A stretch of DNA of 46,347 nt. Origin: Phycisphaerales bacterium (GTDB lineage: Bacteria > Planctomycetota > Phycisphaerae > Phycisphaerales > UBA1924). Positions 1 to 46,347 of the stretch are shown here, piece after piece; position 1 is the stretch's first letter; each line of letters opens with the position of its first letter. Below the pieces are notes generated by a model that saw nothing but the letters and a program-made list of their open reading frames with translations, searched no databases and was not told where the DNA came from. The stretch covers positions 1 to 46,347 of the forward strand of contig RECY01000019.1 of NCBI GenBank assembly GCA_007693785.1. Direction: 5' to 3'. The translations under genes were made by a program, and so were the position numbers.

Positions 1-173
1 AGAAGACCGCGAAGAAGAAGGTGACCCGCAAGAAGACGGCCAAGAAGACCGCAAAGAAAAAGGCCACCCGCAAGAAGACCGCTCGCAAGACCGCGAAGAA
101 GGCCACCCGCAAGAAGGCCACCCGCAAGACCGCGAAGAAGGCCACCCGTCGCCGCGCCGTCCGCGCTCTCTAA
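1..173 (+). CDS. Histone H1-like lysine/alanine-rich protein, C-terminal end (partial)
   Basis: The reading frame enters from the left edge and ends with TAA at 171-173. The 56 visible residues are almost only Lys, Ala, Thr and Arg, built from units such as KKTA and KKATRK, and end in RRRAVRAL. This matches the basic tails of bacterial histone-H1-like proteins (Hc1/KAP type), which bind and compact DNA without a folded domain. Only the tail is seen, so the fold of the N-terminus is unknown. It could instead be the tail of an HU-like protein that carries such an extension. The nucleoid-binding role is an inference from composition. Confidence 0.75.
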   Translation, partial: KTAKKKVTRKKTAKKTAKKKATRKKTARKTAKKATRKKATRKTAKKATRRRAVRAL

Positions 174-691
174 GCTGGCGGCGCCTCGGCATGCTCCGGA
201 GGCCAATCGTCGCGTGCTGCGACCCGCGGACTCACCCTGTTTGGGGTTGAATCCGGGCTCCAGAGGGCACGCAGAGGCGTTTCTGGGGGTCGGGCGGCGT
301 GCCGCTCGGCCCGTTCTGGCTCGCGAATCCGTGCCGCGAGCACCCGGGCGCATCCCTGACGCGGCGAGCACCGGGAGCCGAAGCGGCTTCGGCTCGCACG
401 CCTTGCGTGGGGACGCATGGGTGTTGATCGCGGCGTGATCCCGCGTCGCGGTGTCGCCGTCGCAGCCGCTGCGTCCGTCGCGGGACCCACAGCCAGGCCC
501 GCTTGGGGGCGGGTGTCGGCACGACCCACCGGTCAACCCGATCGGCGGCCCGATCCTGTGGAGATGCACCGACTGTGGGGCCGACCGTGTGGTCGGCCCC
601 GTTTCGCGCGCCGAGCGTTGTGCCGCGGGGCCGCGACTCGGGGCGAGCCCCTCGGGTTGCACGCGCGCGCGTCGGCGGGGAGACTCTGTGC
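174..691. other. Noncoding stretch between the histone-like gene and the next gene
   Basis: I see no convincing gene in these 518 bases; the open frames have no domain and look like GC-driven noise. The stretch holds two strong hairpins: 375-395 (9-bp arms around CGG) and 577-600. Possibilities are a long 3' untranslated region or a structured small RNA ending at the second hairpin; neither is shown directly. Confidence 0.5.
577..600 (+). terminator. Terminator-like hairpin
   Basis: GGGGCCGACC and GGTCGGCCCC form a perfect 10-bp stem with the loop GTGT. The following bases start GTTTCG, so the T-tract is poor. It lies about 400 bases past the histone-like stop codon and about 90 bases before the next start. 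Confidence 0.45.
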
Positions 692-1342
692 ATGGCGAAC
701 CCGTCTCCCGATGTCCCGGAGCCCGAGGTCTTCCCCGACGGGCCCAGCCCGGACGAGGCGTTGCGACACCTCCGACAGGCCCGCGTCGGGACGCTGTTCG
801 CCGACGAAGCGATCTTTGCGGTCGCGTTCGTCGCGGACGGGGCGACGGGGCGACTGGTCTTCCCGGTGGCGCCGCAGGCGCTGGACGCGAGTCAGCACGT
901 GCTCCACGTGCCGGAGGAGAGCGACGATTCAATGCAGCTGCTCCTGACGGTGCACCCGATCGACCGGGAATCGCACGAGGCGTGCGATCGGCACCTGGCT
1001 TACCACGGGAGCCCGCGGGCGAGCGCGTGGGTGGCGGCCTCGATCGACAGCGCGAAGTGGGCGGGGCTCGTGTTCGACGGGCTGGCGCTCAACATCCCCA
1101 ACGCGCTGCGCGAGGCGGAGCCGAAGCTGGTCAAGCGGGCGAACGCGGACCGCGACGCGCTCCGGGGCGCGTGCGCGCGCCGGGCGGGGGTCGAGCCGGC
1201 CGAGCCCTTGTGCGTCGGCGTTGATCCGGACGGGCTGGACGTCCGCGCCCGCTTCGGGATCGTCCGCGTGGCGTTCGACGAGCCGACCGAGACGCGGGAA
1301 GCCGCCGAAGCCGCGATCGATCGACTGCTGGGCAAGATCTGA
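692..1342 (+). CDS. HugZ/pyridoxamine-oxidase-like protein with DUF2470-like C-terminus
   Basis: A 216-residue soluble protein. The start at 692 is chosen because GGGGAG lies 9 bases upstream and the longer frame has only composition-biased residues before it. The N-terminal half (about 20-100) reads like a split-barrel flavin- or haem-binding domain, with alternating hydrophobic strands such as ARVGTLFADEAIFAVAF. The C-terminal part (about 165-216) contains GVDPDGLDVRARFGIVRVAF, which resembles the DUF2470 pattern of a conserved Asp-Gly followed by an R-x-x-F strand, as in HugZ-like haem-degrading proteins. This assignment is by pattern recall only; binding residues were not confirmed. No neighbour points to haem use. 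A plain 'conserved hypothetical' would be a fair alternative. Confidence 0.5.
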   Translation: MANPSPDVPEPEVFPDGPSPDEALRHLRQARVGTLFADEAIFAVAFVADGATGRLVFPVAPQALDASQHVLHVPEESDDSMQLLLTVHPIDRESHEACDRHLAYHGSPRASAWVAASIDSAKWAGLVFDGLALNIPNALREAEPKLVKRANADRDALRGACARRAGVEPAEPLCVGVDPDGLDVRARFGIVRVAFDEPTETREAAEAAIDRLLGKI

Positions 1343-1359
1343 GCAGCCCCCCGCTCATG

Positions 1360-1382
1360 GTGGCACAGGTCTCTGGCCTGTG
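1360..1382. repeat. Short hairpin repeat unit (GTGGC-flanked)
   Basis: GTGGC (1360-1364) is followed by ACAGGTC, loop TCT and GGCCTGT, a 7-bp stem with one G-T pair. The layout matches units at 9300, 23616 and 35431 and the arms of the larger elements at 2760 and 9140. It sits in the 87-base gap between two plus-strand genes. Confidence 0.6.
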
Positions 1383-1429
1383 TCTCTTCATCGGTATCGG
1401 TTCATGGTGCGACCCGGTAGGCTGCGGGC

Positions 1430-2710
1430 ATGCAGGCTCCCCCATCTGTGCGTTGTCTCCGCGAGGCTCACGGGCACGTCTTTCAGCACGGGCGCAGCCT
1501 GGGCATGATCGATGCCTCGTCATTCGACGGGGGCGACGCACTGCTCGCGGCTTTCCGTGAGCGGGCCGCGGGCGTGCGCACGGACGGCGCGGCGCCCCTG
1601 CTGCTCGGCGACAAGGCCCGCCCGGAGGCGTGGGCGCGGACGCCCGGCGGCGGGAAGTGGCCGACGCTCGAAGGGTTTGACCGCGCGACCGCGGGGGCGG
1701 CCGCCCTCTGCTGGTGCTTCGACTACCACCAGCTCTTCGCCAACTCCGCGGCTCTCGCCCTCGCCGGCATCGACCAGCACACCCCGGACCCCGTCGGCGG
1801 ACGCATCGAGCGCGACGCGGACGGGCGGCCCACGGGCGTGCTGCTGGAAAAAGCCGCTCTGATGCTCTGGCACGCGATGCCCGAGCCCGACGAGAGCGAA
1901 CGCACCAGCCTGCTCCGCGCCGCGACGCATGACCTCGAGCACGTCCACGCCTTCCGCGAGGTCCACGATATGAAGGCCCAGCCCTGGCTGGGCCCGGCGC
2001 TGGCGGAACTCGACGACGCGGGCGAGCTGCGGGCGAGCTACCACCTCTGGCCCTTGATGGAGGATCTGGAAGCCTCGCACGCCTCGTGCGCGCGCTGGTC
2101 GCGCGAGCGGGTGCGCCTCGCGGGCGGAAAAATCTTTGTCGACGGCACGCTGAACAGCCGCACGGCCTGGATGCTCGCGCCCTACGCCGACGGGCCCCCC
2201 GAGCACCCGGCGGGCATGGCGATGATGTCGCCCGGGGCGATCGAGGATGCGGTGCGGCTGTGCGACGCGCTCGGCTTACCCCTCGCGGCGCACGCGATCG
2301 GGGACGGGGCCGTGCGCGCGGTGCTCGACGCGATCGAGCGCGTCCGCCCGCGCACGCCCGGCTTCCGCATCGAGCACTGCGAGCTGATCGACCCCGCGGA
2401 CGTGCCGCGGTTCGCCGAGCTGAGCGTGACCGCGAGCGTGCAGCCGTGCCATTTGTTGCCGGATATGGAAGCGCTGCGCGCGGGCGTGCCGGACCGCCTG
2501 GGGCGCGTGCTGCCGATCCGCGAGCTGCTCGACAGCGGCGCGCGGGTGATCTTCGGGAGCGACGTCCCGATCGTCCGCCCGCACCCGGGCGACTCGATCC
2601 AAGCGGGCGTGCATCGGCGGCGCGAAGGGATGAACGCCTCGGCGGCGATCGCGCCCGAGCAGGCGATCAGCGAAGACGAGGCGTGGGCGTGCTTCGACGC
2701 GGGGGCGTGA
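1430..2710 (+). CDS. YtcJ-type amidohydrolase, short form
   Basis: A 426-residue metal-dependent hydrolase of the amidohydrolase superfamily, YtcJ/N-substituted formamide deformylase branch; substrate unknown. Visible signatures in order are EAHGHVFQHG near residue 12 (the HxH metal site), KIFVDGTLNSRTA near 230 (family metal-site lysine region), HAIGDGAVRAVLDAIE near 285 (metal-site His), FRIEHCELI, and IFGSDVPIV near 370 (metal-site Asp). Known YtcJ proteins are about 520-560 residues and carry a beta-sandwich domain before the HxH motif; here the protein starts almost at that motif. An in-frame TAG at 1418-1420 rules out an upstream extension. The C-terminal part after the Asp motif is also short. 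It ends just before repeat element 2760-2912 and is convergent with the efflux gene. The fold is secure; activity is not. Confidence 0.85.
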   Translation: MQAPPSVRCLREAHGHVFQHGRSLGMIDASSFDGGDALLAAFRERAAGVRTDGAAPLLLGDKARPEAWARTPGGGKWPTLEGFDRATAGAAALCWCFDYHQLFANSAALALAGIDQHTPDPVGGRIERDADGRPTGVLLEKAALMLWHAMPEPDESERTSLLRAATHDLEHVHAFREVHDMKAQPWLGPALAELDDAGELRASYHLWPLMEDLEASHASCARWSRERVRLAGGKIFVDGTLNSRTAWMLAPYADGPPEHPAGMAMMSPGAIEDAVRLCDALGLPLAAHAIGDGAVRAVLDAIERVRPRTPGFRIEHCELIDPADVPRFAELSVTASVQPCHLLPDMEALRAGVPDRLGRVLPIRELLDSGARVIFGSDVPIVRPHPGDSIQAGVHRRREGMNASAAIAPEQAISEDEAWACFDAGA

Positions 2711-2759
2711 GGGGCGAGTGGAGCCTGGTGCCCCGGACAGAATGACGGGCGTGTTCCGG

Positions 2760-2912
2760 ATGTGCCACTGACCTCTTCCGAGAGGTCAGTGCTCCCCACC
2801 TTCCACCCCCTCCAACGCTCTCCTTGTTGCCAACGCCCGAGCGCCAAGCAGAGCGGGAGAAGAAGAAGGGCGGCCAAGAGCACTGACCTTGCGGACAAGG
2901 TCCGTGGCACAT
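2760..2912. repeat. MITE-like composite inverted repeat, copy 1
   Basis: The outer arms of about 35 bases are near-perfect inverted copies: the left begins ATGTGCCACTGACCT, the right ends AAGGTCCGTGGCACAT. Each arm is itself a hairpin: GACCTCT-TCCG-AGAGGTC on the left and GACCTTG-CGGA-CAAGGTC on the right. Bases differ between the arms but pairing is kept. The centre of about 80 bases has no frame of note. It fills the gap between the convergent amidohydrolase and efflux genes, so it could also serve as a two-way terminator. A second copy is at 9140-9287. Confidence 0.75.
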
Positions 2913-2936
2913 ACGCCTGCCCGAAGACTCGCGTGT

Positions 2937-5900
2937 TCAGGGCGCGGGCGTCTTCGCGCGGGCTTCCGGCATGCCGGGCCTCGGTTCCGGCTTACCGGTC
3001 CAGAGGACGCGGATCGCCCACTGGATGTCGCCCAGGATCAGGAGCAGACAGGGCAGGACGATGAGGATGATCGCGGTCGCCGAGAGCAGGCCGAAGGCGA
3101 TCGTGATCGCCATGGGGATCAGGAACCGCGCCTGGAAGCTGGTCTCCAGCATGAGCGGCAGCAGCCCGAGCACGGTGGTGATCGTCGTGAGCAGGATCGC
3201 GCGGAACCGTGCCCGCCCGGCCTCCACGCACGCGCGGTACGGCGCGACGCCCTCGCGCCGCTTCTGGTTGAAGAACTCCATGTAGATCAGCGAGTCGTTC
3301 ACCACCACGCCCGAAAGCGCGATGAACCCGATCAGGCTCAGCATCGTCAGGTCAAAACCCAGCAGCACGTGCCCCCACACCATCCCGATGATCGCGAACG
3401 GCACCGCGCTCAGCACCAGCAGCGGCTGCGTGAAGCTCCCGAACAGCCACGCGAGGATCACGTAGATCAGCCCCGTCGCGACCAGCATCCCGAGCGGGAG
3501 CGTGCGGAAGCTGTCCTGCACGTCCTGCTGTCGCCCGCGCTCGACGATCCGCACGCCGGGGTGCTCGCGCCCGATCTCGCGAAGCTGGCCCTGGAACGAG
3601 GCCATCACCTGCTCGGGGTTCTGCACCGCCCGGTCGACGTCGGCGGTCACGGTCACGACGCGCCGGCGGTCCAGGCGACGGATCGTCGCGTAGCTCTCGC
3701 CCTCCTCGACGTAGGCGACCTCGCTCAGCGGCACCGCCTCGCCCGTCGGCGTGAACACGTGCATGTTCTCGATCGCGGCGATGCTGCGCCGGACGCGCTC
3801 GGGGGCCATGACGCGGACGTCGACGTCCTCGCGATCCCCGGCGAAGGTGAACGCCTCGAGCCCGAAGACCGCCGCCCGCACCTGGTCAGCGATGTTCCGC
3901 ACCGAGAACCCCAGCTCGCTCGCGCCCGGGCGCAGGCGGAACCGCATCTCGCGCTGCCCGGCCTCGGCGTCGTCGGCGAGGTCGAACACGCCCGGACGCG
4001 TCGCCAGCCCCGCGCGGAGCGAGGCGACGGCCGCCATGATGCGGCTCGGGTCGTCCCCGACCACCGCGAGCGAGATCGGGGGCCCGTCCGGCCCGCCCTG
4101 CACCTCGCTGAAGCGCAGCGTGCGGACGCCGGGCAGTTCGCCCAGCTCCTGGCGGATCGCGACGATCACACGCCCGCTCTCTCGCCCGCCCTGGGCCTGG
4201 CGCTGCTCCACCGGCGCGAGCTCCAGGATCACCTGCCCGAGGTGCGTCGCCTCCGACGAGCCCTCGCCCTCGATCGAGCCCAGCGCGCCCACCTGCGCGA
4301 AGACGCTCAGCACCTCGGGCTGCGCGAGCGAGGCCGCCTCGACCATGCGCACGATCGCATCGGTCTGCGCCGCGGGCGTCCCGATCGGCATCCGGATCTC
4401 GACGTTGACCGTCTCGGTGTCCTCGGCAGCCAGAAACGTGAACTCCAGGTGACCGCCGCGGACCATCCCGAGGCTGACCAGCACCAGCCCGATCGCGATC
4501 GCCAGGCTCAGCCAGCGCATCCGCAGCGCCGTCTCCAGCGAGCGCACATAAACCGGGATCAGCACCTTGCTGAACAGCCCGTCCCGCTTCTTCGCATAAG
4601 CGCGCTCGAAACGGGCGAACTTCGTCGTCGGGTGCTCGGCCTGCTCATCGATCTTCACCAGCGAGTGCGCCATGTGGCTCGGCAGGATGATCAGCACCTC
4701 GATCAGCGACACGCCCAGCGCCACCACCACCACCAGCGGGAGCACCGACAGCAGGTCCCCCACGCGCCCCTCGATCAGCGACAGCGGCAGGAACGCGCAC
4801 ATCGTCGTCAGCACCGTCGCCACCACCGGCCAGCCAACCTGGTTCGTCCCGCTGACGGCGGCCGAGTGGCTCGGCTCGCCCGCCTCGTGGCGCGCGATGA
4901 TGTTCTCCGACACCACGATCGCGTCGTCGACCAGGATCCCGATCACCACGATCAGGCCGAACATCGTCAGCAGGTTCAGCGTGATGTTCGCGAAGTACAT
5001 CGCCGCCAGCGTCCCCAGCAGCGAGACGATCAGCCCCAGCGCCACCCAGAAACTCACCCGCCAGTTGAGCAGCAGCAGCAGCGTGAGGAAGACCAGGAAC
5101 CCCCCGGCGAGCGCGTTCCGCGTCAGCAGCTCCAGGCGGTCCACGATGAACCGCGCCAGGTCGGTCGTCAGCGCCAGCTCGCCCGGGAGCGGCGTGCCCA
5201 CGCGGCTGCGCCCCAGCTCGTACGCCGCCATCCGGTCCGAGACCGGCGACTCCGAGCCCGGCGGGCGCGCGAGCGACGCCAGGCGCTCCCGCATGTTCAG
5301 CGTGATCGACTGCCCCGTCCGACCCGCGACGTACGCCTTCACGAGCTCGGACATCGAGACGGCGTCCTCGTCGCCCACCTTGTAGACCGTCAGGCCCGCC
5401 GACGGGCTACCGTTTAAACGCGTCCGCAGGTCGATATCGACAAAGCCGTCGCGGACCTCGGCGATCTCGCCGAGGCGCAGGCGCTGGCCGTCGCGGGCCG
5501 CGACCACGATCTGGCGCACCTCGCTCGCGGCGCGGTCGGCCCCGAGCGTGCGCACGCTCACGTTGCTCGTCCCGCTCCGCACCGCGCCCGCGGGGAGCTC
5601 GACCATCTCGTCCCGCACGCGCTGCGCGATCACCGGGAGGCTCAGCCCGTACTCGAGCATCGCCTCGGGGCGGACCTCGACGACGATCTCGTCGCGACGC
5701 ACGCCGCTGAGCAGCAGGTCCCCCATCCCCGGGAGCGTGAGCAGGTCGTCGCGGATACGCCGGATCGCGTCTTTCATCTCCCGCTCGGGGGCGTCCCCAA
5801 AGATCGAGAGGATGATCACCGGCAGGTTGGGCTCGAACTTGCGCACGCGGATGCGGTCGGCGTCCTCGGGCAGGTCCTGCAGCCCGTCGACCTCGCGCTG

Positions 5901-6224
5901 CACCTCCGCGACCGCGACGTCGGCGTTGATCCCCGGCGCAAACTCCACGCGGACCGTCGCGACGCCTTCGGAAACGGTCGTGTTGACCTCGACAACGTCG
6001 CTCAGGTCCGCGACGGCGTCCTCGATCTTGACGGCCAGCGCACGCTCGACCTCTTCCGGGGCCGCCCCGGGGTAGATCGCGGTGATCATGACCTCGTTCG
6101 GGCGCACTTCCGGGAAGAACTCGCGTCGCAGGTTGAGCCCGAAGATGATGCCCGCGCCGATGATCGCGAGCATGATCAGGTTCGCGACGACCGGCTTGCG
6201 GACGCCGAAGGACGCGAGGCTCAC
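2937..6224 (-). CDS. RND-family efflux pump inner-membrane permease
   Basis: A 1095-residue proton-driven exporter of the AcrB/MexB superfamily that would move small molecules across the envelope together with the adjacent adaptor. The N-terminus has the usual first helix (FGVRKPVVANLIMLAIIGAG). Helix 4 carries the proton-relay Asp pair D433-D434 in GILVDDAIVVSENI, and the second half has FIALSGVVVNDSLIYMEFF, the equivalent helix-10 region. Two large periplasmic loops lie between helices 1-2 and 7-8, as expected. Length is within the family range (about 1020-1100). The start is GTG at 6224, overlapping the stop of the adaptor gene by GTGA, which indicates translational coupling. No TolC-like channel gene is in view. 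The basic and proline-rich C-terminal tail is ordinary. Substrate cannot be read from sequence. Confidence 0.95.
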   Translation of the reverse strand: MSLASFGVRKPVVANLIMLAIIGAGIIFGLNLRREFFPEVRPNEVMITAIYPGAAPEEVERALAVKIEDAVADLSDVVEVNTTVSEGVATVRVEFAPGINADVAVAEVQREVDGLQDLPEDADRIRVRKFEPNLPVIILSIFGDAPEREMKDAIRRIRDDLLTLPGMGDLLLSGVRRDEIVVEVRPEAMLEYGLSLPVIAQRVRDEMVELPAGAVRSGTSNVSVRTLGADRAASEVRQIVVAARDGQRLRLGEIAEVRDGFVDIDLRTRLNGSPSAGLTVYKVGDEDAVSMSELVKAYVAGRTGQSITLNMRERLASLARPPGSESPVSDRMAAYELGRSRVGTPLPGELALTTDLARFIVDRLELLTRNALAGGFLVFLTLLLLLNWRVSFWVALGLIVSLLGTLAAMYFANITLNLLTMFGLIVVIGILVDDAIVVSENIIARHEAGEPSHSAAVSGTNQVGWPVVATVLTTMCAFLPLSLIEGRVGDLLSVLPLVVVVALGVSLIEVLIILPSHMAHSLVKIDEQAEHPTTKFARFERAYAKKRDGLFSKVLIPVYVRSLETALRMRWLSLAIAIGLVLVSLGMVRGGHLEFTFLAAEDTETVNVEIRMPIGTPAAQTDAIVRMVEAASLAQPEVLSVFAQVGALGSIEGEGSSEATHLGQVILELAPVEQRQAQGGRESGRVIVAIRQELGELPGVRTLRFSEVQGGPDGPPISLAVVGDDPSRIMAAVASLRAGLATRPGVFDLADDAEAGQREMRFRLRPGASELGFSVRNIADQVRAAVFGLEAFTFAGDREDVDVRVMAPERVRRSIAAIENMHVFTPTGEAVPLSEVAYVEEGESYATIRRLDRRRVVTVTADVDRAVQNPEQVMASFQGQLREIGREHPGVRIVERGRQQDVQDSFRTLPLGMLVATGLIYVILAWLFGSFTQPLLVLSAVPFAIIGMVWGHVLLGFDLTMLSLIGFIALSGVVVNDSLIYMEFFNQKRREGVAPYRACVEAGRARFRAILLTTITTVLGLLPLMLETSFQARFLIPMAITIAFGLLSATAIILIVLPCLLLILGDIQWAIRVLWTGKPEPRPGMPEARAKTPAP

Positions 6225-7696
6225 GACCCACCCCCGCCCGGGGCGGGCGCCGGCGTGGTGTCAGGCCGAGCCGCCGTCGGAGCCGCACCCGGCGACGCAC
6301 GCCCGTTCACGACGTCCGGCTCGACCCGTTGCCCCGGGAGTATCTCGTCCAGGTTCGACACGATCACCACGTCGCCCGGGGCGGGGTTGCCCTCGAAGAG
6401 CGGGTCGAGCACCGCCCACTGCGTCGCCGTCGGGTGCAGGCCCGGCATCGCACGCTCCATCGCGTGGAGCACGCGGACCGCGTGCGGGGTGGCGCGGAGC
6501 ACCGGCTCCTCACCGTCCCCGTTCGGATCCGGCGCGCCGAGACGCGCGAGCATGACGCGGTCGCCGTTGACCGCCGTCCGCGGCACGATCAGCCGCAGGC
6601 TCGACGACCCGGTCACCACCTCCGCCGTGACAAACTGCCCGGGACGCAGCAGCGGGGCATCGCCCGCGGCGACCACCCCGCCCTCGGCGCCTTCGCGCAG
6701 CGTCTGACGCACTTCGACGAAGACCGTCGCCGAGCGCGTCGCGCTCGAGGCTTCGGGCGCGATCCGCAGCACGTGCCCCGTCCACGTCGAGGCCGTTGGC
6801 CCGTCGGCCCGCAGCGTCACCGCGTCGCCAGGACGCACCGCGCCCAGCCCGGCGTCCAGCGCCGAAACCGGCACGCGCAGCGGCACCTCCACCCGTGTCA
6901 GGTCCACCACCCGCGCCACCGACGTGCCCGGGCTCAGCAGCTCGCCCGCGTCCGCCGAGACCTCCTGCAGCACGCCGTCGATCGGGCTCACGATCGTCGT
7001 GCGCGACAGGTCCTGCTCCGCCAGACGCCGATCGGCGACGACGCTCGCCAGCTCCGACTCCAGGCGGCGACGCTCGGGCTCGAGCGCCTCCAGCTCCTGC
7101 TGCAACGCGGCGGTCACACGCTGCGCACTGCGGGCGCGCGTGAGGACCAGGTCGATATCGGATTCGGTCGCCGCACCCCGGTCGGCCGCCTCACGCACGC
7201 GCTGCAGGTCCCGCTCGGCGACCGCGAGCTCGTCCTGCGACGCCTCGACCTGCTCGCTCAGGCGGACGCGTCGGACGCCGATCGCGTCGAGCGAGGCGCC
7301 GAGCGAGGCTTCGCGAGCCGAGAGGATCTCCACGCGACGCTCGAAATCCGACGTGTCGAGCTCAAGGAGCACGTCGCCGGCTCGCACGGGCACGCCGGCC
7401 TCGATGCCCTCTGGGCGGTGCACAACCCGGGCGGCGACCTGGGACGAGACGTTCGCCGAACGCAGCGGGCGAACCGAGCCGTACCCCGACCAGATCCGCG
7501 GCGCCTCGACCGCCTCCAGGCGGATCGCCTGCACCGAGAGCGGGCGCTCGTCCAACTCCAGCGGCTCCGGCTCGACGCGGAGGAAGACCAGGAACCAGTA
7601 CATCCCGAAGGCCGCGAGCAGCACGCCCACGATCAACCCCGCCCGGATCCCGCGGGAGAGCCAACGCAACAACACCGGTCGATCCGCCGATCCCAT
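6221..7696 (-). CDS. RND efflux periplasmic adaptor (HlyD/MFP family)
   Basis: A 491-residue membrane-fusion protein linking the RND pump to an outer-membrane channel. A single membrane anchor lies at about residues 18-40 (LIVGVLLAAFGMYWFLVF). It is followed by a half-lipoyl strand (SGYGSVRPLRSANVSSQVAARV), a long coiled-coil hairpin (about 110-225, rich in Glu, Arg, Leu and Ala), the second lipoyl half (TTIVSPIDGVLQEVSADAGELL), and beta-barrel and membrane-proximal domains. A Gly/Pro/Ala tail ends the protein. The coiled coil is long enough to reach across a periplasm. The pump gene starts inside its stop codon, so the two form one operon with the adaptor first. The start at 7696 has purine-rich bases upstream. 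Family assignment is firm. Confidence 0.93.
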   Translation of the reverse strand: MGSADRPVLLRWLSRGIRAGLIVGVLLAAFGMYWFLVFLRVEPEPLELDERPLSVQAIRLEAVEAPRIWSGYGSVRPLRSANVSSQVAARVVHRPEGIEAGVPVRAGDVLLELDTSDFERRVEILSAREASLGASLDAIGVRRVRLSEQVEASQDELAVAERDLQRVREAADRGAATESDIDLVLTRARSAQRVTAALQQELEALEPERRRLESELASVVADRRLAEQDLSRTTIVSPIDGVLQEVSADAGELLSPGTSVARVVDLTRVEVPLRVPVSALDAGLGAVRPGDAVTLRADGPTASTWTGHVLRIAPEASSATRSATVFVEVRQTLREGAEGGVVAAGDAPLLRPGQFVTAEVVTGSSSLRLIVPRTAVNGDRVMLARLGAPDPNGDGEEPVLRATPHAVRVLHAMERAMPGLHPTATQWAVLDPLFEGNPAPGDVVIVSNLDEILPGQRVEPDVVNGRASPGAAPTAARPDTTPAPAPGGGGS

Positions 7697-7933
7697 CAGT
7701 CCCGCCCCTTCGTCGCCCGGACGTCCGCGGGTTCACGGCATGGGCCGCCCACCCGCGCCCCCGCCCGAAACCTTCGGCCCGAGCCAGCGCCGGCACTTCG
7801 CCCGCGCCGACAGGCCCGAATGCTAGGGGTCGGGTCGCGTCTGACGAATCCGCTCGAGCGCGCGTCGCACCCTGCAAGAGCATCGGGAGAAACCGGGCCT
7901 CGTGGTCGGCCCCGGGCACGCCGAGCGGGGCGA

Positions 7934-8923
7934 TCAGTCCTCGGGAACGTGATCGCTGGTGACGATCTCGCGGAACTTGGCGCGGAGCTTGGCGGTGACC
8001 GGGCCTTCGCCGTCGGAGATCTTGATCGTCTCGGTCACGTCGAGATTTTTGTGCTTGACGACCTCGCGAACGGCGATCATCTCGGCGGCCGAGCCGGTCA
8101 TGAAGATTTCCTCAGCGGCCAGGAGCTGATCGAGCGTGAGCTCGCGCTCTTCGATCTCGACGTTGCAGGCGGGGCAGAGGGTGTCAATGACGAAGCGCCG
8201 GGTGATGCCCTCGAGCAGGCCGCTGGTGACGGGCGGGGTGACGAGCTTGCCGTCGATGAGGGCGAAGATGTTGTCGCCGGAGCCCTCGGCGACCTTGCCC
8301 TCGGGGTTGAGCATGATGACCTCGAGGAGCTTGTCCTCGGTTGCGGTGATGCCGAGCTTCTCGGTGAGGTGGATCGCTTCGCACTTGCCGAGGATGTTGT
8401 TGAGGTAGTTGAGGCTCTTGATGCGGGGGTCGAGGCTGGCGACGGGGATGCGGGGGCGCTCGGCGACGGCGACCCGCATGCCAGACTTGTACATCGCTTC
8501 GGGGTAGAGGCGGATCTGGTCGGCGATGCAGATGATGCCGGCTCGGGGGCAGTTGTTGGGGTTGAGTCCGAGGTCGCCGACGCCGCGGGTGACGATGAGG
8601 CGGATGTAGCCGTTCACGATCCCGTTGGCCTCAACGCACTCGCGCTGGATGCGGGTCATCTCCTCGCGGGAGATGGGGATCTTGAGGTGGATCATCCCGG
8701 CCGAGGCCCAGAGGCGGTCGAGGTGCTGCTGGAGCTTGAAGATCTTGCCGTTGTAGACGCGAATGCCCTCGAAGACGCCGTCGCCGTAGAGCAGCCCGTG
8801 ATCAAAGACACTGACGGCGGCCTGGCTCTTGGGCAGGAGTTTGCCGTTGACATGGATGAGGGGCCTGTCGGTCGCCGTTTCGCGCGGGGCGGCGGCGGGT
8901 CGTGAAGAAGTGGTCTGAGTCAT
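7934..8923 (-). CDS. ilvE: Branched-chain amino acid aminotransferase (class IV PLP)
   Basis: A 329-residue class IV aminotransferase that exchanges amino groups between glutamate and the branched-chain keto acids, the last step of Leu/Ile/Val synthesis. Key segments are VSVFDHGLLYGDGVFEGIRV near residue 40, RIKSLNYLNNILGKCEA near 165 (Lys holding PLP), GKVAEGSGDNIF near 210, and EEIFMTGSAAEMIAV near 280. Length fits IlvE (about 290-340). The start is taken at 8923, not the upstream in-frame codon at 8968, because AAGGAGG lies 6 bases before this ATG. The gene stands alone, with repeat element 9140-9287 upstream and pheT beyond. D-amino-acid aminotransferase and aminodeoxychorismate lyase share the fold, but the EGIRVYNGKIF and SLNYLNN segments favour IlvE. 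Confidence 0.9.
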   Translation of the reverse strand: MTQTTSSRPAAAPRETATDRPLIHVNGKLLPKSQAAVSVFDHGLLYGDGVFEGIRVYNGKIFKLQQHLDRLWASAGMIHLKIPISREEMTRIQRECVEANGIVNGYIRLIVTRGVGDLGLNPNNCPRAGIICIADQIRLYPEAMYKSGMRVAVAERPRIPVASLDPRIKSLNYLNNILGKCEAIHLTEKLGITATEDKLLEVIMLNPEGKVAEGSGDNIFALIDGKLVTPPVTSGLLEGITRRFVIDTLCPACNVEIEERELTLDQLLAAEEIFMTGSAAEMIAVREVVKHKNLDVTETIKISDGEGPVTAKLRAKFREIVTSDHVPED

Positions 8924-8928
8924 CGGGG

Positions 8929-8935
8929 CCTCCTT
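8929..8935 (-). promoter_or_regulatory. Strong Shine-Dalgarno site of ilvE
   Basis: The minus strand reads AAGGAGG, a perfect match to the anti-Shine-Dalgarno sequence, 6 bases from the ATG at 8923. It decides the start over the codon 45 bases upstream. Confidence 0.85.
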
Positions 8936-9139
8936 ACCAGTGCGGTCGGCGGTGCGTCGAAGCAGCACGGGGCCGAGCCGCGCCAGTGTACCTGCTCCAT
9001 CAACGTTCGGATGCCGCTGCGGGATCGGTCCTTGGGGAATGTTTGGGAAAAAGGGGCGGCAATTGGGGGGTTCGGCGCGAGTGGGCTGGGTGGGGGCGGC
9101 AAGTTTGTGACGGCTTACCGAGCGGTGTGGCGGGGACCT
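8936..9139. other. Upstream region of ilvE, no gene
   Basis: About 200 noncoding bases with several G runs around 9050-9110. I see no clear sigma-70 boxes, leader peptide or T-box-like structure. The ilvE promoter should lie here or inside the adjacent repeat element. Confidence 0.5.
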
Positions 9140-9287
9140 GTGCCACTCACCTCTTCTAGAGGTCAGTGCTCCCCCACGCCTTCAACCTGTCCAACGCTCG
9201 TTCTCCCGAAAACGTGCTGCAGCGGAAGAGATCGAGAGAGGAGGGAAGGGCCCGGAGCACTGATCTTGGGGACAAGGTCCGTGGCAC
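9140..9287. repeat. MITE-like composite inverted repeat, copy 2
   Basis: Same design as 2760-2912. The left arm starts GTGCCACTCACCTCT, with hairpin ACCTCT-TCT-AGAGGT, and continues AGGTCAGTGCTC. The right arm is GAGCACTGATCTTG, loop, CAAGGTCCGTGGCAC. The GATCTTG/CAAGGTC stem has one G-T wobble in place of a C-G pair. The central sequence has drifted from copy 1 but keeps its length and TCCAACGCTC-like words. It lies between the pheT stop and ilvE. Confidence 0.75.
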
Positions 9288-9299
9288 GGGAGGGAGAAC

Positions 9300-9321
9300 A
9301 CAGGTCGGAGACCTGTGCCAC
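9300..9321. repeat. Short hairpin repeat unit next to pheT stop
   Basis: ACAGGTC-GGA-GACCTGT forms a perfect 7-bp stem followed by GCCAC. It lies 10 bases downstream of the pheT stop codon, in a terminator position, directly after the larger element 9140-9287. Confidence 0.65.
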
Positions 9322-9330
9322 CGCGGAGGG

Positions 9331-11430
9331 TCACGCTCGGAGCGTGGCGTTGAGCTTGGTTTTCGCCAAGTCGATCGCTCGTTCGACCTGCGGGTCAACT
9401 TCTTCGTGGCGGAGGGTTCGGGCGGGGTCGCGGAAGCGGAGTCGGAGGCTGAGGGATTTTTTGCCTTCGCCGAGCTGCTTGCCGCGGTAGACGCTGACGA
9501 AGGCCGCGGCTTCGAGGCGTTCGAGGCCCGCGCCGGCGATGAGGGCTTCGACGTCGCCCCAGCGTGTGGCTTCGTCGACGATGAGGGAGAGGTCGCGTTC
9601 GATGGGGGGGAAGGCCGGGAGGGGTTGGACGTGGCTCCGCGGGGGGAAGGCGGCCAGGAGCGGGGCGAGGTCGAGCTCTGCCGCGACGACGGGGATCTCG
9701 AGGTCGTAGGCCTTCTGGATCTTGTCGCTGAGCAGCCCGATGGTGCCGAGGTGGAGGGGCTCGTCGCCGGCGCGGACGAGGCGCACGCGTGCGCACGCGC
9801 CGGCCCGCCAGGCGGTCGTGGGCGGGTCGCAGGGTTCGAAGTCGGCGGCCCCGCGGACGTCGGCCATGGCGCGCCCGATCGCCTCGACCGTGCCGCGGAT
9901 GAGGCGGACGCCGGCTTGCAGGTCGTCGTCGGTGCGCTTCGTCCCTTCGCCCGGGGTGTCGAGGAGCATCGCGAGCGTGGGGCGTTCGGCGCTGCGCCCG
10001 TCGGTGGTCTCGGCGAAGACGGCCGAGGTCTCGTAGAGGCGGACCGTGCCGGGCGCCGCGGCTTGCGCGTCCTGGTTCTTGCGTCGGCAGGCGAGCAGGC
10101 TCGGGAGGACGCTGGGGCGGAGCGTGGGCTCGGCGCCGCGGCGCTCGTCGTCCACGCCCAGCACGCGCAGGCCTTCGCCCACGAAGGCCTCGGCGTCCTT
10201 CGGGCTCACGAAGCTGAACGTCACCGTCTCAGAGAAGCCCAGGCCCGTGAGCACGCGGGCGAGCTCGCGCATGGCGCGCTCCTCCTCCTGCGGCGCGCGG
10301 ACGCGCAGGGGAAACTTCTCCGGCGTCGGGATGTGGCTGAAGCCCTTCAGGCGGCAGATCTCTTCGATCAGGTCGATCTCGCGCGTCAGGTCGCCGCGGA
10401 AGGCGGGGATGGTGCAGACGAGCGTTGATGGGTCGTCGTGTTCGACGCCGACCTCGATCGCGCGGAGCAGGGCGATCATCTCGGCGTCCGGCAGGTCGTA
10501 GCCCAGGATCTGGCGGCAGCGCGCGGGGCGCATCGTGACGACGATGGGCTCGGGATCGGGCGCCCCCTCGCTGAGGGCGCCCTGGCAGAGCGTGCCGCCG
10601 GTGAGTTCGCAGATGAGGGCCGCGGCTCGCGTGGCGGCGTAGTCGATCTCGAGCGGGCTGACGCCGCGTTCGAAGCGGTAGCTCGCGTCGGTGCGGACCT
10701 TGTGCGCCCGGGCGGCGGTGCGCACGGTGACGGGGTCCCAGGTCGCCATCTCGAGCACGACGTCGGTCGTGGTCTGGCTGACCTCGCTGTCGGCTCCGCC
10801 GATGACGCCGGCGAGGCTGGTGGCGCGTTCGTCGTCGGCGACGACCAATTCGTCGCCGCGGAGCGTGCGGGCCTTGCCGTCGAGCGTCGTGAGCTTCTCG
10901 CCCGGCTCGGCGCAGCGGATGGTGAGCCGCCGACCGGCGAGCTTGGCGAGGTCGAAGACGTGGCAGGGGTGCCCGAGCTCGAAGTTGATGAAGTTGGTCA
11001 CGTCGACGACGTTGTTGATCGATCGCTGCCCGACGGCTTCCAGTCGTCGGACGAGCCAGTCGGGGCTGGGGCCGACCTTCACGTTGCGGATGACGCGAGC
11101 GGTGAAGAGCGGGCAGAGCTCGGGGGTCTCGTTGACGAGTTCGAGATGGTCGTCGATCGCGCCGGCGGCCTTCGGGTCGCTCCACCCGGGCATGACCAGT
11201 CGTCGCCCCGTGGCGGCCGCCGCCTCGCGCGCGAGCCCGATGTGGCTCAGGCAGTCGCCGCGGTTACTGGTGATCTCCACGTCCATGCGGACGTCCCCGC
11301 CCGGGAGCGCCAGGCGCTCCTCGATCGGGAAGCCGGCGTGCGTCAGGGCCTCCTCGGCCTGGTCGGGCGAGAGCGCCCCGTCCGGGCCCGGGGCGAGGTG
11401 CGCGTTGAGCCATTCGAGACTGATGTTCAT
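9331..11430 (-). CDS. pheT: Phenylalanine-tRNA ligase beta subunit, lacking the OB-fold domain
   Basis: The 699-residue beta chain of the heterotetrameric PheRS that charges tRNA-Phe. It starts MNISLEWLNAHL as in the family, but goes from about residue 38 (AGFPIEERLAL) straight to the B1 segment MDVEITSNRGDCLSHIGLARE. The B2 OB-fold (EMAP-like tRNA-binding domain, about 110 residues in E. coli PheT, which has 795) is absent. The B3/B4 editing domain follows, with FELGHPCHVFDLAKL, then B5, the catalytic-like core (GFSETVTFSFVSPKDAEAF), and the C-terminal ferredoxin-fold anticodon-binding domain (FPPIERDLSLIVDE to LRHEEVDPQVERAI). pheS is not adjacent. The phosphatase gene ends 61 bases upstream on the same strand. 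The frame is intact across the missing domain, so this is a lineage feature, not a broken gene. Confidence 0.95.
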   Translation of the reverse strand: MNISLEWLNAHLAPGPDGALSPDQAEEALTHAGFPIEERLALPGGDVRMDVEITSNRGDCLSHIGLAREAAAATGRRLVMPGWSDPKAAGAIDDHLELVNETPELCPLFTARVIRNVKVGPSPDWLVRRLEAVGQRSINNVVDVTNFINFELGHPCHVFDLAKLAGRRLTIRCAEPGEKLTTLDGKARTLRGDELVVADDERATSLAGVIGGADSEVSQTTTDVVLEMATWDPVTVRTAARAHKVRTDASYRFERGVSPLEIDYAATRAAALICELTGGTLCQGALSEGAPDPEPIVVTMRPARCRQILGYDLPDAEMIALLRAIEVGVEHDDPSTLVCTIPAFRGDLTREIDLIEEICRLKGFSHIPTPEKFPLRVRAPQEEERAMRELARVLTGLGFSETVTFSFVSPKDAEAFVGEGLRVLGVDDERRGAEPTLRPSVLPSLLACRRKNQDAQAAAPGTVRLYETSAVFAETTDGRSAERPTLAMLLDTPGEGTKRTDDDLQAGVRLIRGTVEAIGRAMADVRGAADFEPCDPPTTAWRAGACARVRLVRAGDEPLHLGTIGLLSDKIQKAYDLEIPVVAAELDLAPLLAAFPPRSHVQPLPAFPPIERDLSLIVDEATRWGDVEALIAGAGLERLEAAAFVSVYRGKQLGEGKKSLSLRLRFRDPARTLRHEEVDPQVERAIDLAKTKLNATLRA

Positions 11431-11491
11431 AAGGCTTGGAGGATAGGGCCCGGGGGCGCACCGCGCCGGGAGCGGGGCGCGACGGGCGCGT

Positions 11492-12382
11492 TCAGCCCGT
11501 GCTCAAGCGGACGACCATCGCGACCGCCTCGGCCGCGAGCGGCTTGCGGGCCAGATCGATCGGCAGGTAGACCCCGCGCTCGTGGTCGCTGTTGAGCACC
11601 ACCGCGTTCGGCGGCACGAGATGAACCCCGTTCGGCGCGTGCTCGTGACCCAGAACGAACAGGTTCACGCCCCAACGCTCCACCAGGTCCTCGAGTTGGT
11701 CCGCGTCGTACTTCCGCCCCCAGACCATCATGTGCGCGCTCCCCGTCCGCGGGGCGATGTCTTCTTCGGTCAGCTCGCGTTCCAAGACCGTCGGGTCGAA
11801 CCGCCCCATCATCGCCGGCCCGGGCAGGCTGTGCGCACACAGAATGTCCCCGCGCGGGGTCACGCAGCGCAGCGCCAGGGGCATCGACCGGATGAACCGC
11901 TTGATCGACTTGCGCACCAGCGGGGCGTCGTCGTCGAACTGGTAATCGAGCGCGTCGTCGAACGCGTCCACGCAGCGCACGCCGTCCTTGATCACCGCGC
12001 CGCCCGTGAGCTGCGCCAGCTCGTGGTTCGCCAGCAACGGGTGGACGCGCTCCGGGCTGGCGGCCTTGAGCGCCGCGACCCGCGCCAGCGCCCGGTAGCT
12101 GAAGTCCATGCCGTTCAATAGGCGGTCGGAATGGATGATCTCGTGCAGCGTCAGGTGCGGGCCGTCGGGCGGGGGCGCGTCGCCGTCGAGCCCGGCGGCC
12201 GCGACCAGGCGGGCCAGGTGGACCGGGTTGTCGTGCAAATCACCCGTCGCGATGAGGCGGCCGGGCGTCCCGATGATCTCGATCGAGCCCTCCCGGCACG
12301 CGGCGTCGCGGCACGCCTCGGCCCCGGCCTCGAACAGGCGACGCACCGCCACAGGGTCTTTCAGGTCCAGGTCGGCGAGCAT
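11492..12382 (-). CDS. PPP-like metallophosphoesterase
   Basis: A 296-residue calcineurin-like phosphoesterase, cytoplasmic (no signal peptide). Metal-site motifs appear in family order: GDLHDN near residue 48 (for GDxHG), HSDRLLNGMDF near 85 (a diverged GDxxDRG), ANHE near 117 (for GNHE), ILCAHSLPG near 183 and FVLGHEHAPNG near 245. This suits a serine/threonine protein phosphatase of PPP type, or another phosphatase of that superfamily. The start at 12382 is preferred because GGGGAG lies 8 bases upstream; the ATG at 12424 has its GGGAG directly abutting. It follows the kinase gene closely (stop at 12458) on the same strand, with a small GGCCCG/CGGGCC hairpin between (12438-12451). It may reverse the work of that kinase; this is an inference from adjacency. 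Confidence 0.8.
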   Translation of the reverse strand: MLADLDLKDPVAVRRLFEAGAEACRDAACREGSIEIIGTPGRLIATGDLHDNPVHLARLVAAAGLDGDAPPPDGPHLTLHEIIHSDRLLNGMDFSYRALARVAALKAASPERVHPLLANHELAQLTGGAVIKDGVRCVDAFDDALDYQFDDDAPLVRKSIKRFIRSMPLALRCVTPRGDILCAHSLPGPAMMGRFDPTVLERELTEEDIAPRTGSAHMMVWGRKYDADQLEDLVERWGVNLFVLGHEHAPNGVHLVPPNAVVLNSDHERGVYLPIDLARKPLAAEAVAMVVRLSTG

Positions 12383-12457
12383 CGCGTCGTCTCCCCGATC
12401 ACGTTGGAACCACTTGCGGCGCATCTCCCGGGCTATCGGCCCGAACGGGCCCTGGGC

Positions 12458-13423
12458 TTACTCGTCCTTGACCGGTTCGCCATCAACCGGCTCGACGCGT
12501 TGCCCCGCCCGGCTGGCCTGGCCGGCTTGATGCGCCTGGCTCGCCTGATTCGCCTGGATCGCAGCGGCGCTCTCGGTGTTCCGCGCCGCTTTCAGGATCG
12601 CGCCGACCATATCCAGCCGCTCCGCGACCACCTGCATCGACTCCGGGCGGGCCGACGCGTCGATCTCGACGCACTGCATGACCAGCTCCGCCAGACGATC
12701 GTGCACGCGCGGGTTGAGCTCCTTGATGTGCTTCGGACGCTCGATGAGGTTGTCGTCGAGGCTGTTGACCAGGCTGTCGCCCTTGGCGAGCGCGGTCGGG
12801 ATGTGGCGGCGCGTCAGAACCCAGTAGAGCGTGGCGCCGAGGTTGTAAACGTCGGTCTTCGGCGTGATCGCGCGGCGGTGCACCTGCTCCGGCGCGATGT
12901 AGTCCGGCGTGCCCTGGATCCGCTCTTTCACCGTCCCGACCTTGCAGCTCTGCCCGAGGTCGATGATCTTCACCGCGCCGGCGTCGGTCACGCACACGTT
13001 GTTCGGCTTCATGTCCGCGTGGACGAACCCGCGCTCGTGCATGTGCTGCAACGCCGTTGCGACCTGCTTGAAAATCTCCACCGCCTCGATCATCGACTTC
13101 GGCGGGTGCACGTCCACCGACTGCCCGTCCACCAGCTCCATCAGCAGCAACAGCTCACGCGTCGACAGAAACGAACCGACCTTGATCACCTTGTAGATCT
13201 TGCGGATCCCAGGGTGGTCGAGCGCCTGGGCGACCTTCGCCTCGGCCTCAGCCTGGTCCAGGAAACGCTGGTCTTTCGGGTTCACCTTGATCACGTGCTT
13301 GAGCGCGAAGATCGACTTGTTCTTGGGCTCCTGCACCAAATAGATAATCGAGGCCGCCCCGCGGCCCAGCTCGTCGAGGATCCGGTACCCCTCGATCAGA
13401 TCACCCTTCTTGCGCGACACCAC
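12458..13423 (-). CDS. Soluble Ser/Thr protein kinase (Hanks type, non-RD)
   Basis: A 321-residue eukaryote-like kinase. Motifs: glycine loop LGRGAASIIYLV (19-30), ATP-anchoring lysine K42 in FALKHV, catalytic loop HADMKPNN with D137, metal-binding DLG with D155, and GTPDYIAPE (171-179). The catalytic Asp is preceded by Ala instead of Arg, so it is a non-RD kinase that probably needs no activation-loop phosphorylation. There is no transmembrane segment or sensor domain; the C-terminus is a Gln/Ala tail with repeats of the type QASQAHQAGQASRAGQ. The start is one of two adjacent GTG codons (13423 or 13420), with GGAG about 10 bases upstream; the long frame before it is low-complexity and overlaps the amidase gene. 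The phosphatase follows, suggesting a signalling pair. Confidence 0.88.
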   Translation of the reverse strand: MVSRKKGDLIEGYRILDELGRGAASIIYLVQEPKNKSIFALKHVIKVNPKDQRFLDQAEAEAKVAQALDHPGIRKIYKVIKVGSFLSTRELLLLMELVDGQSVDVHPPKSMIEAVEIFKQVATALQHMHERGFVHADMKPNNVCVTDAGAVKIIDLGQSCKVGTVKERIQGTPDYIAPEQVHRRAITPKTDVYNLGATLYWVLTRRHIPTALAKGDSLVNSLDDNLIERPKHIKELNPRVHDRLAELVMQCVEIDASARPESMQVVAERLDMVGAILKAARNTESAAAIQANQASQAHQAGQASRAGQRVEPVDGEPVKDE

Positions 13424-13749
13424 GCCGACACGTCTCCACTTCCAGGCGGGCGCGCCCCGCGACACGCCACGTCTTCCCCGATCGATCTCGGCCCCGGCGG
13501 CGCAACCCCCCGAACCCGACCCCTCGCCCGCCCACCACAACCCCGCCCCGAAGGGCGGCCACGCGGTCCGGGCCGGGGCGATCGTACGCGCCCCAACACA
13601 CCCCGGCACCCCGACACGGGGCAGACCGGCCCGATCGCCCACCTTCCGACGCACGAACGCCCCCGCGGTTCCCACGCGGACACAACATCCCCGACCCCGG
13701 CAAGAGGCCCGTCCCTTCCCCCAAGCGTCGGAACGCACGGACCAGCGGG
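13424..13749. other. Noncoding gap upstream of the kinase
   Basis: These 326 bases are C-rich on the plus strand. Open frames on both strands have only Pro/Arg/Ala-biased residues and no domain, so I see no gene. The kinase promoter and the 3' end of the amidase transcript should lie here. No clear terminator is visible. Confidence 0.5.
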
Positions 13750-14445
13750 TTATCGGAGGCGGGCGACCTGCTCGCGGAACGCGGCGACCGGGAAGCGACG
13801 CCCCGGGCTCTGCACGCTCGCGATATCGCTGTGGAGCACGACGCGGTCGTCGGGAATGCCCAGTTCCTGCGCGAGGAAGGCGGTGAGCTCGACCAGGCGG
13901 CGCATCTGGCTCTCGGTGAACGCCCCGCGCTCGCCGTCGCCCACGACGCAGATCGAGATCGCGTGGTGGTTGTACCAGGCCGCGTCCTCGCCCGCGGCGT
14001 GGGCCCCGGGGAGCTGATCCAGCCAGCGCCAGCCGACATGGACCTCGCCGTCGTCCATCCCGCGACCGTTGCCGATCACGAAGTGGTGCCCGAGCCCGCG
14101 GAGGTTCATCGCGCGGTGCTCGGCCTCGATCGTCTCGGGCGAGCCGTGACGCGTCCCGCTGCTGTGCACCACGATCGAACGCCACCGCTGGGTGTCGAGC
14201 TCGCTCCGCGTGCGGAGGACGGCCTCGATCGACGCCGGGCCGCCGGCCTGGGCCATAAGCGGGACGACGGTCATCCCGTCGCTGCGCGCCCCGCCCGTGC
14301 CGCCCTGCAACGCGCCGAGCCCGAGCCCCACAACCGACATCGACAGCGCGAACGCCGCCCAGACGGTCTTGGCACGACGGCTCAGCCCGCCGAGGATCGG
14401 GAGCGTCGCGACCGAGGCTTGGCTGTCACCCGCTGGCGTGGTCAT
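13750..14445 (-). CDS. Membrane-anchored N-acetylmuramoyl-L-alanine amidase-like protein (AmpD/PGRP fold)
   Basis: A 231-residue protein with an N-terminal membrane helix (about 29-52, TVWAAFALSMSVVGLGLGAL) and an amidase_2/PGRP domain from about residue 85. The domain shows WRSIVVHSSGT (first zinc His), GLGHHFVIGNG, HAAGEDAAWYNHHAISICVVGD, and VVLHSDIASVQSPGRRFP (second zinc His). Enzymes of this family normally have Asp or Cys as the third zinc ligand just before the final PG; here that place holds Ser. Ser at this position is known from PGRPs that bind peptidoglycan without cutting it, so activity is doubtful. The start is set at 14445 because the domain and helix follow directly and AGGGG precedes it; the upstream frame is low-complexity. 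It would act at the outer face of the membrane on peptidoglycan. Confidence 0.8.
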   Translation of the reverse strand: MTTPAGDSQASVATLPILGGLSRRAKTVWAAFALSMSVVGLGLGALQGGTGGARSDGMTVVPLMAQAGGPASIEAVLRTRSELDTQRWRSIVVHSSGTRHGSPETIEAEHRAMNLRGLGHHFVIGNGRGMDDGEVHVGWRWLDQLPGAHAAGEDAAWYNHHAISICVVGDGERGAFTESQMRRLVELTAFLAQELGIPDDRVVLHSDIASVQSPGRRFPVAAFREQVARLR

Positions 14446-14695
14446 CCCCTGCTCGCCTTCATCACTCGCGCCCGGTGCGTGTTCCTGTGCCCGCCCGGGG
14501 GGCGGACGTCCGAGAGCAACCGTAACAAGCGATCGGGCCTGCCGCCCACTCATCTTGCGATTTCCCGTCAGAAAACGTCCGTTTGTGCCGACTCTCCCGC
14601 GCACAACAGGCGCCATCCCACCCCCGCACCCGTCACGAGCGAGCCTCGGATCCGTGCCCCTCCACAAGGCGTGGTAGGTTCGGCCCGGGCGGGCG

Positions 14696-14905
14696 TCACT
14701 CCTTGGGCAGCAGACGCGCCCGAAGGTTCGGGCGTTGCCGACCGAACTCGTCGGTCACGTACTGCGGGGCGTACTGGTTCCGAACCAGGTCGTACCGGTC
14801 GTACTGCGTCCGCGGCTGACCCGCGGGAAACAGCGGCTTGGAGCACGCCCCAAGCCCCAGCATCAGCACGCACCCGACCATCGCGCACGACGCCACCCGC
14901 GACAT
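14696..14905 (-). CDS. Small putative lipoprotein
   Basis: A 69-residue frame beginning MSRVASCAMVGCVLMLGLGACSKPLF. It has a short basic start, a hydrophobic core and the lipobox LGAC, so the mature protein would be about 50 residues anchored by a lipidated Cys. The mature part is polar and Tyr/Arg/Gln rich (QYDRYDLVRNQYAPQYVTDE), with no domain I recognise. A longer start at 14962 would add 19 residues before the signal. Neither start has a good Shine-Dalgarno site. It lies alone between the amidase and trmL, on the same strand. Reality rests mainly on the signal peptide. Confidence 0.55.
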   Translation of the reverse strand: MSRVASCAMVGCVLMLGLGACSKPLFPAGQPRTQYDRYDLVRNQYAPQYVTDEFGRQRPNLRARLLPKE

Positions 14906-15158
14906 GGGCCGCGGGCGGTGCCGAACAAACCAGAGACGGTTGAGGAGAGGGAACCGTGTCATCTGCGTGCCCAGTGTACCCGTGCGAGTGCGTGGGCGGA
15001 CGCCGGTGGAGGCCGCGAACGAGGGTGGAGAGAGGGTCAGTCGTGCCCCCCGCTCGCGCCGGCGGCGGGCTGATCGGGCCCGCAACAGACGTACGACCCG
15101 ATTCGATCCGGGTTCACACGCTCGGCACAAAAATCGACGTTCCGGTTTCCGCCCGCTC

Positions 15159-15665
15159 TCAACCGCTCGCGATCCGTCCAGCCCCGTCCAGGCTCGCGGC
15201 CCCGCTCGCCAGGAGCTGGCGGAGCGCCTCGCTCGCCCCGGCCGTCGCGGCGCACGCGAGGTTCATCGACCGCTCACCCGCCCGCATCGGGATCGCCACC
15301 GCCCGCTCGCCCGCGCCCTCGATCAGCGACCGGGGGAGGCCGGCCGTCTCCTTGCCGAAGACCAGGTGGTCCCCCGCTCGCATCTCGGCCTCGTACATCG
15401 GACGCGTCGCGCTGGTCGTGAACAACCACCGGCACGCGCCCGGCGTCGATGCGACATACGACGCCCAGTCGTCGTGGACGACCACGTCCAGGCGCGCCCA
15501 GTAATCCAGCCCGGCCCGGCGACGCGCCTTCTCCGAAAGGTCGAAGCCCAGCGGGCGGATCAGGTGCAGGCGGAAGCCGAGCGCCACGCACGTGCGCCCG
15601 ATCGTGCCGGTGTTGTTGGGGATCTCCGGCTCGTGGAGCACCAGGTGGATCGGGGGCTCGGGCAT
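15159..15665 (-). CDS. trmL: tRNA (cytidine/uridine(34)-2'-O)-methyltransferase TrmL
   Basis: A 168-residue SPOUT enzyme that methylates the ribose of the wobble base in tRNA-Leu isoacceptors using S-adenosylmethionine. Signatures: HEPEIPNNTGTIGRTCVALG near the N-terminus, LVFGKETAGLP near 110 and AIPMRAGERSMNLACAAT near 130, the trefoil-knot SAM site. Length matches TrmL (about 155-165). The start at 15665 (MPEPPIHLVLHEPEIPNN) fits the family N-terminus; an upstream in-frame codon at 15695 would only add residues overlapping a terminator-like hairpin. The gene is transcribed away from that hairpin. Confidence 0.93.
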   Translation of the reverse strand: MPEPPIHLVLHEPEIPNNTGTIGRTCVALGFRLHLIRPLGFDLSEKARRRAGLDYWARLDVVVHDDWASYVASTPGACRWLFTTSATRPMYEAEMRAGDHLVFGKETAGLPRSLIEGAGERAVAIPMRAGERSMNLACAATAGASEALRQLLASGAASLDGAGRIASG

Positions 15666-15694
15666 CGGCGATTGTTGACCCGGTGCGGGAAGCA

Positions 15695-15724
15695 CAACGC
15701 CCGGGGCATGCGCCCCGGGCGTTG
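15695..15724 (-). terminator. Perfect 13-bp hairpin after the thioredoxin-fold gene
   Basis: CAACGCCCGGGGC and GCCCCGGGCGTTG pair completely around a 4-base loop. It lies about 40 bases past the stop of the 15766-16989 gene and just before trmL. The T-tract is weak, so it may terminate, process or protect the transcript. Confidence 0.6.
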
Positions 15725-15765
15725 CTGGAGGAGTCCAAGACGGTAGCGAACGCTCGCGCGGGAGA

Positions 15766-16989
15766 TCACTCCCCGCCGCGGACGCGGTCGCGGAGCTCGT
15801 TCACCGCGTTCTGGCGCGCCCGGACGCCCGGGTCGGCATCGATGACGCTGGCAACGAGCCGCTCAAAATCGCGGGAGTGCGGGTTGCCCTGCCAGCGGAT
15901 CACCCCGTCGGAGCTGAGCACGACCACGTGCGGGATCCCGCGAACGTTCATCGCGCTGCTGAGCGTCCCACTCTCATCCCAAGCGTTGTAATAGCTCTTC
16001 GGATTGCTGCGGAGATAGCTCTGCACGCGCCCACGGTCCTGATTGGAGTACGGCTTGGTGACGGCGATCACCGCCAGACCATCGCGATGGCGTTCCTGCA
16101 AAGCATCAAGCTTGGGCATCGCAGCGATGCAGGGCCCGCACCACGTTGCCCAGAAATCCAGCACGACCACGCGCCCACGTGTGCTCGGGCGGTCGCCGAA
16201 CCACGCCCAGCTCTCCATCGATTCGGCGCTGGGCAGGGGCTTGCCCTGGTGGTTCTCAGCGCTGAGCTGCCCGCTGTTGTGCTCGGGCCAGGCGACACCG
16301 GCGTACGCCGAGGCGTCGGGCATCTGGAAGCTCACATCGCCGTCGAGCGCGCGGATCGCGGCCCGGTCCACGCGGGAGGGGCGGCGCGCGTCCTGCGCTG
16401 CCTGACGCGCCGCATCGGCCTGGCGGGCCTCGCGACCCGCGGCGTCCTCGACCGATTCGCCCAGCAGCAGCTCCACCGCGGCGTTCACGCTCGGGGTCTC
16501 GATGTCCGCAAAGCGAAGGTTCCCCGCGCGATCGAAGACATAGAAGTCCGGGTCCTGATCGACCAGCAACGCCTCGCGGAACCGGTTGCCCGCGTCGTGC
16601 GCCAAGCGGAAGTTCGCTCGGCGGGCGGCCATGAACGACTCGGCGTTCTCAAACCCCTGATCGTGATGCACGCCGACGACCAGCAGCCCGTCCCCCGCGT
16701 GCTGCGTGTGCAGGCGCTGGATATTCGCCAGCGGGCGCTGGCTGATGGGGTACCAGCTTGAGAAGGTGTAGACGAGGACGACCTTGCCCTCGCGCTCGCT
16801 CGCGGAGGGCCCGCCGACGAGCGCCTCCCACGCGCCCGCGGGCGCGGGGCGGTTCTCCATCCGGTTCAGCGTCTCGCGCCGCTCGCCGGTGCCCTGGCGC
16901 TGGATGGTGTCTTGGGCGAGGGCCGGGCTCGCCAGCATGATGGCGCCAGCCGCAAACGCGGCCGCGGTCAGGATCGTTGTTCGTCGCAT
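15766..16989 (-). CDS. Secreted protein with two thioredoxin-like domains, the first without cysteines
   Basis: A 407-residue exported protein. A Sec signal peptide (1-26, ending ASPALAQD) is followed by a first thioredoxin fold at about 50-175, where the redox site reads SSWYPIS (77-83), so both CXXC cysteines are replaced (Tyr80, Ser83). A linker rich in Ala, Arg and Gln (about 190-225) leads to a second domain of TlpA/ResA type, with WATWCGPC (C284, C287) and the cis-Pro segment RGIPHVVVL. The second domain should carry out thiol-disulfide exchange outside the cytoplasm; the first may bind a partner or chaperone. The start at 16989 has GGGAGGA 9 bases upstream and gives a proper signal peptide. 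The hairpin 15695-15724 follows the gene. Substrate unknown. Confidence 0.88.
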   Translation of the reverse strand: MRRTTILTAAAFAAGAIMLASPALAQDTIQRQGTGERRETLNRMENRPAPAGAWEALVGGPSASEREGKVVLVYTFSSWYPISQRPLANIQRLHTQHAGDGLLVVGVHHDQGFENAESFMAARRANFRLAHDAGNRFREALLVDQDPDFYVFDRAGNLRFADIETPSVNAAVELLLGESVEDAAGREARQADAARQAAQDARRPSRVDRAAIRALDGDVSFQMPDASAYAGVAWPEHNSGQLSAENHQGKPLPSAESMESWAWFGDRPSTRGRVVVLDFWATWCGPCIAAMPKLDALQERHRDGLAVIAVTKPYSNQDRGRVQSYLRSNPKSYYNAWDESGTLSSAMNVRGIPHVVVLSSDGVIRWQGNPHSRDFERLVASVIDADPGVRARQNAVNELRDRVRGGE

Positions 16990-17163
16990 CCGTTCAGTCC
17001 TCCCGATGGTTCGTGCGGAGCCCTCGGGCCCCCGAGCGGCGCGGGCAGAACACCCGCAGCTCATCAATTGCGTGCTTCCAGTATGCCGGAACCCGCGCGC
17101 CCTGCCAAGCGCGAGCCCGAAAACTCGGGCAGCAAAACCCGAAACCCATGCCATGCCCGGGGG

Positions 17164-18054
17164 TTACCCCGCGGGCGGGACGACGAGCGAAGCCAGCGCG
17201 ATCGAGGCCGCGACCGTCACGTTGAGGCTGTCCACCCGCGGATCGATCGGGATGCGGACGCACGCGTCGGCGGCCGACATCGCCCGAGCCGTCAGCCCCG
17301 GCCCTTCCGCCCCCACCAAGAGCGCCACCCGACGCCCGCCACGCTCCGAGCCCCCGGGCCCGAACCGGCGCACCGCTTCGCCCAACGCGATCGACCCCGG
17401 CGCGGGTGTGAGGGCCAGCGTCACAAACCCATGATCCGAAAGACTTTGCAACGCGCTCGGCCACGAATCGAGCCGGGCCCAGGGCACACGCAACGCCGTC
17501 CCCATGCTCACGCGGATCGCCTTGCGGTAGAGCGGGTCACAGGTCCGCTCGTTCATCAGGACCGCCCCGCCCCCGCGGCTTCGCCCCGCGCCGACGCCCG
17601 CGAGAGCCGCGACGGAACGGAAGATCCCGCCGACGTTGTCGTGGTTGGAAAGATCCTCCAGCACCACGGCCGAGGCGCACCGGGCGAGCACCGCCGACGC
17701 GTCCGGCTCCGGGCCCCGGTCGGCCAGCGCCAGGATCCCCCGGTGCAGCTCGATCCCCGTGATCGCGTCCAGCACCGCCTTTTCCGCGACGTAGATCGGG
17801 GCCTCGCTCGGCCAGGCGTCCAGCTCCCCCGCCGCCCGCATCGTCTCGAGATGCTTCGTGGCGATGAGCAGGCTCCGCGGGCGATAGTCGCTCCGGAGCA
17901 GTTGGCCGACGACCAGACGCCCCTCGCCTATGAAGGAGCCGCCCGGGTCCAGACCGGCTTTATGACGGAGCCAGGCGTCCTTGACGTTCATGTAGGCCGC
18001 GACTCGGGGGTCTCCCGGGTCGGCGACGATCTGGATTGGGGCGTCGTCGGGCAT
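17164..18054 (-). CDS. SpoU/TrmH-family RNA 2'-O-methyltransferase
   Basis: A 296-residue SPOUT methyltransferase. The N-terminal part (about 15-110, RVAAYMNVKDAWLRH and GRLVVGQLLRSDYRPRSLLI) is the L30e-like substrate-binding region of the RlmB/TrmH group. The C-terminal SPOUT domain shows the three family motifs: VVLEDLSNHDNVGGIFRSVA, LLVGAEGPGLTARAM and RIPIDPRVDSLNVTVAASIA. It transfers a methyl group to a ribose 2'-OH of rRNA or tRNA; the exact site cannot be read. The start at 18054 has GGAGG 11 bases upstream. It is divergent from uppP, with a 211-base gap that holds several G-runs. Confidence 0.92.
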   Translation of the reverse strand: MPDDAPIQIVADPGDPRVAAYMNVKDAWLRHKAGLDPGGSFIGEGRLVVGQLLRSDYRPRSLLIATKHLETMRAAGELDAWPSEAPIYVAEKAVLDAITGIELHRGILALADRGPEPDASAVLARCASAVVLEDLSNHDNVGGIFRSVAALAGVGAGRSRGGGAVLMNERTCDPLYRKAIRVSMGTALRVPWARLDSWPSALQSLSDHGFVTLALTPAPGSIALGEAVRRFGPGGSERGGRRVALLVGAEGPGLTARAMSAADACVRIPIDPRVDSLNVTVAASIALASLVVPPAG

Positions 18055-18126
18055 CGGCGGATGGGCCTCCGGGGCATCGTTCGCGTGCCGGGGCGGGCGG
18101 GTGTGCGGCCGGGTGCGGATCGGTTT

Positions 18127-18168
18127 GGGCGGTTTGGGGGATTGGGCTGCCGGTCCGGGGGCGGTGGG
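18127..18168 (+). other. Cluster of G-runs, candidate G-quadruplex
   Basis: Five runs of at least three G (18127, 18136, 18144, 18157, 18166) lie in 42 bases of the gap between the SpoU methyltransferase and uppP. Spacing allows a four-tract quadruplex on the plus strand, i.e. in the uppP leader if transcription starts upstream. Many genomes this GC-rich have such runs by chance. Confidence 0.3.
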
Positions 18169-18265
18169 CCGATACAGTCTGCCCCGGTCCGGTCCCTCCG
18201 AGGGGCGGGCGGGAGGCTGATTCTGAAAGGTTCGCCGCGGTTCCGGTTCGAGAGGGGTTTGTGAT

Positions 18266-19252
18266 ATGGAGTGGTGGCAGGCGGTCATTCTGGGCGTGGT
18301 GGAGGGGATCACCGAATACCTGCCCGTGAGCTCGACGGGGCACCTGATCCTGGCCTCCAGCCTGCTGGGGCTGGACGAGCCGCGGATCAAGCCCGCGATG
18401 GACGCGTTCAACATCGTGATCCAGGGCGGGGCGATCCTGGCGGTCGCGGGGCTGTATTGGCCGCGTCTGATGCAGATGTTCCGCGCCGGGCTCGGCGTCT
18501 TCGGGCTGGGCCCGGGCGACGCGCAGGGCCTGCGGCTCGGGATCAACCTGCTCGTCGCGTTCCTCCCGGCCGCGATCATCGGCGTCCTGCTCAATGAGAT
18601 CATTGAGGCTTGGCTCTTCCACGCCGGCCCGGTGCTCGCGGCGCTCTTCCTCGGCGGGATCTACATGATCCTGATGGACCAGTGGCGCCAAGGACGCCTC
18701 TCGACCATCCGCCACTCGAGCCGCGAACGCACGATCGACACCCTCACCCCAAGCCGGGCGCTGGTCATCGGGCTGCTCCAGTGCGTCGCGATGTGGCCCG
18801 GGACGAGCCGGAGCATGATGACGATCACCGGCGGGGTGATCGTCGGGCTGAAGCCCAAGGACGCCGCGGAGTTCAGCTTCCTGCTCGGGCTCCCCACGCT
18901 CACCGGCGCGTGCGTCTACCGCCTTTCGAAGGAACTCGCGCGCGAAACCTCGCCCGAGGCGCCGGGCATGGTCGAGGCGCTCGGGCTCAGCTCGATCCTG
19001 ATCGCGTTTGTGATCACGACCGTCACCGCCGCGTTCGCGGTGAAGTGGCTCGTCTCCTTCCTCACGCGCCACGGGCTGACGCCCTTCGGGATTTACCGGT
19101 TCATCCTCTGCGGCGTGCTCGGGCTGGCGATCCTTGGCGGGATCGTGACGATCACGCCCGATGAGCCGCCGATCACCGGGGGCGTCGAGATCATCGCCGA
19201 GCCCGCCGACGAGCCGGGCCTGCGCAACGAGATCCAACCCGATTCGGAGTAA
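18266..19252 (+). CDS. uppP: Undecaprenyl-diphosphatase UppP (BacA)
   Basis: A 328-residue integral membrane enzyme that converts undecaprenyl diphosphate to the monophosphate, recycling the lipid carrier for peptidoglycan and polysaccharide export. The two signature segments are present: GVVEGITEYLPVSSTGHLIL (10-29) and QCVAMWPGTSRSMMTITGG (about 172-190), holding the catalytic Glu, His and Arg. About eight hydrophobic helices are visible. The family is usually 265-290 residues; here a longer loop (QGRLSTIRHSSRERT) and an acidic C-terminal tail add length. GAGAGG lies about 10 bases before the ATG. serA starts 3 bases after its stop, so the two are probably co-transcribed. Confidence 0.96.
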   Translation: MEWWQAVILGVVEGITEYLPVSSTGHLILASSLLGLDEPRIKPAMDAFNIVIQGGAILAVAGLYWPRLMQMFRAGLGVFGLGPGDAQGLRLGINLLVAFLPAAIIGVLLNEIIEAWLFHAGPVLAALFLGGIYMILMDQWRQGRLSTIRHSSRERTIDTLTPSRALVIGLLQCVAMWPGTSRSMMTITGGVIVGLKPKDAAEFSFLLGLPTLTGACVYRLSKELARETSPEAPGMVEALGLSSILIAFVITTVTAAFAVKWLVSFLTRHGLTPFGIYRFILCGVLGLAILGGIVTITPDEPPITGGVEIIAEPADEPGLRNEIQPDSE

Positions 19253-19255
19253 GAC

Positions 19256-20527
19256 GTGAGCGGAGCATCGGTCGCGAGCGGGCCCGGGGCGGGCTTCCCC
19301 AAGCGGAAGATCGTGGTCGAGCTGTTCGAGAGCGTCCACGACGACGGCGTGGCGATGCTCCGCGAGGCGGGCTTCGACGTGCGCACGCACGCGGGATCGC
19401 CCGATGGGAGCGCGATCGCCGAAGCGGCGCGATCGGCGCACGTCCTCGGCGTGCGCTCCAAGACCACCCTCCCCGCCGAGCTGCTCGCCGGCGCGACGAA
19501 GCTGCTCGCGATCGGGTGCTTCTGCATCGGGACCGATCAGGTCGACCTCGACGCGGCCCGCGCCCGCGGCGTGCCCGTCTTCAACGCGCCCTTCAGCAAC
19601 ACGCGATCCGTCGCGGAGCTCACCATCGCCGAGGTCATCGCCCTGCACCGGCGACTGTTCGAGCAGAGCACGAAAATGCACGCGGGCGCGTGGGATAAGT
19701 CCGCCGGCGGGGCGCACGAGATCCGCGGGCGCACACTCGGGATCGTCGGGTACGGGCACATCGGGGCACAGGTGTCGGTGCTGGCCGAGGCGATGGGGAT
19801 GCGGGTCATCTTCTGCGACACGCAGGCGAAGCTCGCGCTGGGCAACGCGGAGCAGGTCTCGGGGCTCGATGAACTGCTCGCACGGGCCGACGTGGTCACG
19901 CTGCACGTGCCCTCGACGGGCTCCACACGCGGCCTGATCGGCAAGGCCCAGCTCGAGAAGATGAAGCCCGGCGCGTTCCTCATCAACAACGCACGCGGCT
20001 CAGTCGTGGACGTCGCGGCGCTCGCCTCAGCGTTGCAATCGGGGCGGCTCGCCGGCGCGGCGCTCGACGTCTTTCCCGAAGAGCCACGCTCACGCGGCGA
20101 GGCGTTCGAGAGCGAGCTCCGCGGCTTGCCCAACGTGATCCTGACGCCGCACATCGGCGGGAGCACCGAAGAAGCACAGGGCGCGATCGCGCGCGACGTC
20201 GCGACGAAGCTGATCCGGTTCGTCAACGTCGGCGCAACCACGGGCGCGGTGAACATGCCGGAGGTCGATCTCGCCCCGCAGCCCGCCCTCGGCGGCGACA
20301 AACCCCGCCCCGTCCGCGTGCTGCACACGCACCGCAACGTGCCGGGCGTCATGCGGTCAATCCACGAAGCGATCGGCGCGACGGGCGCGAACGTCTGGGG
20401 CGAGCACCTGGAGACGAGCGGGGACATCGGGTACGTCGTCCTCGACGCCGACCCGACCGACGGCGAAGCGCTCGCCGAGCGGCTGCGCGGGGTGGCGGAG
20501 ACGATCCGGGTGCGAGTGCTGTACTGA
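19256..20527 (+). CDS. serA: D-3-phosphoglycerate dehydrogenase
   Basis: A 423-residue NAD-dependent dehydrogenase for the first step of serine synthesis, close to the short (E. coli-like) SerA type. The substrate domain has LLAIGCFCIGTDQVDLDAA and FNAPFSNTRSVAELTIAE. The nucleotide site is GIVGYGHIGAQVSVLAE. Catalytic Arg, Glu and His lie in INNARGSVVD, DVFPEEP and LTPHIGGSTEEAQ. The last 80 residues form an ACT-like domain (VLHTHRNVPGVMRSIHEAI), which in the family binds serine for feedback control. The start is GTG at 19256, 3 bases behind uppP. GC-rich inverted repeats follow its stop and could end transcription. Confidence 0.96.
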   Translation: MSGASVASGPGAGFPKRKIVVELFESVHDDGVAMLREAGFDVRTHAGSPDGSAIAEAARSAHVLGVRSKTTLPAELLAGATKLLAIGCFCIGTDQVDLDAARARGVPVFNAPFSNTRSVAELTIAEVIALHRRLFEQSTKMHAGAWDKSAGGAHEIRGRTLGIVGYGHIGAQVSVLAEAMGMRVIFCDTQAKLALGNAEQVSGLDELLARADVVTLHVPSTGSTRGLIGKAQLEKMKPGAFLINNARGSVVDVAALASALQSGRLAGAALDVFPEEPRSRGEAFESELRGLPNVILTPHIGGSTEEAQGAIARDVATKLIRFVNVGATTGAVNMPEVDLAPQPALGGDKPRPVRVLHTHRNVPGVMRSIHEAIGATGANVWGEHLETSGDIGYVVLDADPTDGEALAERLRGVAETIRVRVLY

Positions 20528-20544
20528 AATCGCCTTCCCTTTTC

Positions 20545-20672
20545 CCTCCCCCGCCGCGGGGCGGGGGAGGTGCCGAGCGCCGCGAGGCGGAGGGGGTCTG
20601 CGCGACCGTCGCGCCCCGCCGGCCCCCCCTCAGTCGTCTGCGCCGACAGCTCCCCCGCCGGGGCGGGGGAGC
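20545..20672. repeat. GC-rich composite inverted repeat between serA and tpiA
   Basis: Two 11-bp hairpins (20545-20570, CCTCCCCCGCC with its complement; 20649-20672, GCTCCCCCGCC with its complement) frame a centre whose GGAGGGGGT and CCCCCCTCAGTC also pair. The whole folds as one long stem. It resembles a dispersed palindromic element type seen between genes in GC-rich bacteria. It fills the convergent gap and probably ends both transcripts. Confidence 0.65.
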
Positions 20673-20711
20673 GAACGTGGCACATCCGGATCTGGCCCTC
20701 TGGCCCTTTGC

Positions 20712-21503
20712 CTATCTGGCGCTCCCGCCCGCCGCGCCGCAGATCGCGAGGAAGTCGCTCGCCTGCAGGCTGGCACCCCCGATGAGCCCGCCGTCGATGT
20801 CGGGCTGGGCGAACAGCTCCGCGGCGTTGCCGGGCTTGACCGAGCCGCCGTATTGGATGCGGATCGCCTCCGCCGCGTCGGCGTCGTACATCGACGCGAC
20901 CACGGCGCGGATCGCGGCGTGCGCGCGCTGCGCGTCCTCCGGCGTCGCCGTCTTGCCCGTCCCGATCGCCCACACCGGCTCGTACGCGATCACCACCCGC
21001 GACAGATCCCCAGCCCCCACGCCCGCCAGCGCCGCCCGGAGCTGGCGCTCGTTTACCGCGTCGGTCCGCCCGCCCTCGCGCTCATCGAGCTTCTCGCCCA
21101 CGCAGAGCACCGCGTGCAGCCCCGCGCTCAGGGCGGCCCGCAGCTTCTCACCCACCAGTTCGTCCGACTCGCCCAGCACGTGGCGACGCTCGGAGTGCCC
21201 GACGAGCGCGTGCGTGCACCCGCAGTCGCGGAGCATCTCGCCCGAGACCTCGCCCGTGAACGCGCCCTCGGGCTGGGTCCAGACGTCCTGCCCGCCGAGC
21301 GCGACGGGCCCGCCCCGCTCGCGCAGCACCGCCCCCACCGTCAGCAGGTACGGGAACGGCGGGAAGACCACGACCTCGACCCCGGCGCCCTCGCCCGTGC
21401 CCGCGATCAGCCCGGCCGCGACGTCGCGCGCGAGCCCGGCCGCCGCGTCCTGCGTGGTGTACATCTTCCAATTGCCGCCGACGATGGGCTTCCGCGAGGG
21501 CAT
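20712..21503 (-). CDS. tpiA: Triose-phosphate isomerase
   Basis: A 263-residue TIM-barrel enzyme that interconverts dihydroxyacetone phosphate and glyceraldehyde 3-phosphate. Catalytic residues are seen in GGNWKMY (Lys), LVGHSERR (His) and AYEPVWAIGTGKTATPEDAQ (Glu plus the phosphate-gripping loop 6). GGSVKPGNAAEL near the C-terminus binds phosphate. Length is slightly above the usual 250. The start at 21503 gives the family N-terminus MPSRKPIVGGNWK, with GGAG 6 bases upstream; the longer frame runs into the hairpin 21540-21615. pckA lies directly upstream on the same strand, grouping two steps of gluconeogenesis. Confidence 0.97.
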   Translation of the reverse strand: MPSRKPIVGGNWKMYTTQDAAAGLARDVAAGLIAGTGEGAGVEVVVFPPFPYLLTVGAVLRERGGPVALGGQDVWTQPEGAFTGEVSGEMLRDCGCTHALVGHSERRHVLGESDELVGEKLRAALSAGLHAVLCVGEKLDEREGGRTDAVNERQLRAALAGVGAGDLSRVVIAYEPVWAIGTGKTATPEDAQRAHAAIRAVVASMYDADAAEAIRIQYGGSVKPGNAAELFAQPDIDGGLIGGASLQASDFLAICGAAGGSAR

Positions 21504-21539
21504 GAGGGCTCCGGTGGTGATGTGTGTGTTTCGAGTCAG

Positions 21540-21615
21540 AGGCACCAGGAGCCGGGCACCGGGCACCAGACCCGAGCACTCCACACTGGTGCCCGGTGCC
21601 CGGATCCTGGTGCCT
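21540..21615. repeat. Long near-perfect hairpin between pckA and tpiA
   Basis: The arms at 21540-21569 (starting AGGCACCAGGA) and 21586-21615 (ending TCCTGGTGCCT) are 30 bases each with one clear mismatch, around a 16-base loop. Each arm contains the tandem word GGGCACC twice. It begins 6 bases after the pckA stop and ends 36 bases before the tpiA start on the minus strand. It may terminate, stabilise the upstream message or separate expression of the two genes. Confidence 0.75.
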
Positions 21616-21621
21616 TCTCTC

Positions 21622-23217
21622 TCAGCCCCTTGGCCCAGCCTTACGGACCTCGTCGCTCATTTCGAACTTCGCGTCGTTCTCCCGGAACAGGGCCGCGAGC
21701 TTCTTCGCCTGCGCGTTATAGGCGTCTTGGTCGCTCCAAGTCGCCTCGGGGTGGAGGACGCCGGGGGGCACGCCGTCGCAGTGGGTCGGGATGCTGAGCC
21801 CGAAGATGGGATCGGGCTCGAAGGTCTCGCGCGCCAGCGTGCCGCCGAGGATGGCGGTGACCATGGCGCGGGTGTACTTGAGCTCGAAGCGGTGCCCGAC
21901 GCCGTAGACCCCGCCGGTCCACCCGGTGTTGAGCAGCCAGACGTTGGACTTGTACTTGCGGATGCGCTCGGCGAGCATCGCGGCGTACTCGTGCGGGGGG
22001 CGCGGCATGAACGGGCCGCCGAAGCAGGGGCTGAAGTTGGGCTGCGGCTCGGTCACGCCCGCCTCGGTCCCCGCCAGCTTGCTCGTGTACCCGTTGATGA
22101 AGTAGTACATCGCCTGCTCGGGCGAGAGCTTCGACACCGGCGGGAGCACGCCATACGCGTCGGCCGTCAGGAAGATCACGTTCCGAGGGTGGTTGCCCAT
22201 GCTCGGGATGACCGCGCCCGGGATGAAATCGACCGGGTACGTGACGCGGGTGTTCTCGGTGATCGAGCCGTCATCGTAATCGGGCTCGCGCGTCTTCGGA
22301 TCGACCACGGTGTTCTCGAGCACCGAGCCGAAGCGGATCGCGTTCCAGATCTGCGGCTCGCCCTCCTCGCTCAGCTTGATGCACTTCGCGTAGCACCCGC
22401 CCTCGAAGTTGAAGATCCCGTTCGGGCCCCAGCCGTGCTCGTCGTCGCCGATGAGCGCGCGGTTGGGGTCGGCCGACAGGGTCGTCTTGCCCGTGCCGCT
22501 GAGCCCGAAGAAGAGGGCGACGTTGGACGCGTCGTCCTTCGCGACGTTCGCCGAGCAGTGCATCGGGAAGACGCCCTGCTCCGGCATGTCGTAGTTCATC
22601 GCGTAGAAGATGCTCTTTTTCATCTCCCCGGCGTACTCGGTCCCCAGAATCACCACCGTCTTCTTGCTCAGGCTCTGCACCACCAGCACCGGGCTCGACA
22701 CGCCGAACTCGGCCTGCTCCTCCGCCGTCAGGCGACGACGCCCCGCGTTCAGGACCGTCCAGTCGTGCTTCCAGTCCGTCGAGCCGCCCGCGGCCTGGCT
22801 CCCCTGGCGGATGAACAGCGTCTGCGCGAACAGGTTGTGCCACGCCTGCTCGGTGACGACCCGCACGCCGAGGCGGTGCTCCGGGTCGGCCCCCGCGAAG
22901 CCCTCGAAGACGTACAGGTCCTTCGCCTTGGCGAGGTGGGCGTGCGCGATCTCGAGCGCACGATCAAAATGCTCGGGCTTGACCGGCTGGTTGACCTTGC
23001 CCCACCAGATCGCGTCGTGGATGTCCGGGGTGTCCTCGAGGTACTTGTCCTTCGGGCTGCGCCCGGTGCGGTCGCCGGTCATGCAGAGGATCGCGCCGTT
23101 CGCGGCCAGGCTGCCCTCGCCCTCGCGGAGCGCCCGCTCGACGAGCTCGGCGGTGGACAGGTTGTGGTGGACGTGGTCGGCGCCCAGGTCGAGGGTCTTC
23201 GCGTTCACGGCGGTCAT
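21622..23217 (-). CDS. pckA: Phosphoenolpyruvate carboxykinase (ATP)
   Basis: A 531-residue enzyme that turns oxaloacetate and ATP into phosphoenolpyruvate, CO2 and ADP, the entry step of gluconeogenesis. Signatures: TGDRTGRSPKDKYLEDTP near residue 50, GTEYAGEMKKSIFYAMNY near 200, the P-loop FGLSGTGKTTLSADPNRALI near 240, and DEHGWGPNGIFNFEGGCYAK, which holds metal-binding residues. Length equals that of the ATP-type enzyme (about 530-540). The start at 23217 (MTAVNAKTLDLG) has GGAGG 9 bases upstream. The 252 bases up to tRNA-His hold no gene and should include its promoter. Confidence 0.97.
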   Translation of the reverse strand: MTAVNAKTLDLGADHVHHNLSTAELVERALREGEGSLAANGAILCMTGDRTGRSPKDKYLEDTPDIHDAIWWGKVNQPVKPEHFDRALEIAHAHLAKAKDLYVFEGFAGADPEHRLGVRVVTEQAWHNLFAQTLFIRQGSQAAGGSTDWKHDWTVLNAGRRRLTAEEQAEFGVSSPVLVVQSLSKKTVVILGTEYAGEMKKSIFYAMNYDMPEQGVFPMHCSANVAKDDASNVALFFGLSGTGKTTLSADPNRALIGDDEHGWGPNGIFNFEGGCYAKCIKLSEEGEPQIWNAIRFGSVLENTVVDPKTREPDYDDGSITENTRVTYPVDFIPGAVIPSMGNHPRNVIFLTADAYGVLPPVSKLSPEQAMYYFINGYTSKLAGTEAGVTEPQPNFSPCFGGPFMPRPPHEYAAMLAERIRKYKSNVWLLNTGWTGGVYGVGHRFELKYTRAMVTAILGGTLARETFEPDPIFGLSIPTHCDGVPPGVLHPEATWSDQDAYNAQAKKLAALFRENDAKFEMSDEVRKAGPRG

Positions 23218-23469
23218 CGTGTCAAGCCTCCCCAAGATCCCGCCCCCGACGCGGGCCGGCCCGTTCGCCGCCCCCACGCCGGAAGTCGTACCTCCACCCT
23301 ACCCCGCGAGCGCCGCCCCCTCCACCCGGCGGAGCGGATCGGGCGACGCAAAACACCGGATTCCGCCCGGGCGGGGGCGGGCGTTGCCCGGCGTCCGGTG
23401 GGGCCGTATTGTTGGGCTCACGCCGTCACCGCCCGGGGCCCCGCCCCGGAGTCGTGCCGCGTCAGGATG

Positions 23470-23544
23470 GTGGCCGTAGCTCAGCTTGGTTAGAGCACCT
23501 GGTTGTGATCCAGGATGTCGCGGGTTCGAATCCCGTCGGTCACC
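23470..23544 (+). tRNA. tRNA-His (GUG)
   Basis: A full cloverleaf: acceptor GTGGCCG with CGGTCAC, D-arm AGCTCAGCTTGGTTAGAGC, anticodon arm CCTGG-TTGTGAT-CCAGG with anticodon GTG, T-arm GCGGG-TTCGAAT-CCCGT, discriminator C. A G at 23469 supplies the extra G-1 that faces C73, the identity pair of tRNA-His. CCA is not encoded. Confidence 0.97.
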
Positions 23545-23557
23545 CTTGCCCCGCCTC

Positions 23558-23582
23558 ACGCCCCGCCACGCCGGCGGGGCGT
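23558..23582 (+). terminator. Terminator of tRNA-His
   Basis: ACGCCCCGCC and GGCGGGGCGT form a perfect 10-bp stem with a 5-base loop, followed by TGTTGTG. It lies 13 bases after the tRNA, the expected place. Confidence 0.75.
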
Positions 23583-23615
23583 TGTTGTGCGGGGGGTCCA
23601 AGAACGGCTTAGCCC

Positions 23616-23637
23616 GTGGCACGGGCGGGACGCCCGT
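23616..23637. repeat. Short hairpin repeat unit
   Basis: GTGGC followed by ACGGGCG-GGA-CGCCCGT, a perfect 7-bp stem with loop GGA. Same layout as 1360, 9300 and 35431. It lies 25 bases past the stop (minus strand) of the membrane protein gene at 23662. Confidence 0.65.
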
Positions 23638-23661
23638 TCGCCTCCCCGCCTCGCTCCGCCC

Positions 23662-24513
23662 CTACTTTCGCAATGCGTCCCCCGCCGGGAACTCAACCGC
23701 GGCCCGGGCGATCGCCAGCATCGCCGTCGGAGCACGCCCGACGAGCACCACCCATTTGCGTTCATCCTCCCGAAGCTGGACCACCCCCGCACGCCCATCG
23801 ACCTCGACCGACGCCGCGGACAGGTCCCACGCGGACGTGCTCTCCCGCCCGAACCACCCGCGGCGGACCACCTCGAGCCGCCCCGGTTCAACCCGGAACG
23901 TGACGCGCTTGAACGCCGGCACCCAGACCAAGGCGCCCATCGCGACCGCGCCCATGCACGCCGCAAGGTCCATCCCTTCGCTCGGCGTCCGAGACACCAG
24001 CACCACGAGCCCAGTACACGCCACAAGCGCAACCGCCAGCGGCGGCAGGGTCCCCAGATACGCTCGCAAGGGGGTCGCCACGACCGGAATCCCCACCGTC
24101 GGCCTGCGAGCGGTCCACGTCCGCGTTATAGGCGGGGCCGACAGCACCGCGACCGCCTCTTCCCGGTGCTTGGGTGCGATCGCAACCCGCACCCGTTTCC
24201 CCTGATCCGCAACATCCGGCAGACCGCCTCCCCGCGCATACGCCCCGCCGACGGTGACAGTCGCGGAGAGCACGATCCCGATCGGCATGATCAACGCCCA
24301 CCACGGCGACATCGGGTTCTCGCCCCGCGGCAGGACGGCCTCGCAGCACGCCCAAACCAGCAACAAGATCAATCCGATCAAAAGCGCCTGCTCGCCCGCG
24401 AGCCGCCACGCGCCCCCTCCGCGGAGAAACGAGCCCAGGCCGACCGCCGAGGGCAGGTCGGCCCGCTCCGCCACATCCCCCGACCACTCGCCGATGACAT
24501 CGCCCGCGTGCAT
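23662..24513 (-). CDS. Four-helix membrane protein, paralogue A
   Basis: A 283-residue protein I cannot assign to a named family. Four hydrophobic helices come in two pairs (about 43-65 and 70-92; then 150-172 and 180-200). They are followed by a soluble C-terminal domain with FRVEPGRLEVVRRGWFGRES, short beta-like strands and a final helix PTAMLAIARAAVEF. The same plan and the words PGR(L/V), AM(L/I)AIARAA recur in the genes at 24589 and 30118, so the three are paralogues. The C-terminal domain recalls bacterial PH-like (YdbS/bPH) domains, where a strand-rich module follows a helix pair; this is a structural guess. The start is ATG at 24513; a GTG 6 bases upstream is possible. It is the most diverged of the three. 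Confidence 0.7.
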   Translation of the reverse strand: MHAGDVIGEWSGDVAERADLPSAVGLGSFLRGGGAWRLAGEQALLIGLILLLVWACCEAVLPRGENPMSPWWALIMPIGIVLSATVTVGGAYARGGGLPDVADQGKRVRVAIAPKHREEAVAVLSAPPITRTWTARRPTVGIPVVATPLRAYLGTLPPLAVALVACTGLVVLVSRTPSEGMDLAACMGAVAMGALVWVPAFKRVTFRVEPGRLEVVRRGWFGRESTSAWDLSAASVEVDGRAGVVQLREDERKWVVLVGRAPTAMLAIARAAVEFPAGDALRK

Positions 24514-24588
24514 GCCCACAGCCTACCCGCATCCGCTCAAGAGCCACACCGCGTTTCAAGAGAAACGCCCCCAACCCCAGCGTCCGGC

Positions 24589-28676
<4,088 letters not shown>

Positions 28677-28684
28677 GCCCCTGC

Positions 28685-28719
28685 CGCGGGCGCGTCGCCC
28701 GTTATCGGACGCGCCCGCG
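28685..28719 (+). terminator. Hairpin after gyrB
   Basis: CGCGGGCGCGTC and GACGCGCCCGCG form a 12-bp perfect stem with an 11-base loop, 9 bases after the gyrB stop. The T-tract is poor (CACACGACCCCCCTT). Confidence 0.65.
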
Positions 28720-28869
28720 CACACGACCCCCCTTCTCCGGTGCACCCGGCGCAAACGGAAGCCGCCTCGCCATCACGCCCCAGCTTCCGCCCCGAGACGC
28801 CGGGAATCGGCCGATGACCTCATCGCACGCCCTCGGCCCAGCAGCGCGGGACGGTGCGGGAGGCCAGGG

Positions 28870-30075
28870 ATGAGCGGATCGCAACCGAACCATTCGAGCG
28901 GGCGTGTCAACTCGATCGGGATGCGAGAGCGCGAGCTGAGCAAGCTCGTCAACGCGCTCGACGCCGCCGATCGCGCGCAGAACGCCAGCCAGCGCGGCGG
29001 GCCCCACGCCAAGGCCCACCAGAAAAAGGGCGTCCGCAAGACCGTCCGCAAGCGCGTCCACGCCCGCTGGCCCTTCTTGGCCGAGACGGTCAAGATCGAG
29101 CTCGAGCAGCCCTCGGGCGGGAGCGTGCAGCTCGTCGTCGCGTGCCGCAACATCAGCCAGGGCGGCGCGAGCCTGCTGCACCGGGCCTACGTCCACCCGA
29201 ACACCGCGTGCCGCATCAGCCTGCCCCACCGCACCCACGGGCACGCGGAGCTGACCGGCACGATCATGCACTGCCAGCACCTCACGGGCGTGGTCCACGA
29301 GCTCGGCGTCAAGTTCGACGAGCCCATCAACATCAAAGAGTTTCTCGAGCCCGACCCCCTCGCGTCCTACTACAGCCTCGAGAACATCGAGCCGGCAGCG
29401 CTCACCGGGCGGATCCTCCTCGCCGAGGCCGGCGAGCTCGACCGCGAGATCGTCCGCCACTTCATGCGCGAGACCCACGTCCGCATCGCCGAGTGCGCCT
29501 CGGGGGATGAGACGCTGGCGGTCGCCTCGACGGGCGTCACGGCGATCCTCGCCGATTTCCACCTCCCGGACATGAACGGGGCCGAGCTCGTCGCCGCCCT
29601 CCGCGCCGAGGGTGTCCACGCCCCGATCATCCTCATGAGCTCGGACAAGAGCCCGATCGGACGCGACGCCGTCAGCCGAGCCAACGCCGACGCCTTTATC
29701 GCCAAGCCGATCAACCAGGACCTGCTCCTCCGCGTGCTCGCGGAGTATCTGTTCATGCCCGGCTCGCCCGGAGCCCCCGCCGCCAGCACCAACGGCGTCC
29801 CCCCCGAGCTCGCCGCACAGTTCCTCACCCAGATGCGACGCTGCGCCCGCGAGCTCGCCCAGGCGATCCAGCAGAAAAACGCCATGGCCTGCTACGCCAC
29901 CTGCATGCGCATCAGCGGCACCGCCCCGTGCTTCGGCCAGGGCGACCTCGCCCGCGTCGCCGAGACCGCCGGACAAGCGATCGCCCACAACATGAGCACC
30001 GAAGACGCCCGCGTCGAACTCAGCAACCTCCTCAGCGCCTGCGCCCGCATCACCGGCATCCACGCCGCGGCGTGA
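28870..30075 (+). CDS. PilZ - receiver - degenerate Hpt regulator
   Basis: A 401-residue soluble protein with three modules. PilZ (about 58-158) has the c-di-GMP motifs RxxxR (R62, R66) and NxSxxG (N94 to G99), so it should bind c-di-GMP. A receiver domain (181-295) has D229 in ILADFHLPDMNG as phospho-acceptor, S257/S258 and K279. The C-terminal helical part (312-395) aligns with an Hpt helix bundle, but the phosphotransfer motif HxLKGSA reads MRISGTA (346-352): both the phospho-His and the Lys are lost. It probably joins a c-di-GMP signal to a phosphorelay input, with the last module used for binding only. A basic N-terminal tail (GVRKTVRKR) precedes PilZ. GGGAGG lies upstream of the start at 28870. 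The target is unknown. Confidence 0.88.
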   Translation: MSGSQPNHSSGRVNSIGMRERELSKLVNALDAADRAQNASQRGGPHAKAHQKKGVRKTVRKRVHARWPFLAETVKIELEQPSGGSVQLVVACRNISQGGASLLHRAYVHPNTACRISLPHRTHGHAELTGTIMHCQHLTGVVHELGVKFDEPINIKEFLEPDPLASYYSLENIEPAALTGRILLAEAGELDREIVRHFMRETHVRIAECASGDETLAVASTGVTAILADFHLPDMNGAELVAALRAEGVHAPIILMSSDKSPIGRDAVSRANADAFIAKPINQDLLLRVLAEYLFMPGSPGAPAASTNGVPPELAAQFLTQMRRCARELAQAIQQKNAMACYATCMRISGTAPCFGQGDLARVAETAGQAIAHNMSTEDARVELSNLLSACARITGIHAAA

Positions 30076-30117
30076 CCCCACGCCCGGCATCAGGCCGGAC
30101 TCGGATACGCTCTCGAT

Positions 30118-31020
30118 ATGTCACGCGTGCTCACGGGTGCCGCTCGAGCCGATCCGGTCGCTGACCTCCCGCACGGCGTGCATCTCTGCAACCGTCTGGA
30201 ATCGACCCCAAAACCGCATTCTCGCCTGATGCTCGCCACGATACTCCTGGCCGCAACAGCCATAGGTGGGGGCTGGATGCTGGCGAACAGCAGGGGCGTG
30301 GTCCTTTATGGCGTCTCTGTGCCGCCACTCATCGCGACCCTGCTCCCGCTCGGGGTCATTGGCACTTACTTTGCCGCCATCTGGCGGATGCACCGCCACG
30401 GGCGGGCCCACGACCCGGCGCTGAGCCCTGGACCTTCACCCGATGCCCCGATCAATATCGCCCTGCATCCGAACCAGCTTGCGGCTCTGCTCCCACTCCG
30501 CGACGAGGCGTTCGAGCCGGAGATCCTGACCCTCTTCATACCGGCCCGCGCCTCGGTGCTGTATCGCAACACGTTACGCGAAGCGCTCTCGCCCGCGGTC
30601 TTTTCGCTTGGGATCGTCGCCGCGTTCACCGTTGCGTGGGTCGTTCTGGATTTCGGCCCGAGGATGCTGCTCTCACCGGTGGGGGCGGTCCTGCTCTTGC
30701 TGATGGTCTCTGCCACGTGGTGCTTCCGCCGCCCGTTGTACGTGCGTGTCGTGCCCGGACGCGTGGATTTCATGCACACCGGCGCCTTCGGCTTCGGCAA
30801 GCTGCGAACCGAGTCCTTCCCGCTCCGGGACCATCCGATTCGTCTCGACCTGCGCAGCCGCCGATTGGAGATCGACCGGAGCCCGAGGACGGCCCACGTC
30901 ATCGAGCTCTCGGCCGCCCTCGCGCCGAAAGCCAGCCAAACCGCCATGATCGCGATCGCACGGGCCGCCGTCAGCATCGCGGAGCCCGGCGACCTGCCCA
31001 ACGACCAGCTCACCGGATAA
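30118..31020 (+). CDS. Four-helix membrane protein, paralogue C
   Basis: A 300-residue relative of the genes at 23662 and 24589. Helices lie at about 37-56, 65-85, 160-180 and 185-205. Between the pairs is INIALHPNQLAALLPLRDEA, matching paralogue B. The C-terminal domain has VRVVPGRVDFMHTGAFGF, IRLDLRSRRLEI and a last helix TAMIAIARAAVSIAE ending DLPNDQLTG; paralogue B ends with the similar PLPEDRFTD. No enzyme motif is visible. It starts 43 bases after the PilZ-receiver gene on the same strand and could share its transcript. The start at 30118 lacks a clear Shine-Dalgarno site. A hairpin at 31027-31052 follows. Confidence 0.75.
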   Translation: MSRVLTGAARADPVADLPHGVHLCNRLESTPKPHSRLMLATILLAATAIGGGWMLANSRGVVLYGVSVPPLIATLLPLGVIGTYFAAIWRMHRHGRAHDPALSPGPSPDAPINIALHPNQLAALLPLRDEAFEPEILTLFIPARASVLYRNTLREALSPAVFSLGIVAAFTVAWVVLDFGPRMLLSPVGAVLLLLMVSATWCFRRPLYVRVVPGRVDFMHTGAFGFGKLRTESFPLRDHPIRLDLRSRRLEIDRSPRTAHVIELSAALAPKASQTAMIAIARAAVSIAEPGDLPNDQLTG

Positions 31021-31026
31021 ACAAAC

Positions 31027-31052
31027 ACGGCCCGACGCACGCGCCGGGCCGT
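31027..31052. terminator. Bidirectional terminator between convergent genes
   Basis: ACGGCCCG and CGGGCCGT pair in an 8-bp stem with a 10-base loop; TATTTTAAAT follows 10 bases later on the plus strand. It lies in the 59-base gap between the convergent membrane protein and L,D-transpeptidase genes. Confidence 0.65.
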
Positions 31053-31079
31053 CATGGTCGTATTTTAAATCCACGCTTT

Positions 31080-32402
31080 CTACGGCACGATCACCACGCG
31101 GCTGATCCCCTCGGCCAGCAGCTCGTACACCAGCTCGATGTCGTCCGGCAAGAGACGCACGCAACCCATCGACATCTGCTGACCCATGCTCTCCGGCTCG
31201 ATCGTCCCGTGCAGCCCATACCCCGTGTGCACCGCGTACGGGCCCACACCCTCGATCCCGATCCAGTGCTCGCCGATCGGGTTCAACGGGTCGTCGGCGT
31301 GGAAACGCTCGCCCGTCCGCGGGTTCACCCAGTGCGGGTTGATCAGCTTGCTGTCCTGACGCACCACAAACTCGCCGATCGGCGTCGAATCGCCCTCGCC
31401 CAGCCCCACCGTGAACGAGCGGATGAACACCCACTCGCTCTCCACGTCCGGCGGGCCCGCGTACAGATCCAGACGGTAGTGGCCCTTGTCCACCACCACG
31501 TGGAACGGCCCGCGCACCAGCTTCAGACGCTGCCCCACGCGGATCCGACGTGGATCGGTGATCCGGTTCACACGCTGGATCAGCCGCCAGTCGATCGCCA
31601 GCCCCATACGGTTCGCGATCCGGGCCAGCGTGTCGCCGGGCTGCACCTCGTAGGTCATCGCCAGCGGGTCCGCGTCGTAGACGCGCGGGCTGAAGGTCAC
31701 GTCCTCAGCGATCGCGCCCAGGCGCTGGCGCAACGCCGCCGCGCCGGACCCGTTCCGACCCGTCCGCATCAGCGACGCGTTGAGCACCTGGCGCGCCTCG
31801 ACCGGGCGGTTGGCCCGGACCAGGCGCTCGGCCTCTTGGATCGCCGCCTCCGCGTTCGTCCCGCTCGGCGCGGCCGCCGGCGGACGAGCCGAGGGCTCGG
31901 TCCGCGTCGGCTCCGGGCGCGTCGGCTCGGTGCGGGGGGCTTCGGGGCGGGGTGAGGCCGCAGGAGCCGGATCCGTGCCTGCCCGCTCGGTCGTCGTGGG
32001 CGCAGGACGCGCGGCCTCGGGGCGGGTCGTCTCGCTCGGCGCCGTCGCCGCCCGCTCGCGGCTCTGCGAGAGCGTCTCCGCCGGCGGCTCGACCGGTCGC
32101 TCCACCACCGGCGCGGGCTCGCCCGTCGGCGAGCGATCCCGACCGGTCACCGGGTTGCGACGCTCGCGGCTCGTGTCGGCGGTGGTCATCGTCGCGGCCG
32201 CAACCTCAACCCCGTCGCCCCCGTTCCCCCCCGAGCCCGACACCCACCCGAAGACCAGCCACCCGCCCCCGATCAGCAGCGCCAGCACGACCAGCCCCAC
32301 CGGGAGCGGCAGCCCCCCGGGGCCCTTGCCCCGCTTGCGTCGTCGCCCGTACACACCCCCGCGGGCGCCCCCGCTCGCTCGTGCGGTCTGCGATGGCAGC
32401 AT
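31080..32402 (-). CDS. L,D-transpeptidase (YkuD) with LysM domain
   Basis: A 440-residue single-pass membrane protein that should cross-link peptidoglycan (3-3 links) or attach proteins to it. A basic N-terminus and helix (about 33-56, GLPLPVGLVVLALLIGGGWL) are followed by a disordered Pro/Thr/Glu/Arg linker (about 60-190), a short helical repeat region, a LysM domain (251-296, YEVQPGDTLARIANRMGLAI) and the YkuD domain (300-440). The catalytic motif reads GLHGTIEPESMGQQMSMGCV, with C414 and the family His. The linker may let the enzyme span the periplasm to the wall. The start at 32402 has GGAAGGAG about 10 bases upstream. Presence of a YkuD enzyme implies a diaminopimelate-type wall. Confidence 0.94.
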   Translation of the reverse strand: MLPSQTARASGGARGGVYGRRRKRGKGPGGLPLPVGLVVLALLIGGGWLVFGWVSGSGGNGGDGVEVAAATMTTADTSRERRNPVTGRDRSPTGEPAPVVERPVEPPAETLSQSRERAATAPSETTRPEAARPAPTTTERAGTDPAPAASPRPEAPRTEPTRPEPTRTEPSARPPAAAPSGTNAEAAIQEAERLVRANRPVEARQVLNASLMRTGRNGSGAAALRQRLGAIAEDVTFSPRVYDADPLAMTYEVQPGDTLARIANRMGLAIDWRLIQRVNRITDPRRIRVGQRLKLVRGPFHVVVDKGHYRLDLYAGPPDVESEWVFIRSFTVGLGEGDSTPIGEFVVRQDSKLINPHWVNPRTGERFHADDPLNPIGEHWIGIEGVGPYAVHTGYGLHGTIEPESMGQQMSMGCVRLLPDDIELVYELLAEGISRVVIVP

Positions 32403-32501
32403 CGTCTCGGCTCCTTCCGTCTGCGATTCCAAGCGTCGGCATCGGCGCCGACGCCCGCTCCACGCGCCGGCCCCGACACCCGCGCGATCCGGTTCATCCC
32501 T

Positions 32502-33140
32502 TTAATCGGTCGGACCGACTCCGTCGGCCCACCAGCCCTGCTCCGTCACCACCGCGTCCATCGCGCGGTCGTGCGCCTCGGTCGGCACCCGCGCCACGAC
32601 CTGTGCCGAGAACGCCACACCGATGACCCGCGCCCCGATCGTAAGCCGAGACAGGAAACGGTCGTAGAACCCGCCCCCACGCCCCAGCCGACCGCCGTGG
32701 ATATCAAAGGCCAGCCCCGGCGTCAGGACGAGCCCGACCCGCCCGATCTCCACGCCTCGGCACCCCGCCCCCGGCATCCGAACCCCGTGCTCGGAGACCT
32801 CCATCTCTGTCCGCAGCCCCGCCTCACCGGAGACGGCCGCCGCCTCCATCGCCCCAGAGCCCCAGTCGACCCGAGGGAAACACACCGTCCACCCCGCCCC
32901 GAGCCACCGACGAGCCACCGGCTCGACGTCCACCTCGCCGGGCAGCGGCAGGTAGAGCATCGCGACCGCCTCTTCCCCGTGGATCAAAGCCGCGGCTTCA
33001 CGCAGCTCTTCCTCGCGAGCCGCGATGTGCGCACAGACGCGAGCCGAGGCCTCGGCGAGCGAGGCGGGATCCATCGCGCGGAGCCGCTCGCGTGCGGCCC
33101 CACGCGCGATCGACTTGGCCGCCACCTCGCCACGCGTCAT
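32502..33140 (-). CDS. 5-formyltetrahydrofolate cyclo-ligase family protein
   Basis: A 212-residue protein of the 5-FTHF cyclo-ligase (MTHFS, YgfA) family, which closes 5-formyl-THF to 5,10-methenyl-THF using ATP. Family signs are a basic N-terminal helix (KSIARGAARERLRAM), YLPLPGEVDVEP near residue 75, LVLTPGLAFDIHGGRLGRGG near 145 and GGGFYDRFLSRL, the ATP/folate loop, then GVAFSAQVV. Length is normal (about 180-215). The start at 33140 has GGAG about 10 bases upstream. It is divergent from the bisphosphate nucleotidase gene across 153 bases. Confidence 0.9.
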   Translation of the reverse strand: MTRGEVAAKSIARGAARERLRAMDPASLAEASARVCAHIAAREEELREAAALIHGEEAVAMLYLPLPGEVDVEPVARRWLGAGWTVCFPRVDWGSGAMEAAAVSGEAGLRTEMEVSEHGVRMPGAGCRGVEIGRVGLVLTPGLAFDIHGGRLGRGGGFYDRFLSRLTIGARVIGVAFSAQVVARVPTEAHDRAMDAVVTEQGWWADGVGPTD

Positions 33141-33293
33141 GGTCGCCACACTCCATCTCCTGCGCCCGCCCAGCGGCTTATCGACCGTCTCACGATCCAC
33201 GCGAGAAGATCCCGGGACGCGCAGCCCTTGCGCCCCGCTCCAACCCATGCCCGCCGATGCGTCTCTTCGCGTGCGTGTTCCTACCCTGTCCTC

Positions 33294-34316
33294 ATGCACG
33301 ACGAACCCCGCATGGCCGAGGCCGCCCTCGCCGCCGTCACGCTCGCCGCCACCGTCTGCCGCCAGGTGCAGCGGAACCTCGACGACGTCCGGCGCATCCT
33401 CAAGGACGACAAGAGCCCGGTCACCATCGCCGACTACGCCTCCCAGGCGATCGTCGCCCGCGAGCTCACCCGCCTGCTCGGCGAGGAGCCGGTGCTGGTC
33501 GCCGAGGAAACCAGCACCTTCCTCCGCGACGACGACCACGCGGCCCACCTCGACGCCACCCTCGCCGCCACGCGCGAGGTCTGGGAGGATTGCGACGCCG
33601 ACAGCCTGCTCCGCATGATCGACGTCGGCTGCGGCGACACCCACCACCACGGCTTCTGGACCCTCGACCCCATCGACGGCACCAAGGGGTTCCTCCGCAA
33701 CCAGCAGTACGCGATCGCCCTCGCCTATATCCAACGCGGCGAGCCCGTCATCGGCGTCATGGCCTGCCCCAACCTTTCTCGCGATTTTAACGCCCCGCTC
33801 GACGAGCCCGACCCCGTCGGCTCGCTCTATCTCGCGATCCGCGGGCAGGGCGTCGAAGAGTTCCCCTGCCTCCCCCCGGGCGAGGCCTCCCGCACCGATC
33901 GCGCCCGCCTGAGCCGCCCGATGCGGGGCGAGCACGCGCCCCTGCGGGTCTGTGGGTCGGTTGAGTCGGCCCACAGCTCGGACGAGGGGACCGAGGCCGT
34001 CCTGGCGGCCGTCGGCGGCGGGAACGAGCGGGTCCGCCTGGACAGCCAGGCGAAGTACGCCGTCGTGGCGCGCGGGCAGGCGGACGCGTACATGCGCCTG
34101 CCGACGCGGAAGGGGTACGTGGAGCGGATCTGGGACCACGCGGCCGGGGCGCTGGTGGCGAGCGAGGCCGGGTGCTTCGTGACCGACATCCACGGGCGCG
34201 CACTCGATTTCAGCAAAGGACGCGGGCTGGAGGCGAACACGGGGATCCTGTGCGCCCCAGCCGCCGCCCACGGCGCACTGCTGGGGGCGATCGAGGCGAC
34301 ACGCCCGAAGGCGTAA
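33294..34316 (+). CDS. 3'(2'),5'-bisphosphate nucleotidase (Hal2/CysQ type)
   Basis: A 340-residue Mg-dependent phosphatase of the inositol monophosphatase superfamily that removes the 3'-phosphate from PAP or PAPS, clearing a toxic by-product of sulfate activation. Motifs: DKSPVTIADYASQAIV near 40, LVAEETS near 70 (metal Glu), the core site WTLDPIDGTKGFLRNQQYAI near 125, and RIWDHAAGALVASEAGC near 280 (metal Asp). The order and the KGFLR segment follow the Hal2/SAL1 branch more than bacterial CysQ. Start candidates are 33294 and 33312, neither with a strong Shine-Dalgarno site. There are no sulfate-assimilation genes nearby. Confidence 0.92.
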   Translation: MHDEPRMAEAALAAVTLAATVCRQVQRNLDDVRRILKDDKSPVTIADYASQAIVARELTRLLGEEPVLVAEETSTFLRDDDHAAHLDATLAATREVWEDCDADSLLRMIDVGCGDTHHHGFWTLDPIDGTKGFLRNQQYAIALAYIQRGEPVIGVMACPNLSRDFNAPLDEPDPVGSLYLAIRGQGVEEFPCLPPGEASRTDRARLSRPMRGEHAPLRVCGSVESAHSSDEGTEAVLAAVGGGNERVRLDSQAKYAVVARGQADAYMRLPTRKGYVERIWDHAAGALVASEAGCFVTDIHGRALDFSKGRGLEANTGILCAPAAAHGALLGAIEATRPKA

Positions 34317-34350
34317 ACATCCCCGGTCGCCCGAAGCTCGTGCCAACGCT

Positions 34351-34806
34351 TCACCCGTTCGCGTGTCGCCAGAGCAGGTAGGCCCAGTTGACGCCGAGCA
34401 GAGCAAGCAGGGTCCACCAGAACCCTGTGGCGTGGAGGAGGGCCGCGACGGTCCACGCCCGGCGCCGCGTCATGAGCAGCGCAAGCGTGCCGATCGCGAG
34501 CAGGGTGGTCAGCGGGTTGTGTGCGAGGGCAGCCAGCGGCTCGCCGCGCCCGAGCGCCAGTACGGCCCGCGTCGATCCGCAGGTCGCGCACGGGCAGCCG
34601 GTCGCGTTGTGAAAGACGCACAGACGCGCATCGGCCCCGAGGGCGAGGGCGGCGAAGGTCGTGAGCGTGACACCCATCGCCCACGCGCCGCCCGCGGCCG
34701 TGGGCCAGCGGAAGACCCGCCACCCCGCGCTGTCGGTCGCCCGCGGCCGCTCATCGGGCGAGGCCGACGCCCCGCCTACGCCAGAAGCCACATGCCCTCG
34801 CGTCAT
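34351..34806 (-). CDS. DUF2752 membrane protein
   Basis: A 151-residue membrane protein. Three hydrophobic segments surround the DUF2752 signature CVFHNATGCPCATCGSTRAV, with conserved Cys residues and a TG-x-PC core, followed by GEPLAALAHNPLTTLLAIG. Function in the family is unknown. The ATG at 34806 overlaps the stop of the upstream gene (ATGA), so the pair is translated together. Such DUF2752 proteins often sit beside small DUF4190- or interferon-induced-TM-like proteins, as here. Confidence 0.85.
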   Translation of the reverse strand: MTRGHVASGVGGASASPDERPRATDSAGWRVFRWPTAAGGAWAMGVTLTTFAALALGADARLCVFHNATGCPCATCGSTRAVLALGRGEPLAALAHNPLTTLLAIGTLALLMTRRRAWTVAALLHATGFWWTLLALLGVNWAYLLWRHANG

Positions 34807-35111
34807 GGCGAACCGGCGACCCCGATCAGGATGACAACGATGAAGAACAGGCCGTAGAGCAACGCCCCGGCGGCCAAAAGACACGTGATGACGATGCCCA
34901 TGATCCGCCCGATCTGGGTCATATCCCGCCCGGCAGGGTCCATTTCGCCGGCATCCATCTGCCGGAGATCCTCGGTGCCCATCACCCAGGCCATGATCCC
35001 GAAAATGAAGCACACCACGATGCCAAGGATCCCAAAGGTCAGAATCATCGCCCCGCGGTGCGGGCGGAGCATGGACGAATGGCCGTACTGGCTCGGCTGG
35101 AACTCCTGCAT
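34803..35111 (-). CDS. Small two-helix membrane protein (DUF4190-like)
   Basis: A 102-residue protein. A short polar N-terminus (MQEFQPSQYGHSSMLRPHRG) is followed by helix 1 (about 22-42, AMILTFGILGIVVCFIFGIM), then AWVMGTEDLRQMDAGEMDPAGR and a second helix (about 70-98). The pattern GILG-x-x-x...GI-x-AW-x-MG-x-x-DL-x-x-M-x-x-G-x-M-DP is that of DUF4190-like proteins. The start at 35111 has AGGGGG 6 bases upstream. It is coupled by ATGA to the DUF2752 gene. Function unknown. Confidence 0.82.
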   Translation of the reverse strand: MQEFQPSQYGHSSMLRPHRGAMILTFGILGIVVCFIFGIMAWVMGTEDLRQMDAGEMDPAGRDMTQIGRIMGIVITCLLAAGALLYGLFFIVVILIGVAGSP

Positions 35112-35539
35112 GCAAACCCCCTGACTCGCGGCACAACTCGCCCCAACCAAGGGCGCGGCCTTGCCGATCGCGGCAGCATACCGCAACTCGGCGTCGACGC
35201 GATCGGATTCTGCAAGGGCGGGAAACGGGTGGGGGCGAAGCCGGGGCTGGCACGTCCGAGAACCCCGGTGCGGGAATGGGGACTCGGGTGGGCTCTGCGA
35301 ACCAGCCGGGCTTATCCTCCGTAGCCATCGGGCCGACACGGGAGAGCGGGGCGATCGACCCACGAGCGTCCCGCGGATGACCAACGCACGAGGCTCATCT
35401 GGGCCACGGGCCCGGGTCGAACGGATACGGACGGGCGGGACGCCCGTGCCGGGATCGGCGACACCCCCGCGAGCGAGGGGGGGCATCAGGAACCCGCTCG
35501 GCCGCGACGCCGGGCTGAACAGGACGGAAGGACGAAGGC
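35112..35539. other. Divergent intergenic region, no gene
   Basis: These 428 bases separate the minus-strand DUF4190-like gene from the plus-strand polysaccharide cluster. I see no coding frame with a domain. A short hairpin repeat lies at 35431-35450. Promoters in both directions should be here, but no clear -35/-10 boxes stand out. Confidence 0.5.
35431..35450. repeat. Short hairpin repeat unit
   Basis: ACGGGCG-GGA-CGCCCGT, a perfect 7-bp stem with loop GGA followed by GCC. The core equals that at 23621-23637 exactly. It lies about 90 bases before the epimerase gene. Confidence 0.65.
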
Positions 35540-36562
35540 ATGAGCGGGAAACTGGCGGTCGTGGCGGGCGGGGGCGGGTTCATCGGCGGGCACCTGGTCG
35601 GGGACCTGCTGTCCAAGGGGTACCGGGTCCGCTCGGTCGACGTGAAGCCGCTGCACGAGTGGTACCAGGTCCACGAGGGCGTCGAGAACGTCGTGGCGGA
35701 CCTGAAGGCGCTCGAGCACTGCCACGCCGCGTGCCGGGGTGCCGACGAGGTCTACCAGCTCGCGGCCGACATGGGCGGCATGGGCTTCATCGAGAACAAC
35801 AAAGCCCTCTGCATGCTCAGCGTGCTGACCAACACGCACATGCTGATCGCGGCGAACGAGGCAAAGGTCGGCAAGTTCTTCTACTCCAGCAGCGCGTGCG
35901 TCTACAACGCCGACAAGCAGAAGGAAGCCAATGTCGTCGCGCTGCGAGAAGAGGACGCGTACCCCGCGATGCCCGAGGACGGGTACGGGTGGGAGAAGCT
36001 GTTCAGCGAGCGGATGTGCCGCCACTTCCGCGAGGACTTCGGGCTGTACACGCGGGTGGCGCGGTTCCACAACGTCTACGGCCCGTTCGGGACGTGGGAC
36101 GGCGGGCGCGAGAAGGCCCCGGCCGCGATGTGCCGCAAGATCATCCACGCCAAGGCGACCGGTGACCACTCGATCGAGATCTGGGGCACGGGTGAGCAGA
36201 CCCGCTCGTTCATGTACATCGACGACTGCATCAACGGGATCTACAAGTTCATGCACGGCGAGTGCACCGAGCCGCTGAACCTCGGCTCCAGCGAGCTGGT
36301 CACCATCAACCAGCTCGTGGACATCGTCGAGGACATCGCCGGCATCAAGCTCGACCGCAGCTACAACCTCGACGCGCCCAAGGGCGTCAACGGGCGGAAC
36401 TCCGACAACACGCTGATCCAGAAGCACTTCGGCTGGGAGCCGTCGATCCGCCTCCGCGACGGCATGGAGCGGACGTACAACTGGATCGCGGGCGAGTACA
36501 ACGCACAGCACGGCACCAGCGTCGAGCCGACGGGGACCGGGATCACGTTCGCGAACGCGTAA
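35540..36562 (+). CDS. NAD-dependent sugar epimerase, GDP-mannose 3,5-epimerase-like
   Basis: A 340-residue extended short-chain dehydrogenase acting on a nucleotide sugar. The NAD site is VAGGGGFIGGHLVGDLL (8-24). Then come YQLAADMGGMGFIENN, YSSSACVYNADKQKEANVVA and the catalytic YGWEK (Tyr-x-x-x-Lys) near 150. ARFHNVYGPFGTWDGGREKA and WGTGEQTRSFMYIDDC follow. The DMGGMGFI, SSACVY, YGWEK and GTW-x-GGREKAPAA set is that of plant and bacterial GDP-mannose 3,5-epimerase, which makes GDP-L-galactose. The exact sugar is an inference. GGAAGGA lies before the ATG. It opens the polysaccharide cluster and would supply a sugar donor. Confidence 0.88.
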   Translation: MSGKLAVVAGGGGFIGGHLVGDLLSKGYRVRSVDVKPLHEWYQVHEGVENVVADLKALEHCHAACRGADEVYQLAADMGGMGFIENNKALCMLSVLTNTHMLIAANEAKVGKFFYSSSACVYNADKQKEANVVALREEDAYPAMPEDGYGWEKLFSERMCRHFREDFGLYTRVARFHNVYGPFGTWDGGREKAPAAMCRKIIHAKATGDHSIEIWGTGEQTRSFMYIDDCINGIYKFMHGECTEPLNLGSSELVTINQLVDIVEDIAGIKLDRSYNLDAPKGVNGRNSDNTLIQKHFGWEPSIRLRDGMERTYNWIAGEYNAQHGTSVEPTGTGITFANA

Positions 36563-36622
36563 GCTCGCTCTGCGGAAAAAACCCGAACCACGCGCTCCGG
36601 AGCCAAAGGGGGAATCGCGCCG

Positions 36623-37882
36623 GTGCATCCACGCCCGTCCACCATCCTCGTCATCAGCCAGGTCTACGTCCCCGACCCCGCCAGCGTCGGGCAGCACATG
36701 CACGATGCGGCCGCGGAGCTCGCGCGCCGCGGGCACCGCGTGCGCGTGCTCGCCGCCGCCAACGGGTACGACGATCCGGCGCAGAAATACCCCACGCGCG
36801 AGACCCTCGACGGCGTCGGGATCCGTCGTTTCCCCTTCTCCAGCTTCGGCAAGAAGTCCATCAAGATCCGCCTGCTCGGGCAGTGCCTGTTCCTCGCGCA
36901 GGCGTTCCTGATCGGGGTGTTCACGCCGGGGCTGCGGGCGATCCTGGTCTCGACCAGCCCGCCGATGGCCTCGGCCGCCGCCGTCGCGATCAGCCGCCTC
37001 CGTCGCGCCCCCATCACCTTCTGGGCGATGGACCTCAACCCGGACCAGATGATCGCGATGGGCATGATCACCGAGCGATCCCTCCCGGCCCGTGTGTTCG
37101 ACTTCCTCAACCGGCGCCTGCTCAAGCGGGCCGCGGCCGTCGTCGCGCTCGACCGCTTCATGCTCGAGCGACTCAACCGCAAGCACGAGGTGACCAACAA
37201 GACCGAGGTCTTCCCGCCCTGGCCGCACGAGGACGCGATCGAGCCGGTGCCCCACGCCGAGAACGCGTTCCGCGACGAGCACGGGCTGCAGGGCAAGTTT
37301 GTCGTGATGTACTCCGGGAACCACAGCCCGGCCAACCCGATCCAGACCGTCATCGAGGCCGCCAAGCGGCTCGCCGATGAGCCGGACATCGTCTTCATGT
37401 TCATCGGCGGCGGCCTGCAGAAAAAAGAAGTCGAGGCCGCGATCGCCGCCGGCGCGACGAACATCCGCTCGCTGCCGTACCAGCCGATGGAACGCCTGCG
37501 ATACTCGCTCAGCGCCGGCGACCTGCACGTGGTGACGGTGGGCGATGACGTGGTGGGGATCGTGCACCCGTGCAAGATCTACGGCGCCATGGCCGTCAGC
37601 CGCCCCGTGCTCACCTTCGGGCCCGAGCGCTGCCACCTGAGCGATCTGGTCGCGCAGCACGACTGCGGGCGCCACGTCGCGCACGGCAGAACCGACGAGG
37701 CCGTCGCGGCGATCCGCGCTCTGCGCGACGCCGGCGAGGCGGAGCGGGCCAAGATGGGCGCCCGCGCCCGGCACGCGATCACCACCGAGCTCGGCAAGCC
37801 CGCCCTCTGCGGGCGCTTCGCGGACGTGGTGGAGCGGACGTTCGCGGGCTCGGCTTCTTTCGCGACCGAGGCCGCGCGATGA
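36623..37882 (+). CDS. Glycosyltransferase family 4 (WbuB-like)
   Basis: A 419-residue GT-B enzyme that adds a sugar to a growing lipid-linked glycan on the cytoplasmic side. The N-terminal domain has ILVISQVYVPDPASVGQHMH, and a hydrophobic segment near 90-115 that may touch the membrane. The C-terminal domain has KFVVMYSGNHSPANPIQTVI and FMFIGGGLQKKEVE. In the usual E-x-F-G-x-x-x-x-E place it reads VGIVHPCKIYGAMAVSRPVL, as in WbuB/Alg14-like family members. The start is GTG at 36623 with a purine-rich run 12 bases upstream. The next gene starts inside its stop codon. Confidence 0.88.
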   Translation: MHPRPSTILVISQVYVPDPASVGQHMHDAAAELARRGHRVRVLAAANGYDDPAQKYPTRETLDGVGIRRFPFSSFGKKSIKIRLLGQCLFLAQAFLIGVFTPGLRAILVSTSPPMASAAAVAISRLRRAPITFWAMDLNPDQMIAMGMITERSLPARVFDFLNRRLLKRAAAVVALDRFMLERLNRKHEVTNKTEVFPPWPHEDAIEPVPHAENAFRDEHGLQGKFVVMYSGNHSPANPIQTVIEAAKRLADEPDIVFMFIGGGLQKKEVEAAIAAGATNIRSLPYQPMERLRYSLSAGDLHVVTVGDDVVGIVHPCKIYGAMAVSRPVLTFGPERCHLSDLVAQHDCGRHVAHGRTDEAVAAIRALRDAGEAERAKMGARARHAITTELGKPALCGRFADVVERTFAGSASFATEAAR

Positions 37883-38775
37883 GCACGACCCACGCCGACC
37901 CCGCCGGGACCGACCTCGACGTCGTGATGCTCGCGAAGGACGAGGCGATCAACCTGCCGCACTCGCTCCCGTCGGTGGTGCCTTGGGCGCGTCGGGTGTT
38001 CGTCGTCGATTCCGGCTCGACCGACGCGACGGAGGAGGTCGTGCGGGAACAAGGGGGCGAGTTCGTCCACCGCCCCTGGCTCGGGTACGCCAAGCAGAAA
38101 AACTGGGCGCTCGACCATCTCCCATTGGAAGCGGCGTGGACGCTGATCTTGGACGCCGACGAGATCATCACCGACGAGCTGCGCGACGAGATCATCGCCC
38201 TGACACGCCGCGACCCGGAAACGGTCCAGCAAGACGGCTTCTACATCAACCGCTACTTCATCTTCCTCGGCAAGCGTATCCGTCACTGCGGGTTCTACCC
38301 GAGCTGGAATCTCCGCCTTTTCAAACGCGGCAAGGCCCGCTATGAAGAACGAGACGTCCACGAGCACATGATCCTGGACGGCCCCACCGCCCACCTCAAG
38401 GGCCACATGGAGCACCACGACCGACGCGGGCTCGAGGTCTACATGGCCAAGCACAACCACTACTCGACGCTCGAGGCCCGCGAGATCGACCGCGTTATCC
38501 GAGGCCAGAGCACCGCGACGCTCGACGCCAAGCCCTTCGGCAACAGCCTCCAGCGCCGGCGATGGATCAAGCACGTCGTCTACCCAAGGCTCCCGGCCAA
38601 ATGGCTCTTCCGCTTCGCCTTCATGTACATCGCCCGCCTCGGCTTCCTCGACGGGCTCACCGGGCTCCGCTTCTGTTTATTTATGTCAGCCTATGAACTG
38701 CTGATCGATCTTAAGTTACTCGAGTTGCGCATCGAGCGAACGCCCGCCGAATCCCCCGCCCGCTCGTCAACCTAG
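37879..38775 (+). CDS. Glycosyltransferase family 2 (WaaE/KdtX-like)
   Basis: A 298-residue GT-A enzyme. DVVMLAKDEAINLPHSLPSV opens the nucleotide-binding fold, and VFVVDSGSTDATEEVVRE follows. LILDADEIITDELRDEI carries the metal-binding D-x-D/E. The segment YINRYFIFLGKRIRHCGFYP, then WNLRLFKRGKARYEERDVHE, is typical of the WaaE/KdtX group that adds a hexose to lipopolysaccharide core or a similar glycan. The C-terminus has a hydrophobic stretch (RFAFMYIARLGFLDGLTG) that may bind the membrane. The start overlaps the upstream stop by ATGA. Base composition falls slightly at its 3' end (around 38680-38720). Confidence 0.9.
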   Translation: MSTTHADPAGTDLDVVMLAKDEAINLPHSLPSVVPWARRVFVVDSGSTDATEEVVREQGGEFVHRPWLGYAKQKNWALDHLPLEAAWTLILDADEIITDELRDEIIALTRRDPETVQQDGFYINRYFIFLGKRIRHCGFYPSWNLRLFKRGKARYEERDVHEHMILDGPTAHLKGHMEHHDRRGLEVYMAKHNHYSTLEAREIDRVIRGQSTATLDAKPFGNSLQRRRWIKHVVYPRLPAKWLFRFAFMYIARLGFLDGLTGLRFCLFMSAYELLIDLKLLELRIERTPAESPARSST

Positions 38776-38791
38776 CCCAGCAGGAAGCGAT

Positions 38792-39421
38792 ATGCAGCAA
38801 CCCGACAACCATGTGGACAGCCCACCATCGCGACACGCGTCGCCCGTCGCGTCACCGACCGAAATCCAGCGGGCCCCCGCCCACTGGACGAGACGTGAAA
38901 ACATGCTCCGCATGATCTGGCTGGTGGTTGAGTCGACCGTATTCAAGTACAGCTTTCACAACTTCTACGAGTTCCGGAGTCGAATACTGCGTCTCTTCGG
39001 AGCCAAAATCCCGCCCGGGGTCCGCATCCGGCGCACGGCACGCTTCGTCGCCCCGTGGAACCTGGAGATGGGCACCAACAGCTCCATCGGCGATCACGCG
39101 ACGCTGATCTGCGTCGGTAAAATCAAGATTGGTGATCACGTGAGCATCAGTCAGCTCTGCTACATCGTGGCAGGATCGCACGACTACACAAAAACCGCGA
39201 TGCCCGCTGTGGCGATGCCCATCACGATCGAGGATCACACGTGGGTTGCCGCGGACGTATTCATTTGCGGCGGGGTCACGGTCGGCGAAGGCTGTGTCAT
39301 CGGCGCACGTGCGGTTGTCTCACGATCCACCGAGCCGTGGGGCATCTACGTGGGCAACCCGGCGAGGCGAAAAGGCGATCGCCGGCTCGAAGGCGTCCAC
39401 GAGCCGTCCCCTGCGTCATGA
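38792..39421 (+). CDS. Left-handed beta-helix acetyltransferase (WcaF-like)
   Basis: A 209-residue hexapeptide-repeat acyltransferase. After a polar N-terminus (1-35) come FYEFRSRILRLFGAKIPPGV and repeats of the type SSIGDHATLI, GKIKIGDHVSIS, ITIEDHTWVAADVFI, GVTVGEGCVIGARAVVS and GIYVGNPARRKG. The SHDY segment near 130 contains the likely catalytic His. The set matches WcaF-type colanic-acid acetyltransferases that put acetyl groups on exopolysaccharide sugars. AGGAAG lies 8 bases before the ATG. The following glycosyltransferase starts within its stop codon (ATGA). Confidence 0.9.
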   Translation: MQQPDNHVDSPPSRHASPVASPTEIQRAPAHWTRRENMLRMIWLVVESTVFKYSFHNFYEFRSRILRLFGAKIPPGVRIRRTARFVAPWNLEMGTNSSIGDHATLICVGKIKIGDHVSISQLCYIVAGSHDYTKTAMPAVAMPITIEDHTWVAADVFICGGVTVGEGCVIGARAVVSRSTEPWGIYVGNPARRKGDRRLEGVHEPSPAS

Positions 39422-40614
39422 ACAGGCTGGAGCCCCGCATGCGCATCGTGCACGTCATCGACCATCTTCGATCCCGAGGCGGAGGACCGGCCGCGGTCGC
39501 AGCCAACCTCGCCAGAGCGCAGGCTGAAGCCGGGCACACCGTCGCCTTGTGCACGGAGCACCCCCGGGCCGATGAGCCCGAGTTCTCGACCGGTCGTCAC
39601 ACCGACGTCCGACGCTTCCGCAACGACGGGTTGCTGCCCGCCTTACGCGGGCGGCACGACGCGCAGGGCGTCGTCGCCCAAGCGCTCGACGACCTCCGCG
39701 CCGACGTGCTCCATCTGCACGGGCTGTGGGAACCGGCGCTGCTCGCCGCGGCGAGTGCGGCACGCCAACGCCGCATCCCGATCGCCGCGAATACGCACGG
39801 GATGCTTGATGAATACGCGATGCGCGTCAAACCCGTCAAGAAAGCGATCGCCTACCAACTCATCTATCGCAAGCACGCGATGTCCACGTCGCTGCTGCTC
39901 GCCAACAGCCAGCGAGAGGCTGACGCGATGATCGCCCGCGGGCTCGGAGCACGCGTCGCCGTCATACCCAACGGCGTCGAACTCGAAGCACTCGATGTCG
40001 AGCGCCAGAGAGGCGCGTTCCGAAGGGCACACCCCGAACTCGGCGAAGATCCTTACGTGCTTTTTCTCTCTCGGCTGGACCCGATCAAGGGCCTCGACAT
40101 CATCGTCCGCGCGTTCGCCATCCTGCACCAACGCGGCGTGAACGCGCGACTGGTGGTCGCCGGTTCGGACTGGGGGGCGGAAGCACCACTCCGCGAAGCG
40201 GCGCGATCCCTCGGGGTCGAAGACCGCGTGCATCTGGTCGGCCCCCTCTACGGGGATGAAAAAAAAGCCGCGTTCGCGGATTGCTACTGCTTCGCGCTGG
40301 CCAGCATCGTCGAGACGTTCGGCATCGTGATCGCTGAGAGCCTCGCCGCCGGGCGACCCGTTGTGATCACCAACACCTGCCACCTGGACACCATCGAGCC
40401 CAACCGTGTCGGCGTGGTGACCGAGCGAACACCCGAAGCCTTTGCCGACGGGCTCGCTTCGGTGTTCGCCGATCCCGCCGAAGCCGATCGCATGGGCGAA
40501 CGGGGCAAAGAACTTGTCCGCACCCGATACACATGGCCCGCGGTCGTGCAGGCGTGCGACGCCGAGTATCGCGCCCACGGGATCACCGAGCGTAACTCAT
40601 GCTCCAGATCTTAA
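39418..40614 (+). CDS. Glycosyltransferase family 4
   Basis: A 398-residue GT-B glycosyltransferase. The N-terminal domain has MRIVHVIDHLRSRGGGPAAV (an acceptor-side start also seen in EpsF/WcaL-like enzymes), and LHLHGLWEPALLAAASAA. The donor domain has YVLFLSRLDPIKGLDIIVRA, LVVAGSDWGAEAPLREAA, HLVGPLYGDEKKAAFADCYC and the E-x7-E donor motif in ASIVETFGIVIAESLAAGRP. The start at 39418 overlaps the acetyltransferase stop; MRIVHV at 39439 is an alternative start. Its 3' end overlaps the convergent gene at 40597 by 18 bases. Confidence 0.92.
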   Translation: MNRLEPRMRIVHVIDHLRSRGGGPAAVAANLARAQAEAGHTVALCTEHPRADEPEFSTGRHTDVRRFRNDGLLPALRGRHDAQGVVAQALDDLRADVLHLHGLWEPALLAAASAARQRRIPIAANTHGMLDEYAMRVKPVKKAIAYQLIYRKHAMSTSLLLANSQREADAMIARGLGARVAVIPNGVELEALDVERQRGAFRRAHPELGEDPYVLFLSRLDPIKGLDIIVRAFAILHQRGVNARLVVAGSDWGAEAPLREAARSLGVEDRVHLVGPLYGDEKKAAFADCYCFALASIVETFGIVIAESLAAGRPVVITNTCHLDTIEPNRVGVVTERTPEAFADGLASVFADPAEADRMGERGKELVRTRYTWPAVVQACDAEYRAHGITERNSCSRS

Positions 40615-41775
40615 TCCCCGGCGGGAAGCCGCCGAGGCATAGGCTGCACGGATGGCGCCCACAAAACCCTCGATCATCCGCTCTGCCGTGAATGATTCGG
40701 GATTCGCCGGATCGATCACTTCCATCGCGCCCTCCCGACACCTCGCGCGCAACGCCGGATCACAGAGCAACCGATCAACAGCCTCGATCATCGCGCCGAC
40801 ATCGCCCCGCTGATAAATCAAACCGTTTTTCTCATGCACCAACGCCTCAACCTCCGGACCGTGCGAGACCGCGTCGTCGTCGGTCACGACCGGCAGGCCG
40901 TACGCGAACGCGTGCTGCAGACTGAGCCCGATACTCCTCGGATAGCAGAACACGTCGGCGGCACAGAAATAGGGCGCGAGCTGTTCCTCCTCAAAAAGAG
41001 CTCCCGGCAACAGAACCGCATCGCCCACGCCAAGCCGATCCGCCGTCCGCATGACAATCTCTCGCTGCGGCCCGTCACCGATCAGGACAGCCTTCAGCCC
41101 ACGGTGCCGCTCCCGCAACGCCGCAAGCACTTCGACAACCAACTCCGGACGCTTGGAGGGAATCAGTCTCGAGACATAGAGGATGACGGGGCCGTCCAAC
41201 CGCTGCTCAACACGGAACGCGTTTAAGCGCGACTCGTCCGACCACGCCGATCGCGCCGCTCGCGCCAAACGCGTATCCAGGCTATTTGCCGCGACGCGCA
41301 CACGGGCGGGGTCGAAGCCGCCGCCAGCGGTCAACTGATCCGCAACGCCCCGGCTGTAGACCATCGTGACATCCGCACGCCGCCCGATCGCGTTTCTCAG
41401 ACGGTCTCGCCAGGACGACGATTGCTTGCCGGCCCCATGCCCCCAGGCGACGACGCCGATCCCGAGCCGACGACAACGCGAGATGCACCACAACGCCGAG
41501 AGAGATCGGGACGACCACGGCACGATCGCAACGTCCGCCTCGCCGACACGAGGGCGAACCCACTGCGACGGGTACATGTCCAAGCCAAGCGGAAGCCGGA
41601 CAAGCCGAACAGGCTCGACACGCACCCCGGGGACCTCCACGCTCCTCTGATCGGGTGTCTGCCCGCGCAAGAGAAGCAGGTCGATGTCCGGATGCTCGCT
41701 GAGCATCCGCCACACAGGGGCTCGATAAGTCGGCACGGCCCCTTGCCAGAGAATCACACGAATCGGACCCGCCAT
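40597..41775 (-). CDS. Glycosyltransferase family 4
   Basis: A 392-residue GT-B enzyme on the opposite strand from its neighbours. It starts MAGPIRVILWQGAVPTYRAP. Donor-domain motifs are VILYVSRLIPSKRPELVVEV, AVLIGDGPQREIVMRTADRL, and PRSIGLSLQHAFAYGLPVVT, where the first Glu of the usual E-x7-E is replaced by Arg-Ser-Ile-Gly and only a Gln-His follows, so the donor site is diverged. VYSRGVADQLTAGGGF precedes the linker. A GTG 6 bases upstream (41781) is another start. The 130-base gap to the polymerase gene must hold divergent promoters. Its inverted direction suggests a separately controlled step of the same glycan. Confidence 0.87.
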   Translation of the reverse strand: MAGPIRVILWQGAVPTYRAPVWRMLSEHPDIDLLLLRGQTPDQRSVEVPGVRVEPVRLVRLPLGLDMYPSQWVRPRVGEADVAIVPWSSRSLSALWCISRCRRLGIGVVAWGHGAGKQSSSWRDRLRNAIGRRADVTMVYSRGVADQLTAGGGFDPARVRVAANSLDTRLARAARSAWSDESRLNAFRVEQRLDGPVILYVSRLIPSKRPELVVEVLAALRERHRGLKAVLIGDGPQREIVMRTADRLGVGDAVLLPGALFEEEQLAPYFCAADVFCYPRSIGLSLQHAFAYGLPVVTDDDAVSHGPEVEALVHEKNGLIYQRGDVGAMIEAVDRLLCDPALRARCREGAMEVIDPANPESFTAERMIEGFVGAIRAAYASAASRRGLRSGA

Positions 41776-41911
41776 CCGCACCCCTACACTTTCTCAGCCA
41801 CCCGCCGGTTTCGGAGAACTTCCTGACCACACGGGCCGAATACTACCAGAGCCCGATAGCGGGCCACCCCGGGCCGGCTCTGACCCCGAACGCGTTCGAG
41901 ATCCTGCGCTC

Positions 41912-43318
41912 ATGCACACCGCCCTCGCCGCCAGCTCAATACTGACAGGGTCTTGGATCCTTCTCATTTTTATCTGGAACCTCGTGGCCCGCCGCGCGGA
42001 AGTCTTGGGCTGGCGAAACGTCTTCCTGCTCGGCTATCTCCACTTCGTGGCGCTCGGAGGCTACTTTGCCGCCACAACAAACGAGGAGGTCAACAACTAC
42101 GTCCCGAGCGAGCACGCCGCAGGTGTGCTCGCAGTCGCTCAGCCCCTCTTTCTTCTGGTCTACCTGTTGTTCGACATGGTGGGACGACGCACCGGCTCGC
42201 TCGAGCGACTGGTCCCACGCCTGAACATGACCGTCACCGCACCCGCGATCGTGATCACCTCGGTCCTGCTCACGGGATCGGCTCTCTTCCTGGCCGCCAT
42301 CCCCATCGGGGGCTATCTCGGCGGTGTCCTTGGGCAGTTCCGAGGCGGCCTCGCCGCCAGCGGGCTCGCGCTCGCGGTCTACTTTTTCCTTGCCCAACGG
42401 TTCAACCCCGCCTCGATCGTGCTGCTCGTGCTCAGCCTCGGCGCAGGCATCCTCGCCACAACCGTCGGCGAATCCGGGCGCAGGCTCGCCCTCGGCGTGC
42501 TCATCGCCGTGCCATGGATGTGGTACTTCGCAACCCTCCGACTCCGCGGGCCCATCGCCGTTTCCACCTCACTGCTTGCCATCGGCACCGCCGGCGTCAT
42601 CGCGCTCGCCGTCTACGGCAGCGTGCGTCACCAGGACGCGGGCTTCGGCGGCGGCGGGCGCGCCGCGATCGACGTCGGCACACGCGCCGAACAAATCTCA
42701 GAGCTCATCTCGAACCCGAGATTCGAAGCCAGGATGCTCGACAACCTGATCTACACCGACACCAGCCACAACACGATGTTCATCATCGATACCTACCCCA
42801 ACCAGTACGACGTCCACCCGCTCAATGACGCCACCTACATCATCACCAACCCGATCCCAAGAGCCTTGTGGCCAGACAAACCCAGAGGCCTCGGCGACCG
42901 CCTTCGCGACGAAATGGGCACCGTCGCAAACCTCGGCCCGGGCATCATCGGGCACGCGTGGGCTTCCTGGATGTGGCTCGGCATCGTCGGATACGCCGCC
43001 GCCTTCGGCATCGCATTCGGCGTGCTCGACCGCGCACTCCGACACAGGATCGACAGCCCCTTCTTCATTGCCGCGAGCGGCGCGGGCATGGGCAACATGG
43101 TCGCCATGGCCCGAGGCGACGTCGCTCTCTTCGTCATCCAGGTCGTCACCGCCGTGCTGATTACCGTCGTCATCATGGTCGTGATCGCAGCTATCCTCGA
43201 ACCGATCACCCGCGCCTTCCCCCCGCTCCGACGCCCAGGCAAACAACCCGCGGATCACTCCGCCGAAGACGACTACGAACAGTGGAGCGACTACGGATTC
43301 GAATCCGAGGATGCGTGA
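41912..43318 (+). CDS. Wzy-like O-antigen/exopolysaccharide polymerase
   Basis: A 468-residue integral membrane protein with about ten hydrophobic helices and a large outer loop near residues 235-330. The loop has the family words DTSHNTMFIIDTYPNQYD and ITNPIPRALWPDKP; a N-x-IPR-x-LWP-x-KP segment is typical of oligosaccharide repeat-unit polymerases. It would join lipid-linked repeat units in the periplasm. The C-terminus is acidic and Tyr-rich (HSAEDDYEQWSDYGFESEDA) and cytoplasmic. No Wzx flippase is in view. The next gene starts inside its stop codon (GTGA), implying coupled synthesis. Confidence 0.82.
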   Translation: MHTALAASSILTGSWILLIFIWNLVARRAEVLGWRNVFLLGYLHFVALGGYFAATTNEEVNNYVPSEHAAGVLAVAQPLFLLVYLLFDMVGRRTGSLERLVPRLNMTVTAPAIVITSVLLTGSALFLAAIPIGGYLGGVLGQFRGGLAASGLALAVYFFLAQRFNPASIVLLVLSLGAGILATTVGESGRRLALGVLIAVPWMWYFATLRLRGPIAVSTSLLAIGTAGVIALAVYGSVRHQDAGFGGGGRAAIDVGTRAEQISELISNPRFEARMLDNLIYTDTSHNTMFIIDTYPNQYDVHPLNDATYIITNPIPRALWPDKPRGLGDRLRDEMGTVANLGPGIIGHAWASWMWLGIVGYAAAFGIAFGVLDRALRHRIDSPFFIAASGAGMGNMVAMARGDVALFVIQVVTAVLITVVIMVVIAAILEPITRAFPPLRRPGKQPADHSAEDDYEQWSDYGFESEDA

Positions 43319-44394
43319 TAATCACGCCCGATAGTCGCAGACACACACAAACCCCCGTGAAACGCGACCAACCCAGCAAAGGGCGACGCCGAGCCAATCT
43401 CGCCATCCAGATCGCTTCTGGCGCTTTCGCGTTGCTGATCCTCGCCGCATGGACCGCCGGGCGCCTGATCAGTGACCGGACCCTGCCCACCCAGTTCCTC
43501 TCCTGGCTGCCGACGGCCCTGATCGCACCCGCTGTTTTTCTCGCCGCGTGTGTCGCGACGCGCCAATCGCGCCCGCTCGCCCGTCTCGTGATGCTGCTGG
43601 TCGCCGCCACGCCGCTCCTCTGGCTTCTGATCATCGACTGGCGCGTTCAGCACTTCCTCACCCGCGGCCCAAACACCCCCCAGAGCGGCGAGATCGTCAT
43701 CTGGCACTGGAACACAACGCCCCTCGCGACGCTCGCACGCTGGCGCACCTCACACAATGTTCTCAACCACGAGCCGACGCCCAATATCCTCATCATCACC
43801 AATCCACCGCCTTCGAGAGCCTGGCAACAGCTTCATGGCGGCCCCCCCCTCTCCCACCGCCGACGCGGAAACCGGTTCGGCGTCTACGCCGACGCACCGA
43901 TCACGCGTCTGCAAGCCTTCTCGCTCGAAATCCCGGATCTCCCCGGCACGTCGCCGCCCGATCCGGGCGCCGCCATGCTCGTCGAGATCGACCTTCGTGA
44001 ATCCATCGGACGCCGGATCGTGATTCTCGCGGTCGATTTCCCGTCCGATCCTCGACTCGCCCGAAACGAGATCGTCGCCCGCACTCACGACGCGCTCGAG
44101 AGAGTTCGCGAGGCCGCCCATCCCGCCTGGGCGAATCCCGATATCGTCCTCGGCGACTGCAACACCCCACGCCACGCCAACTCGCTGCGACGCCTTGTCG
44201 GGCCACAGATGACGCACGCGTTCGATCAAGGCGGCTTCGGCTTCAACGCCACCTGGCCCGGGCCACAACCCTTCCTGCACATCGACCATATCTGGACATC
44301 CCCGGCCTTCCCCGTCCGACGCTACGACGTCATCCAGCAGCCTCACTATCGCCACCACCCTCAGGCCGTCATCATCCGACCACGCGACCCGTAG
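43315..44394 (+). CDS. Membrane protein with endonuclease/exonuclease/phosphatase-like domain (VanJ-like)
   Basis: A 359-residue protein with three N-terminal helices (about 33-55, 65-85 and 92-112, e.g. LARLVMLLVAATPLLWLLII) and an outer EEP-fold domain from about 125. Visible EEP elements are IVIWHWNTTP, IVILAVDFPSDPRLARNE, DIVLGDCNTPRHANSLRRLV (the catalytic D-x-N) and FLHIDHIWTSPAF; the usual terminal SDH reads RHH. The expected metal-binding Glu near the start of the fold is not obvious, so activity is uncertain. VanJ-like relatives act on undecaprenyl-linked phosphates or glycan carriers, which would suit the polymerase it is coupled to. The start at 43315 (GTG overlapping the polymerase stop) is chosen for coupling; 43357 (GTG) is the alternative. 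Confidence 0.72.
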   Translation: MIITPDSRRHTQTPVKRDQPSKGRRRANLAIQIASGAFALLILAAWTAGRLISDRTLPTQFLSWLPTALIAPAVFLAACVATRQSRPLARLVMLLVAATPLLWLLIIDWRVQHFLTRGPNTPQSGEIVIWHWNTTPLATLARWRTSHNVLNHEPTPNILIITNPPPSRAWQQLHGGPPLSHRRRGNRFGVYADAPITRLQAFSLEIPDLPGTSPPDPGAAMLVEIDLRESIGRRIVILAVDFPSDPRLARNEIVARTHDALERVREAAHPAWANPDIVLGDCNTPRHANSLRRLVGPQMTHAFDQGGFGFNATWPGPQPFLHIDHIWTSPAFPVRRYDVIQQPHYRHHPQAVIIRPRDP

Positions 44395-44533
44395 CGAACG
44401 CATGGATACCGCCGGAGAACCCGGAAAACCGAACCGCCCAGACCCACCAGACGGTACATTTTCTCCAGTGCACAGCAAGCACTGCCCCGAACGCCCCAAC
44501 TCACCTATTCAGCCAGCATCAGAGAGGCCCGTT

Positions 44534-46347
44534 ATGTACCGTTGGTGGACTATGACACGCGACCTCACCATCCGTGCTCTCGCGATCGCGATTGCGACCC
44601 CACTCGCCGCATGCACGAGCTGGGCGCAGTGGTCGCCGCCCACGCCGCCACCGTTCACGCCCCCTCCAGCCGCCGGCGAACCGCAACACAGTGCCCCCTA
44701 CGTCGAGGCCGACGTGCAGCAGAACATGCTCACGCTCCGCACGCTCAGCGGACGCGACATCATCACACCCAACAGCTCGACGTTCTTTGAAGGATTCGCC
44801 GGCGAATCCGAGGTCCGGTTCGAACACAATCCCGACGGCATCGACCTCGTGTTCACCCTTCGAAACAACACGGCGCAGCCCATGCCGCTCGGCCGCCTCG
44901 TCTTCGGCGGCATACGCCTGGGCGACCGTCTCGATTCGTTCGACTTCCGACGAGGACTTGAAGAGTGGACCTACAACAACCAAGGCCGGGAAAACCACTT
45001 CCCCACGGCGTTCACGTACCCCAACGACGCCTACAGCCCCGTTATGGTGCTCGGCAACGATCACCACTGGCTCGGCTTCAGCCTCCTCTACCCGCTGATG
45101 GAGTACAACCACCCCGCTCGCCTGCACATGATGACGCTCAGCGGGCCATTCGCCCGATCGGGACGAAACTGGACGCTGCAGATCACGCTCATGGACGAGC
45201 TCCAACCCGCCGAAGCGCGAGAGTACGCCGTCGCCATCCGCCTCGCCCCGCGTGACGACAGCACAGATCACGACTGGCTCCGAACACTCACGCCCTATAG
45301 AACCTACTTTCACGACCAATTTGGACCCGTCCAGTACGAGCGCAACACCATGCCTGTCCGTGGCGTGATCCTCGCCCAAAACGCTCAGGCACGCGACAAC
45401 AACCCCTACGGCTACATCAATAACGACCTGCGGTCCGACATCCGCGGCCTTAAACCCACCGCCGACCATCTCCAACGCTTCGCAGAGCAAGGGTGGTCTC
45501 GCATGATGCTCTGGGCGCCCAGCGGCGTCTTCCAACACCATCAGAACTTGAACTTCCCATTCCAATTCATCACCCCGCTTCTCGACAGGCCCGCATCCGC
45601 CCGCACACTCCACGAACTCGCCGCGGTCGGGCGAGACGTGGACCTCGGTCTCTGGTGGGGCCGAAGCCATCAAGTCATGCACGGGTGGGACAACGGCCAA
45701 TTCGAACGTCTCGATCCGAACAACCCGACCCACCTGCAAGCCGCCCGCGCCGAGCTCAGCGCCGCACGCCAGATCAACGCGTCCACCATCGGGCTCGACG
45801 CCTTCGCCTACATGCCACCCGCCGAGGCGTACGCCTGGGTTCGCCAGATGCGACAAGAAAACCCGGGCGTGCTCTTTGTCACCGAGCACAGCCAGGCGGA
45901 CTTTCTTCATACCATCGCGCCCACCTACATCGCAGGACACAACAAATTCAGCCCCCACGTGCTCGCCGATTTTCTAAACCCCGGGCACGAAACCTGGGCT
46001 GGTATCCGCGTCGATTTTGTCGCCAACCGGCTCGGCAAGGCCCGCCTGAACCAGCAGGAAATCTTGCTCGAACTCGAGCGTGTCGCGCGACTGGGCTTCG
46101 TCCCGGTCAGCTGGTTCGATCTCCATCCCGATTCCAGGCTCACCCCCGCCCTCCTGCGCCGGCTCGAAGCTCGCCCCACCTGGGAAACCAGCGTCCCGCC
46201 CGACCTCCAAATCGCCTCCGCCCCGGACGAACCCGACCACAACGACCCCGACTCGCCCCCCGATCGAGAGACCGTCGTGCTCACCCTCGCGCCGCGCCCG
46301 CCGAGCGATCCCACGCCCCCCTCCGACCCCGCCCCCAAGCGCCCCAC
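44534..46347 (+). CDS. Large lipoprotein with beta-sandwich and glycosidase-like barrel (partial, runs off the edge)
   Basis: An open frame of 604 codons with no stop before the window ends. The N-terminus is a lipoprotein signal, with basic residues, a hydrophobic core and the lipobox LAAC (Cys27), followed by a Pro-rich linker. Residues about 60-245 are strand-rich (EVRFEHNPDGIDLVFTLRN, MVLGNDHHWLGFSLLYPL), like the sandwich domain before the barrel in many glycoside hydrolases. Residues about 275-540 alternate strands and helices: RGVILAQNA, GWSRMMLWAPSGVF, VDLGLWWGRSHQ, STIGLDAFAYMPP (D422), GVLFVTEHSQAD (E451), GFVPVSWFDLHP. This suggests a TIM barrel with D422 and E451 as candidate catalytic acids. 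The last 60 residues are a Pro/Asp-rich tail. GAGAGG lies 8 bases upstream. It follows the polysaccharide cluster and may trim or process the secreted glycan; no exact family is recognised. Confidence 0.75.
   Translation, partial: MYRWWTMTRDLTIRALAIAIATPLAACTSWAQWSPPTPPPFTPPPAAGEPQHSAPYVEADVQQNMLTLRTLSGRDIITPNSSTFFEGFAGESEVRFEHNPDGIDLVFTLRNNTAQPMPLGRLVFGGIRLGDRLDSFDFRRGLEEWTYNNQGRENHFPTAFTYPNDAYSPVMVLGNDHHWLGFSLLYPLMEYNHPARLHMMTLSGPFARSGRNWTLQITLMDELQPAEAREYAVAIRLAPRDDSTDHDWLRTLTPYRTYFHDQFGPVQYERNTMPVRGVILAQNAQARDNNPYGYINNDLRSDIRGLKPTADHLQRFAEQGWSRMMLWAPSGVFQHHQNLNFPFQFITPLLDRPASARTLHELAAVGRDVDLGLWWGRSHQVMHGWDNGQFERLDPNNPTHLQAARAELSAARQINASTIGLDAFAYMPPAEAYAWVRQMRQENPGVLFVTEHSQADFLHTIAPTYIAGHNKFSPHVLADFLNPGHETWAGIRVDFVANRLGKARLNQQEILLELERVARLGFVPVSWFDLHPDSRLTPALLRRLEARPTWETSVPPDLQIASAPDEPDHNDPDSPPDRETVVLTLAPRPPSDPTPPSDPAPKRP

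Follow-up and report, generated by a model that had tools for sequence, protein, structure and literature searches.

What kind of element is a sequence of about 150 bp that lies between genes, carries no internal transposase gene and has two arms that fold into hairpins despite their unlike sequence, and what could have moved it? Two such sequences occur in the 46,347-nucleotide stretch of DNA analysed here (the window), which belongs to the draft genome of a Phycisphaerales bacterium (3.06 Mb in 45 contigs, 95.5% complete). An earlier, sequence-only reading had taken them for a MITE-like element moved in trans, with hairpins preserved by compensatory changes through selection on folded RNA or single-stranded DNA, and had proposed to look for further copies with covarying stems across the genome.

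The window copies and their family in the genome

Both elements consist of two arms of 32-33 nt each, in inverted orientation around an 83-nt spacer (copy 1, 2761-2911; copy 2, 9139-9287; Table 1). As read directly from the letters, the arms span 2762-2794 and 2878-2910 in copy 1, and 9140-9171 and 9255-9287 in copy 2. The general layout of an arm, read from the outside inwards, is TGTGC, an 11-bp stem starting with CAC, a short loop, a return strand ending with GTG, and CT, where the conserved TGTGC and CT ends are unpaired. In the left arm of copy 1, read in this direction on the plus strand, the TGTGC tag is followed by the 11-bp hairpin CACTGACCTCT-TCCG-AGAGGTCAGTG and then CTC, while the right arm forms CACTGACCTTG-CGGA-CAAGGTCCGTG with one T-C mismatch; this mismatch and the two in copy 2 were judged by eye and are absent from the list of stems in the earlier reading. 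The stems of 6-7 bp quoted in the sequence-only reading are all present, including the G-T wobble in GATCTTG/CAAGGTC; these stems are the inner part of a full stem of 11 bp (CACTGACCTCT/AGAGGTCAGTG). The arms of copy 1 form an inverted repeat of 38 nt at 84%, and its fold beats 200 of 200 dinucleotide shuffles (z -7.2), compared to a weaker fold in copy 2 (z -2.65, with one of 200 shuffles as good).

Table 1. Features at and around the two elements, in window coordinates
Feature	Position	Strand	Remarks
Amidohydrolase gene, copy 1 neighbour	1430..2710	+	ends ~50 bp ahead of element
Copy 1 left arm, tip type A	2761..2794	-	TGTGC tag, 11-bp hairpin, CTC
Copy 1 spacer, 83 nt	2795..2877		GGGCGGCC motif close to right end
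Copy 1 right arm, tip type B	2878..2911	+	outer end GCACA
AcrB-type efflux gene, copy 1 neighbour	2937..6224	-	converges on element
Class IV aminotransferase gene, copy 2 neighbour	7934..8968	-	downstream of pheT
Copy 2 left arm, tip type A	9139..9171	-	CACTCACCTCT-TCT-AGAGGTCAGTG, one C-C mismatch
Copy 2 spacer, 83 nt	9172..9254
Copy 2 right arm, tip type B	9255..9287	+	CACTGATCTTG-GGGA-CAAGGTCCGTG, one T-C mismatch
Different, solitary REP-like unit	9299..9321	-	GTGG, then CACAGGTC-TCC-GACCTGTG; read by eye
pheT (phenylalanyl-tRNA synthetase beta chain), copy 2 neighbour	9331..11430	-	upstream gene

Comparison with the predicted genes confirmed that both copies are intergenic. An Rfam scan of the whole window at gathering scores matched a tRNA at 23470-23544 and nothing else. 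The aminotransferase beside copy 2 has its nearest protein matches in Planctomycetota and Phycisphaerales MAGs, at 67-69% identity. Next to the same copy, the solitary REP-like unit bears a GTGG tag of the published type, and a 16-nt part of this unit recurs at 9131-9146, reaching into the left end of copy 2.

The two elements belong to a large family, here called F1. A DNA search of the genome with copy 1 gave 99 overlapping matches, and a covariance model of the arm (R1), built from 77 arms, identified at least 133 full-length F1 arms (E <= 1.5e-6), a lower bound because scoring covered 150 of the 1617 first-look candidates. The arm alignment (A1) leaves out two fuzzy matches and includes two arms added by hand. 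The 133 arms make up 50 inverted doublets and 33 single arms, with 100 arms in doublets. Neighbouring arms within 330 bp (53 pairs) were almost always in -/+ order (50 pairs), with two pairs in +/- and one in +/+ order, and the doublet spacer had a median of 81 nt (range 2-236). The outer GTGGCAC was exact in 114 of 133 arms, and CT stood on the inner side in 125. No F1 unit (0 of 83) lay more than 30% inside a predicted gene, though 82% of the stretches were coding, as judged by a simple codon-usage gene caller written for this analysis; one doublet overlapped a gene end by 6 nt. The gaps holding the 50 doublets were co-directional in 23 cases, convergent in 17 and divergent in 9, with one at a contig edge. 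A multi-copy, non-coding, intergenic element with hairpin-keeping arms is supported by the genome-wide search, which found many copies rather than two.

Other repeats were seen in and around this family. A third hairpin type (CACGGCTTGG..) lies inside three F1 spacers (G000 C13:20548, C13:267675 and C24:49604), and a similar stem, CACGGCTTGC, flanks RAYTs (REP-associated tyrosine transposases) at three loci (L089, L090 and L113). At another locus (L295, G024:C117), eight F1-like units stand head-to-tail, the first seven at a period of 32 nt.

Stem pairing and the two arm types

Among 76 distinct F1 arms, 97.4% of the 834 stem cells were paired, compared to a shuffled mean of 90.5% (0 of 500 shuffles as high). 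The stems are largely paired across these arms, but the case for compensatory change within the genome is more limited. Both the share of paired cells and the share of cells changed on both sides lay above all shuffles, while the number of stem pairs changed on both sides, 3 of 11, did not (shuffled mean 2.3, 187 of 500 as high). Two of these three are the tip pairs, which exist in two states: arms of type A (TCT..AGA), about half of the total, have C-G and T-A there, and arms of type B (TTG..CAA), the other half, have T-A and G-C; the third changes from T-A to G-C in two arms and is broken in eight others. The paired changes within the genome are real but are chiefly one old two-state dichotomy at two tip pairs, on which the excess of cells changed on both sides rests. 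Between genera the evidence is stronger. The comparison used 103 matches to R1 found in relatives, with 90 distinct rows once identical ones were counted a single time; this alignment (A2) includes some overlapping loci and was fitted to structure, which favours pairing. In it, 99.7% of 942 cells were paired, compared to 21.5-54% in slid controls, and 6 of 11 stem pairs showed changes on both strands of the stem (shuffled mean 3.4, with 3 of 500 shuffles as high). The earlier claim of compensatory changes is upheld in part, with compensation beyond the tip dichotomy seen only between genera.

The two tip types are distributed unevenly over the doublets. Forty-five of the 50 F1 doublets combine one A and one B arm in either order, three are BB, none is AA and two are untyped (their arms differ). 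Random pairing of arms would give at least 45 unlike doublets with a probability of 1.6e-9, a figure that is no test of selection because the copies are related. Neither type belongs to a fixed end of the element, since a spacer mark, GGGCGGCCCG, which stands beside one arm and could be placed in 31 doublets, adjoins the A arm in 14 unlike doublets and the B arm in 14 others, the remaining three being two BB doublets and one untyped. On a spacer tree of 28 doublets, the label for A or B at a given end was scattered much as in shuffled data, with 8 changes compared to a shuffled mean of 9.6 (111 of 500 shuffles as low), although with one of 25 inner branches well supported this tree is too weak to count swaps.

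Folding energies bear on what the difference between arms may do. With DNA parameters, the average gain from folding the whole element rather than its three separate parts was 5.1 kcal/mol (range 0.4 to 11.8) for natural A/B doublets, of which the 42 with 110-200 nt were folded out of 45 unlike ones, compared to 22.6 and 23.0 kcal/mol in computer-made like-armed versions and 16-19 kcal/mol in the three natural BB doublets. Like arms thus differ from unlike ones by about 17-18 kcal/mol in computed folding cost, a result that favours, short of proof, the view that a doublet with unlike arms has its two hairpins separately available. We tentatively put forward, with somewhat less than even confidence, an enforced two-arm rule by which a doublet would work only with one arm of each type, A and B, at either end, because unlike arms would fold separately for the transposase rather than pair with each other, because the enzyme would tell the ends apart by type, or for both reasons. 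It is also possible that the unlike arms may reflect simple inheritance from a few founders.

In relatives the picture, read by eye, is mixed. Both arms were found in 11 doublets among 20 loci of G044, and all 11 had unlike tips; the doublets of L072 and L079 also have arms that differ. Like-armed doublets occur in G024 (L299) and G016 (L071), and no inverted doublet was seen in 15 loci of G001. The unlike-arm habit is not universal among the genera examined.

RAYT genes in relatives and in the genome of the window

In a set of 100 genomes of the same family, including that of the window, 46 had R1 matches at E <= 1e-4. The NCBIfam model for REP-associated tyrosine transposases (E <= 0.001) matched 67 of the 100 genomes, among the matches listed, and 58 of them above its cut-off, with some of its matches lying inside larger proteins. 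R1 matches at E < 0.01 were found in 9 of 30 RAYT loci and in 6 of 20 further loci, one of which repeats the first set. This sample of loci was non-random, consisting of the best-scoring ones plus hand-picked ones; of the 50, the flank and tag counts exclude two repeats (L112 and L117) and six loci with a tblastn E > 1e-20, and these six are also absent from the tree described below. Two genomes of one genus, G044 and G088, have 41 and 26 R1 matches, respectively, and no RAYT match in either.

Around 42 stand-alone RAYT genes, the one of the window's genome included, 71 hairpins (net stem score >= 9) were counted in 22.3 kb of flanks compared to one in 22.5 kb of coding bodies. GTGC lay at the foot of the hairpin or within one base of it in 60 of the 71, and sequence more than 450 bp from the RAYT genes (76.8 kb) held 25 hairpins, seven of them tagged. 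A tagged hairpin was present at 22 of the 42 genes, on both sides at 14, and absent at 20. While the stems vary among RAYTs, the GTGC tag is constant, and 44 of 55 units with the exact tag have a CAC foot. CT adjoins the hairpin in 23 of these 55 RAYT-flanking units (14% expected), and for this reason the conserved inner CT of F1 stays a suggestion as to the cut site.

Stems of the F1 type occur at RAYT genes of G076, G059, G069, G028 and others. One clade of 13 members (support 100/99) takes in ten of the 11 RAYTs with a CACNGA label (0 of 500 shuffles as low), the exception being L124. The strict count is 9 of 10, because L093, labelled CACNGA and within the clade, has stems that read CACCGG. 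Labels were assigned from the flanking stems before the tree was built, leaving 21 of 42 rows unlabelled, and the hairpin lists for this typing needed a CAC..GTG-like foot, which the flank and tag counts did not.

The RAYT gene of the window's own genome (C13:27107-27610; 106.5 bits against the NCBIfam cut-off of 80) is the assembly's only match to the RAYT model and is placed outside the CACNGA clade; a search for a second or broken RAYT with one protein of that clade (E <= 10) found only this known gene. In the 7-kb stretch around it (L112) there is no R1 match at E <= 0.5, and pattern searches for F1 arms gave results at chance level; the genome therefore shows no RAYT gene flanked by F1. 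What flanks the resident RAYT on both sides (L112:2940-3091 and 3651-3802) are copies, 90% identical to each other, of a second family of doublets of about 150 bp, F2, which occupies 42 places in the genome after merging, partial ones included. The left foot of F2 is CCGGAAA/TTTTCCGG and its right foot is ATGGAAA/TTTCCAT in most copies; the tips of the right arm vary widely, mostly still complementary. F1 and F2 have in common the outer GTGCC end and the doublet design, but their stems differ.

The two families are also found close together. Of the 33 single F1 arms, 11 have an F2 copy within 200 bp, and 7 of the 50 F1 doublets have one beside or inside them. F2 is inside two of the latter: at C2:159779-160081, the 236-nt spacer minus 147 nt of F2 leaves 89 nt, near the usual 81, while at C19:9183-9427 only 33 nt remain, so this second case is no simple F2 insertion. 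On G000 contig C14, an F2 copy comes after each of five single B arms, at 17-24 nt in four cases, and the composite itself recurs.

With the resident RAYT in another clade and flanked by F2, and nothing else found, the cognate RAYT of F1 is likely absent from the assembly, either lost or located in the unassembled part. Since the search of the assembly gave no RAYT from the clade that matches F1, the family is probably orphaned here, or almost so.

RAYT domains were also observed within other reading frames in relatives. At L301:1931-5821 (+) and L302:808-4656 (-), leucyl-tRNA synthetase carries such a domain in frame, immediately ahead of its editing domain (948 and 933 bits to TIGR00396, and 84 and 81.5 bits to NF047646 with its cut-off of 80), and the HVH and Y..NP motifs are readable by eye in the inserts. 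The same order was found at L106 by tblastn, and at L098:61-2424 (+) and L105:1-2178 (-) the RAYT domain lies within a reading frame for valyl-tRNA synthetase that is truncated by the contig. At least 32 matches to the RAYT model have open frames above 750 aa, of which five were examined; the length of an open frame is by itself no proof of such an insertion. The leuS of the window's own genome has no RAYT insert, and among the papers listed in literature searches we found none on a RAYT domain inside an aminoacyl-tRNA synthetase, as judged by title and the start of the abstract.

Class assignment, rival explanations and known systems

Several features indicate that F1 is very probably a REPIN-type element, a pair of hairpins that a RAYT would mobilise. 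It is a short palindrome in many dispersed intergenic copies, its main unit is the inverted doublet, and GTGC-foot hairpins stand beside RAYT genes in this bacterial family. The conserved tetranucleotide 5' of the palindrome is present as GTGC and not as the published GT[AG]G, and F1 is accordingly filed as a variant rather than a canonical REP. By this model, each arm could fold as a hairpin once the DNA is single-stranded; a RAYT, an HUH/Y1 transposase and kin of IS200/IS605, would recognise the tag-bearing strand of the arm, with GTGC 5' of the stem, and would cut close by, perhaps at the CT that adjoins the hairpin on its 3' side, after which the doublet would be copied or moved in trans. 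Judging from sequence comparison, recognition, cutting and movement of F1 by a RAYT are probable. The earlier proposal of movement in trans by a transposase thus gains from the same-type hairpins that flank RAYT genes in relatives, a link of homology only. Because of the RAYT link, folded single-stranded DNA appears favoured over folded RNA as what is selected.

There are several potential alternatives to this assignment or to the orphaned state of F1. It is possible, though unlikely, that the resident RAYT also mobilises F1 in trans, so that F1 is not orphaned. The resident gene is the sole RAYT match in the assembly, and the shared outer end and doublet design of the two families and the proximity of their copies agree with this. 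However, the stem type flanking a RAYT goes with the clade of that RAYT, the stems of F1 and F2 are unlike, and in published work each RAYT is tied to its own REP type (PMC6006769). We consider it distinctly improbable that the hairpins persist because of a function in RNA, such as ending, insulating or stabilising transcripts at gene ends. In raw comparisons without significance tests, doublets are convergent in 17 of 49 gaps against 21% of the intergenic length (a length that includes the elements) and divergent in 9 of 49 against 30% (same stretches, both neighbours known). Such placement is, on the other hand, usual for REPs (PMC3733652), and a scan for consensus terminators (hairpin plus T run) found no site at either window element (2761-2911 or 9139-9287). 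A role in RNA would also leave the fixed tag and the RAYT link unexplained. In relatives, pheT lies upstream in 6 of the 13 aminotransferase loci examined, and these six have no R1 match, as is the case for all 11 of the loci searched.

The label MITE-like, in the sense of a non-autonomous DDE transposon defined by its terminal inverted repeats, fared worst, and we regard this origin as extremely improbable. The inverted repeats, the size of about 150 bp and the missing transposase gene would agree with it, but direct repeats of at least 4 nt were found at 2 of the 50 doublets compared to a shuffled mean of 5.3, and for this lack of target-site duplication a DDE-type MITE was rejected. Moreover, the arms are themselves self-complementary hairpins, and matching hairpins flank RAYT genes. 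A lack of target-site duplication is expected for IS200/IS605-type chemistry. No empty site or excision was seen; with protein identities of 58-69%, no exact junction can be drawn at the aminotransferase loci of relatives.

The closest known systems share much with F1. Like the REPINs of Pseudomonas fluorescens SBW25 (PMC3116915), F1 is an inverted doublet of short palindromes with a spacer of tens of bases, is intergenic and RAYT-linked, and occurs mostly as doublets with some singles (61% of REPs there, 100 of 133 arms here); compensatory changes have already been noted in those REPINs (PMC3116915). F1 differs from them in its GTGC tag, its perfect 11-bp stems, its arms that are almost always unlike in type and the lack of a matching RAYT in the assembly. 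The BIMEs of E. coli likewise pair two unit types (Y and Z) in inverted orientation, but these units carry GTAG as their tag and require a bulge, while F1 stems are unbulged (PMC8266576). In REPtrons and the TnpA-REP subclasses, RAYT genes are flanked by hairpins with a foot tetranucleotide, as for the F1-type stems, and cutting is strand-specific near CT (PMC6006769, PMC8266576). A CT cut is reported for the enzymes of E. coli, S. maltophilia and Marinomonas, which the inner CT of F1 matches (PMC8266576). Canonical TnpA-REP subclasses carry GT[AG]G (PMC6006769). Subclass 2.6 and class 3, the latter chiefly from Planctomycetes, are described there as having no GT[AG]G and weaker structures, whereas the stems of F1 are strong (PMC6006769). 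The resident RAYT reads YCHINP, compared to the Y----Q quoted for class 3 (PMC6006769, PMC8266576).

REPs in Planctomycetes are on record (PMC3733652), while a literature search combining Phycisphaer with 'repetitive extragenic palindromic' returned no paper. According to a survey of GTAG-tagged REP dimers, several families contain heterodimers whose stems or loops differ, a preference described there as without obvious explanation (PMC3733652); in F1, the pairing habit can be set against an internal polarity mark. The REPIN type itself is known, and F1 is a variant of it that has a GTGC tag and a habit of unlike arms. The string GTGC is absent from the main text of both REP surveys (PMC3733652, PMC6006769), whose motifs are listed in figures and supplements outside that text, and the tag may already be on record in the supplementary motif table of PMC6006769.

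These findings link the type of REP stem with the clade of the RAYT in a phylum that has received little study, and F1 displays a tag not found in the main text of the two surveys (PMC3733652, PMC6006769). In addition, the preference for unlike arms, left unexplained in the published survey of REP dimers, becomes testable in F1.
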